A stretch of 64,000 nucleotides of DNA from Morinoia aosen (Eukaryota > Arthropoda > Malacostraca > Amphipoda > Talitridae): assembly GCA_030386875.1 (NCBI GenBank), contig CM059560.1, forward strand, positions 34,094,183 to 34,158,182. The letters run 5' to 3'. This document shows, piece after piece, positions 1 to 64,000 of this stretch. Each line of letters begins with the position of its first letter. Position 1 is the first letter of the stretch. The translations under genes were made by a program, and so were the position numbers. Below the pieces are notes generated by a model. The model did no database searches. It saw only the letters and a list, made by a program, of their open reading frames with translations, and had not been told where the DNA came from.

Positions 1-312
1 ATGTTAGGTTACCATTGCGTATACGGTCACTCTGATGTGAAGCATATTTCTCTCCAACATCATTTTGCCTTAGTATTCGAACTCAACACGCAATGTCGCC
101 ATTACCTGGTCCTTCAAGCACTTATGGTTACAATTGAATATAACTCCGTTTGCTTTTTCTTTATGATTTCTTGCTCAGCCAACAGTTTTCACTAAGTGAC
201 GTTCGATTTTAATCGATCAAATTCCGTTCGGCAGCAAGTGGAGTGTGATGCTGATTCTGTCCACGTACAGTGTTAATTCCGTATCTGAATAAAATTCTTT
301 AATACAATCTTT
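1..312. other. AT-rich sequence, no gene seen
   Basis: No open frame with recognisable protein similarity, no splice-bounded exon and no repeat was found. The 64-codon open frame at the very start shows no domain. Confidence 0.5.
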
Positions 313-969
313 TTTAATTAAATACCAGTGGTATCACAGATACACGACACTATTAAAGTCTAGGTTGATCTCAATTTCAATATTGCAACTTGAAATTATT
401 TTGAATTTGAATCCGTTGAATTGAATCCGTGGTATCAACTGTTCATCAGAGAACATCATGGAAATGTCTAAGAAAAAATCAAAAAGACCCCGCACCGAAG
501 TTAATCTTCAGCCTCACTTCTCAATGTTTCGATGTTATCTTCTAAGGCAATCATTTTTTCGATGACACGCCGTGAGTTCTTGTAACAGATAACAGAAGAG
601 GCTGTTATCTGTTACAAGAACTCACGGCGTGTCATCGAAAAAATGATTGCCTTAAATGATTGTTCTTGTAACAGATAACAGAAGAGGCTGTTATCTGTTA
701 CAAGAACTCACGGCGTGTCATCGAAAAAATGATTGCCTTAGAAGATAACATCGAAACATTGAGAAGTGAGGTTGAAGATTAACTTCGGTGCGGGGTCTTT
801 TTGATTTTTTCTTAGACATTTCCATGATGTTCTTTGATGAACAGTTGATACCACGGATTCAATTCAACGGATTCAAATTCAAAATAATTTCAAGTTGCAA
901 TATTGAAATTGAGATCAACCTAGACTTTAATAGTGTCGTGTATCTGTGATACCACGGGTATTTAATTAA
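313..969. repeat. Long near-perfect palindrome (foldback or hairpin-RNA-like locus)
   Basis: The outer arms, about 313-543 and 741-969, are reverse complements with only a few mismatches seen by eye; both ends read TTAATTAAATACC inward. The centre is a second palindrome level. A roughly 50-bp block (543-595) is followed by the loop AAGAGG, its reverse complement (604-654), an 8-bp spacer, a partial repeat of the block (663-681), the same AAGAGG loop and again the full complement (688-740). The right arm, read on the plus strand, keeps a short frame ending in TAA near 780 with heptad-like residues (IEKMIALEDNIETLRSEVE), which could be the tail of a captured coding sequence. No target-site duplication is evident. 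It could be a foldback transposon, a palindromic duplication or a hairpin-RNA locus. Confidence 0.8.
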
Positions 970-3633
970 TCAGTAATGCTTTCGAACCGCCTCTTAGATG
1001 GAATATGGCGCTGTAGAAGTAAAAATAAAAAATAAAGGAAATTCTGTGTTCCTTGCCACTCCCATGTCAATCAGTTCTGAATTAACGTAGAAACTCAGGA
1101 CACACCGACATGAAAACAACACCAGTGACTACACAAAGCACTTTCAAATTTGATATCCCAAAAAGTGAGAGAATGACGCACTTCAACGTCAAGGAGACTT
1201 CTGTGAAATCGACGAGGATAATTGGTATTTAATCATGCAGCACTGAATCACCACTGTGATATGACCAGCGATCGTGATTTCATCGCATTATGTGAACGCG
1301 GATCGGGCGTAGTCTTCGCTACACCCACACAGACTCCAATTGAGGTGCATTGGTTCGTATTAGGCTCGTGGAACTTACGGCTAGCCCATGTCAGTGGATG
1401 CATTATACTTTAAACCTTTTAGGAGACGCCTCCCAAATACCTGCCAAGAACTTACATCAAATTTAAGTTTCCCTGCCCAAAAAATTATGTTATTCCTAAA
1501 AACTTAAGGATTTCAAGAATTAATTTCAATCACATCTCATTTCATCATTAGGATATAGTGTGTCTCCAAACTTCACATTACTAATCTTCACCGAAATTTT
1601 CATTTATCACTGTTTCAGATCTGAGATTCTTTTCGCTAGACCAGGGGGTATCTGGGTGGCAGAAGTGGTAAAATTTGAAATTTTTCTAGCGTTTGATCAA
1701 AGGTTTCAATTGAATTTTTCAGTTTTTTGTCGTCCGCATTTGGCCTCGAAGCTAATTAATTCTTTCAAATTAGGCAATGACAAAGTTCGAGTGTAGACGC
1801 TTTTATCCGTGATTTTCACTTAAAAAAGAAGGAAGCCTTGGTTTAGAACATGAAAACGTGGTGCTATGTGCGTTATAAATACGCTATAACTATAACCGCT
1901 AAAAAATTCATCAATAATTGTATGCAACAACCCAAGTGTCATTGCCATGAAGTAGTAAATGATTAAATTGAAAAGACAGTAATAAATCCCTCAAAAAGTC
2001 TAAAGCAAAAGTTACACGTATTGTTATCTTCAGGTCCTTGTGATAGCAATTCATATACAGCAGATTCTATTTGACAAGTCCATGTAATTATTTGAAATAC
2101 GTCTGAATTATCCACCATTATCACAAAACCTTAGCACTATCTTAGGTAGGAAGACTCAGAATTATATTGTGACCAACATAAGCGAGCCAAAACTACTCCT
2201 AAGATGCTTCTATGAAACAATGGTCAACCCGAGTTTGGGACTAATATAAGAAAGGCTTTAAACAACTGCTGCTAATCAAGCACCGGATTTTCGACCATTT
2301 CGTGAGCCTACCTTCAATTTCGCTGTCCTAGTAGTTACTTGACTGTCTCCGCCCAACAGTTGGTGGTTGCTTTCTTTTCATGGGGATAATCATCGGGTCA
2401 GTCCAACACTTTCACCACTTAAATATTTACATCCACTAGCAATGCATACCAATAGAATCAATATTTAGATTTGTAAAAAGGGACAGGATGTGGAACGTGT
2501 GGGTCTGACTTAGTTCAGCTACTTTTAGGATATCCAATGGAAGCTTATTCTGCATTAAAAACTTAATTTATTCATGAACACTTAACTTAAATGTACACTT
2601 AACTGATCAAATAGTTCAAACGTACGAGAGAATGAGAACTTAGATTATAATTGACTATATTAGGTAATGATGCTTACGAAAACTCTGGGCTGAAAATAGA
2701 TTTAAAACTATGAATGTAATATCAAATAACTTCAAAATTGAAAATGATTTTGGGATGAAACGTTTCAAGCCTCAGCTCATCATCAGTCATAATCAGCAAA
2801 ATAAAATTTTACTCGCATTGAATAAAAGCAGGCACAAATTCACAAAATTGGTCTTAGTGTATTCAAATTGGTGTCTAAATAAAACAATGACATGACGTAA
2901 AAAATACTGAAGAAATTTAAATATCAGAACTTTACAATCCATAATCGTAAATGCAAGTTAAAATGGAAATAATAAAAATATAGGAGTACAACTAAAATGC
3001 AGGACAGTCATGGTGACCGTTTACTAGCTAATATAAATTCTTATCAAAGAGAGAGATAGCGGGAAATGAGTGAGAGAGAAAGAGTGATCCTCTGAAAAGA
3101 GAGAAAAAAGAGAGTAGAAGATAGAAAAAACATAACTTCTAGAGAAGGTAATAAAAATGGAATTCTTTCTACATATTAAATTCATGCGAATATTGTTGCA
3201 CTAGGCAATAGTTTTTAAGGAGCAAGACCCTCTGCATGTCATTCAGGGCCGGTTTCAATTTGTGTATATACAATTACCATAACATGCGCAGCTCACACGA
3301 ATTCGAAGCTTAGTCTAAAACTTTAAATTGGTCATTACTGATAACACTGGGGAACACTTTTTCAGTAACTTTGAGTTGTATAGGATATTTTAACTGATTC
3401 GAGGAGTTTTAGGCGCTGATTTCAAATCCGAAATTAGTTTTCGCTACAAGCTCTAGAGTGTACGCAATTTGGGGTTAATGAATTTGTACAAATGAAAACT
3501 TGCGTAAATTATGTATAGGCATTTTCGCGTCCATAAATATATATACATATTATTATTAATATTATTAACATCATATGTTTTAATAAATAAATATAAATGT
3601 AAATAATTATATATATTTATGTAGGTACAGGCA

Positions 3634-3664
<31 letters not shown>

Positions 3665-3904
3665 GATAGATAGCTTCTAATATTTTGATCCTTCTTCTTT
3701 TGCTACAGCTCCAAAGAGCGACATCGTTGCAGAAACAAGCCTGATGCCTCCTGCTACAAATGTGGATGCTACACACTCAATCGTCAGAGACGCAACATAT
3801 TCTCGTTTGTCTAGAAAAAGAAAGAAAGAAAGACCGTTTATTTCAAAAAAAGTTGACACATGAGATACATGACAAAATATTGACTCCTAAAAATTTCTCA
3901 ATAT
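970..3904. other. AT-rich sequence with simple repeats, no gene seen
   Basis: No convincing exon. A purine-rich GA tract lies at about 3046-3136 and a TA/GATA microsatellite at about 3628-3675. Short open frames here carry no recognised domain. Confidence 0.5.
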
Positions 3905-4160
3905 AAGACGTCATCAGACAAACGTACTACACGAGGAGTACAAATAGACAAACTATACGTGGTCTACTAATAGACTAACTATACGATGCGTTCTAATAGA
4001 CAAATTGTACAAAGTGTACTAATAGGAAAATTGTACGAAGTGTACTAATAGACAAACCAAACGAGGTGTACTATTAGACAAACTATCCGAGGTGTACAAA
4101 TAGATAACCTATACGAGGCGTACTAATAGACAAACCATCCGTGGCGTGCAAATAGATTAA
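3905..4160. repeat. 26-bp minisatellite, about 9 degenerate copies
   Basis: A unit close to AATAGACAAACTATACGAGG plus TGTACT recurs every 25-27 bp about nine times, with substitutions in most copies. It has no unique spacers, so it is a decayed tandem repeat and not a CRISPR-like array. Confidence 0.8.
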
Positions 4161-4429
4161 CCCTGTCAAAGGCTGGTTAAAACAAAAACATCATTTTTTG
4201 GATATGTTATATTTCAAGAGATGGCTGACAACTTATAAATAATTTAAATACTACTCGAGAATTCTTCGGAATTCCTAAATTATTAGATGAATCGATACAA
4301 GAAAAGGCAAAAAACGCTATACCGAAGCAGATTGAAACACCGTCGCAAATGACTATCAGGTGTTGAGAAAAGGTTGGTCACAAAGTAATTAATAAAGAGC
4401 ATCACGCAACACAACACGCACATTTAGAA

Positions 4430-4720
4430 ACGCGTAAACAAACGCACTCAAAATGAAATTCATGGCTTGTTCAGCATACGGGCATACAGATAATTTTTCA
4501 CGAGCGCTTTGTTTTAATGGGCTGTTTATATTTTCCATTTTTTCTATTCACAGAAACGCCCTCTGGGGTAGTGATAGATCTATTTTTGAATCATTAAGCA
4601 AGCGCAATAAATATATTTATTTTTGAAATATGGTTTAGTGTTGACTGGTCGCAGAGCTTTAGGTAAAATGTAATGTATCTTGAGTTTTTGTTTTTACTCA
4701 AAAAATAAAAATAGAAACAT
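4430..4720 (+). repeat. Dispersed repeat, copy 1 of an imperfect direct duplication
   Basis: Shares several blocks in order with 5205-5470: GTAAACAAACG, a CATGGCTTGTTCA-type block, and TATTCACAGAAACGCCCTCTGG followed by GATCTATTTTTG. Each copy is followed by an AC/AT-rich microsatellite. No coding capacity or class-specific termini were seen. Confidence 0.6.
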
Positions 4721-4835
4721 ATATATGCATATATGTATTAATATGAACACGTACATGTGCACACACACACTTAGACATATATGTATGCGTGCGCACACAC
4801 ACATACATGCACACAATTACACACACAAATTCATA
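4715..4835. repeat. AT/AC-rich microsatellite
   Basis: Runs of CATATATG, ACACAC and ATACATGCAC. Open frames over this tract on both strands are low-complexity artefacts. Confidence 0.8.
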
Positions 4836-5204
4836 TATATACGCGTTGAAAATGAATGCAAGAAAAATAATAAAAAACTTAATAAACAATCTTGCTCTTG
4901 TTCTATCTAAAATGACAGTCAAGCTCAGTGTAATAGCAAAAAATAATCTGAAGAAAAAATAAGTAAAAAGAAAACTGACTTCGAAAACGTAAAAATGAAA
5001 TGGCTTTTAATTTTCTAACAGAAATTTTAAGAAAACTCAAGTTACAATCGAGGAACAACAACAACAACAACAAACATCTCGGGTTTCATATCGTCTCGGT
5101 ACTCTCTGCAACATCATGCGGACACGGGTACGTGGGATAAAATGGAGATACAGTGTAAGCCGGATATCACTTATGAGTAGCAAATATCTCCAGAATTTGG
5201 GCAG

Positions 5205-5470
5205 AAGAGCGTAAACAAACATATTTTCAAAATAAAAATTCACGGCTTGTTCAATATACGGGCAGAAAGACAATTTTTCTGCTATTCATGTGCTCTAATT
5301 ACGCTTCATTTCATTTGTCTAATTGTACGAGTAGTTTTCATTTTTCCTATTCACAGAAACGCCCTCTGGAGTAGTCATAGATCTATTTTTGCATCATTTC
5401 GCAAATGCAATAAAATCAATTAAACCGGATTGTTTTCACGTAAAAGAATAGAAATAGAAACATGTATATG
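5205..5470 (+). repeat. Dispersed repeat, copy 2 of the direct duplication
   Basis: Diverged copy of 4430-4720 in the same orientation, again ending at a microsatellite (about 5460-5565). A short (CAA)n run at 5056-5072 lies just upstream. Confidence 0.6.
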
Positions 5471-5565
5471 TAGATATACGTATACCTACATACGTACGCA
5501 CAGATATATCCATGCATGTGCGTGCGTACATATCTATGCACACACACACACACGCACGCGTAGGG
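5470..5565. repeat. ACGT-type and (CA)n microsatellite
   Basis: Alternating TATACGTA and GCACACAC tracts follow the dispersed repeat. No gene. Confidence 0.7.
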
Positions 5566-5849
5566 GAAACGAACCAATGATCTTTACATTACAATATTTA
5601 ATTAGAAATTGTAAGCTGTAGCACCGACTGAAAAAGTTTTTACGAACCTTCTTTGCTCATTATCCTATATTTCAATAAATCACCCAGCATTTTCGTAGAG
5701 CGCATTTGCTATATGGTCGCCTAGATGCATAAGTATGTATACGTGTATGTTTGCGTGTTATGTATATAGATATATGTACACATATACATATACATGTGTA
5801 CTAAACTAGCAACTAGAATTTGAACTAGAAATACCGCTTTTTCTGTTCA

Positions 5850-6035
5850 CTCGCAACTTGTAACGTTGCCTAATTCGTCATCTATCTATCTTGTTGTTAA
5901 GCATTCACAAAAAAATATAAATTTTTTGCGTCTTCACCCATATATGTTTAAATAAGATGCTTATTAACTAATGACCGTTATGTTAAAATTTTTTAATTAG
6001 AAAAGCACAACTTGTAATTTTCGTAAATTTCATGC
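5850..6035 (+). repeat. Diverged fragment related to the BEL LTR
   Basis: Two blocks match the BEL LTR near 21355-21475 in the same order. One is an AACTTGTRAYGTTRCCTAAYT block continuing CGTCATCT. The other contains TGCTTATTRACTAATGACC. Identity by eye is about 80% over 35-39 bp each. This implies an older member of the same LTR family, or a repeat that both carry. Confidence 0.5.
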
Positions 6036-7133
6036 TTAATTATATTCTGGTATATGCGCATGTGTGTGTATATGTGTGCATACATTCATATACATGTACG
6101 TACATTCATACATTTACCCACAACAGTTTTTGCAATATTTCTTTGGATTTGTCTGTTCAATTTGCTGTGTGGGCTAAAACGTGCTCTTTAGGCAGTCAGC
6201 TCACTTTTTTTATTTCATCATGCTCACTCAAAGTGATATTTATGAATATCTGCCGAAACAAGCAATTCTAATATTATTCCCTGATGTCAAAAAATCTAAA
6301 GCTTATATGTCATGTACATATAAACTGTCATAAGTGTTTTCACCCCAAAAAGTTCATTTTCTCTATTGTTTTCATGAAATAACAAGCACTATTCAACTTC
6401 AGTTAACCAGCTATATAGGATACATTTTCTGTCTTTCCTCTCCGTTTTTGTGCAAGCTTCAAACTGGACTGTCATGACCTTTATGTGTGTTTATCAATTA
6501 AAGACATTTGAATCATAATTCGGAGACAATGTGATTTTCTTTTTGAAACCCTTATAGGACATTCATGCTTTATTCTCTTATTCACGTCCAAATATGTTCT
6601 TGTTAGACTTGTGTGGTGCTATCATTTCTATCATTTCTCATATCATATTGTCTTATCATTTCTCACGCTCTTGAGTGTATTGTGACAACTTCACGTAGGT
6701 GGTTAATTTCACGTATTACTCCGATTATGTTGTACAAATCTTGATAGCCGTTGTAGAATAATCGTTTTCATGTTTCTTACTCAGCTAGACTGTTTTGTGC
6801 CACTATTATTAGTTTGAAAATATCATAAATTCATGGCTTGATAAAATACATTTTCTCGAGTCCCGTGATTTAAATACTAGTTTATACGAAGGAGTAAAAA
6901 TATAATTCTGACTGCCAACTTCGCTGCCTTAGACGCAGGATTATTTTAATTCACACGTTTGACTTTCAAGAAATTCCTTAAATCGCAAGTCCCTGAGCTC
7001 GTATTTCAATATAAGTGTACACTAACAGGAGTATATTCAACAATGCATCGTTACTGAAATTGTGTTCTCTTCTATTATTGTAGTTACATACATAATCTAA
7101 TCTAAATTAAGCAGCATTAGAAATACATTGCCC
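6036..7133. other. AT-rich sequence, no gene seen
   Basis: Contains a TG/TA microsatellite near 6045-6110. Nothing else could be assigned. Confidence 0.45.
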
Positions 7134-7251
7134 TCAATCATTTGTTTCAACTCGTGAAATTAGTATTACGATACTCATGTGTGTGCATCAACTCAATCAT
7201 TTATTTCGACTAGTGATATGGGTATTACAATACTCATGTGTGTGTAGCATA
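7134..7251 (+). repeat. 59-bp tandem duplication
   Basis: Two consecutive copies (7134-7192 and 7193-7251) start TCAATCATTT and end with ACTCATGTGTGTG. The unit resembles BEL-LTR sequence near 21590-21640 (GTGACACGAGTTTTACAATA). Confidence 0.7.
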
Positions 7252-7659
7252 TAAGAACCCTTGCTTTAAGATATTTTAAAAACCAAAGATGAATTTTTCG
7301 TATTATCTAAATTGGAAATGGTGTGTTTTTCTTTTTTCTTTTCTGTCTATATGCTGTCCAAATGAATGAAATACCGCCGTAAGCGCTCTATTATAATGAG
7401 CGTCCAATGTTCGTGAGCAGAAACAGGGGCCAGTATAAAATCGGCTTTAGCCAGGCTTAGCCTATGTCCTCGCCTGATCATGGTTTCTGACATTGGCCCT
7501 TATTATTTTAGGCATACGTAAAATATGGAGCACTGAACTCACATCATCATCTTTAATCAATGAAGACTGAGTGCACTGAAGAATGAATTAACCACAACAT
7601 CGTTTAGCCACTGTTTTTTATCCAAGGTTTTCAAGCGTCTAAGCGTAATTTTGAAGTTT
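7252..7659. other. AT-rich sequence, no gene seen
   Basis: No supported feature. Confidence 0.4.
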
Positions 7660-9690
7660 CCAATTAGTCTTGCAGACTTTTGGCTGGAATCTTCTTTCTC
7701 TTCCGTGTCGTTTGTATTATTCCTATCCCTCTCAGTTCTTGAACAAGCAGCCGTAGGTGAATTGGTTCTTTAGAAGGAAGTACTACAAGCTGCTGGTGTC
7801 GAGAACGAACGGTTTTCTCCGCTGCTAATACCATAGCGAGACTTGTTTTGGAAAGTTTCACAGGAATGATTTTTTGATAGTTTTGCGGCATGAGAATCCG
7901 GCACTGGGATTGTAGAAACTTCAGATTTCGTCTTCATTCCTTACCTTTTCTTTACTTTTCCTACTTTGCTCAAGTCAGAATGAGCGAATTTACGTTCTAC
8001 TTCAACTATTTCAAGCCATGAAGCCATAGCTGCTGCAAGAACATAAATACATTTTCTTGGATGTAAAAAAGAACACCTGAGTGGTTGCAGTCTTGCAGAA
8101 TTACAGCATTTCTTATGCTGCCGAAACCATGTAAAATGTCCTGTAAGTACTTATTTTCCACACTAATGACACACGATCATTCTGAACAAGATATTTTGCC
8201 AAAGCTTCTTTAGTTGAAAAGGAACTTTTACATCGTTTTGAAGCTGTTGATTTTGGGAATATCCTAATTTCGTTACAGACTGTTTTAAGGATGTCTTCCG
8301 GATTTGTACTTCCAACAGGCAAATTTTCTTCTTTGATTGGCTTCACCGTTTTAGAGAACTTATCCTTGTGAGTTCAATTTCCCTCTCCTTTTATGCCTCT
8401 TGCCATTTCAGTTACATAATAACAGCTGAGGTAGTTAAAGGCCAGCACCATTTGGTCAGCTCTAACTTCTTTTCGCTTCGTAATCCGTTTAAAAACAGCA
8501 TTCATTGATTCAGAGCAATTGGTGGTATTGCCCCAGAGTTGATCATTAATTGTTCACGCACAAATCCACTATCCTTCCCATAATTGTTGATATCAAGTCT
8601 TCCTTCAATTGTGAATCAAAATATTTGTAGAAGCTTTCAGTCAATTCAATCTTGCATTTCTGGTAACGAACGCAGAACATTTCAGCATTCTTTGATTCAA
8701 GTAGATCCTGCGAATAAATTGTATACGAGCTTAGGTGATCAGTCGATCCATGATGTTTCTTGCCCCAAGTCTTTACGTCTTGTTTAATATGATTCCAGAA
8801 AAATACACCTCCACAATGCGGAGCCACATTCTTCAAAGCATTTCTGATACCTCGTTCCATGTCCGTTGCAATCACAACTTTGCTGGAATTAATTTCTGGT
8901 TCCGTAAATTTGATTGCTCGAAAAAAGAACTTCGTGAGTCGTGGTGTCTCTCTTGTGGTGCAATAAAAACGCACTCAGGAAACAAGGATTACCTTGAAAA
9001 AAAGGCAACGCGCAGCTAATGAGTTGACGTAGAAATCGCCTAGATTGTACGTAGTATCAAATGATAAAATGATAAGCCGTTCTTTTGATGCCAGTCTTTT
9101 CTATTCATGTAAAAGGTTATCATTTATTAAAACGATACTTAAGGTAGGAAGAACATCAGGGAATTTTTTTCCAAATCTTTCGTTTCATGTTGACCATTAG
9201 TAAAGTGTTACAATCAAGTAAATCCAATCGCTGTCTTTTACTGTGATTATACATTGCTTCAGTTTGCTGAAAATTTCTCGATTCTATTGCGTCAAAATTG
9301 GATCTGATCTTAGACGTAACCATTTCCGAGTACACAACAGACAGCACATCTTTTTTCCTGATTCAGCTGAGGTCAAGGTTGACTTCATTGTTCTTCTTTA
9401 TGATTTTTGAAGGTTATTCTTATTTCCATGAGGAGCGTCTTTCTCCTCTCGATGATCTTCACCAAAGTAGTGGATGAGATGTCTTGCGACACTTCGATCA
9501 ACTAGTGTGCAACAGTGTTTGTAGAAATCGACAACTCTTCCATCAATCCTTCTGCTGAAGTACTGTTTCTTGACCTATAGTTTTTTTCTTGTGAGGGCAT
9601 ATGAACACCGCAATTTGTCCAGTTGAGCCCATCTGAAAGATAATCCATACATTTTTCAATCATCCTCATAACAGTGCAGAAATGCATCGC
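7660..9690 (-). pseudogene. Decayed MULE (Mutator-like) transposase
   Basis: Several minus-strand fragments in consistent order resemble the MULE-type DDE transposase of animal Mutator-like elements, which cuts and inserts DNA transposons in the nucleus. The upstream part (about 9690-9500) has a region with N-W-T-N-C-G. A middle part (about 9060-8950, split over frames) reads like the family's NLGDFY segment followed by KGNPCFLSAFLLHHKR. A 142-codon open stretch at 8974-8546 contains KVVIATDMERGIRNAL, the block around the second catalytic Asp, then a histidine-containing helix. Just downstream (about 8540-8380) TTNCSESMNAVFKR matches the family's TN-x-SE-S-x-N block. Frameshifts and stops separate the pieces, so it is non-functional. 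The segment below about 8350 (including 7891-7664) is placed here only by position. No terminal inverted repeats were found. Confidence 0.75.
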
Positions 9691-10754
9691 CGCTTGCCGG
9701 TTTCAACAGTGGCTAGACAAAGCACAGATCTTCAGATCTTTCCATCAAAATTTTCTCAACTTCAAATATGGGTAACCTTTGAGCTCCGAACTGTTAGACC
9801 ATGTTTTTGCCCAGTGAAAACAATGAGAAAGTTTGCAAAAAAGGGTATTTCTCCATACCTGTACAACAACCCAAAATCACTCAAGAAAATATTAGATTAA
9901 AAGAAATAAATTTGAATTGAAATACCTTATAATTCAGAATGAGAATCGATAAAATGGGAGTCATTGAAAATAGAAGTGGATGAAAGAATGACACCAATGA
10001 TTAACTAAGAATGAATCGATTGTCAGTATTATCTTCATTGTAGTTATTTTTATCACTGTTACTACTAATAATTATAACTAATATTTCCATTCGAATGAAA
10101 CAAAGTTCAAAACAATTATGACTTTTTTTCGTCGCTGTTACATCTGTGGTGTTTCAAGCATTTAATTACATAAATTTTTCTGTTCATCACCAATAATGAA
10201 GCTTATAGTAACAATTTCCAACGTTTATAAGTATAGTGTAACTGGGAAGAATATCTTAAGTTAATTTTGATGTTCTAAAAGAACTTGACCCAAATAAAGA
10301 ACACATTAGAGCACGCTTGTTTCTCTGGTGAAGCATTGCACAAGTCATACTGAAACAATAGACGCGTTTAATGAATATTTATTGTCATACGCTTTCATCT
10401 GATGTTCATCTTATCACGGAGCATTCAACATTCGGACTATTATCAGTTGCGCTCTTCTCACTATCGTAAACGAATTTTTTTGATTTTGAGGATTCATGTA
10501 CCTAATGTAAAATTTCATAAAATATTTATGTTTGGTTGAGTAACTGGTGCACAATAATAATATTTTTCGTTTGGGTTATGAAATACGTCTCCTACAGTTT
10601 ACAACATAATAAAAACCGTTTTAAAAATATGCATATTTAAACAATGCCTTGCTAAAAATGTCAAATAAAAGTTTTTTATACATCTGCTATATTTTTTGAA
10701 AATTTAGTTCGCCGAATTTGAATGATGCCATGAAAGATTGATAAGTAATTTTGT
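9691..10754. other. AT-rich sequence, no gene seen
   Basis: The open frame at 9682-9900 plus overlaps the complement of the MULE remnant and shows no domain. The rest is very AT-rich. Confidence 0.45.
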
Positions 10755-11140
10755 GATGTGAGCGAGTAATTTTTACTCGAACCATTTACTGAGAGGCGCA
10801 GATAAAGGACTATATAGTAGAAGACTGCAGCCGCTGCGAACGTTGGGCGAATGCAGGGCAGTCAGGACTTGGTAGACAGAGTAGAGTCGATGGAGTACTG
10901 TTGATGCCGCGCAAGTGGTGAGCTTTAAGCGTTGACTGTTGTTTCGATAGTCACTCTACTCGTACGCCGTGCAGTGCTTCTTTACACACGCAGGAGCCAG
11001 TGTCTTGGCAGCAATCTTACTGTTTTGCCTGCGTGTTGTCTCTGGTTTAAGCTGTCGGGATCTAATGCCCTCAAATTAACTGAGTCGATCAGGCGTCGGG
11101 GTGTAATTTGTGTCATGTGAGAAACTTTCTAAGCTTGTGT
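10755..11140 (+). promoter_or_regulatory. GC-richer promoter-like or LTR-like block
   Basis: A local rise in GC content with a TATA-like ACTATATAG at about 10809-10817 and a possible initiator-type TCAGGA about 45 bp downstream. It is preceded by a hairpin (CGAGTAA/TTACTCG near 10764-10780). No in-frame exon follows. It could be an isolated promoter and 5' UTR, or an unrecognised solo LTR. Confidence 0.25.
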
Positions 11141-11445
11141 CTTACTTGTATTTTTAGACAGTTTTTAACTTTTAAAGAATGTCCAATTAAACGTGAATTT
11201 TTTACTTGTTAAAGAGAACTTCTTAGTAGAGTGTCATTCCTTCTTATAAAACTTGACCATGCTTTAATAAACTATTGGAAATTACTGAATGTATTTAAGA
11301 TGCCACAACTATACTGCATTGAAAAGCGGATTATGGAACATGGAAAAGAAAAGATAAAATACTTAGGAATAATTTATTTAGCGGTCACTTGTGGAGGGGC
11401 GAGTCTCTGCCTCCTGGGGAGGTGCGTCGCTCATTTTGCTTCTGC
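11141..11445. other. No gene seen
   Basis: AT-rich sequence with no supported feature. Confidence 0.4.
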
Positions 11446-11806
11446 AGATTAGATTAGATTAGATTAGATGTTGGCTTAGGCCTCTTTAAGTGCAGCAAAG
11501 GTGCTCCAAAGAGAGGAAGGAGGAAGGCTCCATTTAGTATGGAGACAAGGGAACGCGGAATCTATGCTGAAGGGGCATAGAAACAGTAAGTTCAGAAAGA
11601 AGTTTATGAAATAAGATAATAGTTGAATTAGAAAGTAGTAGGTACTGAAAAACAGGACAGCAGTGAACCGAAAAAAGGTAGTCCTTAACACAATAAAAAA
11701 CAGATTATTTTAACAAGGCCTACCTATCTCTCAGCTCGGGCCCTCACAGATTTTCCTCCTGTGAGTGCCAATGCCCATAGATACAATAGTTGCATCCCCC
11801 TGAGGA
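11446..11806 (-). mobile_element. Short retroposon-like dispersed repeat with (ATCTA)n tail
   Basis: Minus-strand copy of the repeat seen on the plus strand at 37740-38110. It begins (high coordinate) with CCTCAGGGGGAT and GCAACTATTGTATCTATGGG, runs through the conserved TTTCGGTTCACTGCTGTCC block, and ends (low coordinate, 11446-11469) in five tandem ATCTA units. A head block, a conserved body and a short tandem tail at one end suggest a SINE- or LINE-type retroposon. No tRNA head or coding domain is visible, so the class is open. The last part of this repeat also sits inside the BEL LTRs. Confidence 0.6.
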
Positions 11807-13034
11807 GACGTTCAGCTCGTGTAATTTTGCATTCATTCGACACCTAATGTGTATCGCTAGCATTTAGAGTAATGCAGCACATGCTGTTCCTATGATGTAA
11901 TTGAGGCATTAGGAAGACCCATACCTTCATCAGGTAGTGTATAACACAATCCTGTTCAACAAAAACTAAATTAAATACTTATTCAGAAATATTATCACGT
12001 TTAGTTATTAACAATTATTATATTAATTCAAAAAGGCAACCTAAAGAAAGCAAAACGGAGGAACCACTTAGTACAGACTATATAAAACAGGAGAATCTAT
12101 GCACAAGGCATGTGCCAACACTAGTTGCTCCGCGAATAGAAAAAAAACAATAGGAAGAAACAAAGACAGAGAAGATTTAGCCCAGAAACCCTGAAAGCTG
12201 AAAGAACCAAAATGAACACCGAAGTAAGAAGAAGAAACCTAAAAATATCTCCCTCGGAAGCGCCAGTCTCCACAGCATTAGAGAAACAAATTTAACTACT
12301 TGGTTTGTTTCCAATAATGTTGAAACATGAAATGTTTAATGTAAAGATATTTTGAACAACAACGTTAAGATCCTTCGTTGATAATGTCAAAACAAGAAAT
12401 GTTTGACCGAATAGCACAACAAAAATGAATTCCCTTCGTTGCGTAATCTGATTTTGACAAAGCATGTAAATATAGGTAATTAAGAAAACAAAATCCTAGT
12501 GACGCACAGTTGAAAACACTCACGTTAGTGTGAGCTTATATTGAAATATGAGAAAACGAACACAGGAATTAGTGTTATGAGGTATTAATTTTAAAAGTGA
12601 AATGGGTAGATTTAAATTATTTTGCAAATTGACCTGTGTAACGCACCGACAAGAAATGTTCAGTGTGTAACACTAAATTAATTGAACTTTCAGCGCTTGA
12701 CTGCCCAACAAGACTAAGCCACGCACGCTATTTAAAAATACAAACACTCACGCGTTTTTAATAACCTCATGGTAGCCTTTCCATATCTGCAAAATAATAA
12801 AAATATGAATTAATGGTCGCGTGTGATACACACAAGATTTAAAAGATTAAAAGCAGCAAGTCGTCAAACAAAATAAAAAATCACACACCAGACACAAAAC
12901 TTTTCCCTACTCTACAGGAGCGACACAATGAAAACGCACACCACACGGTAGTGCCTGTGTTTCAAATTATTGGCGTTTATCCTATTTATATAAAGCATAT
13001 TAGCTCCACCACCCGAGATAGAGAGCAATATTAC
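11807..13034. other. AT-rich sequence, no gene seen
   Basis: Several A-rich stretches but no recognisable protein or RNA. Part of this may be intron of the minus-strand exon at 13035-13154. Confidence 0.4.
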
Positions 13035-13154
13035 CTCCAGACTGCGGCGCTTGAATGCCAGCCTCTCTTCCGCTCTCTTCCTCTCAATCTTCGCACACAT
13101 CGTCTCGTACCGCACCCTGTAGAGCTCTCGGCGTAGCCTAGCCTCTTCCTCCAT
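13035..13154 (-). CDS. Orphan coiled-coil exon, gene unknown
   Basis: A 40-codon minus-strand block rich in Glu, Arg and Lys (starting MEEEARLRRELYRVRYETMC) with a strong helical, coiled-coil pattern. On the minus strand it is preceded by TACTTTCAG and followed by GTAATATTG, so it looks like a phase-0 internal exon of exactly 120 nt with acceptor and donor sites. Such charged C-terminal helices occur in Myb/SANT-like or MADF-type proteins of animals, including those carried by Harbinger transposons, but nothing here proves that identity. No neighbouring exon was recognised within the window. It may be one exon of a long-intron host gene or a relic. Confidence 0.4.
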
Positions 13155-13414
13155 CTGAAAGTATTGTGTAAGTACTGTAAAAGTATTGGATGGTGGGTGG
13201 TTTTGTGTCAATGGCTGACAAAGACCACCATCCGTCACACAAATTAAAGAAAATTCCTAAATTGTTTTGATCAATTGTAAAAATAGTTTACTTTTCCTGA
13301 TCATAATAGTACTTATTACTATTATTAATAATAGTACGTGATAATTATAGTACTTAAGATTCTTAGCGAATCTTATTCTCAAAATAAAAAGAAGAACCAA
13401 CGTTATGGAGAACA

Positions 13415-14960
13415 TTTATTGACCCAAACGTTCCGGAATAAATTATTCCATCATCAGTACTGGAAGAAATAAAATGTTTTTTCAGTCATAAACAAGATAT
13501 TTAAGGTCTTAATAAAATTAAAAGCATAAACGACAAAAAAAAATTATTTTCTAACGACTTAAGCACCGTTCGCAAGCAAATAGGCAGCACACACAGTACA
13601 TTCAGGCGTATACAACCATACATACACGCACACACGCACATACCAAGCACACCCCAGCATACCGTAAGTTAGGAAGTAGAGGCAAATAATTTTGTCTCGC
13701 TGATATCGTTATTTAGTGAGGGTTATTTGTAAATATATAAAGAGATTCTAGAGTACGCGTCGGAGGTCTTGTTCATTAAACGCTTTGCATAGGATTAAAA
13801 AATGAGACATTTTGAAAAAGGATGATGGGAAGTTTGACAAGCAAAAGATCGGCCAGTTATCTGAGAAAATCCTGAATGTTGGCCGTGACGCATAAATAGT
13901 TGGAGGGTAGTGCTTCTAACGTACGATTGCTAGCAACGATCACAAACATACACATATACGCAGCAACTTTCCAGACACTCATCCTGTCGCTCTCTTTCCT
14001 CTTGAAAAAAACGCTCTCTTAAAGGTATTCTTATAATAAACACGTACGTCAACCGCCATAAAAAAGGTTTGCACCAGGACTAGAAACTCTTTGAAATTCG
14101 CTGTTCAGGTAACCTAGGAACAGAACTCCAATGAACATTTCCTGTTTCGGTGCGGTCAAAGTTACAATAGGAGGTAAAATTTTCTTGTCGAGAAATTTTC
14201 TGACCATCTGATTAACAAGTATTTTGGATAATTGTTACGCGCAGACATTTTTTGCAGGTATTCCAATTCATTGTGTAATATTTTGTACGTGCTTGAAATG
14301 CAATAAAGTTTTTACACACGATTTGATATAACCTTTGTAGACATAGCCAGAATAATTTGTGCAAAGATCGGTAAATGTGGGTTTCCTAGATTCGAAGAAA
14401 TGAATTTAGTATCTGACTTCCTTACCAGGACATCTAAAAAAAGGTATTTCACCATTCTGTACTCATTCCATTGTGAATTTAGCGTTGGGGTGAATGGCAT
14501 TAACCGCACTAAAAAATTATTCTCTGCACCTAAATAATAAAAAAGTTTCATCCAAGTTCGGTCTACAGAAAACAGGTTTATATTCAGTCGAGCACGAATC
14601 TAAAAAATCTGTTTCTAAATGGGCCAAAAACATATTAGCAATGAGAGGAGACAGGTTCGAGCCCATGGCTAGTCCATCTAGTTGATATATTACCTTATTG
14701 AACACAAAATAAGAAGCATTAAGAGATATTTCCAAGAAACGTTTGAATTGTAGTCTGTCATAATTCATAAAATGGCTAGTGATTAAAAAAAATCTTATCC
14801 ATTCAAATTTCGAAGGATTCCCCCAAAGGCACATTTGTGCACAAGCAGTGGCACAGCCAGCCATGATATTCTGGGGACCAGGATCTCCCTGACAAATAAT
14901 TTCGGGGGGAGGGGGGAGGCAGACATGAATTATCAGCAATCTTATTATTTTTTCACTTAA
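13415..14960 (-). pseudogene. Decayed Penelope-like retroelement (reverse transcriptase remnant)
   Basis: Minus-strand fragments match the Penelope-like reverse transcriptase, which copies RNA into DNA at chromosome breaks or telomere-like ends. The 14840-14560 part reads YFVFNKVIYQLDGLAMGSNL then SPLIANMFLAHLE, the family's Q-x-D-G-x-AMGSPLSP block, followed by the strand where Y-x-D-D should sit. Here it is degraded to N-L-D-E-T. Continuing at 14551-14312 is FLDVLVRKSDTKFISS, the usual block after the catalytic site, and the frame is lost beyond it. At the low-coordinate end (13419-13462) lies a conserved terminal motif (CTGATGATGGAATAATTTA on the minus strand). The upstream 15116-14960 segment does not look like Penelope. 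No GIY-YIG endonuclease was recognised. Stops and the altered active site make it inactive. Confidence 0.75.
13419..13462 (-). ncRNA. Degenerate hammerhead-ribozyme-like motif of the Penelope element
   Basis: Read on the minus strand, CTGATGA is followed by a small self-complementary stem (GGAATAA/TTATTCC) and then GGAACG, where an active hammerhead core would have GAAA. Penelope-like elements are known to carry hammerhead motifs near their ends. The changed core and the unclear stem III make activity unlikely. Confidence 0.35.
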
Positions 14961-15521
14961 CGGCGACTGAAACTGACCCCCAGCGCAACATTTCGGAGGG
15001 AGGCCATCACAAGGGAATTCAGCAACAACATAGTTCACAAGCAAAAATACAGCGTGAAATTTCGGCAAGAAGCAGAAACCGCCGTAAAATCTATTCGTCT
15101 TTAAAAATTCAGACACATGTAGCTAATTGATTCTTACCGTGCTTGGATCGTTGCTTGAGTTGCTTGAGATGAGTGCTGCTTCTGCGTTGTTAATCTATTT
15201 CCAAAGGTTGCGGAAGTAATAAGGGGAAACATTTTCTTGAAAATATTTTTCTTATTTCAACAAAATATTTTTGTTGGAAAATATTGAAATATTGAATTCT
15301 TCAGATAATGATTATGTATATATTTATAGTATATTAGTGTTAATTTTAAGTAGATAATATCAATAAGTGTGAATTCAGGCTTCTGATATCGTTCTGATTT
15401 GAAGAAATAATAATAAGAAAAAAAACACGATTTATAAAACCAAAAACCGTTTTAAGAATTTATTAAATTTATAAATTAAATATAAATAAATTAATGAATA
15501 AAAAAATAAAAACTATCCTTA
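14961..15521. other. Sequence left of the Ty3 insertion, no gene seen
   Basis: Very AT-rich from about 15200. The last four bases (15518-15521, CTTA) are the left copy of the target-site duplication. Confidence 0.5.
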
Positions 15522-16354
15522 TGTAGCAATCGCTACAAAAGCGTAAGAATTATAAATTTTCCCATTCGCACTTAAATAAATTAATTATTAGCATTAAAAA
15601 TCTTACTCTAATTTATTATTAATTATTTTCTACTTCTAATTCATAATCCTTAAAGTTTTTGTGCAAAAAGCATAAAATTAAAGTCACGATTGACATGTTC
15701 GTGTTTCAAGCCTCTGAATCTGGCAGCACTGTGCGTGGCGTCTCTTTGAAACACATTCTCTCGTGCATAACTAGCTCGTGCATACCGCGTTCGTGACTTC
15801 AACGTCATCGCCACACACCACTCACAACAGTCTCCCTGGGCCGCTTTTGGGACTCCTACTTGGATTAGTTTTGGTCCTTGTTTTGGGCCTGATAGACCTC
15901 ATGTACCATCTATTCCCCTTGCAATACACATGGGTTATTTTTGAAGCTAGTAAGCCTAAGATTCCATCCCCGGCTAACTAAACTACCTGCTTCGACCATG
16001 ATAACTCGCTTGTCCACTTTGGGATAGAGAACGCTGATACCTTAACGTGCCACCACCAAACGTCACGAGTCATCCCAAAGTCTGATAAATTAGGCCGCTA
16101 AAATCAACTCCAAACACACACCCTCACTGTCGACTGCGTCACGAGCCGGTGCCTTTTCGCCTGCACGGACTGCGAACCTCGCCAGCCAAGTCTCCAGTAA
16201 TTCAAGACTCGGCGGTCATCTCCGGTCTCCTTCCAATATATACCAAAAGCTGAGTCCTGAGTGCCTTATTATCCTTTCTCATGGTTGACTCCAAATGCTT
16301 ATCGAGGTTTGTTAAGGACTGGCTTTACCCACGGCCACACACACAATCATTACA
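15522..16354 (+). repeat. 5' LTR of the CsRn1-type element
   Basis: Starts TG and ends CA (TTACA). It matches 29711-30542 nearly base for base. The first 16 bases form a hairpin, TGTAGC-AATC-GCTACA. The small open frames inside it are chance. Confidence 0.93.
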
Positions 16355-16958
16355 CTGGTGACCCCAGTAAAAATTATACTGGTGACAAACCAGAGTTTTA
16401 AAACCCCAAAACTTTCTTTAAAACTTAAAAACTATTCAACTCGATAAGTGTTTGAGAAATTGTGAGAGAGGTTAATTTTGGTATATCATTGTAGTGATAA
16501 ATTTCCCATGTCGTAGTCTTTGAGAATTTCTTAGATTTTACCGTGTTAATGGAGATTCTCTGAGCAGCTCTAACAAAAATTTTTTTTCAGCGCTATCCTG
16601 TCCTTGTTTGTTTTATGTGCCTCAGTAGGTAGGAAAAATATATTTTTTTTCCTATTTCCGTGCTTACGTTCATTCTGACTACCGTAAAAATTCGCGTTTC
16701 CATTCTTCCCTTTCCCTCCGTTTCTTCAACGTTATTGATCGTTTGAGTAGGTAGAAAAATAATTTTTCTCACCTGTTTTTGTGCCTACGCAAATTGCCGC
16801 ATACCGCATAATTTTTTTTAGTTTCCAATTTCATATTTCCTTCCTTCTGTTTCAACTTAATTTGAATGATTGTGTAGGTAAAGAAATAACGCAAACCCTT
16901 GTCACTTTAATTCCAAGTCATCGGCGTTGATTACGCAAATTGAAAGAAAGCTGCTAGC
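16355..16958 (+). other. Untranslated leader with three repeated hairpin blocks
   Basis: Between primer site and gag. A block starting GTAGGTA(G)RAAAAAT recurs at 16625, 16747 and 16874, spaced 122 and 127 bp. The first two copies can fold back on following T-rich sequence and end GTGCTTAC or GTGCCTAC. They could be RNA structures for packaging or translation, or simply a decayed tandem repeat. Confidence 0.5.
16356..16365 (+). other. Primer binding site, tRNA-Trp-like
   Basis: TGGTGACCCC begins 2 bp after the LTR and is complementary to the 3' end of animal tRNA-Trp including CCA. The match stops after 10 bases. A partial second copy (ACTGGTGACAAACC) follows at about 16379. Confidence 0.65.
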
Positions 16959-17921
16959 ATGACTGAATCAGATAATGAAGATCGAGCCCCCACAAAACCC
17001 CTTAGGCTCCCCCCCTTCATTCCAGGGGATGCTCACACATGGTTCAATCAGGTAGAAGCCATGTTTAGGTATCATAGAATAAGGGATGAAACTGACAAGT
17101 TTTATGCCCTCGTTTCCGCAGCTCCCACAGAACTGCTAAATGACTCAAACCAATTGCTAGAAAACCCTCCGGATATCGATCCGTACGGCATCTTGAAAAG
17201 AAAGATCTTGCAGAAGTTGCAGATGTCCGATGCGTACAAACTTAGGAGCCTTGTAGACGCCTCAGCAATTCCATCTGTCTCTGTCTCTTTCTCTCCCACT
17301 TCGTTAGTTAAAGAACTGCGCAAACTTGCTGCGGGTGTTGCCGTAGCTGAGGGATTTCTGAAGGAAGTTTTCATGACTAAGCTTCCTCACAATGTGCGTC
17401 CATTTCTATCGCTAGCAGGCCCTAATCAAACTTTAGAGAAGCTTGCAGAGTCCACTGAGACGGTGATGCGAAATCTAAACGTGTCACAAACACCGCAGGT
17501 AGCTGCTTTAAACCCAGAAACTGCAAATTTTATCCCCTCAAATCAATCCTCAGCAACAATAGATAAGATGCAGCAAGACATCGCTGAGATAAAGCAAGCT
17601 CTCCAGAATTGCAATATAGGTCAGAGCGTAGCTCACATTCAGCAAGGCCCAGGGAGATTCCAAAGCCACCAAAATGCCTACGACTATCCTTATGACTATC
17701 CCTCCAACTATCATCCTTTTCCTCCTCCTCAACGTTTTGATAGAGGTAGATCCTATGATAGGTCAAATCAAGACCGCCGCTTTCGGTCGCGCTCTCGTGA
17801 TGCTAGTAGCAATTTATGCTGGTACCACATGAAATTTGGTGACCAAGCTCGCAAATGTGCCTCTAGACACTGTCCGCGTTATACCGAAATGACTTCGGGA
17901 AACGCGAACAGCGACGCATAG
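16959..17921 (+). CDS. gag: Gag of the CsRn1-type element
   Basis: A 320-residue structural protein that would form the particle around the element RNA in the cytoplasm. The N-terminal half (FIPGDAHTWFNQVEAMFRYH, residues about 20-40, then helical sequence to about 180) is the retrotransposon capsid fold common to arthropod Ty3 Gag. A Pro/Tyr/Arg-rich stretch (residues 215-280) follows, then a single nucleic-acid-binding motif CWYHMKFGDQARKCASRHC (about 286-304). That is C-x2-H-x9-C-x4-C, the unusual C-H-C-C finger typical of CsRn1-clade Gag. ATG at 16959 is the first in a long open frame after the leader. Its stop (TAG, 17919-17921) lies just past the slippery site, and pol follows in the -1 frame. 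Confidence 0.9.
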   Translation: MTESDNEDRAPTKPLRLPPFIPGDAHTWFNQVEAMFRYHRIRDETDKFYALVSAAPTELLNDSNQLLENPPDIDPYGILKRKILQKLQMSDAYKLRSLVDASAIPSVSVSFSPTSLVKELRKLAAGVAVAEGFLKEVFMTKLPHNVRPFLSLAGPNQTLEKLAESTETVMRNLNVSQTPQVAALNPETANFIPSNQSSATIDKMQQDIAEIKQALQNCNIGQSVAHIQQGPGRFQSHQNAYDYPYDYPSNYHPFPPPQRFDRGRSYDRSNQDRRFRSRSRDASSNLCWYHMKFGDQARKCASRHCPRYTEMTSGNANSDA

Positions 17922-17935
17922 TAGCGAGTACTGCG
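17897..17935 (+). promoter_or_regulatory. -1 ribosomal frameshift site, gag to pol
   Basis: GGGAAAC at 17897-17903 is read G GGA AAC in the gag frame, a canonical X XXY YYZ heptamer. A -1 slip here leads straight into the pol frame, which is open back to a stop at 17864-17866. About 11 nt downstream is a possible stem: CGC (17915-17917) and AGTA (17920-17923) pair with TACT (17929-17932) and GCG (17933-17935) around a 5-nt loop, with a 2-nt bulge. Pol has no ATG of its own near its start, which supports expression by frameshift. Confidence 0.75.
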
Positions 17936-20057
17936 TTGCCTCATTCCCAGACTACTCGCTTACTACAGATTCTCGATCCCGTCACCAAATACCGATTTTT
18001 AATAGACACTGGCTCCAGTGTGTCAATTATCCCAGCCACGGTGAAAGACAAAAACAACCCATTGTTGGCGACATTACGCGCCGCAAACGGCACGCCAATT
18101 CCTTGTTACGGTGAAAGAGTATTAGAGTGCAGTCTGGGATTGAGGAGAAAATTCACATTTACCTTCTTGATAGCTGAGGTACAAGAGCCCATAATAGGTG
18201 CTGATTTTCTAGCCAAGTTTGGCATACTTGTAGATGTTAAAAACCGTAGAATTAGGGACGAGGAGACACAGATCTCAATTCCCGCTTGTAGCATAACTAG
18301 AGCTAATGTCTTGCATTCATTCTCCATAGCTTTCAAGGAGGAGTGCATGTTCGAGCAGGTACTTAAAAATTTTCCTGCATTAACAAACCCTAACTTATCT
18401 TCTAATAACATGCAGACATGCACAAAGCACTTCATAGAGACGCAAGGTCCGCCAGTCTACTCTCGTGCAAGGCGATTGCCGCCTGATCGATTGGCGTTAG
18501 CCAAGAAAGAATTTGCGCGCATGCAAGAAAATGGCATTATCCGCAGCTCCAAAAGCCCTTGGGCTAGCCCTCTTTTGCTAGTACCCAAGGCTAACGGTGA
18601 ATTCAGACCGTGCGGGGATTTCCGCAGGTTGAATGCCGTCACTTTACCTGATCGCTACCCTATCCCTTATCTGCACGATTTCAGTGCAAATTTAGAAGGA
18701 GCACAAATTCTCTCAAAAATTGACCTCAAAAGCGCCTTCCATCATATTCCACTTGATGAGAGCGCTATCGCTAAGACCGCGGTAATCACTCCGTTTGGTC
18801 TCTTTGAGTTCCTCAAGATGCCATATGGCTTAAGGAACGCTCCTCAAACGTTCCAAAGGCACATGGCTGAAATTTTCTCTGATCTCACTTTCGCCTATGT
18901 CTATTTAGACGACATCCTAGTGGCATCCACAACCCTGGAGTTGCACAAAGACCATCTTAGGGTCGTTTTTCAAAGACTGTCCGACAATGGACTCCTCGTA
19001 AATCCTGAAAAATGTGAGCTCGGAAAGCCATCACTGATTTATCTAGGTCACGAAATTTCTAGCCTAGGTCTAAAACCTTTGCCTTCCAAAGTAGAAGTGA
19101 TCAAAAACTTTCCTCTTCCACAGACCCAGAAGGAACTAAGAAGGTTCCTAGGTTCTGTTAACTTCTATCATCGTTTCATACGCAACTGTGCTCAAACTTT
19201 AGCCCCCTTGTCTGACTTGCTCGAACCGAAACGAAAAGGCAAATCTATTGAGGTAAAATGGACGGAAGAAGCGCGCAAAGCTTTTGAGGAAATAAAGCAC
19301 AAGTTAGCTTCCGCGACTGAATTATCCTACCCTATTGCTAATGCTGATTTTAGTCTCGTAGTGGACGCCTCGAGTACAGCTGTAGGTGCTGTTTTGCAAC
19401 AACAAGTAGGTACTAATATCTCTCCTCTTGCTTTCTTTTCCAAAAAGCTGTCACCCACTGAGCGTGCTTATAGTGCGTTCGGTAGGGAACTCCTTGCTAT
19501 CTATCTGTCTGTGAGACACTTTCGCTATGCTCTAGAGGCAAGGGAGTTCGTGATCTACACAGATCACAAACCTTTGACCTCAGCGATTAAGATGCCTTCT
19601 GAAAGACATTCCCCAAGAGAGGCTCGACACCTCTCCTATATTAGCCAATTCACCACGGACATCCGCTTCATAAAAGGGTTGGACAATACTGTCGCTGATT
19701 GTCTATCCCGCATCAACACTGTCCAAACCAGTGGTGAAATCCCTTTCGGCAATATTTCCAAGACTCAGAAGGAGGATCCTGAACTTCAGGACCTTCTCAA
19801 ACTTTCTAACACTTCCTCTCTAAAATTAACCTTGGTTGACGGCGTGTACCGTGATGCTGAGCGACTTTCTCGTTTGTATCTTCCTGCGACTCTCCGCAGA
19901 GTAGCTATTCTCCACTATCATTCCTTCTCTCATCCTGGTATTAACCGTACATTGCGTTTGATTTCCGATCGTTTCGTCTGGCCAGCGATGCGTAAGGAGG
20001 TCAAGCAAATTGTGCAAAATTGCCATGCATGTCAGAGTAGTAAAGTGGTGAAACATA
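17897..20057 (+). CDS. pol: Pol of the CsRn1-type element, 5' part (protease, RT, RNase H, start of integrase)
   Basis: Polyprotein in the -1 frame relative to gag; the long open stretch runs from 17867 to the BEL insertion. Aspartic protease: FLIDTGSSVS with DTG codons at 18005-18013 and a later IIGADFL block. Reverse transcriptase: RPCGDFRRLNAV, SKIDLKSAFHHIPL, and catalytic YLDD at 18902-18913. RNase H: LVVDASSTAVGAVL, a catalytic Glu in GRELLAIY, then YTDHKPL. Integrase zinc finger: HYHSFSHPG then CHACQ near 19910-20035. The frame is cut at 20057 by the 5' LTR of the BEL element and would run on into it to a stop at 20087-20089. The rest of integrase resumes at 28463 in the matching phase if the 8410-bp insertion plus duplication is ignored. 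No other break was seen. Confidence 0.93.
20053..20057. repeat. Target-site duplication of the BEL element, left copy
   Basis: ACATA directly before the TG of the 5' LTR, repeated at 28463-28467 after the 3' LTR. A 5-bp duplication is usual for BEL/Pao. Confidence 0.9.
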
Positions 20058-22480
20058 TGTCACGTCGTACAAGACGTGAGAAAATTTGAAGAATTTTGAT
20101 AAATTTATGCGGCAACATTTTTCGGATCCGCGCTTCGTCCGCAAGAATGACGCCAACGTTTTATTTGTTTGAAGTGCGTGGGAGGAACATGTTCCCGGTT
20201 AATATTAAGTTATTGTGTAGTTAGAGAGTGAACTTGAGTGGGAAACTCTTTCGATTTACGTGTTGCCGCGCTAGCTATATTTTCGGGTGTTTTTAACATA
20301 TTTGTGTTTAGATAGCGGTGAACAGCCGGCTTCTAGAGCATTCGAGGATGCTTCCGGTCGCTGGTGAACCACCCACATTAAGCCAGACTAGCCGTCGTAA
20401 CGTGTCATAGCAAGTGCGCTGCAGTGTAATGTTTGGAAATGTCAGGTTCCATTTTGGCAGTACTTTAGAGGAAAAGCGTGTGATTTAACTGATGAACTTT
20501 CCTATCTCTATTTCACTGCCCCAAGTAATTTGTGTTTTTGAATGTGGAGCCAAATTCCGTCACAGATTTGATGCTAAATTTAGAAACTGAAATCAGATGG
20601 CCTTACTATACTTACTGAAGAAAATTGAGTTCTTACTAATTTTATCTCTTTTACTCTGATCAGCTGATACAGAATTTCTTATAACTTATTGGTAAAGAAG
20701 AACATCTTTTGTTTTCAAGTATCATTTAGCAGTCAGCAAAAGTAATTGATGTGAAGTATGACGTAGTAAACTTATGCGAGCTTCCCAAGATACACTTTCT
20801 ATGGCTGAGTATCAAACAACAAAGAAGAAAAAAAAACAAAAAATTTGATTGACTTGCAAAAAGAAACTGATGTTAAGAAGTCTTGGTGTTTTTCTTGTCT
20901 TTGTATTATTTCTTGTCTTTGTATTATTTATAACATTCATTAATAGCAAAGTAAAATAAATTTAGTCGAGTGGCTTCTTACCTATGAGCTGTGCTGGGCA
21001 AGTTGCGCCAGTCAGCAAGGTGGAAGCCTAAAGTCACGGCATTCAGTAGACTGAGAATGGGCGCAGGAACTCGAGACCACTAGCTCATACGATTTGTGTT
21101 CTCAAAGCGACGTTGATAAACGTGTACTTGCCTCTCTCATTCTTTGATAATAGAATTTATTGATAATGGCTGATCTGATAACCTTAGTGACTTGCCCCTG
21201 CTTCAGAGACCTAATTTCTGCTGTCTCTTTTCCACAGATAGGGTAAAGAAAGCCAGAGTAGGCACTTATTTTGCAGACTAGAGTAAGATGTCACAGGTCT
21301 AAACTGAGGGACCTTTCCTCATCGTCTGTAAGTATTTTAGAGTATCCTCTTTTAACTTGTGATGTTACCTAACTCGTCATCTTTTTATATTGTGAAGCAG
21401 TGCGAAAACTAAAACTTGTTGTGCGATCGTCCACCTTTGTTCAAATAAAGTGCTTATTGACTAATGACCGCTGTGTTGAGACTGTTAGATACGGATGTGT
21501 TTTCATGTATATATCCTTTTATGCTTCATCAAAAAGACACTTTGAACATTGGGCGAAAAAAAAGCGATTCATGTATCATTGCCTAGCGTTAGTGACACGA
21601 GTTTTACAATATTCGTGTGCGTATCATAAATGTGTTCTTTCTAAATGTGTTTCTAGCTGTGTGTCTTTGGCAGGGTGTTCTTGATAATGGGTTCCTCGAC
21701 TAGGTACTTATTCTCTTCCTTGCCAACGCAACGGAAACCTTTCTTGTTTCGTGAACTTATTTCCTAGCTTGCTGTTCCTGTGCACCTTGTGCGCAGATTC
21801 CGCGTTCCTCCAACTCCACACTAAATGGTGCCTTCTTCTTTCCTCTCTTGGAACATCTTTGTCGTAGTTGCGGGAGGCTAAAACTTTCCTATATAATGAT
21901 AATAATTGATTCATGGAATATCATTGTGCTATGTCGTTCTGAGGACTATGCCCCGTGACCACTCTTATCGCCCACCGGTCATTGAAATGTCATGCCTAGC
22001 GTTAGCACTACCCGATTGCCTCTTATGTCTCCGGTATGAAGTTTCTTTCTTGTCGTGCGGTGATATATAAATGGTGCCTTCCTCCTTCCTATCCCAGAAC
22101 ATCTTGTCGTGGTTAAGGGAAGCTAAACCCCTCTCGTGTAACAACGAATACTGTGTTATGAATTCCGTCACTAGACTATTATACCTAGTTCTAACATTAT
22201 TTAGCTGTTATCTGTGTTCTGCTCAAGATGTAGGATGCTCCTTTCTCGTCATGCAGCACCGTATAAATTAACTGTTCATTCGACTATAACCTTAAATTGG
22301 GGTTTTTGTCACGTAATTCCTAGCCCGAGTCTGAATCATATTTGTCTGTGCAGATATACGGCTCAACGGGATAAGAAATAAAAAACCTGAAGAGACCTCG
22401 TTTCCCTTTGGGCGTCCTACTGAGTTCCGTTCAATGGCGTGCCGAAGCGAAGATCAATTCCGCTAGCGCACGACATTACA
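20058..22480 (+). repeat. 5' LTR of the BEL element (2.4 kb)
   Basis: Starts TG and ends CA (TTACA), nearly identical to 26039-28462. A stem TCACGTC/GACGTGA with loop GTACAA occupies 20060-20079, right after the TG. It is long for BEL LTRs. Part of the length is a captured repeat at about 21715-21910 that matches the retroposon at 37950-38110, with a second degraded copy of its end at about 22070-22150. Open frames inside the LTR are duplicated exactly in the other LTR and are not genes. Confidence 0.93.
21715..21910 (+). repeat. Captured retroposon 3' part inside the BEL 5' LTR
   Basis: TTCTTGTTTCRTGAACTT through GGAGGCTAAAACTTTC aligns with 37950-38090 at roughly 85% by eye, same orientation, ending in an AAT-rich tail (ATAATGATAATAATT). 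The same segment is in the 3' LTR at about 27697-27892. Confidence 0.7.
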
Positions 22481-22585
22481 GTATATAGACGTCAGCGGAA
22501 GGTGCCCTCCCACGAAGAAGCCCTCCAAAGAGGAGGCCCACAGCCGATTCTCAGCCGCCCGCGGCGAATATCCGAGACCACAGAA

Positions 22586-25500
22586 ATGACCTCTCTCGGA
22601 AGAAAGAGCAAGCCTAGACTTCCACAGCTGGAAGAACAATTCCATACGGAGCTAGCAGCCTTGAACAATCTCCTGAATGGTGCAGTACCACGAGATCTCA
22701 AGACGCCCAGCGAGGTGGATCAAGTCCACGCTGGAATCCGAGCAAAGGCTAAGGCCGTCAAGCGAATCGGAGACCAGCTGGTCCTAGCCCTAGAGGGCTC
22801 GGGAGCCACAGCAGAAGCGACAGCAGTTCGAGACTCACTGACAATCGCCAGAGCCCGCAGGAAGAAGCTGATGGGTTCAATGGGTCGCAGAAGTGAGGAG
22901 CTCCTGGGGAGCTCGTCACGGAGTGCGACAAAGGAACCCTCCCAGCGCAAGAGCTTGAGGTCAAAGAGGACCTCGTCCAAGAACCAGCAGCAAGGCGCTG
23001 CCCATCAGAACAAGCCCCCAAAATCATCATTGGCTGAGAACAGGAACAGACACCGTTCCAACCGTCGGGGCAGAGACCAGGCCAGCCCCAGCCATCGTCG
23101 TCAGAGTCACCAAGGTTCGAGCTATTACAGCCAGAGTCAAGACAGTGAGAGCGATCATAGCCAGAGCCTTCCCAGCGCCAGCTCTCGTCACAAAGACGGC
23201 GAATCCGAGCGCCGCGAGCCCCCTAGCCAAGGCAATAAGCAGATGCTTATTGACATCACTGAAGAGCCATCGGTACTGTTGGCGCAAATCGCCATCGAGA
23301 GGTCGAAATTGAGGAACAGGAACCGAACGAAGAATGATCGGCACTTCGGTGAGCAGAATACTGAGCGCAAAGAGGACCGCACAGGAGCATGGGTCGACCT
23401 AGCCTTCCAGCATCACGTCATCGAACCCGCAGGGGGCACAACGGCGGTTGCGAATGCTTCGCCCCGTGACACCGATCTCGCACCTCCGATGAATCTTTCC
23501 GCACCAGCATTCCAGCCCCGGGCTTCCACCGGCTCACCTGCCGTGGTCTTTGAAACGAAGCCACCAGTGATCGACGGAGCTATGAGGCTCTCGATGATCG
23601 AAGATCTAAAAAAGGCGCCAAGCCAACCTTACGCGGGAGAGGCTCACCTGTTCCACAGATGGTTCGATGCCATCAAGAGAAGGATGGAGAGGCTCGCCGT
23701 GGAGCCCATCGACGCCATCGAGATCCTCACGAACCACACCTGCGGCGAGCCAAGAAGCCTCATTGACGACACCCTGGCAGCTACCTACCTGGACACAGCG
23801 GCCCTGCTCACCCTCATCGTCGAACAACTGAAGACCCGCTTCGCCTCTGAAGACAGGGTAGCCGATAGCCTGCTCGAACGCCTCGCCCAAACATCTGATA
23901 TAAAGGGCATGAAGGGCGACCGCACGGTTGGTCTCAAGCTGCGGAAGTTCAGTGACGCCTGCCTGGCGATTCATCACACAATGCAGCACAACAAAAGCCT
24001 GGCCTTCCTGAACACCGACGTAGGGCTGTCTCCCATCGTTGAGAGGCTACCCTTCTTCGTTCTGGACGCCTGGAGAAGCGAACGAACTAGGCACAGAAGA
24101 CTGTTTGGATCGCTACCTGATTTCGCCAGGTTCTGCGAGTTCATCAAAACGCTGTCGGACACCCAGTGTGATAGTTTTGGGGCATCGAACCTCAACTGGG
24201 TGAGCAATCGACTCGACACGGCCGCCCCCGCTCGCCTCAATCCAAGAGCCTCGCGAGTTCTCTACACGTCCTCAGAGAATCAAACCGGCAGCTGCATTCT
24301 CCACCAGAGTGCACAGCACGCGACAAACTCGTGCCAAACGGTAAGAAAGATGGAATCTCGGAAGAAGAAGGACTTCATACGCGAGCATAATTTATGTTAC
24401 CGTTGTCTAGGCCCTCACTGGGCAAAGCACTGCAATGAAGTTGTGAAGTGCGATGACTGCGGAGCCAGCAGTCACAGCACAGCCGCCCACATCAACTGGC
24501 GAGCAGCTGGAGATTCGAGTGAAACCACTCGTCAGGAGAGACCCAGTCGAGAACCGAGCGACGACAGAGCTCAGAGCGAACTCGGGGAGAGATTGAGAGC
24601 TGTGGCCCTGGCCTCTCGCGTACCCACAGCCGAGGCGGGTGCATGCAGCAAAATTGTTCTGGCAGACGTTATCGACGAGAGCACGGGTCGGTCGTGCCGC
24701 GCCTACGTAATCTTAGATGAGCAAAGCACCACGTCCTTCTGCTCTCCCAAGCTGTTGAACGCCCTCCGCGTGACAACCCCCAAGTCCCACTACGAGCTGG
24801 AAACGCTGACCGATCAATCCGCCGCTCGATACGGCAGACGCGTGTCAGGGCTGAAAATAAAGGGAGTGTCCGAAGACCAAACCTTCGAGCTCCCACCGAT
24901 GTTGGAATGCAACTCCATCCCCGATAGAAAGAGAGCGGTCGCGACCTACGAACGCGTCGCAAGAACCCCGGAGATATCGCACCTCGCTCGGCATTTCTTG
25001 CCCTTGGACAAACACGCAGAAGTTGCGGTGCTCCTGGGGACGGACTGCGGAGACCTACTCTACAGTCACTCCGACAAACAACGCCGCAAGGCTCCGTTCG
25101 TCCACCACACCGCCTTGGGCTGGGCAGTGGTCGGCAAGGTGAACGACGACGTCAGCCCCGAAGGAGAGCACTCTTACACGGTCGCAAGAATCGTAGCCGA
25201 AGTCGCTCTCGAAACCTGTGGCCCGGAGGCGTGCCTTGAACTGTTTTCAGGAAAAGACGCTATTACCCAGCAGCACAGCGATGAGACCTCCCAACCGCGG
25301 CCCCCAGACGACCGCGGAGACCCTGAAAGGACAAAAAACACAAGGGCAGAGGAAGACAATCAAGCGGAAGCCCCGCTAACGACGAGATTTATCGACCAGT
25401 CAGCAACAAACGATGAAATGGACGCTCAGTGCGATCCAGACAGCGCATCACCGAAGCCCAAGAAGAAACAGAAATGGGAGCTCCCGTACCCCGGCGATCC

Positions 25501-26080
25501 GAAGAGAAAGCACGACGCGCACCATGCTGAGCGCACATTTGTTGACAAGAGAGCTCGACAGAACGGGCCAAGCAAAAGGGGAGGCGGCCATGCGGCTCCC
25601 GACCCTCCAGGAAACGCCGAGCACCCACCTCTATCTTCCCTTTACCAGCCTCTCAGTACCGCCTGCGCGACAAGCTGCCGTCGGAATCTGAAGCATCGGG
25701 ACAAGCATGACGCACTCGCCGACGCACGAGGAATGCCGGGCAGCGTCGAGAAAGACCAGGAGACAACACCCGGACCCCTCCAGAGGTCCACCACCCGCCA
25801 GCGACGGAAAGTTCGACGTTGGTCGGGGAAGCAGAGAGGACTCCTCTATGAGTCACGCCCGCGCAGCCGGTGGAAGGCCACCCACGCGTCGCTGAAGACG
25901 ACACCGACGCGTCCCGCGGGGCGAGACGACTGCGACGAGCACGTAGCGGGTGGCGCCCCGCCACTGAACCAGCCCTCAACCAGCGCTCCCCCCCCCCGAA
26001 GGCAGTTATTGGTGGCCAGAGCCACCAAGGGGGGGGAGTGTCACGTCGTACAAGACGTGAGAAAATTTGAAGAATTTTGA
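22586..26080 (+). CDS. BEL/Pao Gag-protease protein with a non-Pol basic tail
   Basis: About 1164 residues from the first in-frame ATG (22586); the frame is open upstream into the 5' LTR, but only from a GTG. Order: a charged N-terminal region with coiled coil; a Ser/Arg/Gln-rich linker; a BEL Gag capsid-like domain (about 23620-24190, around GEAHLFHRWFDAIKRRMERL); three zinc motifs around 24290-24490, the middle one CYRCLGPHWAKHC; then a BEL-type aspartic protease with LDEQSTTSF at about 24711-24740 and the downstream AVLLGTDCGDLLYSH and LGWAVVG blocks. In normal BEL Pol the reverse transcriptase would follow. Here about 290 residues of Arg/Pro/His-rich sequence follow with no polymerase motif, and the frame ends inside the 3' LTR (stop 26078-26080). 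This implies a large internal deletion or replacement. Confidence 0.88.
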   Translation: MTSLGRKSKPRLPQLEEQFHTELAALNNLLNGAVPRDLKTPSEVDQVHAGIRAKAKAVKRIGDQLVLALEGSGATAEATAVRDSLTIARARRKKLMGSMGRRSEELLGSSSRSATKEPSQRKSLRSKRTSSKNQQQGAAHQNKPPKSSLAENRNRHRSNRRGRDQASPSHRRQSHQGSSYYSQSQDSESDHSQSLPSASSRHKDGESERREPPSQGNKQMLIDITEEPSVLLAQIAIERSKLRNRNRTKNDRHFGEQNTERKEDRTGAWVDLAFQHHVIEPAGGTTAVANASPRDTDLAPPMNLSAPAFQPRASTGSPAVVFETKPPVIDGAMRLSMIEDLKKAPSQPYAGEAHLFHRWFDAIKRRMERLAVEPIDAIEILTNHTCGEPRSLIDDTLAATYLDTAALLTLIVEQLKTRFASEDRVADSLLERLAQTSDIKGMKGDRTVGLKLRKFSDACLAIHHTMQHNKSLAFLNTDVGLSPIVERLPFFVLDAWRSERTRHRRLFGSLPDFARFCEFIKTLSDTQCDSFGASNLNWVSNRLDTAAPARLNPRASRVLYTSSENQTGSCILHQSAQHATNSCQTVRKMESRKKKDFIREHNLCYRCLGPHWAKHCNEVVKCDDCGASSHSTAAHINWRAAGDSSETTRQERPSREPSDDRAQSELGERLRAVALASRVPTAEAGACSKIVLADVIDESTGRSCRAYVILDEQSTTSFCSPKLLNALRVTTPKSHYELETLTDQSAARYGRRVSGLKIKGVSEDQTFELPPMLECNSIPDRKRAVATYERVARTPEISHLARHFLPLDKHAEVAVLLGTDCGDLLYSHSDKQRRKAPFVHHTALGWAVVGKVNDDVSPEGEHSYTVARIVAEVALETCGPEACLELFSGKDAITQQHSDETSQPRPPDDRGDPERTKNTRAEEDNQAEAPLTTRFIDQSATNDEMDAQCDPDSASPKPKKKQKWELPYPGDPKRKHDAHHAERTFVDKRARQNGPSKRGGGHAAPDPPGNAEHPPLSSLYQPLSTACATSCRRNLKHRDKHDALADARGMPGSVEKDQETTPGPLQRSTTRQRRKVRRWSGKQRGLLYESRPRSRWKATHASLKTTPTRPAGRDDCDEHVAGGAPPLNQPSTSAPPPRRQLLVARATKGGECHVVQDVRKFEEF
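26011..26038 (+). other. Polypurine tract of the BEL element with adjoining hairpin
   Basis: AAGGGGGGGGAG (26027-26038) directly abuts the 3' LTR and would prime plus-strand DNA. A hairpin GGTGGC-CAGA-GCCACC (26011-26026) sits immediately before it. Confidence 0.75.
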
Positions 26081-28462
26081 TAAATTTATGCGGCAACATT
26101 TTGCGGATCCGCGCTTCGTCCGCAAGAATGACGCCAACGTTTTATTTGTTTGAAGTGCGTGGGAGGAACATGTTCCCGGTTAATATTTAGTTATTGTGTA
26201 GTTAGAGAGTGAACTTGAGTGGGAAACTCTTTCGATTTACGTGTTGCCGCGCTAGCTATATTTTCGGGTGTTTTTAACATATTTGTGTTTAGATAGCGGT
26301 GAACAGCCGGCTTCTAGAGCATTCGAGGATGCTTCCGGTCGCTGGTGAACCACCCACATTAAGCCAGACTAGCCGTCGTAACGTGTCATAGCAAGTGCGC
26401 TGCAGTGTAATGTTTGGAAATGTCAGGTTCCATTTTGGCAGTACTTTAGAGGAAAAGCGTGTGATTTAACTGATGAACTTTCCTATCTCTATTTCACTGC
26501 CCCAAGTAATTTGTGTTTTTGAATGTGGAGCCAAATTCCGTCACAGATTTGATGCTAAATTTAGAAACTGAAATCAGATGGCCTTACTATACTTACTGAA
26601 GAAAATTAAGTTCTTACTAATTTTATCTCTTTTACTCTGATCAGCTGATACAGAATTTCTTATAACTTATTGGTAAAGAAGAACATCTTTTGTTTTCAAG
26701 TATCATTTAGCAGTCAGCAAAAGTAATTGATGTGAAGTATGACGTAGTAAACTTATGCGAGCTTCCCAAGATACACTTTCTATGGCTGAGTATCAAACAA
26801 CAAAGAAGAAAAAAAAAACAAAAAATCTGATTGACTTGCAAAAAGAAACTGATGTTAAGAAGTCTTGGTGTTTTTCTTGTCTTTGTATTATTTCTTGTCT
26901 TTGTATTATTTATAACATTCATTAATAGCAAAGTAAAATAAATTTAGTCGAGTGGCTTCTTACCTATGAGCTGAGCTGGGCAAGTTGCGCCAGTCAGCAA
27001 GGTGGAAGCCTAAAGTCACGGCATTCAGTAGACTGAGAATGGGCGCAGGAACTCGAGACCACTAGCTCATACGATTTGTGTTCTCAAAGCGACGTTGATA
27101 AACGTGTACTTGCCTCTCTCATTCTTTGATAATAGAATTTATTGATAATGGCTGATCTGATAACCTTAGTGACTTGCCCCTGCTTCAGAGACCTAATTTC
27201 TGCTGTCTCTTTTCCACAGATAGGGTAAAGAAAGCCAGAGTAGGCACTTATTTTGCAGACTAGAGTAAGATGTCACAGGTCTAAACTGAGGGACCTTTCC
27301 TCATCGTCTGTAAGTATTTTAGAGTATCCTCTTTTAACTTGTGATGTTACCTAACTCGTCATCTTTTTATATTGTGAAGCAGTGCGAAAACTAAAACTTG
27401 TTGTGCGATCTTCCACCTTTGTTCAAATAAAGTGCTTATTGACTAATGACCGCTGTGTTGAGACTGTTAGATACGGATGTGTATTCATGTATATATCCTT
27501 TTATGCTTCATCAAAAAGACACTTTGAACATTGGGCGAAAAAAAAGTGATTCATGTATCATTGCCTAGCGTTAGTGACACGAGTTTTACAATATTCGTGT
27601 GCGTATCATAAATGTGTTCTTTCTAAATGTGTTTCTAGCTGTGTGTCTTTGGCAGGGTGTTCTTGATAATGGGTTCCTCGACTAGGTACTTATTCTCTTC
27701 CTTGCCAACGCAACGGAAACCTTTCTTGTTTCGTGAACTTATTTCCTAGCTTGCTGTTCCTGTGCACCTTGTGCGCAGATTCCGCGTTCCTCCAACTCCA
27801 CACTAAATGGTGCCTTCTTCTTTCCTCTCTTGGAACATCTTTGTCGTAGTTGCGGGAGGCTAAAACTTTCCTATATAATGATAATAATTGATTCATGGAA
27901 TATCATTGTGCTATGTAGTTCTGAGGACTATGCCCCGTGACCACTCTTATCGCCCACCGGTCATTGAAATGTCATGCCTAGCGTTAGCACTACCCGATTG
28001 CCTCTTATGTCTCCGGTATGAAGTTTCTTTCTTGTCGTGCGGTGATATATAAATGGTGCCTTCCTCCTTCCTATCCCAGAACATCTTGTCGTGGTTAAGG
28101 GAAGCTAAACCCCTCTCGTGTAACAACGAATACTGTGTTATGAATTCCGTCACTAGACTATCATACCTAGTTCTAACATTATTTAGCTGTTATCTGTGTT
28201 TTGCTCAAGATGTAGGATGCTCCTTTCTCGTCATGCAGCACCGTATAAATTAACTGTTCATTCGACTATAACCTTAAATTGGGGTTTTTGTCACGTAATT
28301 CCTAGCCCGAGTCTGAATCATATTTGTCTGTGCAGATATACGGCTCAACGGGATAAGAAATAAAAAACCTGAAGAGACCTCGTTTCCCTTTGGGCGTCCT
28401 ACTGAGTTCCGTTCAATGGCGTGCCGAAGCGAAGATCAATTCCGCTAGCGCACGACATTACA
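26039..28462 (+). repeat. 3' LTR of the BEL element
   Basis: Matches the 5' LTR except for about 11 substitutions and one base in an A-run near 26815. It ends TTACA before the second ACATA duplication. Confidence 0.93.
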
Positions 28463-29669
28463 ACATAATCGTGCAGCGCTGCAGAGTTGTGCATTCACAG
28501 GTCACAAGTTCGACTCTGTCCATCTAGATTTGGTGGGTCCTTTGCCTTTATCGCGTGGTCAGTCTTATTCGTTAACAATCATTGATAGGTTCACACGTTG
28601 GGTTGAGGCTGTCCCTCTTCCTGATACCCAAACTGAGACTGTAGCGCGCGCTTTCATGTCCAACTGGATCTCCAGATTTGGTGTTCCCTTAAGTGTCACA
28701 CATGATCGGGGATCACAATTTACCTCCAAATTTTGGAGTGAGCTTAGCACCGCCTTAGGGTGTGCAAATACATCAACTACCGCTTACCATCCGCAGTCGA
28801 ATGGACTTATTGAGAGAGTCCACAGAGACCTAAAATCGGCATTACGTTGCCTGAACTGCAGCAATGATTGGACTGACAGACTTCCAGTAGTACTACTTAG
28901 CATCCGAAATTTACATAGACAGGATCAGCAATGCACAGCAGCTGAAATGCTCTATGGGCAAACACTTCGTCTCCCTGGCGACATTGTTGACCCAAAACCT
29001 TTGCCTGAATTTTCATCCGCTGACCGTTCCGCATATGTAACCTGTCTAAAAGATTGCATGCGTCAGATCAAGTATGTGGCTCCGCGAATGCCTCAGACTA
29101 AGGACAAACTGGATCCTGCTTTGCAAGACTGCACACATGTGTACGTCCGTAATAACGCTGTCAAACCTACACTCACGCGCCCTTATGATGGCACATTCAA
29201 AATACTCAAACGGACGCCCAAATATTTTCTCCTTGAAAGATCTGGTTCACACGACCCTGTGAGCATTGATCGATTAAAAGTCGCATACACTTCCGATCAT
29301 AGTGTAACTTCTAACTCATCATTCTCTCCGCAGAATTCTCTTTCCACTGAGACTCGATCATATCTACCATCTCAGCTTCCTCAGTTGGCTGTCTTGTTGC
29401 CTAGTCAACTTGAGTGTAATCCTTTCTATGTGCCAGTACATTCAAACCCTATCCCCAAGCCTATCGTAGATTCTAATTCTAGCCCTCTTACTGAAACAGC
29501 GACAAATCTGGATAGACCAAACGAGCCCGCTGCAGTAACTCGTGTTCCTAGCACTCTTGCCGATCTAAATTTGCAGACCCGTTTGGTGAAACTTCCCCGC
29601 TCAGTAACATTTTCCAACTGCCGAACCCGGCATGGTCGCGTAGTTAGACCTCCTTCCCGCTACAAATGA
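28463..29669 (+). CDS. pol: Pol of the CsRn1-type element, 3' part (integrase)
   Basis: Continuation of the interrupted pol, beginning at the second ACATA copy. The DDE integrase core is present with Asp in SVHLDLVGPL, Asp in VTHDRGSQF, and Glu in NGLIERVHR, spaced as in Ty3 integrases. The C-terminal part has the PYDGTFKILKR and SIDRLKVAY blocks typical of CsRn1/Kabuki-type integrase ends, then a low-complexity tail to TGA at 29667-29669. It has no promoter or start of its own and is not expected to be made as a separate protein. No stop or frameshift was seen within it. Confidence 0.92.
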
Positions 29670-29700
29670 TTGCAGCGGGTGGACCTTTCGGTCTGCGCCT

Positions 29701-29710
29701 TGGGGGGTAA
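29701..29710 (+). other. Polypurine tract of the CsRn1-type element
   Basis: TGGGGGGTAA immediately upstream of the 3' LTR. Confidence 0.7.
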
Positions 29711-30542
29711 TGTAGCAATCGCTACAAAAGCGTAAGAATTATAAATTTTCCCATTCGCACTTAAATAAATTAATTATTAGCATTAAAAATCTTACTCTAA
29801 TTTATTATTAATTATTTTCTACTTCTAATTCGTAATCCTTGAAGTTTTTGTGCAAAAAGCATAAAATTAAAGTCACGATTGACATGTTCGTGTTTCAAGC
29901 CTCTGAATCTGGCAGCACTGTGCGTGGCGTCTCTTTGAAACACATTCTCTCGTGCATAACTAGCTCGTGCATACCGCGTTCGTGACTTCAACGTCATCGC
30001 CACACACCACTCACAACAGTCTCCCTGGGCCGCTTTTGGGACTCCTACTTGGATTAGTGTCGTCCTTGTTTTAGGCCTGATAGACCTCATGTACCATCTA
30101 TTCCCCTTGCAATACACATGGGTTATTTTTGAAGCTAGTAAGCCTAAGATTCTATCCCCGGCTAACTAAACTACCTGCTTCGACCATGATAACTCGCTTG
30201 TCCACTTTGGGATAGAGAACGCTGATACCTTAACGTGCCACCACCAAACGTCACGAGTCATCCCAAAGTCTGATAAATTAGGCCGCTAAAATCAACTCCA
30301 AACACACACCCTCACTGTCGACTGCGTCACAAGCCGGTGCCTTTTCGCCTGCACGGACTGCGAACCTCGCCAGCCAAGTCTCCAGTAATTCAAGACTCGG
30401 CGGTCATCTCCGGTCTCCTTCCAATATATACCAAAAGCTGAGTCCTGAGTGCCTTATTATCCTTTCTCATGGTTGACTCCAAATGCTTATCGAGGTTTGT
30501 TAAGGACTGGCTATACCCACGGCCACACACTCAATCCTTACA
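29711..30542 (+). repeat. 3' LTR of the CsRn1-type element
   Basis: 832 bp, TG to CA, about 1.3% different from the 5' LTR by eye, followed by the target duplication CTTA (30543-30546). Confidence 0.93.
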
Positions 30543-30867
30543 CTTATGAGTTGATTTTTTTGCGCAATTCAATGTTTTATAAACAGTAACGAATGCACTC
30601 CAGACAAATGAGAGACAATGTAACGATACTATTTATAAATATACAGTATAATAGCATACGTATCGAAACTGAAAAGTTCTATTTTCGGTGCAAAAATAAG
30701 AAAGCCTCTTAAATACTTCACTTGAAAATGGCAGTTACTCGACCAATGTTCAAAATGGGGTCATACCAAAGGAAATAATGGTTAATTATACCTGATAAGA
30801 TGGTAATATTGAATAGAATTTGTATTAGAAATTTTTTACAAACAACTCTTGGAATTTTCTGTAATTT

Positions 30868-31125
30868 TAGCCGCCACGATCGAGTGACCAAAAGCGTGCG
30901 TCTTTCTCGAGAAGAGTCGTCGTCCGTTGAAATCCTGGCAATGCTATCCTGGTGATGCTCAACACTGAGAAAACACTCATCCATTATACCCTACTTTACC
31001 CAGGTGTCGGAAATGAGTACCGGCTCGACCGGGGTAACCGGCATTGTGTGATGATGTTGGTTAAAAAGCACTTGAAAAACAATGTTCAGCAGGTTGATCT
31101 GTAACAGGGTATAAATAAAATTTCC
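30868..31125 (+). mobile_element. tRNA-derived SINE, copy 1
   Basis: The head has a weak A-box-like GATCGAGTGACC (about 30878) and a B-box-like CGTTGAAATCC (30925-30935). The body contains CAGGTGTCGGAAATGRGTAC and a CTTGAAAAAC end shared with the SINE at 58781-59005. It probably spread by LINE machinery after RNA polymerase III transcription. The tail (GTATAAATAAA) is short. Confidence 0.6.
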
Positions 31126-32639
31126 CAAAAATATTGAAGGCAATACTAAGCATAAAGAAAAATTAAGTCCTTTCATTGATATGATTCAAGTGGCGACTTG
31201 ACAAAACTGTAATATCACTAGCAATTATTTTCTTCCCTAAGTACCATATAAAAAAACTTTAAACTGTGAATAATTCAAAGAAATAGTGTCACGTCATTTC
31301 GCGTTTCTGCCAAAACGGATAGCGTATCATGCTGCGTATGGTAACATATCGTTGTGAATTTAAACGAAACAATCGACCGTTTGTCTTAAATCTGCTCACT
31401 GCGAGCCACTTAGAGCTTATCATTTCAAACTCGGTGTAACTGAAATGCCTAAACTTGTAGCTAATTTTGTTCATATCTTACCACCCCCTCTGTGAAGACC
31501 TCTATCTTAGCGTGTAAAGCTCAGTCGAATATGAAACAACAGTTAGGTTCATTTGTATATGTTAATTTTTTATAGCTATTGGCTACTTTTCAACAGTAAC
31601 AATCTACCTCCGTGTTTGTATTTTATCTCAAGTACCCATGTCTGGGTATTAAGAGATTATTGAAATAATCAAAAAACTAAAATGTTTATCGTTCTTAGCC
31701 TGCTGCTGGGACTTGATTTTTCCAAAAATTGTCAGACAATTAGAAACTTACTCATTTTTGGGTATTGAAAGCCTTTTTATTTTTTATCATTTATTTTGAC
31801 TACACAATTAAAGAGTCAACAGAAAGTGCCCCATTTTTTGAAAATAAAAATAAGATGGAAATAAAGTCATGACGATTACGTTCGCGTTACATTCAACAAC
31901 TAGTTAGCACTGAAACCCTAATTATAAACGACTTGATGTATTTCAGTAAATAAAATTAGTTCACTGGCTTATTGTTTAAAATGAGAACTACCGCAATCCC
32001 ACTGAGTGTTACACGTTTCTGTATTCATGAATGAATAATGATAATGAAAGTAAACATAATCTGAGCCTGGGATTCATAAACAAATTATGTTAATAATCTT
32101 GATGAATAAGCTCTGGAATTCATTATTGGTGTGCGTGTTTGTCAACTTGTTTCATTTGTTTTATATGTGCGCTTGTGCGACGTTATTTATAAATGACTTC
32201 TAGTTAACCTTTTCTGACCACTTGAAAATTATTTAGGGTGTTATCAGAAGAGTGATGCGCATAAGTTTCTTCGTTTGTTTCAATTTATAGCAATGACCTC
32301 TAAGGCATTCTCAAGTAGCATTTCAAGTATTTAAAAGGTTTTATTCATCTTGCTTTATATGAAATATCAAAGAGAATCTTTTTTGATTTTTTATCTTGTT
32401 GGCATAACTTCATTAACATAATTAAACCCTTATCGTGACTATTGTAAGCCTCGGATGGCTTGTGTATCATTTAAACATTTATGAAAAGAACATTTTTAAA
32501 AACTAATGTGCAATACATATAAAACCAAAATTTTTTGTCTTTGACATGAACCTCTTTCAAAAAAAAACTTTCATTAGACAGTGTATGGCAATACACGTCA
32601 CCCAGCTTAGGCGCAAGCCAAGTCGATTTTTAACTTGTC
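31126..32639. other. AT-rich sequence, no gene seen
   Basis: Several stop-rich frames and no recognised repeat or domain. Confidence 0.45.
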
Positions 32640-33256
32640 AGTAGAACTCATGAAATCATTCCATTCCATTCAATCTCCATTGGGCCCCCAAAAAAAACTA
32701 GACCTTCCTCAGATTCACTCAGCCACACGGCTCCACACGCAGTAACTATTCCTAAAGTACTGCCTCTTTTGAGACTTTCTAATTCTCGTTGAACACTCAA
32801 TCACCCACTATCGCCTCACTTCAAGCGTTCAGGCGTCCATTCCACTACGGCCATCCCCACTCGTTAAGCCACCCTAATCACCTGCATCAGTGGGTAACTA
32901 CACTTACATTCGAGTCCTCACCTGGACCCACAACGGACTCCCACTAGCCGCCGCGAGCGGTTGGAGTACGCCGCCAGGACTGGATCCGGAACCCCGCATC
33001 AAGAAGCGGACTCATACCAATGAGTGGACCGTGGCCACGGCACCCCTCAGCTTCAAAATAAAGACAGGCGAGAATAGTCGTTGTTTTTCACTATCCTGCA
33101 GAGGTAAGATTCGTGCAAGTGCAGGAAGACCTCGGTGCCAGTAGAGCACCCGATTACCCACTCCTTCTGAGTCGAAGGACCAAACAGACGCCCAATCTAA
33201 AATCTTAAATTTGTATTTATGTGCCTAGCCCTAGGCACAGTAAATGCTGGTGACCC
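32640..33256 (+). repeat. Possible LTR fragment with primer-site-like end
   Basis: A GC-richer block with AATAAA at about 33057 and TGGTGACCCTG at 33246-33256, close to a tRNA-Trp primer site, just where an LTR would end. The 84-codon frame at 32890-33144 has no domain. No partner LTR was found, so this is tentative. Confidence 0.3.
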
Positions 33257-33769
33257 TGTCAAAACTTAATTACTTAATTGTCTAACCTTTGATGATACCA
33301 GCACGTCAAACTGGTATACTTAAAACTAATAAGTAAAAATTGAATTACTTGCACCAAACAAAACACTAAACTTCATACAGTCAACCATAAAATTCATACT
33401 AGACATCAAAATTTCATAGACGCAAGAGGAAGCTCCATCGCTGCCGGCTGCTGAGCCAAGACCAAACGTCGCAGCGACGCTGGCTGGCTTGGTAAGGGAT
33501 TGGAGTGGGGGAACTGAACAACCTGCCTCTGTTGCCTGGCGCCCATAGAAACAATCCTAGCGCCAGCGGCAGCCCGTGGAACTTATTTTACGGACACGCC
33601 TCGTATATAAAGTAAAAAATCGGACTTGATCTTTCCAGGTTTCGGTTTGCTGACGAAATTGGATCTAATCCTTATTATCCTGCCTGGCTTGTCTTGGAAT
33701 GAACATAACCCCCATACATGTATCTCAGCAAAAAAATCACTTCCTCTATTCTAAGTAGAGCCCACAAAC
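33257..33769. other. GC-richer segment with TATA-like motif
   Basis: About 33430-33600 is GC-rich with a TGGCGC...GCGCCA inverted repeat, and CGTATATAAAG lies at about 33602. No exon follows. It could be an isolated promoter or an element fragment. Confidence 0.25.
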
Positions 33770-34333
33770 AAAATTTTCGGTAAATCTGAAGGAGATGACA
33801 GTTGTCGATTTTCCACTTTTTGGTGCCTGAACCTAATTAATTGAATCAAAATAAACAAGTTTTCTTCTATGCACTTTTCGTCTCAAATGAGTATTTTACG
33901 ATTTATAGCGGTAAGTTTAGTTTCGTCATTGATGACGAATGCGCTCGAATAAACAGCTACTCATCGATTTTCAAATTTTTGTTGCTTGAAACATGTTAAT
34001 AACATCGAAATAAACAACTTTTCTTCTATACACTTTTTTCGTCAAATGAGTATTTAACGAGGTATAGCGGTAGGTTTGGTTTCGTCTTTCAAGACAGAGC
34101 GCTGGAAGCGAGACGCCATTGCAGTATTGCCATACAACTCGATCAAAGAATTTTTTTCCGCTTCAAAGACTGGAGTTGCGGTAAGTCATTTACCGCTATA
34201 ACTAATAAAATACTCATTTGAGACAAAAAGTGCATAGAAGAAAACTTGTTTATTTTGATCTAATTATCTATTCTAAGGCATCGAAATTTACAAAATCGAC
34301 AACTGTCATCTCCTTCAGATTTACCAAATTTTC
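33770..34333. mobile_element. Long-inverted-repeat MITE, copy A
   Basis: The two ends are reverse complements over at least 100 bp: GGTAAATCTGAAGGAGATGA then AGTTGTCGATTTT, and a TTCTTCTATGCACTTTT block. The internal part holds a second, inner version of the arm (AACTTTTCTTCTATACACTT). No coding capacity. Related copies lie at 38876, 40112 and 41160. Confidence 0.75.
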
Positions 34334-34374
34334 TACAAAATAGACTCCTGTGCTATGCCATAGAGGACTATCGG

Positions 34375-34495
34375 CTGGAGACCTGATGTGGCTGTCTTGA
34401 TGTCCTGATGTGTCTGGTCTGGCAGCCTGATGTTACTGTCCTGATGGCCTGATGCTGTCCTGGTGGTCAGATGCAATCCTGGCGGTTTTAGGTGG
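34375..34495. repeat. Degenerate CCTGATG-based minisatellite
   Basis: Repeats of CCTGATGT/GGCTGTCCTGATG-like units at roughly 10-24 bp spacing. Confidence 0.6.
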
Positions 34496-34755
34496 CGAAA
34501 ATTACTTGAGTTTTTTTTCGGGAAAATCATCATTGTAAAAATCGATCTTGAATTTCCAACATCCATGAATAGGATTTATTCGCTATTAAAAAAAGTTGAT
34601 ATGCGAGGAAACTTATCCAGAGGTAGAAAATGATTTTTGTTAACAGACATGTCTGTTTGTAGTCGAAACCAATTATTGAGAGGAAAGGATGAAAATATGC
34701 ATTTCCATTATTGTGGTAATTTTTGTTAAGTAATGGATATAACCCGCGCACTGTA

Positions 34756-34957
34756 ACTGGTCGCCTCATTTACCAGGCTCACTGGTTGCCAGACGTAAGG
34801 CATAACCCCAAGTTGTTATACACCAAAATGATCGTCTCAGCGAGTGCTACACAGCTGGAGCCAGAAACCCCCACATTGTGGGGGTTAAGGCAGAGCTCCA
34901 ACCACTTGGAAGTTGGGAGGGGTAAGCACAGTCAGTGTGGTAAATGAGGCGACCGTG
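34756..34957. mobile_element. Short inverted-repeat element, about 200 bp
   Basis: GGTCGCCTCATTTACCA near the left end (about 34759) is the reverse complement of TGGTAAATGAGGCGACC near the right end (34937-34955). The interior is GC-rich with a hairpin around ACCCCCACATTGTGGGGGTT. No clear target duplication. It is either a MITE or a structured RNA locus. Confidence 0.5.
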
Positions 34958-37104
34958 AGAGGGTGTGCGTGCGAACAGTCAGTGGCAGCCTCAGTTACCA
35001 GCGAAACTACTCAGGGCCTTATTTCGCCTTATTTCGTAAAAATGGCAAATAAGACAAATCTGAAGTCAGTAGCGTGTAGAGCAGTATTTTATTCATATTG
35101 TGTGAAAATTACAAGTTTCGAAACACTATACTTACAGTAATATAACCAGACATGCAAACATGCATTTATGTAGGAACTAAAACGAAGAATGGATAACACC
35201 TAGTAGACATAAATGGTCATAACTTTTTTTCTAATTGTTGTAGAGGAAAAATAAAAACATCAGCAGGTTTGGAAGGATTTTCTGCATAAAATAGCAGTGA
35301 AAAACATTACATTGTTCCCAAAACACAAAAATGGCCATTGATCTCTTTGAAGCAATGTTGTGCAAAAATCTACGGAGTTTGACTCCATATTACAAAGAAA
35401 CGGTTCAAGTTATCAAAAATCTGACAACATCAAAGTGTAAAGCAACATTTTTTACTCATTACTTCATATTTTTACATCTCTGCCTATTACGGTAAGTGAA
35501 CAGGGAACGGCAGAGTAACGCGGGTAAATTGACTACTTTTCTGAGGGATGCGCGACCGTGCGCGGGATAAATACAATTTGAATGGAAATAATACGAATAA
35601 CGATGCAATGTTGAAAACACCCGTCAATGTGCACTGACATTGAAATGGAAGAAAAATGAGGGAGTGATAGGCATGTGTGCATTGATTAGGGTGAGAGGGG
35701 ATTGCGCATGAAGTCATAAACTGTAAAAAAGGTAAGGGTGAGAGAACATGTTTGGATATGAGCGTCTAGTACGATTACTGATGTTAGGGATGGTCTTTAT
35801 AAGTACCCAAAAGAGATCTACGGACTACAATGGTTAGAATGAGGAGGCGGGGGCTGGTGTCAACTGAAAGGCGAAACCTTTGATGCGATATGGTGTGAGC
35901 TGTTGAACTAACAGGCCTAAGTTACTATTGCTAATAATACTATGAAATCATTGCATCGTTAAGTCGGTAACTAAAGTAATCAAGTTTAACAGTTAAGTTA
36001 ACAACTAAATAGTTTATGACCAATATTGTCGTTAGCTGAGGTTATTATTCCTGATAGAATCAAGGACATCTACGAGCCGAAGGTGTCTGTCATAAGCTAT
36101 CGAGCAGGGCGGCTTCAGGCAAGCGTCCTGACTGTTGGATTAGATCAGGAGTGTAATTTGAGTATCATTTAAGCTATGTAAGTTTTTCTTGTACGTGCCT
36201 GGAGTTTAAGACAGTGACTGTAATGCCCCACCATTCATGGAGATAGTGTCTTGCCACACTGGTTATCCCAGTGATGCCATCTAATGGCAGTTTGTGGCAA
36301 GGATTGGTGGATCCTGAGTAGTTTATTGGACAATTCTGGTACACAGGCGCTGAACTCTTTGTGTGAAAAATGTGGAGGGAATTGTAGGCCTTTACACAGG
36401 CCCTGATGCTGTCGGCCCTCAATTTCAAGTTCAAGTTCAAGCCTCGCATAGTTTGTCTATCAATTAAGGACCTTCATATTGAGAAATTTTTAAAATTCAA
36501 AGTGTTGCTCAGCCTATGTATAATTTTTTTAAATATACGTTTTTTCTTTCTTCATGTGCATAATCCAGTCATGGTAGACCACTGCAGGAAGTGGTGCAAT
36601 ACCTATATTTGGTAATGCTGGATTCACCCAATTAATGTTATTTTATTTCTATATGCTGGTGTATACTTTGTTATTGGTAATAATTAAGTGTTATCAATGC
36701 ATGCTAATGCAGCTTGCTTTTAAGGTGGAAAATATTGAAAAATTAGTAAATACTTGAACACTAAAGCTCATTTTACACCAGCGGTATGGAGCGACGGTGA
36801 ACTTGCTACAGCTCCTCCCACGAGAGGATTGAACGTCAGTGCACACCGACTTGCTTTTACATTGCCGATCAAGATGACGCTCCTTTCCCAGAGACAGCAA
36901 TTGTCAGTATTGCTCTTGCAATACTGACAAAATAATTTGCAGAACAATTTGCAGAATATTTACAGGATAAGTTGCACAAGTAAAGCACTAATATTCTAAA
37001 AAAAATGTAATACTACCCAATTACCCTCAATAAATACTGAAAATGGAAAGAAAAAATAAATACCAATTACTAGTTTGTAGGTTGCTTTTTTACTTTTTCC
37101 TTTA
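34958..37104. other. No gene seen
   Basis: Mixed AT-rich sequence. Around 36765-36900 a GC-richer segment shares short blocks (GGATGGAGMGACGGTG-like, GTGCACACCG) with 38640-38830, which hints at another dispersed element. Confidence 0.4.
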
Positions 37105-37467
37105 ATTTGAATAATCGGTCAATATTGAGTTTAGGTGATGTGGGGAAATGAAGCATTCTGTTTCGAAAAATCAGTAATTGAGCCCATTTATAAATGTTTT
37201 AAAGGAATACCATTTTTTTCACTGATGCATTATTTTTGAATTATTCAACTTTGAAGTTGGCTTTCGGGCGCCAAGGAAGCAAGCGGGCCATGCGGAATTT
37301 AATTAATAACGGAAGCTAACCCCCTATTACAAACGTAAAGAGGTTAGGTCGTGAAGGGTAGCCACAGTTCTTCTAGTGAAAATTATAAATAAAGGTTGAA
37401 AGCAACCCATAAAGGTCACAAACAATTGTGTTTACATCTGCTCCATGATGGCGGCTGCCGTACCAAG

Positions 37468-37545
37468 TGGCGCCATCTTTGAGCTGACTGTAAAGGTGAC
37501 ATTATTAGGTGGTACCATCTATGTGCTGACTGTAAAGGTGACAAC
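37468..37545 (+). repeat. About 41-bp tandem duplication
   Basis: Two copies of a TGGYRCCATCTWTGWGCTGA unit continuing CTGTAAAGGTGACA. Confidence 0.65.
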
Positions 37546-37739
37546 GTTATGACGACTAAAAAAACCGTCAAAAGCACCAAATACGAGAAATTGTACGTTA
37601 ACTTTTTCGTGTTATTAACTGATAACAATATTTGTTATTATTTTATTAACAATTTCTGCCATTCTTTTATTTCTACAAAGTTCTGGCAAAAACTTTAACA
37701 CCTCGTTATCCGAACTTTGCCTTTCCTGACCCAACCTGG

Positions 37740-38110
37740 TCGTAATCTGTGTTCCCCCCTCAGGGGGATACAACTATTGTATCTATGGGAATTAGCGCTC
37801 CCAGGGGAACCATGTGAGGGCCCGAGCTAATGGTTAGGTAGGCTTCCTTTTTGTTGTGATAAAATAGGTTTTTGTTTTGTTACGGACCATCTTTTTTCGG
37901 TTCACTGCTGTCCTGTTTTTCAGCACCTACTACTTTCTTCTTCAACTCTTTTCTTGTTTCATGAACTTCTTTCCTAGCTTACTGTTTCTGTGCACCTTGT
38001 GCATAGATTCCACGTTCCCTCAACTCCATACTAATGGTGCCTTTTTCCTCTCTTGGAACATCTTTGTCATGGTTAAGGGAGGCTAAAACTTTCTTATATA
38101 ATAATAATCT
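37740..38110 (+). mobile_element. Short retroposon-like dispersed repeat, plus-strand copy
   Basis: Starts near CCCCTCAGGGGGATAC and CAACTATTGTATCTATGGGA. The middle has TTTCGGTTCACTGCTGTCC. It ends GGAGGCTAAAACTTTC followed by an AAT-type tail. Copies: 11446-11806 (minus), 57945-58130 (relic), and the 3' half inside both BEL LTRs. Confidence 0.65.
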
Positions 38111-38875
38111 GTGTTCCACATTTTGCGCGGGAAAGCAATTTTACGTATAACTTCAACGCTTAATAATTTGAAAATAACGCATCAGCGCAAAAAATGGCAT
38201 TCCTGCAAAATGTTTTTAAATGGGCTTTTTTACTGATTTTTCGAAACGGAATGCTTCATTTCCCCACATCACTTAAACTCAATATTGACCGAATAATCTT
38301 CTAATGACACCTGCCAAATGTTTTCCGTCTATTTGAAGTACTTTTTCTGAGGGCAATGTACATAGTTCAATTTAAATTACACTGATATTAATTTTACGTT
38401 TACATACGCAGTGTATATTTCTTCAATTTTTTTAATAGCAAGAGCGTTTTCCTATCTTTGCCTCTCATTGTTTGAATTTTTGTTTTAATCATTACAATAT
38501 CATAATTTAGGAAGTGAGATCAGATGCTATACTTTTATAAGCATGTTCTCTGGATACTCAGTTTTTTTTGCTCTGCAAGCTTGACGTTCTTTCTTCTTTC
38601 CTCCATAATTTGTAAGCCATGACTACACATGCTCTCTATAGCCTCAAGTGCAACTGAACGCTGTTGACTGGCAGTGCACACCGCCAATATTTAGCATGTT
38701 GAATGTTGCCGCTCCCTACCGTGAGCGTGGCAGTAAGGGTCATTTTGCATTGCTGTGGGCAGAGCTTATTTGACTGGCGGGATGGAGAGACGGTGTGGAG
38801 CGCGAAGAAACCGTCAATGTAAAAGGTCCTTAAGAGTAACCAAGTTGAATAATTTGATTTGCGTTAAAAAGTGGG

Positions 38876-39606
38876 GTAAATGTTGAGGATTAACCAGGAA
38901 TTGATATTTGATTTTTAGGTGCCTTAACATAGTTAATTAGATCGAAATGAACAAGTTTTCTCCTATGCACTTTCTGTCATGAATAAGTATTTTACGAGTT
39001 ATAGCGGTGAATTAGTTACCGCAACTCGAGTGTTTGAAGCGGGAAGTAATTCATCGAGCGGTTTTTGGCAACACTGCGCAATGGACGCTCGCTTCCGCCG
39101 TGCTCAAATGATCAAGCCCGTTCCCGCCATCAAAGACGAAAGTTAACATATCGCCATAATTCATTATTTTTGGGTGATAATTTCTATTGTGTTATTAATT
39201 AAAAGATCCTAGAAGTGGGTTCAGGCTCCGCAAGCTCTGCGGGGTGAGCTAATAATAAATTACAAAGTATTCAAACGTACTGTAACAGTTCAATCGCTCA
39301 AAAAATACAACCTACCTCTCTAACCTGTAAAATATTCATTTGACAAAAAAAGTGTATTGAAGAAAAGTAGTTTATTTTGATGTTATTACCATTATACCAG
39401 CAAAAAAATTAAAAATTCAATGAGTAGCTGTTTATTCAAGCGCATTCGTCATCAAAGACGAAACTAAACCTACTGCTATAATTCGTAAAATACTCATTTA
39501 CGACGGAAAGTGCATGGAAGAAAACTTGTTTATTTTGATCTAATTAACTATGATTAGGATTCGAAAAATGGAAAATTGATTCCTGGTTAATCCTCAACAT
39601 TTACTA
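38876..39606. mobile_element. Long-inverted-repeat MITE, copy B
   Basis: The ends GTAAATGTTGAGGATTAACC and its complement (39584-39604) bound the same core as copy A (TAGTTAATTAGATCRAAATRAA, CAAGTTTTCT). The interior contains GGGTTCAGGCTCCGCAAGCT and AGCGGGAAGTAATTCATCGA blocks shared with copies C and D. Confidence 0.75.
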
Positions 39607-40111
39607 AAAGTGGTTTCTATATATTTTATTTGATATGAATTGTTTTTATATGGTTACCCATATAAACAAGCCCACATTGCAATCTTTCTTAATACAGAGT
39701 GTGACTATAAGATTGATTCATTATAAATAATAAAATAAATGTTCTTATATTGAACTGTGACATCATTTTATTCAAATTTGTGTTATGAAGGTTATGCTCA
39801 AGATGTTTCGGTCAATCTCATATTCTATTCATGCACTTCAGCTAAATTGTTGTTTCTCACTAACATGGTTCATAACTGTTGAGTCAGTATATCGTAGTTC
39901 ATAGTTATGATCAGGGAAGATTGGGTACGAGTGAATTTGCTGGTTTTCTTCTTGTGCCAAGTTGTTTTAGCTTCCATACATTTTAACCCTTTGAGTCCTG
40001 ATGGGAACTCCACTTCCCAGATGGCTAGTGCTTCCAGTTTAAGTAAATTGACAAAATTTCAAGGTGATTTAACTAGTAGAGAAATGATTGGTAAATGTGT
40101 AGCATTAGTCA
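39607..40111. other. No gene seen
   Basis: An 82-codon open frame starts at 39907 with a possible hydrophobic N-terminus (LLVFFLCQVVLASI). It runs into the next MITE and has no recognised family, so it is not called as a gene. Confidence 0.35.
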
Positions 40112-41008
40112 GAAATAGATTTTCAACTTTTTGGTGCCTAAACATAGTTAATTAGATCAAAATAAACAAGTTTTCTTCTATGCACTTTCATGCAGAAATG
40201 AGTATTTTATGAATTATAGTGGTAAATGACTTACTGCAACTCTAGTGTTTGAAGCGGGAAGTAATTCATCGAGCGTGTTGTATGGCAACACTGCAATGGA
40301 CGCTCCCTTCCGATGTACGCGAATGCTCAAGCGCATTCCCGCCATCTATGACAAAAGTTAACATACTGCTGTAATTCTGTATTTTTGGGTTATGATTTCT
40401 ATTGTGTTATCAACTAAAAGATCCTAAAAGTGGGTTCAGGCTCCGCAAGCTCTGCGGACTAATGCAATTGAATGAACAGCTATTAATCGATTTTTTGTTA
40501 CTTGAATCATGGTAATAACGTCAAAATAAACTACTTTTCTTCTATACACTTGCTGCGGCAAATAAATATTTTACGAGTTAGAGCAGTAGGTCTTATTTCT
40601 TGCGCGATTGAACTGTTAGAGTACGTTTGAATACTATGTAATTTATTATTAGCTCATTCTGCAGAGCTTGCGCAGCCTGAACCCACTTCTAGGATCTTTT
40701 AGGTAATAACACAAAAGAAATTATCGCCCAAAAATAACTAATTAAAGCGGTATGTTAACTTTCATTGTCGATGGCAAGAATGTGCTCAAGCATTCAAGCG
40801 CGTTGGAAGAGAGTCCATTGCAGTGTTGCCATACGACGCGCTCGATGAATTGCTTCCCGCTTCAAACAATAGAGTTGCGGTAATCACTTACCGCTATTAC
40901 TCGTAAAATACTCATTTCCGACAGAAAGTGCATAGAAGAAAACTTGTTCATTTTGATCTAATTAACTATATTTAGGCACCGAAAAGTGGAAAATCGATTA
41001 CTGACCAA
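40112..41008. mobile_element. Long-inverted-repeat MITE, copy C
   Basis: Nearly the whole 0.9-kb unit folds back on itself, with arms of roughly 350 bp or more. Terminal core GATTTTCMACTTTTTGGTGC; internal blocks GGGTTCAGGCTCCGCAAGCT (plus) and its complement near 40660-40695. Confidence 0.75.
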
Positions 41009-41159
41009 TGCAACACATGTACCCCTTAAGACATTCCAGAAGTTTATCATATGCAATTTGCTACTGATACCCATTCAGTGTGAGCGTCACGGTCTAAGCA
41101 ATACATTTGATACCTTTATTATTTAACTTGAACAAGTTTTTTGGTATTTGTAAACGAGA

Positions 41160-41950
41160 GGACAATAATCGATTTTCCAATTTTTGCTGCCTTAACATAG
41201 TTAATTGGATCAAAATAAGCAATTTTTCTTCTATGCATTTTTCGCATGAAATGAGTATTTAACCCTTTACCGCCCACATTTTTATACTCATATTACCGTT
41301 ATGACAACCACTATCACTAAACCGACACTGGCATTAGGTAGTCACTGTTATCAAGATGGGGAAGGAACTGCCACTCGGCAGGGCAGTTCAAAGGACACAT
41401 TAGTGAACAAATTGAATAAGAAATACGATATATTATTGTTATTTTTGAAAGTGGACGAAATAGTCCAGTTGGGCAGTAAAGGGTTAATGAGTTATAGCGG
41501 TAGGTTTGGTTTCGTCTTTGATGACGAATGCGCTCGAATAAACAGCTACTAATGAATTTCCAAATTTTTGTTGCTTGAATCATGGTAATAACATCGAAAT
41601 AAACTACTATTCTTCTATACACTTTTTGTGGCAAATGAGTACTTTACGAGTTAGAGTGGTAGGTTTAGTTGTTGCGCGATTGAGCTGTTAAGGGTACTTT
41701 TGGGTACTTTGTAATTTATTTTTAGCCAACCCTGCGGAGCCTGAACCCTTATTCTAGGACCTTGTAGTTAATAACACAATAAAGGTTATCACCCATAAAT
41801 AACGAATTATAGCGGTATGTCAATTTTCGTCTTTGATGGCGGAAATGCGCTCGATCATTCAAGCGCGTCGGAAGGGAGAGTCCATTGTAGTCTTCCCACC
41901 CATCCGAGGCGCTTGATGAATTACTTCTGTGACAGATGGATTGACAGATG
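41160..41950. mobile_element. Long-inverted-repeat MITE, copy D, truncated and interrupted
   Basis: Begins AATCGATTTTCCAATTTTTG and shares the arm and interior with copies A-C, but the right arm is lost after about 41950. The small TTAA element at 41263-41483 is inserted into its left arm. Confidence 0.7.
41263..41483. mobile_element. piggyBac-like MITE, TTAA target duplication
   Basis: 221 bp bounded by TTAA on both sides (41259-41262, 41484-41487), with terminal inverted repeats CCCTTTACCGCCCA and CCCTTTACTGCCCA (13 of 14). A TTAA duplication and CCC-starting ends are typical of piggyBac-type non-autonomous elements. Removing it restores the neighbouring MITE sequence, in which copies A-C read continuously. 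Confidence 0.85.
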
Positions 41951-42121
41951 AAATTGAGGAGATTGTTCCTCTTTCCAACTTTTTTGTCCAATTCGTTTGA
42001 AAATTGGCCAGTATATGTATTTTGTGAAAGTAAACCTTTTTTACTCGTGTCACTTTTTCGATTTAGGCCTTAGTTTTTTTGTTTTATGAAAAATTAGTTT
42101 TTTGGTAAATTTTTATGGATA

Positions 42122-42430
42122 TTTCAAAACAGGACTCGTCATCGAGTTTTGATGCTAGAACAAAACCAAAGACAGTTTTAGAATCCTTGGAACTTTTCTA
42201 ACAAACTCAAATAGGCTTTCTTTCAAATTCAAAGTTTTCAAAAATTTTCCAAATTTTTTAAAATTACTTGACCCAACAATAATTTTTTGGGTTTAGAGAT
42301 ACATATTTTTTCAAAAAATTTAAATTTGAAAAAAAGCCTATTTGAGTTTGTTAGAAATGTTCCATGGATTCTCAAGCTATCTTTGGTTTTGTTCTAGCAT
42401 CAAAACTCGATGACGAGTCCTGTTTTGAAT
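42122..42430. mobile_element. Inverted-repeat MITE, second family
   Basis: Arms of about 105 bp (TTCAAAACAGGACTCGTCAT... at 42122-42230 and its complement at 42325-42430) around a 95-bp AT-rich centre. A partial arm recurs at 42795-42865 (TTTTGATGCTAGAACAAAAM). Confidence 0.8.
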
Positions 42431-42794
42431 GTTGAAAGTTATTTGTTATGGGTATACGCCTTTTGTTGAAGTGTAATATAATGAACAATTTATGTAATTG
42501 AATGCAGTTTTAATTTTTATTTCGATAATTTCCATACATAACTTCATATTGACTCTGTGAATTGTGATTTCCAAACCCAAAATAAAATTTTTTTTTTTCA
42601 AAAATATGAATTTTTTCATTTTCAGTCTGATTCTTATGAAATTTGACTATGATATGTAACCGTTGAAAAGAAACACAATTTATTCCATTCATTTTTTTGA
42701 TTTAGGCCATAGTTTTTGAAAATATTTGACATATTGGTTGTTAGGTATTGATATTTCACTGGTATTGGTATTTCAAGATGGATCTCCTCATTCA

Positions 42795-42865
42795 GTTTTG
42801 ATGCTAGAACAAAAACAAAGACAGTTTTAGAATCCTTGAAACATTTCTAACAAAATCAAATAGCC
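42795..42865 (+). repeat. Partial arm of the second MITE family
   Basis: Matches the left arm of the element at 42122-42430 with a few changes. No right arm was found. Confidence 0.65.
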
Positions 42866-44149
42866 AAATTTTCAATTTCCTATTTTGTTGTTTTTTATAT
42901 AGGGTTGAAATGGGCTCAAAAATTAAAGATTTTGGTCCCCTTTTCTCCCCTGGAGGGGATCTATTGTCCGTAGCGCCATAAAATTTCAGGACCGAATAGT
43001 CCACCATTTAAGGGTCCTTTTCCAACAAAAACATGAAAAATGACCATCGGAGCGTCAGGGGCCTGGGACGATCTCCTTAAGTAAAAACAAAATTGATATT
43101 TTTTCTGATTTTTTGACCATTTTTTTGGCATTGAAGCACACAGTTTAAACAGAATAAAACATGCTAGGGCAATTTTACTGCTATATCAGGGTAATGACTG
43201 CAATTATCTTAGAAAACTTTTCCCTTAACTAAATGAGTGTTTGGAAGCAAAGGGTTAAGCTACCACTTCTTGCTATTTTATCATCATTATTGATAATTTA
43301 TGGTTTCTATGCATAGGGTATCTTGTGCAGAAACATGCCTTGTGTGTAGATTCTCCACTGGCTACAGTTTATAATGATGAGCCTATTTTCATTCTTAAGA
43401 AATGCTAGAAAGCCTTGAACTCTCACAGTAGTAGTAACAATAATAATATTAACAATGCTAATTTGGGGTGGGGCTATGCCTAAATGACATAACCTGTGTG
43501 ACTTCTTGTGCTTCCGGGTCACGAGGTCAGTCTCGCAACACAGAAATGTGCTTGCAAGACATGGTTTCCTAGAAATTTTTGCCCAACCAGAAATTAGCGC
43601 TAATTAGCGGTTGTCATCGATTGCCCAACTGATTGCTCTCCCCCCCCTTCAATCACTGGTCATCTCTCATTGCCCCATTTTAAAGCTAAAATCCCTTAGT
43701 GGTGGAATGAGTGTAGGTGGCCGTTTTTTGAAATCATACAATAAAGGAGGGCCAAGAGCGCCCACTTCAGCTCTCTGACAGCGACAAAATGTGATGAAAC
43801 ATTTGTGTAACCTCGATCCTTAGGGGTTTCACAATTGGGTCAAGCCATCTAATTGACAAAATATTTCTAATAAAATGAATTATATATTGGCCAAAGTTTT
43901 ATTTTCTTTTGATTCTCCATTGCTATCGTCAAAACCTGTTGGCTTAAAAGAAGAAAGGGCTATGATTAAATTAAATGCTAGTTAAACACATTGACTGCAA
44001 TGGGCTGAGGTAAAGTTCAATATTTAACTCAAATTTAAAGTCAGAAGTAAATAGCAATTTAATGAATACTAAACATTAACTGAGACCATTAAATATCAAT
44101 TTTAAAACAATTGTTGAAATTTTTCTTAAGATTCATCTATGGGTAGTAT
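42866..44149. other. No gene seen
   Basis: AT-rich with one GC-richer patch near 42930-43080. Nothing recognised. Confidence 0.4.
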
Positions 44150-44716
44150 TGCAAGCATTGCATGGCAGGTGTGGTGTGTGTGGCAGGTGTGATGTGTGTG
44201 GCAGGTGTGGTGTGTGTGGCAGGTGTGATGTGTGTGGCAGGTGTGGTGTGTGTGGCTGGTGGTGTGTTGCGTGGCTGGTGTGGCATGTGGTGTGCGGTTT
44301 GTGTTGCTGGTGTGGGGTCTGGCAGGTGAGGTGTGTGGCTGGTGAGGCGTGTGGCTGGTGAGGCGTGTGGCTGGTGAGGCGTGTGGCTGGTGAGGCGTGT
44401 GGCTGGTGAGGCGTGTGGCTGGTGAGGCGTGTGGCTGGTGAGGCGTGTGGCTGGTGAGGCGTGTGGCTGGTGAGGCGTGTGGCTGGTGAGGCGTGTGGCT
44501 GGTGAGGCGTGTGGCTGGTGAGGCGTGTGGCTGGTGAGGCGTGTGGCTGGTGAGGCGTGTGGCTGGTGAGGCGTGTGGCTGGTGAGGCGTGTGGCTGGTG
44601 AGGCGTGTGGCTGGTGAGGCGTGTGGCTGGTGTGGCGTGTGGCTGGTGTGGCGTGTGGCTGGTGAGGCGTGTGGCTGGTGTGGTGTGTGGCTGGTGTGGT
44701 GTGTGGCTGGTGAGGC
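44150..44716. repeat. 16-bp minisatellite, block 1
   Basis: The unit GGCTGGTGAGGCGTGT repeats about 24 times from about 44333, very uniform in the middle. It is preceded by 18-bp variants (GGCAGGTGTGGTGTGTGT) and some longer units. Because 3 x 16 = 48, one minus-strand frame stays open for 207 codons; that is not a gene. The same unit recurs at 52989-53168. Confidence 0.92.
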
Positions 44717-45541
44717 TGTAAGAGGATGGGGTACTAAGGGTACTAACATTTACCCATCATTACACATAGCTGTTTGTGAACCACATAGTGAGGGAAAAAT
44801 GAAACTGGTTTAGAATTGCTGATTTATTGTGGAAGAGGTGATTGTACATGCAATAACAAGTGACAGGGCTCAGAAACAGTGAAGATAAATCAGTAGCCAG
44901 TATAATCAAAAAAGCTCTGAAAACAGAAATGAAACAAAAATAAAAATGCAGGAAAAAAGAAAATGTACCATTCCAGTCCTTTTGGATTCCTCAAAATTAA
45001 ACTTCAAAATAAAATAAGAAGCAGAACAAAATAAACCATGCTGAAAATGAATTCATGCTAAATAAAGTAAATGCACTAACTAAAAATGAAACAAAGCAAC
45101 TGAAAGAAATGGACTATGAAATGAATATGAATGAAGTCAAACTCAAAACAAATCATTCAACAACATACTCAAATGAGTAACTCAGGAAAAATATTAATAC
45201 AAAAATGGTCTTGAAATCTTGCAAAACTGAAAACTTAATCTTTCAACAAAAAAGAAATGAAAGAATCAATATGCTAAAAGAAAACATGCTCAACATAAAG
45301 TAAATTTTAGCCTACAGCAACAAAAATATATACAAGCAAAGCAAACTGTATAATAAGCAACACTCACTAGATCAACACTTGGTTTTATAAGGTGAAAGAA
45401 TAGTTCTGCCAAGAAATAATTACACTAGTTTTACTGTAAAACTGAGTGACTGAAAGTAAAGGAAAGACAGTGCATTAAGAAACAATTCAGCCACAAAAAA
45501 CAAAGCAAAATCAAGAACACAAAGCAACCAATAAACACTTG
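44717..45541. other. A-rich sequence left of the second Ty3 element
   Basis: Strongly A-rich on the plus strand, no gene. The last four bases (CTTG, 45538-45541) are the left target duplication. Confidence 0.5.
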
Positions 45542-46052
45542 TGTAGTGAAGAGACTTCACTACGTATTGTGTACGGCAACTGTACCGCTGGCGTGCACAT
45601 GGAGCTCCGTCCTACTGCTGCTTGGCTGCAGCTAAAGTGGGCGGCTGCTCGACTGGAGTAGGCAGTTGCGTCGGAACCTTCATGGTGTGCACTTGTCTAC
45701 GAGCAGGCTAATAAAGCGGGTTGCCTGATGTTTGTAAGTGCCCCATGTAGTGCTTGCTCTATTCCTATGCCTATTTTACTGGGTAACGCCTAAGGTGTTT
45801 TGCCAGGGTGGTCAGTCAGCGGTAGAGCCACGGTTTCGTGTACGAAAGACGGCCATCGCGAGACCCGCCCTGAGTCTGTTCTGTGAATTATCATTCCCCT
45901 GTTTTAATATATACTCTTAACTTGTCCGTGCCGTACTTTGACCTCGTATCTGGCCTTAGCTATTTAAGCCTGAGTAGCTATTCCCTGTCTGGTCGGCATC
46001 CTGACAGGTCGGTTTCCAGTAACTAAACGTTATCAGGCTCGTGGTCGTTACA
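45542..46052 (+). repeat. 5' LTR of the second Ty3 element
   Basis: TG to CA (TTACA). It opens with a 9-bp stem GTAGTGAAG/CTTCACTAC with loop AGA. A polyadenylation-type AATAAAG lies at about 45710 and a TATA-like TAATATATA at about 45905. Confidence 0.93.
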
Positions 46053-46054
46053 TT

Positions 46055-46072
46055 TGGTGTCAGGAGTGGGAT
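46055..46072 (+). other. Primer binding site, tRNA-Leu
   Basis: TGGTGTCAGGAGTGGGAT, 2 bp after the LTR, is complementary to the 3' end of animal tRNA-Leu plus CCA over all 18 bases, allowing a known A/G variant. Confidence 0.85.
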
Positions 46073-46202
46073 TTGGCTTCAGATACGGGGACGGTCGGTA
46101 GGATAAGGAGTAGTGCAATAAATTGGGATTTTTAATAAAACTTATTATCGTTTGCTGGCAGTAGACATTTTTTTCGTGGCTTAATTTGGGCTAAGAGTGA
46201 AG

Positions 46203-47156
46203 ATGGAAACAAAATCTGAGTTAGCTGACGTAATGCTTAGTCTCACAGAGGCAATCAAGGGCTTACGTTCAGACAAATTGCCTCCACCGGGGAAGTTTTC
46301 AGGCAAGTCTAGCGACGGTCAGGTCTCGGTTTTCTTGACTAAATTTGAGAATTATGCAAGTTCTAAGTACCAGGAAAACAAGTCGGCTTGGGTTCAGGAA
46401 TTGCCAGAATTTCTTGAGGGGGAAGCCAAGAATATAGTTCAAGCATACGGAACGGGAGCTGACTATGGGGAAGTAAAAAATAGGTTGATTCAGGAACTAG
46501 AGCTTCACGAAAAATTAAGTGATGATGGGTACACAGAATTCTTGCGGGCAGAAAGAAATAGGGGTGAATCACTGACTTGCTATAGTATTAGGCTTGAAAG
46601 GATGGTAGCAAAAGTGGATAGTGTAGGAAAAGAGGGCAAAGAACTCTTGGCTCGAAATAAATTTATTAGTTCCCTAGCACCGGAGCTGGTACGTCGGCTT
46701 AAGTTATTCGTTGGCCAGCAGGAGTCCATTGTACTCAGTGCAGTGGCCCGACTAGCAGCCAGTTTGGAGGCCGATATGACAGCTACCGAGGAAAGAATGG
46801 GGAATAATACTCGAGCGGAACAAATTTACTTAGCGACGCCATACGCGCCAGAAACAAATAATGATAACATTGAACACCAGGAACGCGGGCCGGCCAGATC
46901 AATGCGTTGTTTTCGTTGTGGACAGGAGGGACATTTTGTGCGGGACTGTACACAGCAGGTAGCACATAGAGACAGATTCGGGGAAGTTGTTAGTTCAGAA
47001 CGCGGGTTGAAATGTGCGTATTGTGGCAAGAAGGGACATTTGATGAAGGACTGTCAGGGATTTTTGGAGAAATGCGCAGCTTGTGTATGGTGTGGGGAAA
47101 TCACACATCGTAGTTTCCAGTGTGCGCACAAACCAGGTCGACAGTCGGGAAACTAG
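46203..47156 (+). CDS. gag: Gag of the second Ty3 element
   Basis: About 317 residues from the first ATG (46203) after the leader; a GTG two codons upstream is not needed. It would build the particle and bind the element RNA. The N-terminal 190 residues are helical with the Ty3 capsid pattern (KFSGKSSDGQVSVFLTKFEN, then LPEFLEGEAKNIV and FLRAERNRGESLTCY). Three C-C-H-C zinc knuckles follow: CFRCGQEGHFVRDC, CAYCGKKGHLMKDC and CVWCGEITHRSFQC. The frame ends TCG GGA AAC TAG, so the last three sense codons carry the slippery heptamer. No internal stops. Confidence 0.92.
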   Translation: METKSELADVMLSLTEAIKGLRSDKLPPPGKFSGKSSDGQVSVFLTKFENYASSKYQENKSAWVQELPEFLEGEAKNIVQAYGTGADYGEVKNRLIQELELHEKLSDDGYTEFLRAERNRGESLTCYSIRLERMVAKVDSVGKEGKELLARNKFISSLAPELVRRLKLFVGQQESIVLSAVARLAASLEADMTATEERMGNNTRAEQIYLATPYAPETNNDNIEHQERGPARSMRCFRCGQEGHFVRDCTQQVAHRDRFGEVVSSERGLKCAYCGKKGHLMKDCQGFLEKCAACVWCGEITHRSFQCAHKPGRQSGN

Positions 47157-47188
47157 GTGACTCCGGTATGGAAGAGGCACAGCCGGAG
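47147..47188 (+). promoter_or_regulatory. -1 ribosomal frameshift site with stem-loop
   Basis: GGGAAAC (47147-47153) is read G GGA AAC directly before the gag stop TAG (47154-47156); slipping -1 enters the pol frame. After a 7-nt spacer, CTCCGG (47161-47166) pairs with CCGGAG (47183-47188) around a 16-nt loop. Heptamer, spacing and stem match the usual layout of -1 signals, and pol has no ATG until after the overlap. Confidence 0.85.
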
Positions 47189-49741
47189 CAGTGTCATGAT
47201 AGTCCTCAAAATATTGAGATGGTGCGGCAGAAGCGTGAGGTAGCGGTGGCGTACGCGGTGGTTGTAGAGGTTGGTCAGTTACAGGTTGATGGCCTAGTAG
47301 ATACAGGCGCGTCGATCTCTTTAATTACAGAGGAGCTGCTCCATAGAATTCCGGGCGTTCAAGGAAAACTTTGCGCTTCCGCCGTGAGTAATGTGGTAGG
47401 AATTTCGGGAAACGAAATTAGAACAGAAGGTGAGATATACTTGACAGTAACGATTGGCAGAACTAAGTTCTCAAGGCATGGGTTTTTGGTGATGACTAAG
47501 CCGGTACAGTCGTTCAGTTGTGTGTTGGGCTTAGATTTTCTCGATAGCTTTGAACTAACGTTGAGTGCTTCAGATAGGACTTTGGAGAAAGGAAGTAGTC
47601 AAGATCGTACAAGAATAGCTCGGTTGAAGGTGATGACTTCGCGCAGAGCGGAATTTCCAGTTTTCAGTGCGGCGGAAGTAACTGTACCTTCTAGGCAGAT
47701 GTTGCATTTGTCCGCTCAAGTGAAGAGGGCACCAAATAAATTTGAAGGGTATTTAGAGCCAGTCGATAATGGGACTCGTCCATTGATGGTAGCTTCATCA
47801 GTAAATGTCGTAGACGATGAACATATTCGAGTAGAAGTAATGAACCCATTTGACAGTGATGTGAGGTTAGCCAAGCACACAAGACTAGGTACTTTGGTGG
47901 CTTTGTGTCGGGAAGAAGTAGAGCAGGATGAAGAGATGGGCGAGGTGCCGGGTGACCTTAGCTTGGACGGTACGGATCTGACTGCAGAACAAAGGACGAT
48001 AGTTGCTGAACTGATGACTGCGCATAAAGACGTTTTTGCGACAGATGAGGCAGACGTGGGGTGTACCGAGACAGTGCGGCACCATATAGATGTTCAGGGT
48101 GCAGCGCCTGTAAAACAAAGAAATAGACGTTACCCGGGGCCCATGAAAGAGGAAATCGACCTAGAGGTAAAACTATTAGCGGAAAAAGGTATTATTGAGC
48201 CATCTAAGTCACCATGGTCGTCTCCGTTAGTGCCAGTTAGGAAGAAGAGCGGAAAACTAAGACTTTGTGTGGACTTTAGAATGTTAAATAGCTTGACAAA
48301 ACCAGACTGTTTTCCGCTGCCTCATATAGGAGATACGATAAACAAACTTTCAGGAAATTATTATTTTTCTACGCTTGACTTGAAGTCGGGATATTATCAG
48401 GTGCCTCTGACTGAATCTTCGCGAGAACTGACTGCTTTCTCTACTGGTACGGAACTGTATCAATTCACTAGGCTTCCGTTTGGCGTATGCAACGGGCCGG
48501 CTACGTTCTCACGGCTAATAAGTTTAGTAATTAAGGGGCTACCGAGTGACTCTGTGCAGGCTTACATTGACGATATTTTGGTCGCTAGTGGGACGTTTGC
48601 TGAACATGTCCAGGCGTTGGAGAGGGTGTTCGGCCGGCTTCGAGTTCACGGGCTCAAGCTGAACTTGGAAAAATGTTGTTTGTTTCAAGAGCAGGTCGAT
48701 TACTTGGGTCACTCCGTCGGTAGACTTGGTGTGAGTCCGCTAGAAAAGAATATAGGGGCGATCCAAGAGTTTCCAGTGCCACGAACGGTACGGCAGTTAA
48801 GATCCTTCCTGGGTATGGTGAACTATTATAAGAGTTTTATAAAAGACTCCGCCAATTTACTGCACCCCTTATACCTGGCGACAGCCATGGGGAAATGGGA
48901 ATGGACTGCCGAGTGCCAGCAAGCATTTGAGAACGCGAAAACCGTATTGGTGACCGCTCCAATTCTAGCGTACCCAGACTTTGTGACGGGACAGCCATTC
49001 GTGTTGACGACTGACGCTAGCGGATGGAGAGCTGGCGCGGTGCTGTCTCAGGTGCAAAGCGGCCAAGAAAGAGTGATCGGTTATGCCGGGGTCAGTTTTA
49101 ATAAGGCCCAAATGAGATACAGCGAAACGGACAAAGAGCTAACGGCAATCAGGTTTGCAGTAAATCACTTTAGAATTTACTTGAGTGGTAGGAAATATGT
49201 GATCCGAACGGACCATCAGCCTCTGATATATCTTCACAATATGAAGCGTACCGACGACCGACTGATGAGGACGTTGGCTGACTTGGCTATTGGTCAGTAT
49301 AGCATCGAGTATGTGCCCGGGAAAACTAATGTAGTTGCTGACTGTCTGTCCCGGGTGAATTTTCCTTGGTCAGTTCCAGAGGGAGATGAGAATGCTCCCG
49401 AGCCAGAATGTGGGGAATACCAGGTAGCCGAAGTAGAGGGGGGCCCAAATTCTTTGTTTGTGGCATTGAGCCGAGCCTCGGGTCTGGGAGACGCGTTGAC
49501 GCTCCGAGAGCAGGCGATAGACAGATTATTGCAGGAACCCAAAGCATTCGGTAGGACTGGTAAGGCCGCGGATCGTAGGATGATTTCGAGTTGGAAAAAT
49601 CCGGATGTTTTCCCTCCATGGGAGGCTCTCGTGGCGTTTGCGCAGTTATTTGACTTGAGAGTGGAGGTGGTTTGCAAGCCAGGAGGGTTGGTTGTTGCAA
49701 ATCCTGTGGGGGAGAAGGGAACTGTTAAACTGGAATGTTAA
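47147..49741 (+). CDS. pol: Pol of the second Ty3 element, part before the in-frame stop
   Basis: Polyprotein in the -1 frame to gag. Protease: LVDTGASISLI with DTG at 47300-47308 and VLGLDFL. Reverse transcriptase: LRLCVDFRMLNSLT, STLDLKSGYYQVPL, and catalytic YIDD at 48562-48573. RNase H: LTTDASGWRAGAVLS, a Glu in ETDKELTAI, then RTDHQPLIYL. Then a region not usual in Ty3 Pol: PNSLFVALS (49445-49471), LREQAIDRLLQ, a Trp-containing stretch and LVAFAQLFDLRVEVV. This fits the core of an OTU-type cysteine protease, but with Ser (codon 49451-49453) where the nucleophile Cys is expected. A TAA at 49739-49741 ends the frame in that domain. The same frame continues straight on in the next entry. 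Confidence 0.92.
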   Translation, partial: GKLGDSGMEEAQPEQCHDSPQNIEMVRQKREVAVAYAVVVEVGQLQVDGLVDTGASISLITEELLHRIPGVQGKLCASAVSNVVGISGNEIRTEGEIYLTVTIGRTKFSRHGFLVMTKPVQSFSCVLGLDFLDSFELTLSASDRTLEKGSSQDRTRIARLKVMTSRRAEFPVFSAAEVTVPSRQMLHLSAQVKRAPNKFEGYLEPVDNGTRPLMVASSVNVVDDEHIRVEVMNPFDSDVRLAKHTRLGTLVALCREEVEQDEEMGEVPGDLSLDGTDLTAEQRTIVAELMTAHKDVFATDEADVGCTETVRHHIDVQGAAPVKQRNRRYPGPMKEEIDLEVKLLAEKGIIEPSKSPWSSPLVPVRKKSGKLRLCVDFRMLNSLTKPDCFPLPHIGDTINKLSGNYYFSTLDLKSGYYQVPLTESSRELTAFSTGTELYQFTRLPFGVCNGPATFSRLISLVIKGLPSDSVQAYIDDILVASGTFAEHVQALERVFGRLRVHGLKLNLEKCCLFQEQVDYLGHSVGRLGVSPLEKNIGAIQEFPVPRTVRQLRSFLGMVNYYKSFIKDSANLLHPLYLATAMGKWEWTAECQQAFENAKTVLVTAPILAYPDFVTGQPFVLTTDASGWRAGAVLSQVQSGQERVIGYAGVSFNKAQMRYSETDKELTAIRFAVNHFRIYLSGRKYVIRTDHQPLIYLHNMKRTDDRLMRTLADLAIGQYSIEYVPGKTNVVADCLSRVNFPWSVPEGDENAPEPECGEYQVAEVEGGPNSLFVALSRASGLGDALTLREQAIDRLLQEPKAFGRTGKAADRRMISSWKNPDVFPPWEALVAFAQLFDLRVEVVCKPGGLVVANPVGEKGTVKLEC

Positions 49742-49800
49742 GGAGGCGTGCATTTTAATGTTATCATAGCAGGTATACCAGCAGAAAGGGTCAATGTAGC
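49430..49800 (+). other. OTU-like domain split by an in-frame TAA
   Basis: What is seen: PNSLF then, about 100 residues later in the same frame and 9 nt past a TAA stop, VHFNVII. In OTU proteases the nucleophile sits in an N-C-L-F-type block and the catalytic His in an H-[YF]-N-type block at about this distance. The intervening LR...L and W...L.A.A....V patterns also fit. So both ends of an OTU fold are present, with Cys replaced by Ser and a stop between them. Whether the stop is a recent lesion or is read through cannot be told from one copy. Confidence 0.65.
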
Positions 49801-51685
49801 AGCGCCTCACGGGCAAGGTAGCCAGGAGGGTGCTTGCCAGTTGGCTGACCTTCGGTTAGGAGAGGAAATACAGATGTTCGCGCCGCATCAACTGCAGGAC
49901 CAGAGGTTGGTGAGGGTGCGCAAGGCTCTGGAAAAGAAGGAAAAAGACCCAGCATTAGGATATTTGCGACGACATTTTAATAGCTTAGTGTTACATAGCG
50001 ATGCCATATGTTACAAATATAAGCTAGGGGGTGAGGAAAAGTTCCTACCAGTGATTCCAGACAGTCAATTGAAGGGCTTAGTTACACAGTTTCATGAACA
50101 TGTAGCACATGCGGGGCAGGCTAAGGTTAGCAAGGCATTCCGGCGGTGTTACTTTCATCCCAGCCCATACAAGACTATCAAGGAAGTGATAAGAGAATGT
50201 CGGACGTGCCAGTTGCATAAAGGAGTAAGTGCAAAAGATTACCCGCTGTATGGGTTGAGTGCTAAGTGCACGGCGCCGTATGATATTTATGCGGTTGATT
50301 TGATGCAATTGCCGCGTACTGCCAGAGGACATATAGGATTATTGGTGGGTATTGATTTATGGTCCAAATTTGGACACGCAATACCTATACGTTCAAAAGC
50401 TGCGCCGGGAGTTGCGCGTGCATTGGAGTATGGTATATTGGCTAGTTGCCCTAGAACCCCTAAAATTTTGCGGTCCGACAATGGTCCCGAGTTTCGAGCT
50501 AGGTTGTTCGGACAATTGTTGGACAGGTACGGGGTGCGGCATGAGCGCTCAATCGCCTATGCGCCGCATACCAATGGAGCGGTGGAGAGACTCAACCGGA
50601 CCATCAAGGAGAGACTCGCCACGGCCTGCGCTGGTAACCCTGGGAGCTGGGATCTGGAAATAGCAAGAGTGATGTCCCAGTACAATAGACTTACCCACAG
50701 TGAGACCGGTCGAGCCCCGTGTGAATTCTTTGTGAAGGAGGCTGCGGTGCCAGATCTGCCAAGGTCACCCCGGATGTGGCGACCCGCTGGACCGAAGTTC
50801 CGACCGTTCGCAGTGGGAGAACGGGTCCTGCGACGGGTACCTTACGCACGGGAGGACGACAGACACAAACTCACCCCGCAGTTCCAGGGTTCCTACGAGG
50901 TGCTGGAGGTTGACAGGAACCAGGTCACCTATAAGATACGGGACCTGCAGCGGCGAAGGGCTCCCTTCAAGGTGCACGTGAGGCAATTGAAGAAATATTA
51001 TGGAAACGACATGGGTCAGGACCAGCCAGCGCAACTCGAGAGGAGGAACGAAGCAGAAGGTCTGCCGCAAAGGCAGCCACGCAAGAGAACCCGTCGAGAA
51101 GTGGGGCCAAAGGAAGACGGGGTTGGGGCAGCAGGAGAGATGCAAGAGGACCAAGTGGCTCCCGTGGAGGATGAGTGGTTGGGTCGCCCAATTCATCCGC
51201 TGCCACCATTTCCGGCAACACAGCAGGGGGAGGTGATGGGCGACGACACCAGCGGGGACTTCTCGAAATTTCTCGGACAATACCCGGATCTTCCGCCGTG
51301 CGAGGAGAGCCTTGACTTTTCGGGGTTCATCGGCCAGTACCCGGATCCCCCTCTGTTGCGAATGAGGAGAACGGAGGTGCCGGAAGCAGAACGCGGACCT
51401 CTCGTCTTGAGTGGGGGAGAGGCGAGTGAAAGCGGAGCTGCAGCAGAAGGCACCCCCGATTTTTCAGGTTTCGGGGGGTGGTCGCCATTGGAGAGAGCGC
51501 GCCCAGATGTACGAACTTCTACCCCGGCGGAGGAAGGTGACGAAAGGGGTAGCGACGCAGGGTGTTTGGAGGTAACAGAGGTGAGTGCCGGTGATAATAC
51601 TTGGTGGAGAACGGAACCTTCGGAGCCAGAAGATGAAATATTGCCTCGATTAAGACCAAAAAAGAGGTTAGATTATAAATGCTGA
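49742..51685 (+). CDS. pol: Pol of the second Ty3 element, part after the stop (integrase and tail)
   Basis: In the same frame as the preceding pol part, directly after its TAA. It starts with the OTU-like His block (VHFNVII). Integrase: a zinc finger with HEHVAHAG and CRTCQ (about 50090-50215). Catalytic residues: Asp in YAVDLMQL (about 50297), Asp in RSDNGPEF (about 50477), Glu in GAVERLNR (about 50585). A C-terminal part has HKLTPQFQGSYEVLEV and PFKVHVRQLKKY, the usual binding domain of Ty3 integrase. A 230-residue acidic/Pro-rich tail follows with three versions of the motif DFS[GK]F[IL]GQYPD (about 51258, 51310 and 51459). Ends TGA at 51683-51685. No lesion was seen in this part. Confidence 0.9.
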   Translation, partial: GGVHFNVIIAGIPAERVNVAAPHGQGSQEGACQLADLRLGEEIQMFAPHQLQDQRLVRVRKALEKKEKDPALGYLRRHFNSLVLHSDAICYKYKLGGEEKFLPVIPDSQLKGLVTQFHEHVAHAGQAKVSKAFRRCYFHPSPYKTIKEVIRECRTCQLHKGVSAKDYPLYGLSAKCTAPYDIYAVDLMQLPRTARGHIGLLVGIDLWSKFGHAIPIRSKAAPGVARALEYGILASCPRTPKILRSDNGPEFRARLFGQLLDRYGVRHERSIAYAPHTNGAVERLNRTIKERLATACAGNPGSWDLEIARVMSQYNRLTHSETGRAPCEFFVKEAAVPDLPRSPRMWRPAGPKFRPFAVGERVLRRVPYAREDDRHKLTPQFQGSYEVLEVDRNQVTYKIRDLQRRRAPFKVHVRQLKKYYGNDMGQDQPAQLERRNEAEGLPQRQPRKRTRREVGPKEDGVGAAGEMQEDQVAPVEDEWLGRPIHPLPPFPATQQGEVMGDDTSGDFSKFLGQYPDLPPCEESLDFSGFIGQYPDPPLLRMRRTEVPEAERGPLVLSGGEASESGAAAEGTPDFSGFGGWSPLERARPDVRTSTPAEEGDERGSDAGCLEVTEVSAGDNTWWRTEPSEPEDEILPRLRPKKRLDYKC

Positions 51686-52331
51686 GTGTCTACTTCGATA
51701 CTGCTTGGATTGTTTTTGTTTCAGGCCCGGGGATCTGTTGCTGCAGGCGATGGGCCAACGTAGCACGGGGTGCGATGGTCCGACCTGGGCTGCCTGTTTG
51801 TGTCCCGACCCTGCAGATGTCTTCTGAGGCGCGGCCGGTGCTGATGGTTGCCTGCCATCGCAACCCGACTGGTGTGAAGCCCTTTGGATGTCCGGGTCGG
51901 ATGTGACGGGCGGAGGCGCATACTCTTCAGAGATCATGGTCTCTGTTGCGAGCTGGGAACGCCATGGGAGGTGGACTTCTGCCGCCTGTTTGGCTGCTAA
52001 AGTGAAGCCTGCTCAGCGCCGGTTGCAGTATGGAGGAGCAGTCGCCGGTGTGCAATCTGCAGTCGTGTCGGCAGGCACGCGGCAAATCTGCAGCCGGACG
52101 TTTCGTCGTCACCTGCGAGACTGGCGGGAACTTGGAAGACAGAAGAACCGGATAGTGTTATCAATTTTAGAACAATGATGTACATAGTAAACCTTTTAGT
52201 AGTTGTCCAGTTGTCACGTGCTAGATGCATGTTTTCCTTAATGTATAACTTTTTAATCTTGTGCGGTAATTTGAGGATATTAGAGGCTTTAGTTGGAGCG
52301 ATGAGTTCTTACTAAATTAAGAAGGATGTAG
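51686..52331 (+). other. 3' untranslated part and weak polypurine tract
   Basis: Stop-rich in the pol frame. The open frames at 51679-52178 are short and unconserved in appearance. The last bases before the LTR (AAGAAGGATGTAG) are purine-rich but a poor polypurine tract. Confidence 0.5.
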
Positions 52332-52848
52332 TGTAGTGAAGAGACTTCACTACGTATTGTGTACGGCAACTGTACCGCTGGCGTGCACATGGAGCTCCGT
52401 CCTACTGCTGCTTGGCTGCAGCTAAAGTGGGCGGCTGCTCGACTGGAGTAGGCAGTTGCGTCGGAACCTTCATGGTGTGCACTTGTCTACGAGCAGGCTA
52501 ATAAAGCGGGTTGCCTGATGTTTGTAAGTGCCCCATGTAGTGCTTGCTCTATTCCTATGCCTATTTTACTGGGTAACGCCTAAGGTGTTTTGCCAGGGTG
52601 GTCAGTCAGCGGTAGAGCCACGGTTTCGTGTACGAAAGACGGCTATCGCGAGACCCGCCCTGACCCTGAGTCTGTTCTGTGAATTATCATTCCCCTGTTT
52701 TAATATATACTCTTAACTTGTCCGTGCCGTACTTTGACCTCGTATCTGGCCTTAGCTATTTAAGCCTGAGTAGCTATTCCCTGTCTGGCCGGCATCCTGA
52801 CAGGTCGGTTTCCAGTAACTAAACGTTATCAGGCTCGTGGTCGTTACA
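52332..52848 (+). repeat. 3' LTR of the second Ty3 element
   Basis: Same as the 5' LTR except two single-base changes and a 6-bp tandem duplication (CCCTGA twice near 52660). Followed by CTTG (52849-52852). Confidence 0.93.
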
Positions 52849-52988
52849 CTTGAAAACATACATTTAAACTCTTATCTCTGTATTCAACATTAGAAATCAT
52901 TCAAAAAACAGGAGAAAACAGAATGAATTCAGGCTGATGCAAGTTGGATATTACAAATAAACAAGAAACACATTTGGGGCCACGCCTA

Positions 52989-53168
52989 CAAGGCGTGTGG
53001 CAGGTGAGGCGTGTGGCTGGTAAGGAGTGTGGCTGGTGAGGCGTGTGGCTGGTGAGGCGTGTGGCTGGTGAGGCGTGTGGCTGGTGAGGCGTGTGGCTGG
53101 TGAGGCGTGTGGCTGGTGAGGCGTGTGGCTGGTGAGGCGTGTGGCTGGTGTGGTGTGTGGCTGGTGGC
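52989..53168. repeat. 16-bp minisatellite, block 2
   Basis: About eleven copies of the same GGCTGGTGAGGCGTGT unit as block 1, beginning with an AAGGCGTGTGGCAGG variant. Open frames on the minus strand are artefacts of the repeat. Confidence 0.9.
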
Positions 53169-54006
53169 AAGTGTGGTGTATGGATGTTATAAAACTTTGA
53201 ATTTGAAAATTAAGACTTGTTAACAAAGTGTACTGTATGGCATCCATTGAGTGTGAATGGAGATGCATGGAAATCATGTGTAGAAATTTTTGCATGTCAG
53301 TCATTTTATTTCTTCTAGCGCTCTATGCAAACCCACTCAAGGTAATTGCCATTGCTCATCAAAAAGCAGCCATCAGCACGTGTGCTAATTCAAATACAAA
53401 TGATACTGTAGTTAGCTTCCTTGCATATTCCCTGTAGATTTGCTCAAATTGGTTTTAACCCAGATTTTACAGATAACATGGTTTACCAACCTGTAATGTT
53501 GAATCTGCACATCTTGGTTTCATCATATGGCGTGCGAGTGTATCAACCATCAAAATTTAATAAAAAAACTTTAATATCACCTCTCAGGTAAAATTGTAGG
53601 CTGAAAATACAATTGCAAGTAGAGAGAACTTAGGTACCTCTAATTCAAATAGAAAATTGTCAGTCTCTCTGAAGTTATTTGTACAATTTTGAAAAAAATG
53701 TGGAGGTTGACAATTTTGGAAAAGCACAGAAAGCCGGCGTGTTTTTCATGATTTAAGACCATGAATAAAAATTGAGATGATCCTAAGCCCATTGAACATT
53801 AAAAGTCATTAGATTATGGTCTTGCGCACGTACTTACAAATTTTGAGCGCATAATTCCGTTCCAAAAACAAAAAAATTCTACATTTTCAGCAACACATCA
53901 TTTATGACAAAGCTTGAAACTATTTTAGAAATCAGATCAGGTTCATCTATGTTTTCCAAATAATAGAAATTAGTGTTATAAGAAAAACTTTTCATTATTT
54001 TAGTCA
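53169..54006. other. AT-rich sequence, no gene seen
   Basis: No recognised exon or repeat. Confidence 0.45.
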
Positions 54007-54010
54007 TTAA

Positions 54011-55127
54011 AGGGGATGTCTACCCAGAGTCTGGGAAACTCTTTTTTTTTTTTGCTCTATTTGCTAAAAATATGCTTACTTCACCAGCTGTCAAATTTGC
54101 AGAACGATCTGAGCATCATCAGTGAGGGAAGGGGGAAGGAGTCCTAACAGCAAGTGCATGTGCCACGCCCCTGAAAAATGTTTTTGTGGTTATTGCTCTA
54201 TTCAATACAGGAGTTTTTAGTTCACAAGCTAGCAAAGGTTGAGAGCTTTCTGTGCTTCATGAGAGAGGGAAATGAGGGGGGTTTGAATACAGCTGCTATC
54301 GCTGGGCAGTCATCGCATTAGACACAAAGTAGAAATATCAATTTTGCTCGCAAAGCTACACAACGTTCTTTGCTCTGTGAGAGGGGAAACAAAGGGGGAA
54401 GGGGAGGAGCGCTTAGAGAAGGACGCCGCAACGTGCGCTCTTAGAGATGTGATACATACCTGTGATACCCCTTGTAGTACGTCTTCCTTCAAGGAACCCA
54501 AAGAAAAAGGTAATATGTTTAGATAGCTTACAGAACATCAACTGCATAAATTTTTCCAAGCGGTATAGCTAATAAATGAAAAAAGGAAACAAAAATGAAA
54601 AATGGAAGGAAATATGCTTCCTGAACAGTTGAAGATGAAAAGTTCAAAAGCTATCTCCTCTGAAAGTTATTGTTGTAGGGAAAGGATTGAGGTCTAATTG
54701 AATGCACCAAGAGTGGTTACATGGCTGGACAGAAAATCAATTTAAAACTCGTAAATTTTTAGTTACTTTGAAAAATCTACAGAAAAGTCCACGGCATTTA
54801 AAAAAAAATATTTATAATTTCATAAAAACGAAAATATTACGAGTTTCAAATTTATTCTCCGTCTATCCATGCAGCAACTCTTTGCGCATTCAATGAGACC
54901 TAAATCATAGCTCTACAATAATAACTTATGGAAGAGATATCCATTGAAAAAACCCTATTTTTTCACCCATTTTTCCGTAATATCTCCATAATTATTTCAA
55001 AAGTGAAAAAAAGTCAGAGTTTACATAGTATTTATTTAATAATACATACAAACATCAAATTTCTTAGATCTAGATCCCATACAACAAATGTGACAGCAAT
55101 TTCCTTGATTCTGGGTGGACGTCCCCC
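54011..55127. mobile_element. TTAA-delimited element 1 of 3
   Basis: Preceded by TTAA (54007-54010) and followed by TTAA (55128-55131). The ends AGGGGATGTCTACCCAGAGT and, as reverse complement, GGGGGACGTCCACCCAGAAT match at 16 of 20. No transposase frame. Confidence 0.5.
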
Positions 55128-55131
55128 TTAA

Positions 55132-56317
55132 GGTCCGTTATTTATGGGGGTCAAAAAAAAAGTCCGTTATTTATGGATGGATTTCTCTGAAATTTTCACA
55201 GTAGGTGTGAAATGATGCATAGATCATTTGTTACTTCGACGAAATTTTGGTAGCTGCACTTTTTTTTTTGAAAAATATGATAAAATAGGGGGGTTTTGTA
55301 AAATCTATCTCCTTCTACAAATTTGAAGTTACAGAACCAGTATTTCGTTTTTAGATTGCTTATATGTCTATATAACCATAAGCAATAGGGAATTTTGATA
55401 ACTTCTTTTTGTGGATTTTGGGAATTGAAAAAAAAAAATTATATATTTTTCATTTTTTTTTCATGTGGTGTAATTTTCAAAACAATAAATGTATCAAAAA
55501 ATGCTATTGCTTATGGATACACCTTGCTAAGCCCTATCGAATGGTATATAAACCATTCTTGTAGCTCTAAAATTGTGGAAGGAGATAGATTTGAGAAACC
55601 AATATCAAGTTTCCAGAAATACGTATTTTTTCACAAAAAAAAATTGTTTTTCTTTTTATCTTTTGAACTACAGTGTTTTCTACAATGAACTCTTGAGCGT
55701 TTGTAGCTCTTTTTAAGCCCTTTTGATTGATATAATTTACATTGCTGTAGCTCTGTAACTCTGGGAAAAAATGAACAATAAAAGAGAACAGGTATAATTC
55801 TTGACAAAAAAAAAATTTTAATTTTTAATTTTTTTTTACCAAAATACGTTTTTTTGTCTAGTCAACTCCTTTGTTTTATAGCTCTTTTCAAGCCCTTTAG
55901 ATTGGTGTGCTCGCCACTGCTGTAGCTATGATACTGCAGCTGTCATCGAGCTATGAAGGAAAGCTGCGGTATCATAGATACGGCAGAACAGCTAAATTCT
56001 GAAATTGTCAAAAATTATAAAAAAATATCTACTCAGCATTAGAATGTTTCATTTGAATAATGGAAGCACTTTGAGTAGCCCATTAACGAACTATAATGCC
56101 ATTCCCGCAGAGAAACACGCTCAATTGACCCCCAATAATGAGGGGGGAGGGTTCAAGGTCACTCCACCCCCATCGCTTTCCCCCCCTCTGGTGGGCGCAC
56201 TATTCGGAGTAGACGTAAACGGAAAGTACCGATGAAAGCGCAAGAAAATCCTCTATAAGATGCATATAAAAACAGAAAATCAACACATATCCTGATTTCT
56301 ACCCAGACGGTCTCTCC
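55132..56317. mobile_element. TTAA-delimited element 2 of 3
   Basis: Shares TTAA boundaries with its neighbours. The right end (CCCAGACGGTCTCTCC) resembles the right end of element 3; the left end does not match it well. It contains three degenerate units about 172-179 bp apart (near 55525, 55697, 55876) carrying AAGCCCTWTYGAWTGRTRTA and TTGTAGCTCT. Confidence 0.45.
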
Positions 56318-56321
56318 TTAA

Positions 56322-57523
56322 GGACACGGTTGGGGGAAACCAAAAGTCCGTCAGTTCTTGACAGATTTTTCTGAGATTTTCACAGTAGGTGTCAAAATAT
56401 GTGGCATTTATTTTTTAATTCATGTGTTTTTTTTGTAAATTTATAAGAAATATGATTTTTTCTTACAAAACCTGAAAAAATAGGTGTTGCAGAAAAGGGT
56501 CCATTGCCTGCAATTTTGAAGTTACAGAACTGGAAAAATCTTTTGTAGGTAGCTAATTGTCTTGTCTTGAGATCCGGTAGGAACGTTTTTTGATAATTTG
56601 ATTTTTTTAAATTGAGAGTTTTTCCCCAAAGCGACCACTTTTTCCGTTTTTCAAATTACTTTCCTTATGATTTTCAACATGATTTAAAATTCAAAAAACT
56701 ACTACCACCTCTCTAGAATATTTTAATTGCTACATATTGATACATTTGCCATTCCTGTACCTTCAAAACTGGGAGAAGGGCCTCTTCAAAGATCAAGAAG
56801 TCAAGTTTTCAGTAGAGCCATTTCTCTAAAAAATTTTCTCATTTTCTTTTTTATTATTTCTGAACTTGGCATTTTTTCCAAATAATTTTACAGCTATTGT
56901 AGATCTTTTCAAGCTCTATTGATTGATTTATTAGCCATTCCTGTACCTTCAAAACTGTGGGAAAGGATTCATGTCAAAAAACAATGAATGCAAATTTCAG
57001 AACACTAGTCTTTTTTAAAAAAATTTGTTTTTATTAATTACAAATGAATATTTTTATCAACTCTTTCTCTTGGTAGCTCTTTTTAAGCCCTTTTGAATGA
57101 TATATTTGCCATTCTTGTACCTTCAAAACTGCGGGAGGCGATTATATGTTTACACAACAGCTAATTAGCTGATAACTCAGAGCAGCCAGACTCAAAAAAA
57201 ACACTCAGTTACACATCATAATTAACACTGAGTGTTAGAATGTTTTGTTTGAGTACAAAAGCATTTCAAGCAAGGCCATGAATGAACTCTCTTGCTATTC
57301 CCATCGAGGAACGCCCAAAACTGATTCATAATTAAGGGGGAAGGGGAAAATAGCTCATCCATTGGCGCGCCAAGGTCACGTTACTGCGCGTCTTCTACTC
57401 CGTAGGAGACGAACCAATATACTTATTTGAGAGCCAATTATATCGTTGTATGCACAAGAAAATTCTCTATGAGTTTATAAACCGAAAATCTACCGTTTTC
57501 CAAATTCAACCCAGACCGTGTCC
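56322..57523. mobile_element. TTAA-delimited element 3 of 3
   Basis: Ends GGACACGGTTGGGG and, as reverse complement, GGACACGGTCTGGG (12 of 14), flanked by TTAA (56318-56321, 57524-57527). Diverged copy of element 2: it shares the TTTTCACAGTAGGTGT block, three units near 56735, 56905 and 57070, a TTAGAATGTTTYRTTTGA block, and CAAGAAAATYCTCTAT before the right end. Confidence 0.55.
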
Positions 57524-57527
57524 TTAA

Positions 57528-57944
57528 GTACTTGCGTTATTATCTAGATCCCCTAACTTTTATATGGATTGAGTCAGGAATAAAGGATGTTCTTGCATTG
57601 TTGGGTTTGGAGTTGGTTTTCAATAAAATCCATCATTACTAGACAATTAGGTCATGGAGAAATGGAAAAACTCATTTTCCAATCTATGCACCCTTTTGAA
57701 CGATTTACAGCCCGCCCTCTTCTGAGCACTCGCAACCAATGATAATGAGTAAATAATTTGTGTCAGATGAGCGCAAGAAACCGCGAGTATAATATCAACA
57801 TAATTGTTGCTAGATAATAGTGTCCAATTTTTGGTTTAGTTCTTGCTGTTTATTGTTTAGCATACTGAAAAAATTTTTTTAAATAGCAAACACTAAAGTA
57901 TGCTACTAGTAAATTTTTATCCCCTATTTAACTGAGTAAGCTAC
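57528..57944. other. No gene seen
   Basis: AT-rich, nothing recognised. Confidence 0.4.
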
Positions 57945-58130
57945 TCCTCTTAGGGGGCATCTATTGTTTCTGTTGAAATGAGTGTCCCAGGGAAAGATAT
58001 GAGGTCTCAAGCTAAAAAATAAGGTGGCCATCTTCTGTTGAAGTAGAACAGATCTTTTGTTTTGTTATAGATCATATTTTCTTGATTTACTGCTGTCAGT
58101 TATTTATTAGTGGTTCTTATTACAGAGGGT
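57945..58130 (+). repeat. Relic of the retroposon-like dispersed repeat
   Basis: TAGGGGGCATCTATTGTTTC, then TTTTGTTTTGTTATAGATCAT and TTTACTGCTGTCAGT follow the order of 37750-37930 with many changes. The 3' half is missing. Confidence 0.5.
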
Positions 58131-58780
58131 GAAATTTGTATCATCATACCGGTTTGAGAGGAGTAACAATGCTAACTCCCATTCACAAACAGAGCACTTT
58201 GTAAACAAAACAATTCCAATGCAGTGTTGCCAACATGTTGAAGTTTATTTTCTTCCATGCCTTAAACCTGCAGTAAAATTCATGTTGACATGACTGATTG
58301 AAAAATAATGTTGAAATTTCTTTAAATTTTATAATTTTGTACAAGTTTCTTTTGCAAGTTTCAAATCTTGGTAACGATTTTGATACTCAGTAACACTATT
58401 TTGTACAGGTTATAAATGACTGCAACACATTTATGTGTTTACGAGATGCAAAATTATGTAAAACAAAGATTGTAATAATATTTGAGGTTGAATCAAAGAT
58501 TGAGTTACTTGTTTATTTATCAAAAATAATTAAATAAGAAATTATGACAGTGAATATAAGCCTTGCATGTCAAACACAATGAGTTACAAGAAAAAAATAT
58601 CTGATAATCATTCCTTTGGTTACAAGATTTCCAATAATTAGACTATATGACTTGAACTTTCATAACTTTGAATGTTCTAAAAAAAGAAGTAGAAAATTAA
58701 ACATTAAAACCGATGCAATCCTTTTGAAGGCTTCCCAAGACAATACTAGGTAAAGGAATATAGAGCAGCTCATTTCTTCA
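58131..58780. other. AT-rich sequence, no gene seen
   Basis: No supported feature. Confidence 0.4.
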
Positions 58781-59005
58781 TTTCTTCAGTGGTTAAGAAC
58801 GCACACTTTTGTGGAGTCGAGGGTTCAAATCTTGGTGCTGCGCTGCTACTTCCCCCGTTTGATAGAAGGAAAACCTCAAGCACAATACCCCACTCTACAC
58901 AGGTGTCGGAAATGGGTACTGGCTTGGCCGGGAGAAACCATCATGGCGTTCTGGTGTTAGTAAAAAGGCATTTGAAAAACTAATGTACAAGATGAAATGT
59001 ATCAG
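58781..59005 (+). mobile_element. tRNA-derived SINE, copy 2
   Basis: A-box-like TCAGTGGTTAAGAACG (58786-58801) and B-box-like GGGTTCAAATC (58821-58831) at tRNA spacing show a polymerase III promoter head. The body (about 58889-58980) contains CAGGTGTCGGAAATGGGTAC and GGCATTTGAAAAAC, shared with the copy at 30868-31125. No poly(A) tail is clear. The open frame overlapping it is chance. Confidence 0.7.
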
Positions 59006-59532
59006 GCTTGATTGGAATAAAGCATCCTTTTATTATGCCATTTTATCTTTTCTTTTCACGTACTCTCATGCCATCACCGCACCATGCTCTCACATGCCCT
59101 CATGCCTGCACATCTCCACGCTTTTTATAATTAAGCTAGGTATTTTGTTGATGCTTTACAGGAGTATAATGCCCAGAGGCTACCCTGAAGAGTTGTGTGG
59201 AAGACACCATATTTAGTTGAAGCTGCTCTCAAGGGGACCTCCCACCCTAAACCCAACCAAATTTGCCATGGTGGTCCTATTGCAGCTAGGTAAAGGAAAA
59301 TCCATACCAGTATGTAAAATTGAATTTTAAACACATTGGCTTCTATAATTCAACATATTGGTATGCATTTTTGTTTACCTAGTTATTCATGGCTTAGTAT
59401 GGGCTGCATTCCCATGAAAATGTGGAATATGTACATTTAAAATTAAACTTGGTTGTGAGGGTAATCTCATATTAGTGCTGTAGTAAATTTATTCATGACT
59501 GGTTGTCCTCCATTTGCAGTCTGAAGTAGCGC
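59006..59532. other. No gene seen
   Basis: Nothing recognised. 59529-59532 (GCGC) is the left target duplication of the next feature. Confidence 0.4.
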
Positions 59533-60021
59533 TGTAATATATGTGGCGCTCGGTACTATCATCACCCTGCTTATGCCACTTGGTAGGCGTATTCAGCAGC
59601 AGCACAACTTCAGCCCTCAGTTGTGTTAGGACCTTCATACAGTGCACTTGTCTGCGAGCAGGCCAATAAAGCTGATTTTGCCTGATGCTCGAGAGTCCTG
59701 TGCCATGCTTGGCAAATCCTATGCCCTCTTTTACAGTTGTACCTTAGTGGTGTCTTGAGTTGTGCGGGGTTTGTGGTTGGCGGGAGAGTTACGATCTCGT
59801 GCAGAGAGAAGGCTCCTACAAGACACGCTTTGAGTTGATACATGTTCTGTCTGTCCTACTTACCATTTTTAAATATAATTGTTGTTACTTATCTGTGCAG
59901 CACCTTAACCTAGTGTCTGGGCCTAGCTATTGTAGCGTGAATAGCTAACCCTTGTCTGGTCGTCATCCTGACAGTTACAGCATCCTAGTGGTGAAACACT
60001 AAGCAGGCTAGTTTCACTACA
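59533..60021 (+). repeat. Solo LTR related to the second Ty3 element
   Basis: Aligns in order with the LTR at 45542-46052: TTCATACAGTGCACTTGTCT, GCGAGCAGGCCAATAAAGC, TTGCCTGATG, CCTAGCTATTGTAGCGTGAA, CTTGTCTGGTCGTCATCCTG. It starts TG and ends TACA. Flanks are GCGC (59529-59532) and GTGC (60022-60025), a 4-bp duplication with one C-to-T change. It is clearly older than the full element and was probably left by LTR-LTR recombination. Confidence 0.8.
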
Positions 60022-60606
60022 GTGCAAAGAAGAACATAGCTAACAGAAGAATTGCTGTAAATATGCTATTTCTTTCAAGAAAATTGTTATATAGAGGATC
60101 TTTCAGAGAGCAGAGCTAAAGAAGCATCTTTATTGCTACAAATAATGACAAATACTTGTGTTCAGAAATGAATATTGACTCAATAGTTTTTCAGAATAAC
60201 AACTTTTGGGCAATTGAAATTTTATTAATGTACAATGTTATATTGAAGGATTTCCTTCCGTCAAGTTTCATTACGCATGCTTACTAAATTCTGCTAATAA
60301 ACCAAATTTAACAAAATCATATTCCAATGTTTTGCAATAATTTTTTGAGGTAATTTGTTTCTACATTTCTCAATGCTAACTTGGAGTTATAGGAAGTGAA
60401 GTATTTGATATTGTAGGCATTAGTCCCTAAGTTAAATTACCCTGGTTTAAATATGAAATAATACATGAAAAAAATTGTTCACATTGAAAATGTAGGTTTA
60501 AATGCATGTGATGTGTGGAAATGATTCCTTTGTAATTGTTCAACTTCATGTAAGAGATTAATTAGATATAGTAAAATATTAATTTTTGATATATTTATTC
60601 CCACAG
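60022..60606. other. Sequence upstream of ARMC6 exon, probably 5' intron or promoter region
   Basis: Ends in a 3' splice acceptor (TATTTATTCCCACAG, to 60606) before the first coding exon, so an untranslated first exon lies further upstream and was not located. Confidence 0.5.
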
Positions 60607-60742
60607 AAAAGTGTTCATCATGAGTGAGCTTAAAATTATTAGCCAAGAGACGTATGATGAAGTCGTCTTGGAAAATGTCAAAGAGTTTGACAAACCTCTT
60701 GAAGAGGCAATCCAGGATACCATTCAAGAGTTTGAAGTTCAG
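60607..60742 (+). CDS. ARMC6: ARMC6, first coding exon
   Basis: Armadillo repeat containing 6 is a conserved animal protein of unclear role made of armadillo-type helical repeats that bind other proteins. This exon follows an acceptor CCCACAG and has 13 nt of untranslated leader. It starts at ATG 60620 and codes for 41 residues beginning MSELKIISQETYDEVVLENV and ending in QEFEVQ before the donor GTTAGA. The I-[ST]-QET-[FY]-D-x-V-x-EN pattern and the following FEKPLEEAIQ-like acidic segment match the start of ARMC6 in other animals. The splice is phase 0. It is the only well-supported host gene in the window; strand and exon order agree with the next two exons. Confidence 0.85.
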
Positions 60743-62035
60743 GTTAGACTTTCTTTTCTGTGTAGTGTATATTGACAAGTGAAATATTGAGCCATAGTTA
60801 TCTGTAAGTTTAACTTCATTTTACACAGCTGCTAACTTTGAAATCTTTTTTCTTAACTTTACGGCATAAAATTTCAGACAAAGTTTTTGATACTATTTAC
60901 ACAGGAAACATAAGTAAAGCAATAGCTATGCATCTAAAAACAAATGGGTTCACAAAAATCAACAGTTTCTCATGACAGTTGTAAGGGCCTGTTTTTAAAT
61001 TTTGTCTGTTGTAATTACCGATGAAATTTTGTCTTTTGATTTTCACCATTTTTTGTTCTAATATTCATGAATTTGAAGCCATGACTTGTTCACGGTAAAA
61101 ATTTTATAATGATGTATTTTAATATCAAGATATTCATTAGGAGATAGGATTTGTGAATTTGGAGTTAGTTCTAACATTAGCAATAAGATGTAACGATGAT
61201 TGTTAAATTTGACCTGCTAGTTTAACACATTCCCTGCATTGTGGGTCACATGTAAACCAAAAATAGAATTCCACTGTTATGTACTGAGACACTTGTGTAC
61301 AATACTATCTCAAAAAAAGTGACGTGTGAAGCTTGTTCCTAAGAAAATAATGTGGATGAGTAGAAATTAGCTGCAGGAAATTTGTTAGTTAGAATACATA
61401 GGACAATTATATGTGGATATGCACAACAATTATTATGGTAGATGACTAAACTTGATTGCAATACTGTTTGATTTGGTGGTGGTAGAGGGAAAATTAATAG
61501 ATACTTCAGTTGAACTAAAATGAAGTGGATGGTGTGATGTACCCTTGCAAAAGACCTAAATTGAGGTAATTGTGTAATGGAGTTGCCATGATGTAGCCTA
61601 ATTTTTTAAAATCATTCTAAATCCTTGCATTAGAAATAGGGTCTGAAATCTATGCAAATTTTCTTTGATAACTCTGCCTTTTTGAGAAAATTGTGTACTA
61701 CTGTTTCAATTATGTTATAGAAGCTTGTGCATTTATATTTGAAAATAATTTATTAACATTTCTTTGAAATCAGGGGCTAGTCAGATCCAAATCTTTGTGT
61801 GATAAATTCTCATCAATTTTATATTCAATTTACTTAAGCTGGAATACCTCTGATTGGAGACATTGTGTTATTGTGAGCATTTTCTTTCTCCAATAATTTG
61901 AACTTTGAGTTATAATTCTACCCTTTGTACTCCTGAAATCATTCCATGCAATTGTCCTCTGTAGGGAGCTTGAATTATAATCAATTTCTACAAGAAAATT
62001 TTAGTTTCTCCGTCTTAAAAGGTTTCTCTTTGCAG
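60743..62035 (+). other. ARMC6: ARMC6 intron
   Basis: 1293 bp, GT (60743) to AG (62035, CTTTGCAG). AT-rich, no embedded gene recognised. The open frame entering exon 2 from 61946 is intronic before 62036. Confidence 0.8.
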
Positions 62036-62308
62036 GGTGTACAACTTGGAAACATCATAAAAAATGTGAAGCTGGATGCCAACAATGAAAAGATAGTTCA
62101 TCCAGTTATTGAGAGCCTAGAGCAAATCAAGTCAGCTACTTCAGAAGAGTCAGATGTGCCAGACTGCAAAGCTACTTCGACTCTGCTGGCTTTGCAGGAG
62201 CCGCTAACCACCTTTGCAGCTGAGTGTCGACTTTCACTGCCCCACCGTGTGCTTGCCACCAAGTATGGGGCCTATTCTTTCCTCATCAGGCTCCTTAAAC
62301 AAGTCAAG
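62036..62308 (+). CDS. ARMC6: ARMC6, second coding exon
   Basis: 273 nt, 91 codons, phase 0 at both ends. It begins GVQLGNIIKNVKLDANNEK, the conserved G-V-x-L-x-N-I-[IV]-K continuation of the N-terminal region of ARMC6, and goes on through an acidic linker. It then enters the first armadillo-type helices (LLALQEPLTTFAAECRL, then HRVLATKYGAYSFLIRLLKQ). The exon ends AAG before the donor GTGTGT. Reading past the donor would hit a stop within nine codons, which supports the splice site. The product probably acts in nucleus or cytosol as a scaffold, but that is family-level inference. Confidence 0.85.
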
Positions 62309-63427
62309 GTGTGTCAGTTGACCACTGAGTGATACAGTATGTGTGTGTGTTTTTGATATCCAAAAAGATTATTGGTGTTACTGTATGCTGTAAATTATGC
62401 AGAAAGCAACAATGTACAAAAAATAACTTGGCCAATGAATAATTTTTACTGAGATCATGGTTTATTTAGTGATCGTAAATATAGCAACCTACGATGGCAT
62501 GTGTTGAAAAAGATCAGCATGTTTTCATTGATGGATTACTTGCAAAATGGATTTAAATTCTTGGGAGCATAATGGGATTGTGGTTGGTAATAATATGATA
62601 CTACAATTAAAAGAATAATGTACAGTACTTATTTATACTGTTATAATTTCTCCTCTATGAAGTGATATGCCATAAAAATGCAGCAATTGAAAGATCTTGA
62701 TTTTTTATTCATGCAAACGTATGGTGCAGCTGTTTTGTTTTCATGGAGAGATACCTTTGCGATAAATTAAGGTTTTGTTGATGAATTTGTTTTGTTATGG
62801 TTATTTTAGTTTCAGATAGTTCATAAATCAGTTTTAATAATGAACTAGATTGCTTTATTTTGTAAATTTGCTGTGTTTAAACAATTTTGGCTCATCTAAG
62901 CTAGAGAGCAAAGTGGAGTTCATCATAAATTGTTCATAATTTGAACTTTGTAGTATGCAACTTGTATACTTGTAAAATATCATTCTAAATTTATAGCTGC
63001 CTGCAAATGAAATATTTGTTGGTCTAGTGTGTTACTTTCATACTAGACTTTCCTCAGTACATTATCTTAAATGAAAAAATAAGGTTCTTTAATTGCTTGT
63101 ACCTGATAGACAAAAATTACAAGTTGTCTGAGTAGTGAGTGTACTTAGTTCAATTGAATGTGAAGAATGGAGATGATAATTTTCACAAACATTGTACATA
63201 CTGTGGCTAGTTGAAAAATATGAATGAAAATGCATCACAGTTGTGGCCGAAGTAGATTGCTTTATGATGCAACACTCCTGCTAGGATGTACAACTGCCCA
63301 AAACCAAAACATGTGAACATTTGTATAGTACATTTGAACTATCATGAACATTAGGTAGTAGTTACTAATAGTTCTTGCTAGGGCATCCATAATGATTTTA
63401 GAAGTTATTAGCCCCAATCTCTTGCAG
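62309..63427 (+). other. ARMC6: ARMC6 intron
   Basis: 1119 bp, GTGTGT to CTCTTGCAG. No embedded gene recognised. Confidence 0.8.
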
Positions 63428-63580
63428 GACAATGAGGAGCTCCTGTGTGCCACTGTAAAGGCGTTACAGGCTCTCAGCAGCGGGAACCCTGATGTGCTGG
63501 AGGACACGGGCATTGCTTTGATGCTAGAGCTCGTGCAGCAATATCGGACTGACATGCGCAGCGACATGATGGAGCTGCTT
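63428..63580 (+). CDS. ARMC6: ARMC6, third coding exon; gene continues beyond the window
   Basis: 153 nt, 51 codons, phase 0, between CTCTTGCAG and GTGAGTTGC. It codes for helical repeat sequence (ELLCATVKALQALSSGNPDV, then GIALMLELVQQY), consistent with an armadillo repeat. Together the three exons give 183 residues, well under half of the roughly 450-500 residues usual for ARMC6, so the remaining exons lie to the right of 64000. No frameshift or stop was seen. Confidence 0.82.
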
Positions 63581-64000
63581 GTGAGTTGCTAGATGCACTG
63601 CATTGACAGCAACTGCCGTTTTTGCCTGACTGGGGTTGTTAGATGGTGCATATTGGTCCACAGTATGATTCACATTATTTATTTTGAGTTTGTGGGAGTG
63701 GAAGTATCAGGTTGGTGCACAATAATGTCAAATTTTTAAAACGGCTGTTTAAAAGTATATTTGTCAGTGAGTTATATTCTGTTATATGTATAATAAAATT
63801 TATGTGACTAAACCAAACAATTTTCTTTCAAGTTAACTCTGTAACATTCACATGTACCATGAATATTGGTATTCATTTTTGTCCCATCTAAAGATCACTT
63901 AAGAATTGTTCATTGAGAGTTTTATAAAGGTGTTGATACAAGTACGGCAGCAAAATCTATTCAGAACACTTATGGGGATGATGTAGCAAAGGAAAGAACT
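63581..64000 (+). other. ARMC6: ARMC6 intron, incomplete
   Basis: Begins with a good donor (GTGAGT) and runs to the window edge with no further exon recognised. Confidence 0.7.

What the first reader, a model, noticed from the sequence alone, without database searches (positions are those of the whole stretch)
49430..49800. OTU-like protease domain inserted between RNase H and integrase of a Ty3 Pol
The sequence keeps both conserved ends of an OTU fold (N-S-L-F and H-F-N) about 100 residues apart, plus the internal LR and W patterns, at a place where Ty3 Pol normally has only a linker. A deubiquitinase-like domain could protect element proteins from degradation or alter host ubiquitin signalling. 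The expected nucleophile is Ser here, so this copy may be inactive, or the domain may have shifted to a binding role.
Basis: partly seen in the sequence, partly recalled or inferred. Interest (0 to 1): 0.8.

Follow-up and report, generated by a model that had tools for sequence, protein, structure and literature searches.

The report
OTU pseudoprotease domain inside retrotransposon Pol
A family of jumping genes carries, in the middle of its replication polyprotein, a ubiquitin-protease-shaped domain whose active-site cysteine is serine in every relative seen, and which selection appears to keep, so it probably binds rather than cuts.

Summary
Between RNase H and integrase of a young Ty3-type LTR retrotransposon (LTRs 45542-46052 and 52332-52848) lies a ~120-residue OTU-fold domain at 49439-49798. 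A profile of this copy and seven relatives finds human OTUD3 in the PDB (E 8.8e-9). AlphaFold models of two relatives match OTUD3 and other OTU proteases. It is absent from 40 of 40 sibling copies read. Ser is the norm: 8 of 8 family members and 40 of 40 siblings. The Asp three residues upstream is Gly in 8 of 8, so two of the three triad residues named for Drosophila OTUs are gone while His is kept. Variation among 40 sequences fits purifying selection (piN/piS 0.19; shared variants 13 synonymous to 5 nonsynonymous). Best reading: a retained OTU pseudoprotease that binds ubiquitin, a ubiquitin-like protein or another partner; activity is untested. OTU domains are known in DNA transposons and Ser-type OTUs in flies; seven open-access literature searches found no report of one here in Ty3 Pol.

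The parts
45542..46052 (+). 5' LTR (TGTAGT...GTTACA), preceded by CTTG target-site copy
   Evidence: local alignment of the two LTRs, 513 identical of 522 columns incl. a few flanking bases, 3 mismatches, 6 gap columns; ends and target-site copy read by me from the printed context
46197..47156 (+). gag frame with CCHC zinc knuckles
   Evidence: ORF; zf-CCHC E 1.6e-11
47120..49741 (+). pol frame, first part: aspartic protease, RT, RNase H, first ~100 residues of the OTU-fold domain; ends at TAA
   Evidence: (RVP 5.4e-7, RVT_1 2.8e-34, RT_RNaseH 1.6e-27)
49439..49798 (+). OTU-fold domain (about 120 codons, interrupted by the TAA)
   Evidence: fold from relatives:
49439..49459 (+). GGPNSLF: former OTU nucleophile loop, Ser (49451-49453) where OTU proteases have Cys, Gly where they have Asp
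   Evidence: alignment to OTUD3
49739..49741 (+). in-frame TAA, not found in the sibling copies read
   Evidence: codon; 0 of 40 siblings
49742..49759 (+). G-G-V-H-F-N: conserved His (49751-49753) and following Asn
49742..51685 (+). pol frame, second part: end of OTU-fold domain, integrase zinc finger and core, C-terminal tail
   Evidence: (Integrase_H2C2 8.3e-11, rve 1.4e-9)
52332..52848 (+). 3' LTR, followed by CTTG target-site copy

Best explanation
The region is an OTU-fold pseudoprotease domain that is a standing part of Pol in one lineage of Ty3-type retrotransposons, placed between RNase H and integrase. Shown by computation: OTU homology and fold (fold on relatives); Ser for the nucleophile Cys and Gly for the upstream Asp in all members seen; retention of His and Asn/Asp; variation that fits purifying selection. 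Inferred: it does not cut ubiquitin. The likeliest role is non-catalytic. The kept active-site groove binds ubiquitin, a ubiquitin-like protein or a host partner, and so tethers, shields or positions the RT-integrase polyprotein. The TAA in this copy is a private defect and not part of the design.
Against: No binding partner was shown. PMC4654579 also reports no significant ubiquitin-chain binding by Ser-type CG3251 (data not shown there), which weakens the ubiquitin-binding version. PMC12263153 (passages) measured deubiquitinase activity of Drosophila Otu purified from S2 cells, so Ser does not prove inactivity. Conservation of the GGPNS loop and His could instead mean a kept catalytic site. 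Constraint on the domain is weaker than on RT (0.03), RNase H (0.08) and even the short linker before it (0.04).
Confidence: 0.6

Rival explanations
1. The domain is an active serine-type OTU hydrolase: Ser-His-Asn/Asp cuts ubiquitin or ubiquitin-like conjugates, or the Pol chain itself between RNase H and integrase.
For: Ser, His and Asn/Asp are kept in 8 of 8 family members, Ser and His in 40 of 40 siblings read. The loop around Ser is the longest invariant run of the domain. Activity of Drosophila Otu is reported in PMC12263153 (passages), and PMC4654579 gives Otu a Ser (passages).
Against: The Asp of the triad is Gly and the Gly after it is Pro in 8 of 8, against OTUD3 GDGNC; Pro would remove a backbone NH near the expected oxyanion hole (recalled, not tested). 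Ser-type CG3251 and Otu were inactive in PMC4654579.
Confidence: 0.13
2. The domain is only a folded spacer between RNase H and integrase, kept for folding or geometry of Pol and with no partner.
For: Constraint is weaker than in RT or RNase H, and identity to P0001 across the family (29-36%) is like that of the protease PR (27-33%), not RT (52-61%).
Against: A mere spacer would not need an invariant GGPNSLF loop with a matching His; the linker on the integrase side is only 15-20% identical.
Confidence: 0.2
3. The resemblance to OTU is chance or convergence in a Pol linker.
For: Pfam finds nothing in the window piece and OTU only at E 0.029 at best, in 2 of 8 members. A designed repeat protein (E 0.002) ranks between the two OTU matches of the profile search.
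Against: Profile E 8.8e-9 to OTUD3 and two AF2 models whose best solved matches are OTU domains.
Confidence: 0.03
4. The TAA is a programmed stop or readthrough site that makes a Pol product ending inside the domain.
For: It is the only stop between the start of the pol frame at 47120 and its end at 51685, in a young copy (3 LTR mismatches).
Against: 0 of 40 siblings read carry it and none of the seven relatives has a stop there. In one search no scored place of 150 reports a TAA inside its match; one reports a TGA.
Confidence: 0.02

Closest known systems
Human OTUD3 OTU domain (PDB 4bou), OTU deubiquitinases
   Same: Fold and alignment over the whole domain; His and following Asn/Asp kept
   Different: Cys nucleophile is Ser and Asp three before it is Gly; embedded in a retrotransposon Pol
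Drosophila Otu and CG3251, Ser-type OTUs (PMC4654579, passages read)
   Same: Cys-to-Ser at the nucleophile; His kept (D37, S40, H143 given for CG3251)
   Different: Those are host genes; CG3251 keeps the Asp of the triad, which is gone here
Ginger1 DNA transposases with OTU (PMC2836005, passages read)
   Same: OTU domain joined to a Gypsy-type integrase in a mobile element
   Different: Ginger1 has OTU C-terminal to the integrase, in a cut-and-paste DNA transposon; described there as OTU cysteine protease domain
Helentrons with OTU-like cysteine protease (PMC6431247, one passage read)
   Same: OTU carried by a transposable element
   Different: Rolling-circle DNA transposons; different protein context
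Orchid Ty3/Gypsy elements with an AlkB m6A demethylase domain (PMC9289625, abstract read)
   Same: An accessory domain fixed in a Ty3 lineage
   Different: Enzyme active in vitro, in an additional ORF, plants, unrelated domain

Membership tests
OTU fold / OTU homologous superfamily | OTU fold | tested here: met
   AF2 models of relatives P0001 and P0003; best Foldseek and VIA matches are OTU domains. The interrupted window copy itself was not folded
OTU fold / OTU homologous superfamily | significant sequence similarity to a known OTU | tested here: met
   profile A2 to OTUD3 E 8.8e-9; A3 E 4.3e-6
OTU fold / OTU homologous superfamily | Pfam PF02338 match | tested here: inconclusive
   no family in the window piece; OTU in 2 of 8 members, best E 0.029
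active OTU cysteine protease | Cys nucleophile | tested here: not met
   Ser in 8 of 8 family members and 40 of 40 siblings read
active OTU cysteine protease | Asp three residues before the nucleophile (triad as given in PMC4654579) | tested here: not met
   Gly in 8 of 8
active OTU cysteine protease | catalytic His near the C-terminus | tested here: met
   8 of 8; in this copy it lies after the TAA
active OTU cysteine protease | deubiquitinase activity | not testable with these tools
   needs purified protein
Ty3-type LTR retrotransposon | LTRs with TG..CA ends and a target-site duplication | tested here: met
   CTTG on both sides
Ty3-type LTR retrotransposon | order PR-RT-RNase H-integrase | tested here: met
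Ty3-type LTR retrotransposon | place in an RT tree with named Ty3 clades | not tested
   no tree was made
Ginger1 DNA transposon | OTU after the integrase in an element without LTRs | tested here: not met
   OTU before integrase, RT present, direct LTRs

The most novel reading that the evidence does not exclude
The domain is a natural serine-type OTU hydrolase: a Ty3 lineage turned a cysteine deubiquitinase into a Ser-His-Asn/Asp enzyme in its Pol, using it on ubiquitin-like conjugates or on its own polyprotein.
Probability: 0.12. Interest if true: 0.85.

Novelty: new variant of a known kind. Interest (0 to 1): 0.58.

Why it matters
It places a ubiquitin-system fold inside the replication polyprotein of a Ty3-type retroelement, apparently kept by selection despite loss of the canonical active site. 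If it binds ubiquitin or a ubiquitin-like protein, it shows how a retroelement may handle host ubiquitin control without an enzyme. If it still cuts, it would be a serine-type OTU. The family is abundant (605 candidate places in the own genome, 150 scored) and recent: 34 of the 150 scored places, the window's included, are 100% identical over 103 residues. The question is therefore testable on natural proteins.

Tried and rejected
Pfam on the window piece alone found nothing; only the family profile and fold showed OTU. Three scans of viral contigs found no relative. The search from P0001 found only itself. A Pfam OTU survey of the own genome did not complete. The host was not identified: a genome of 1.99 Gb in 29 contigs. 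No RT tree was made.

Papers that led nowhere: PMC6875170 and PMC2577118 use OTU as operational taxonomic unit (passages). PMC4640811 has Ulp1-type proteases and no occurrence of 'OTU' (passages). PMC6338049, on accessory domains in retrotransposons, part 1 of 4 read, names no OTU there. PMC10318531 (passages) says that families with conserved Ser in papain-like folds are rare but observed. Considered and rejected: programmed stop, chance resemblance, Ginger1 membership.

The claim that this was not found described for Ty3 Pol rests on the search listings, in open-access PubMed Central only. Subscription papers and Repbase entries were not searched, and database proteins with OTU plus RT may exist.

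Full report
What is there. The window holds a 7.3-kb LTR retrotransposon: LTRs 45542-46052 and 52332-52848, a CTTG target-site copy on both sides, three mismatches and 6 gap columns between LTRs over 522 aligned columns that include a few flanking bases. Gag is 46197-47156. Pol starts in another frame at 47120 and holds aspartic protease, RT and RNase H. After an in-frame TAA at 49739-49741 the same frame goes on with integrase zinc finger, integrase core and a tail, to 51685. 'Ty3-type' rests on domain order and Pfam matches; no tree was made.

Ser or Cys. In the alignment to OTUD3, GDGNCLF stands over GGPNSLF. The nucleophile is Ser and the Asp three residues earlier is Gly in 8 of 8 family members. 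I took 40 of the 150 scored sibling places (605 candidates), picked by hand to span the listed identities (97-100%), and read 2.1 kb each. They lean to intact copies: 39 of 40 have open frames of at least 1439 aa. All 40 have the Ser and the His, none has a stop in the domain or the window's TAA; 39 of 40 have the full GPNSLF, one (L044) differs at the Leu. Without such choice: 1 of 150 scored places has a stop within the first 103 residues (TAG), and 1 of 150, whose query spans the whole domain, has one (TGA). The 28 loci that came, partly the same places, all read GGPNSLF.

Selection. Over 39 siblings and the window (L042 dropped for an upstream difference), piN/piS is 0.19 for OTU, 0.03 for RT, 0.08 for RNase H, 0.04 for the RNase H-OTU linker and 0.14 after OTU. 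Variants in OTU shared by two or more sequences are 13 synonymous and 5 nonsynonymous, singletons 15 and 20. With 76% nonsynonymous sites the shared ones depart from neutrality (p 2.5e-5), the singletons weakly (p 0.012); OTU and RT shared variants do not differ significantly (p 0.07). These p-values treat variants as independent, and the copies were chosen as told above. The upstream linker being as constrained as RT warns that low piN/piS at this depth does not single out domains. Across the family, identity to P0001 is 29-36% for OTU, 27-33% for PR, 52-61% for RT, 53-68% for RNase H, 38-53% for integrase, 15-20% for the OTU-integrase linker, and 30-42% for the 40-residue piece before OTU, so that piece is no less alike than OTU.

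How it may work. PMC4654579 (passages) gives Asp, Cys and His as the OTU triad. It reports that Drosophila CG3251 and Otu, with Ser, do not cleave ubiquitin chains, do not gain activity with Cys, and that CG3251 did not detectably bind chains. PMC12263153 (passages) reports deubiquitinase activity of Otu from S2 cells, citing earlier work. So Ser alone does not settle activity, but the loss of Asp as well makes cutting unlikely. A binding role fits a conserved groove without a complete triad. Which partner is unknown.

Relation to the known. OTU domains occur in Ginger1 DNA transposases, C-terminal to the integrase (PMC2836005, passages), and in Helentrons (PMC6431247, one passage). An AlkB domain was fixed in orchid Ty3 elements (PMC9289625, abstract). 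I found no report of OTU between RNase H and integrase of a Ty3 Pol in seven searches of open-access papers (listings, with passages of the likeliest papers). I file it as an OTU-fold homologue and pseudoprotease candidate, not as an OTU cysteine protease.

Noticed in passing
window 51257-51472 (pol tail) and tails of P0001, P0004-P0007: The Pol tail after integrase carries repeated [DES]F-x-GF motifs: two in each of 6 of 7 tails examined (window, P0001, P0004-P0007; none in P0003; no tail delimited in P0002), 0 of 2000 shuffles reaching this in each of the six. They resemble adaptor gamma-ear binding motifs (recalled; one search gave a listing only). An STP motif is in 7 of 7 tails.
   Followed up: partly
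C-termini of Pol: window 51656-51685, P0001, P0003-P0007: Cys within the last five residues in 6 of 7 proteins whose tail was delimited (window, P0001, P0003-P0006; not P0007), which could be lipid-anchor sites (inference).
   Followed up: no
own genome, rows: Many sibling open frames are near 1517 or near 1830 aa; the difference is about the size of gag, so some copies may have gag and pol in one frame. Not checked.
   Followed up: no
44271-44716 and 52991-53166: 16-base minisatellite arrays with the same unit (27.9 and 11.0 copies) flank the element on both sides outside the LTRs.
   Followed up: partly
16959-20089, 22439-26080, 28530-29669: By eye from the ORF list: another Ty3-type element whose pol frame stops in the integrase region, with integrase-like sequence again at 28530, and a long gag-like ORF between them; possibly a nested insertion. 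Not searched.
   Followed up: no
model of P0001 domain, viral library: Six of the first seven matches among viral predicted structures are named baculovirus VP80/P80 (best E 4.5e-6), which thus seem to hold an OTU-like fold.
   Followed up: no
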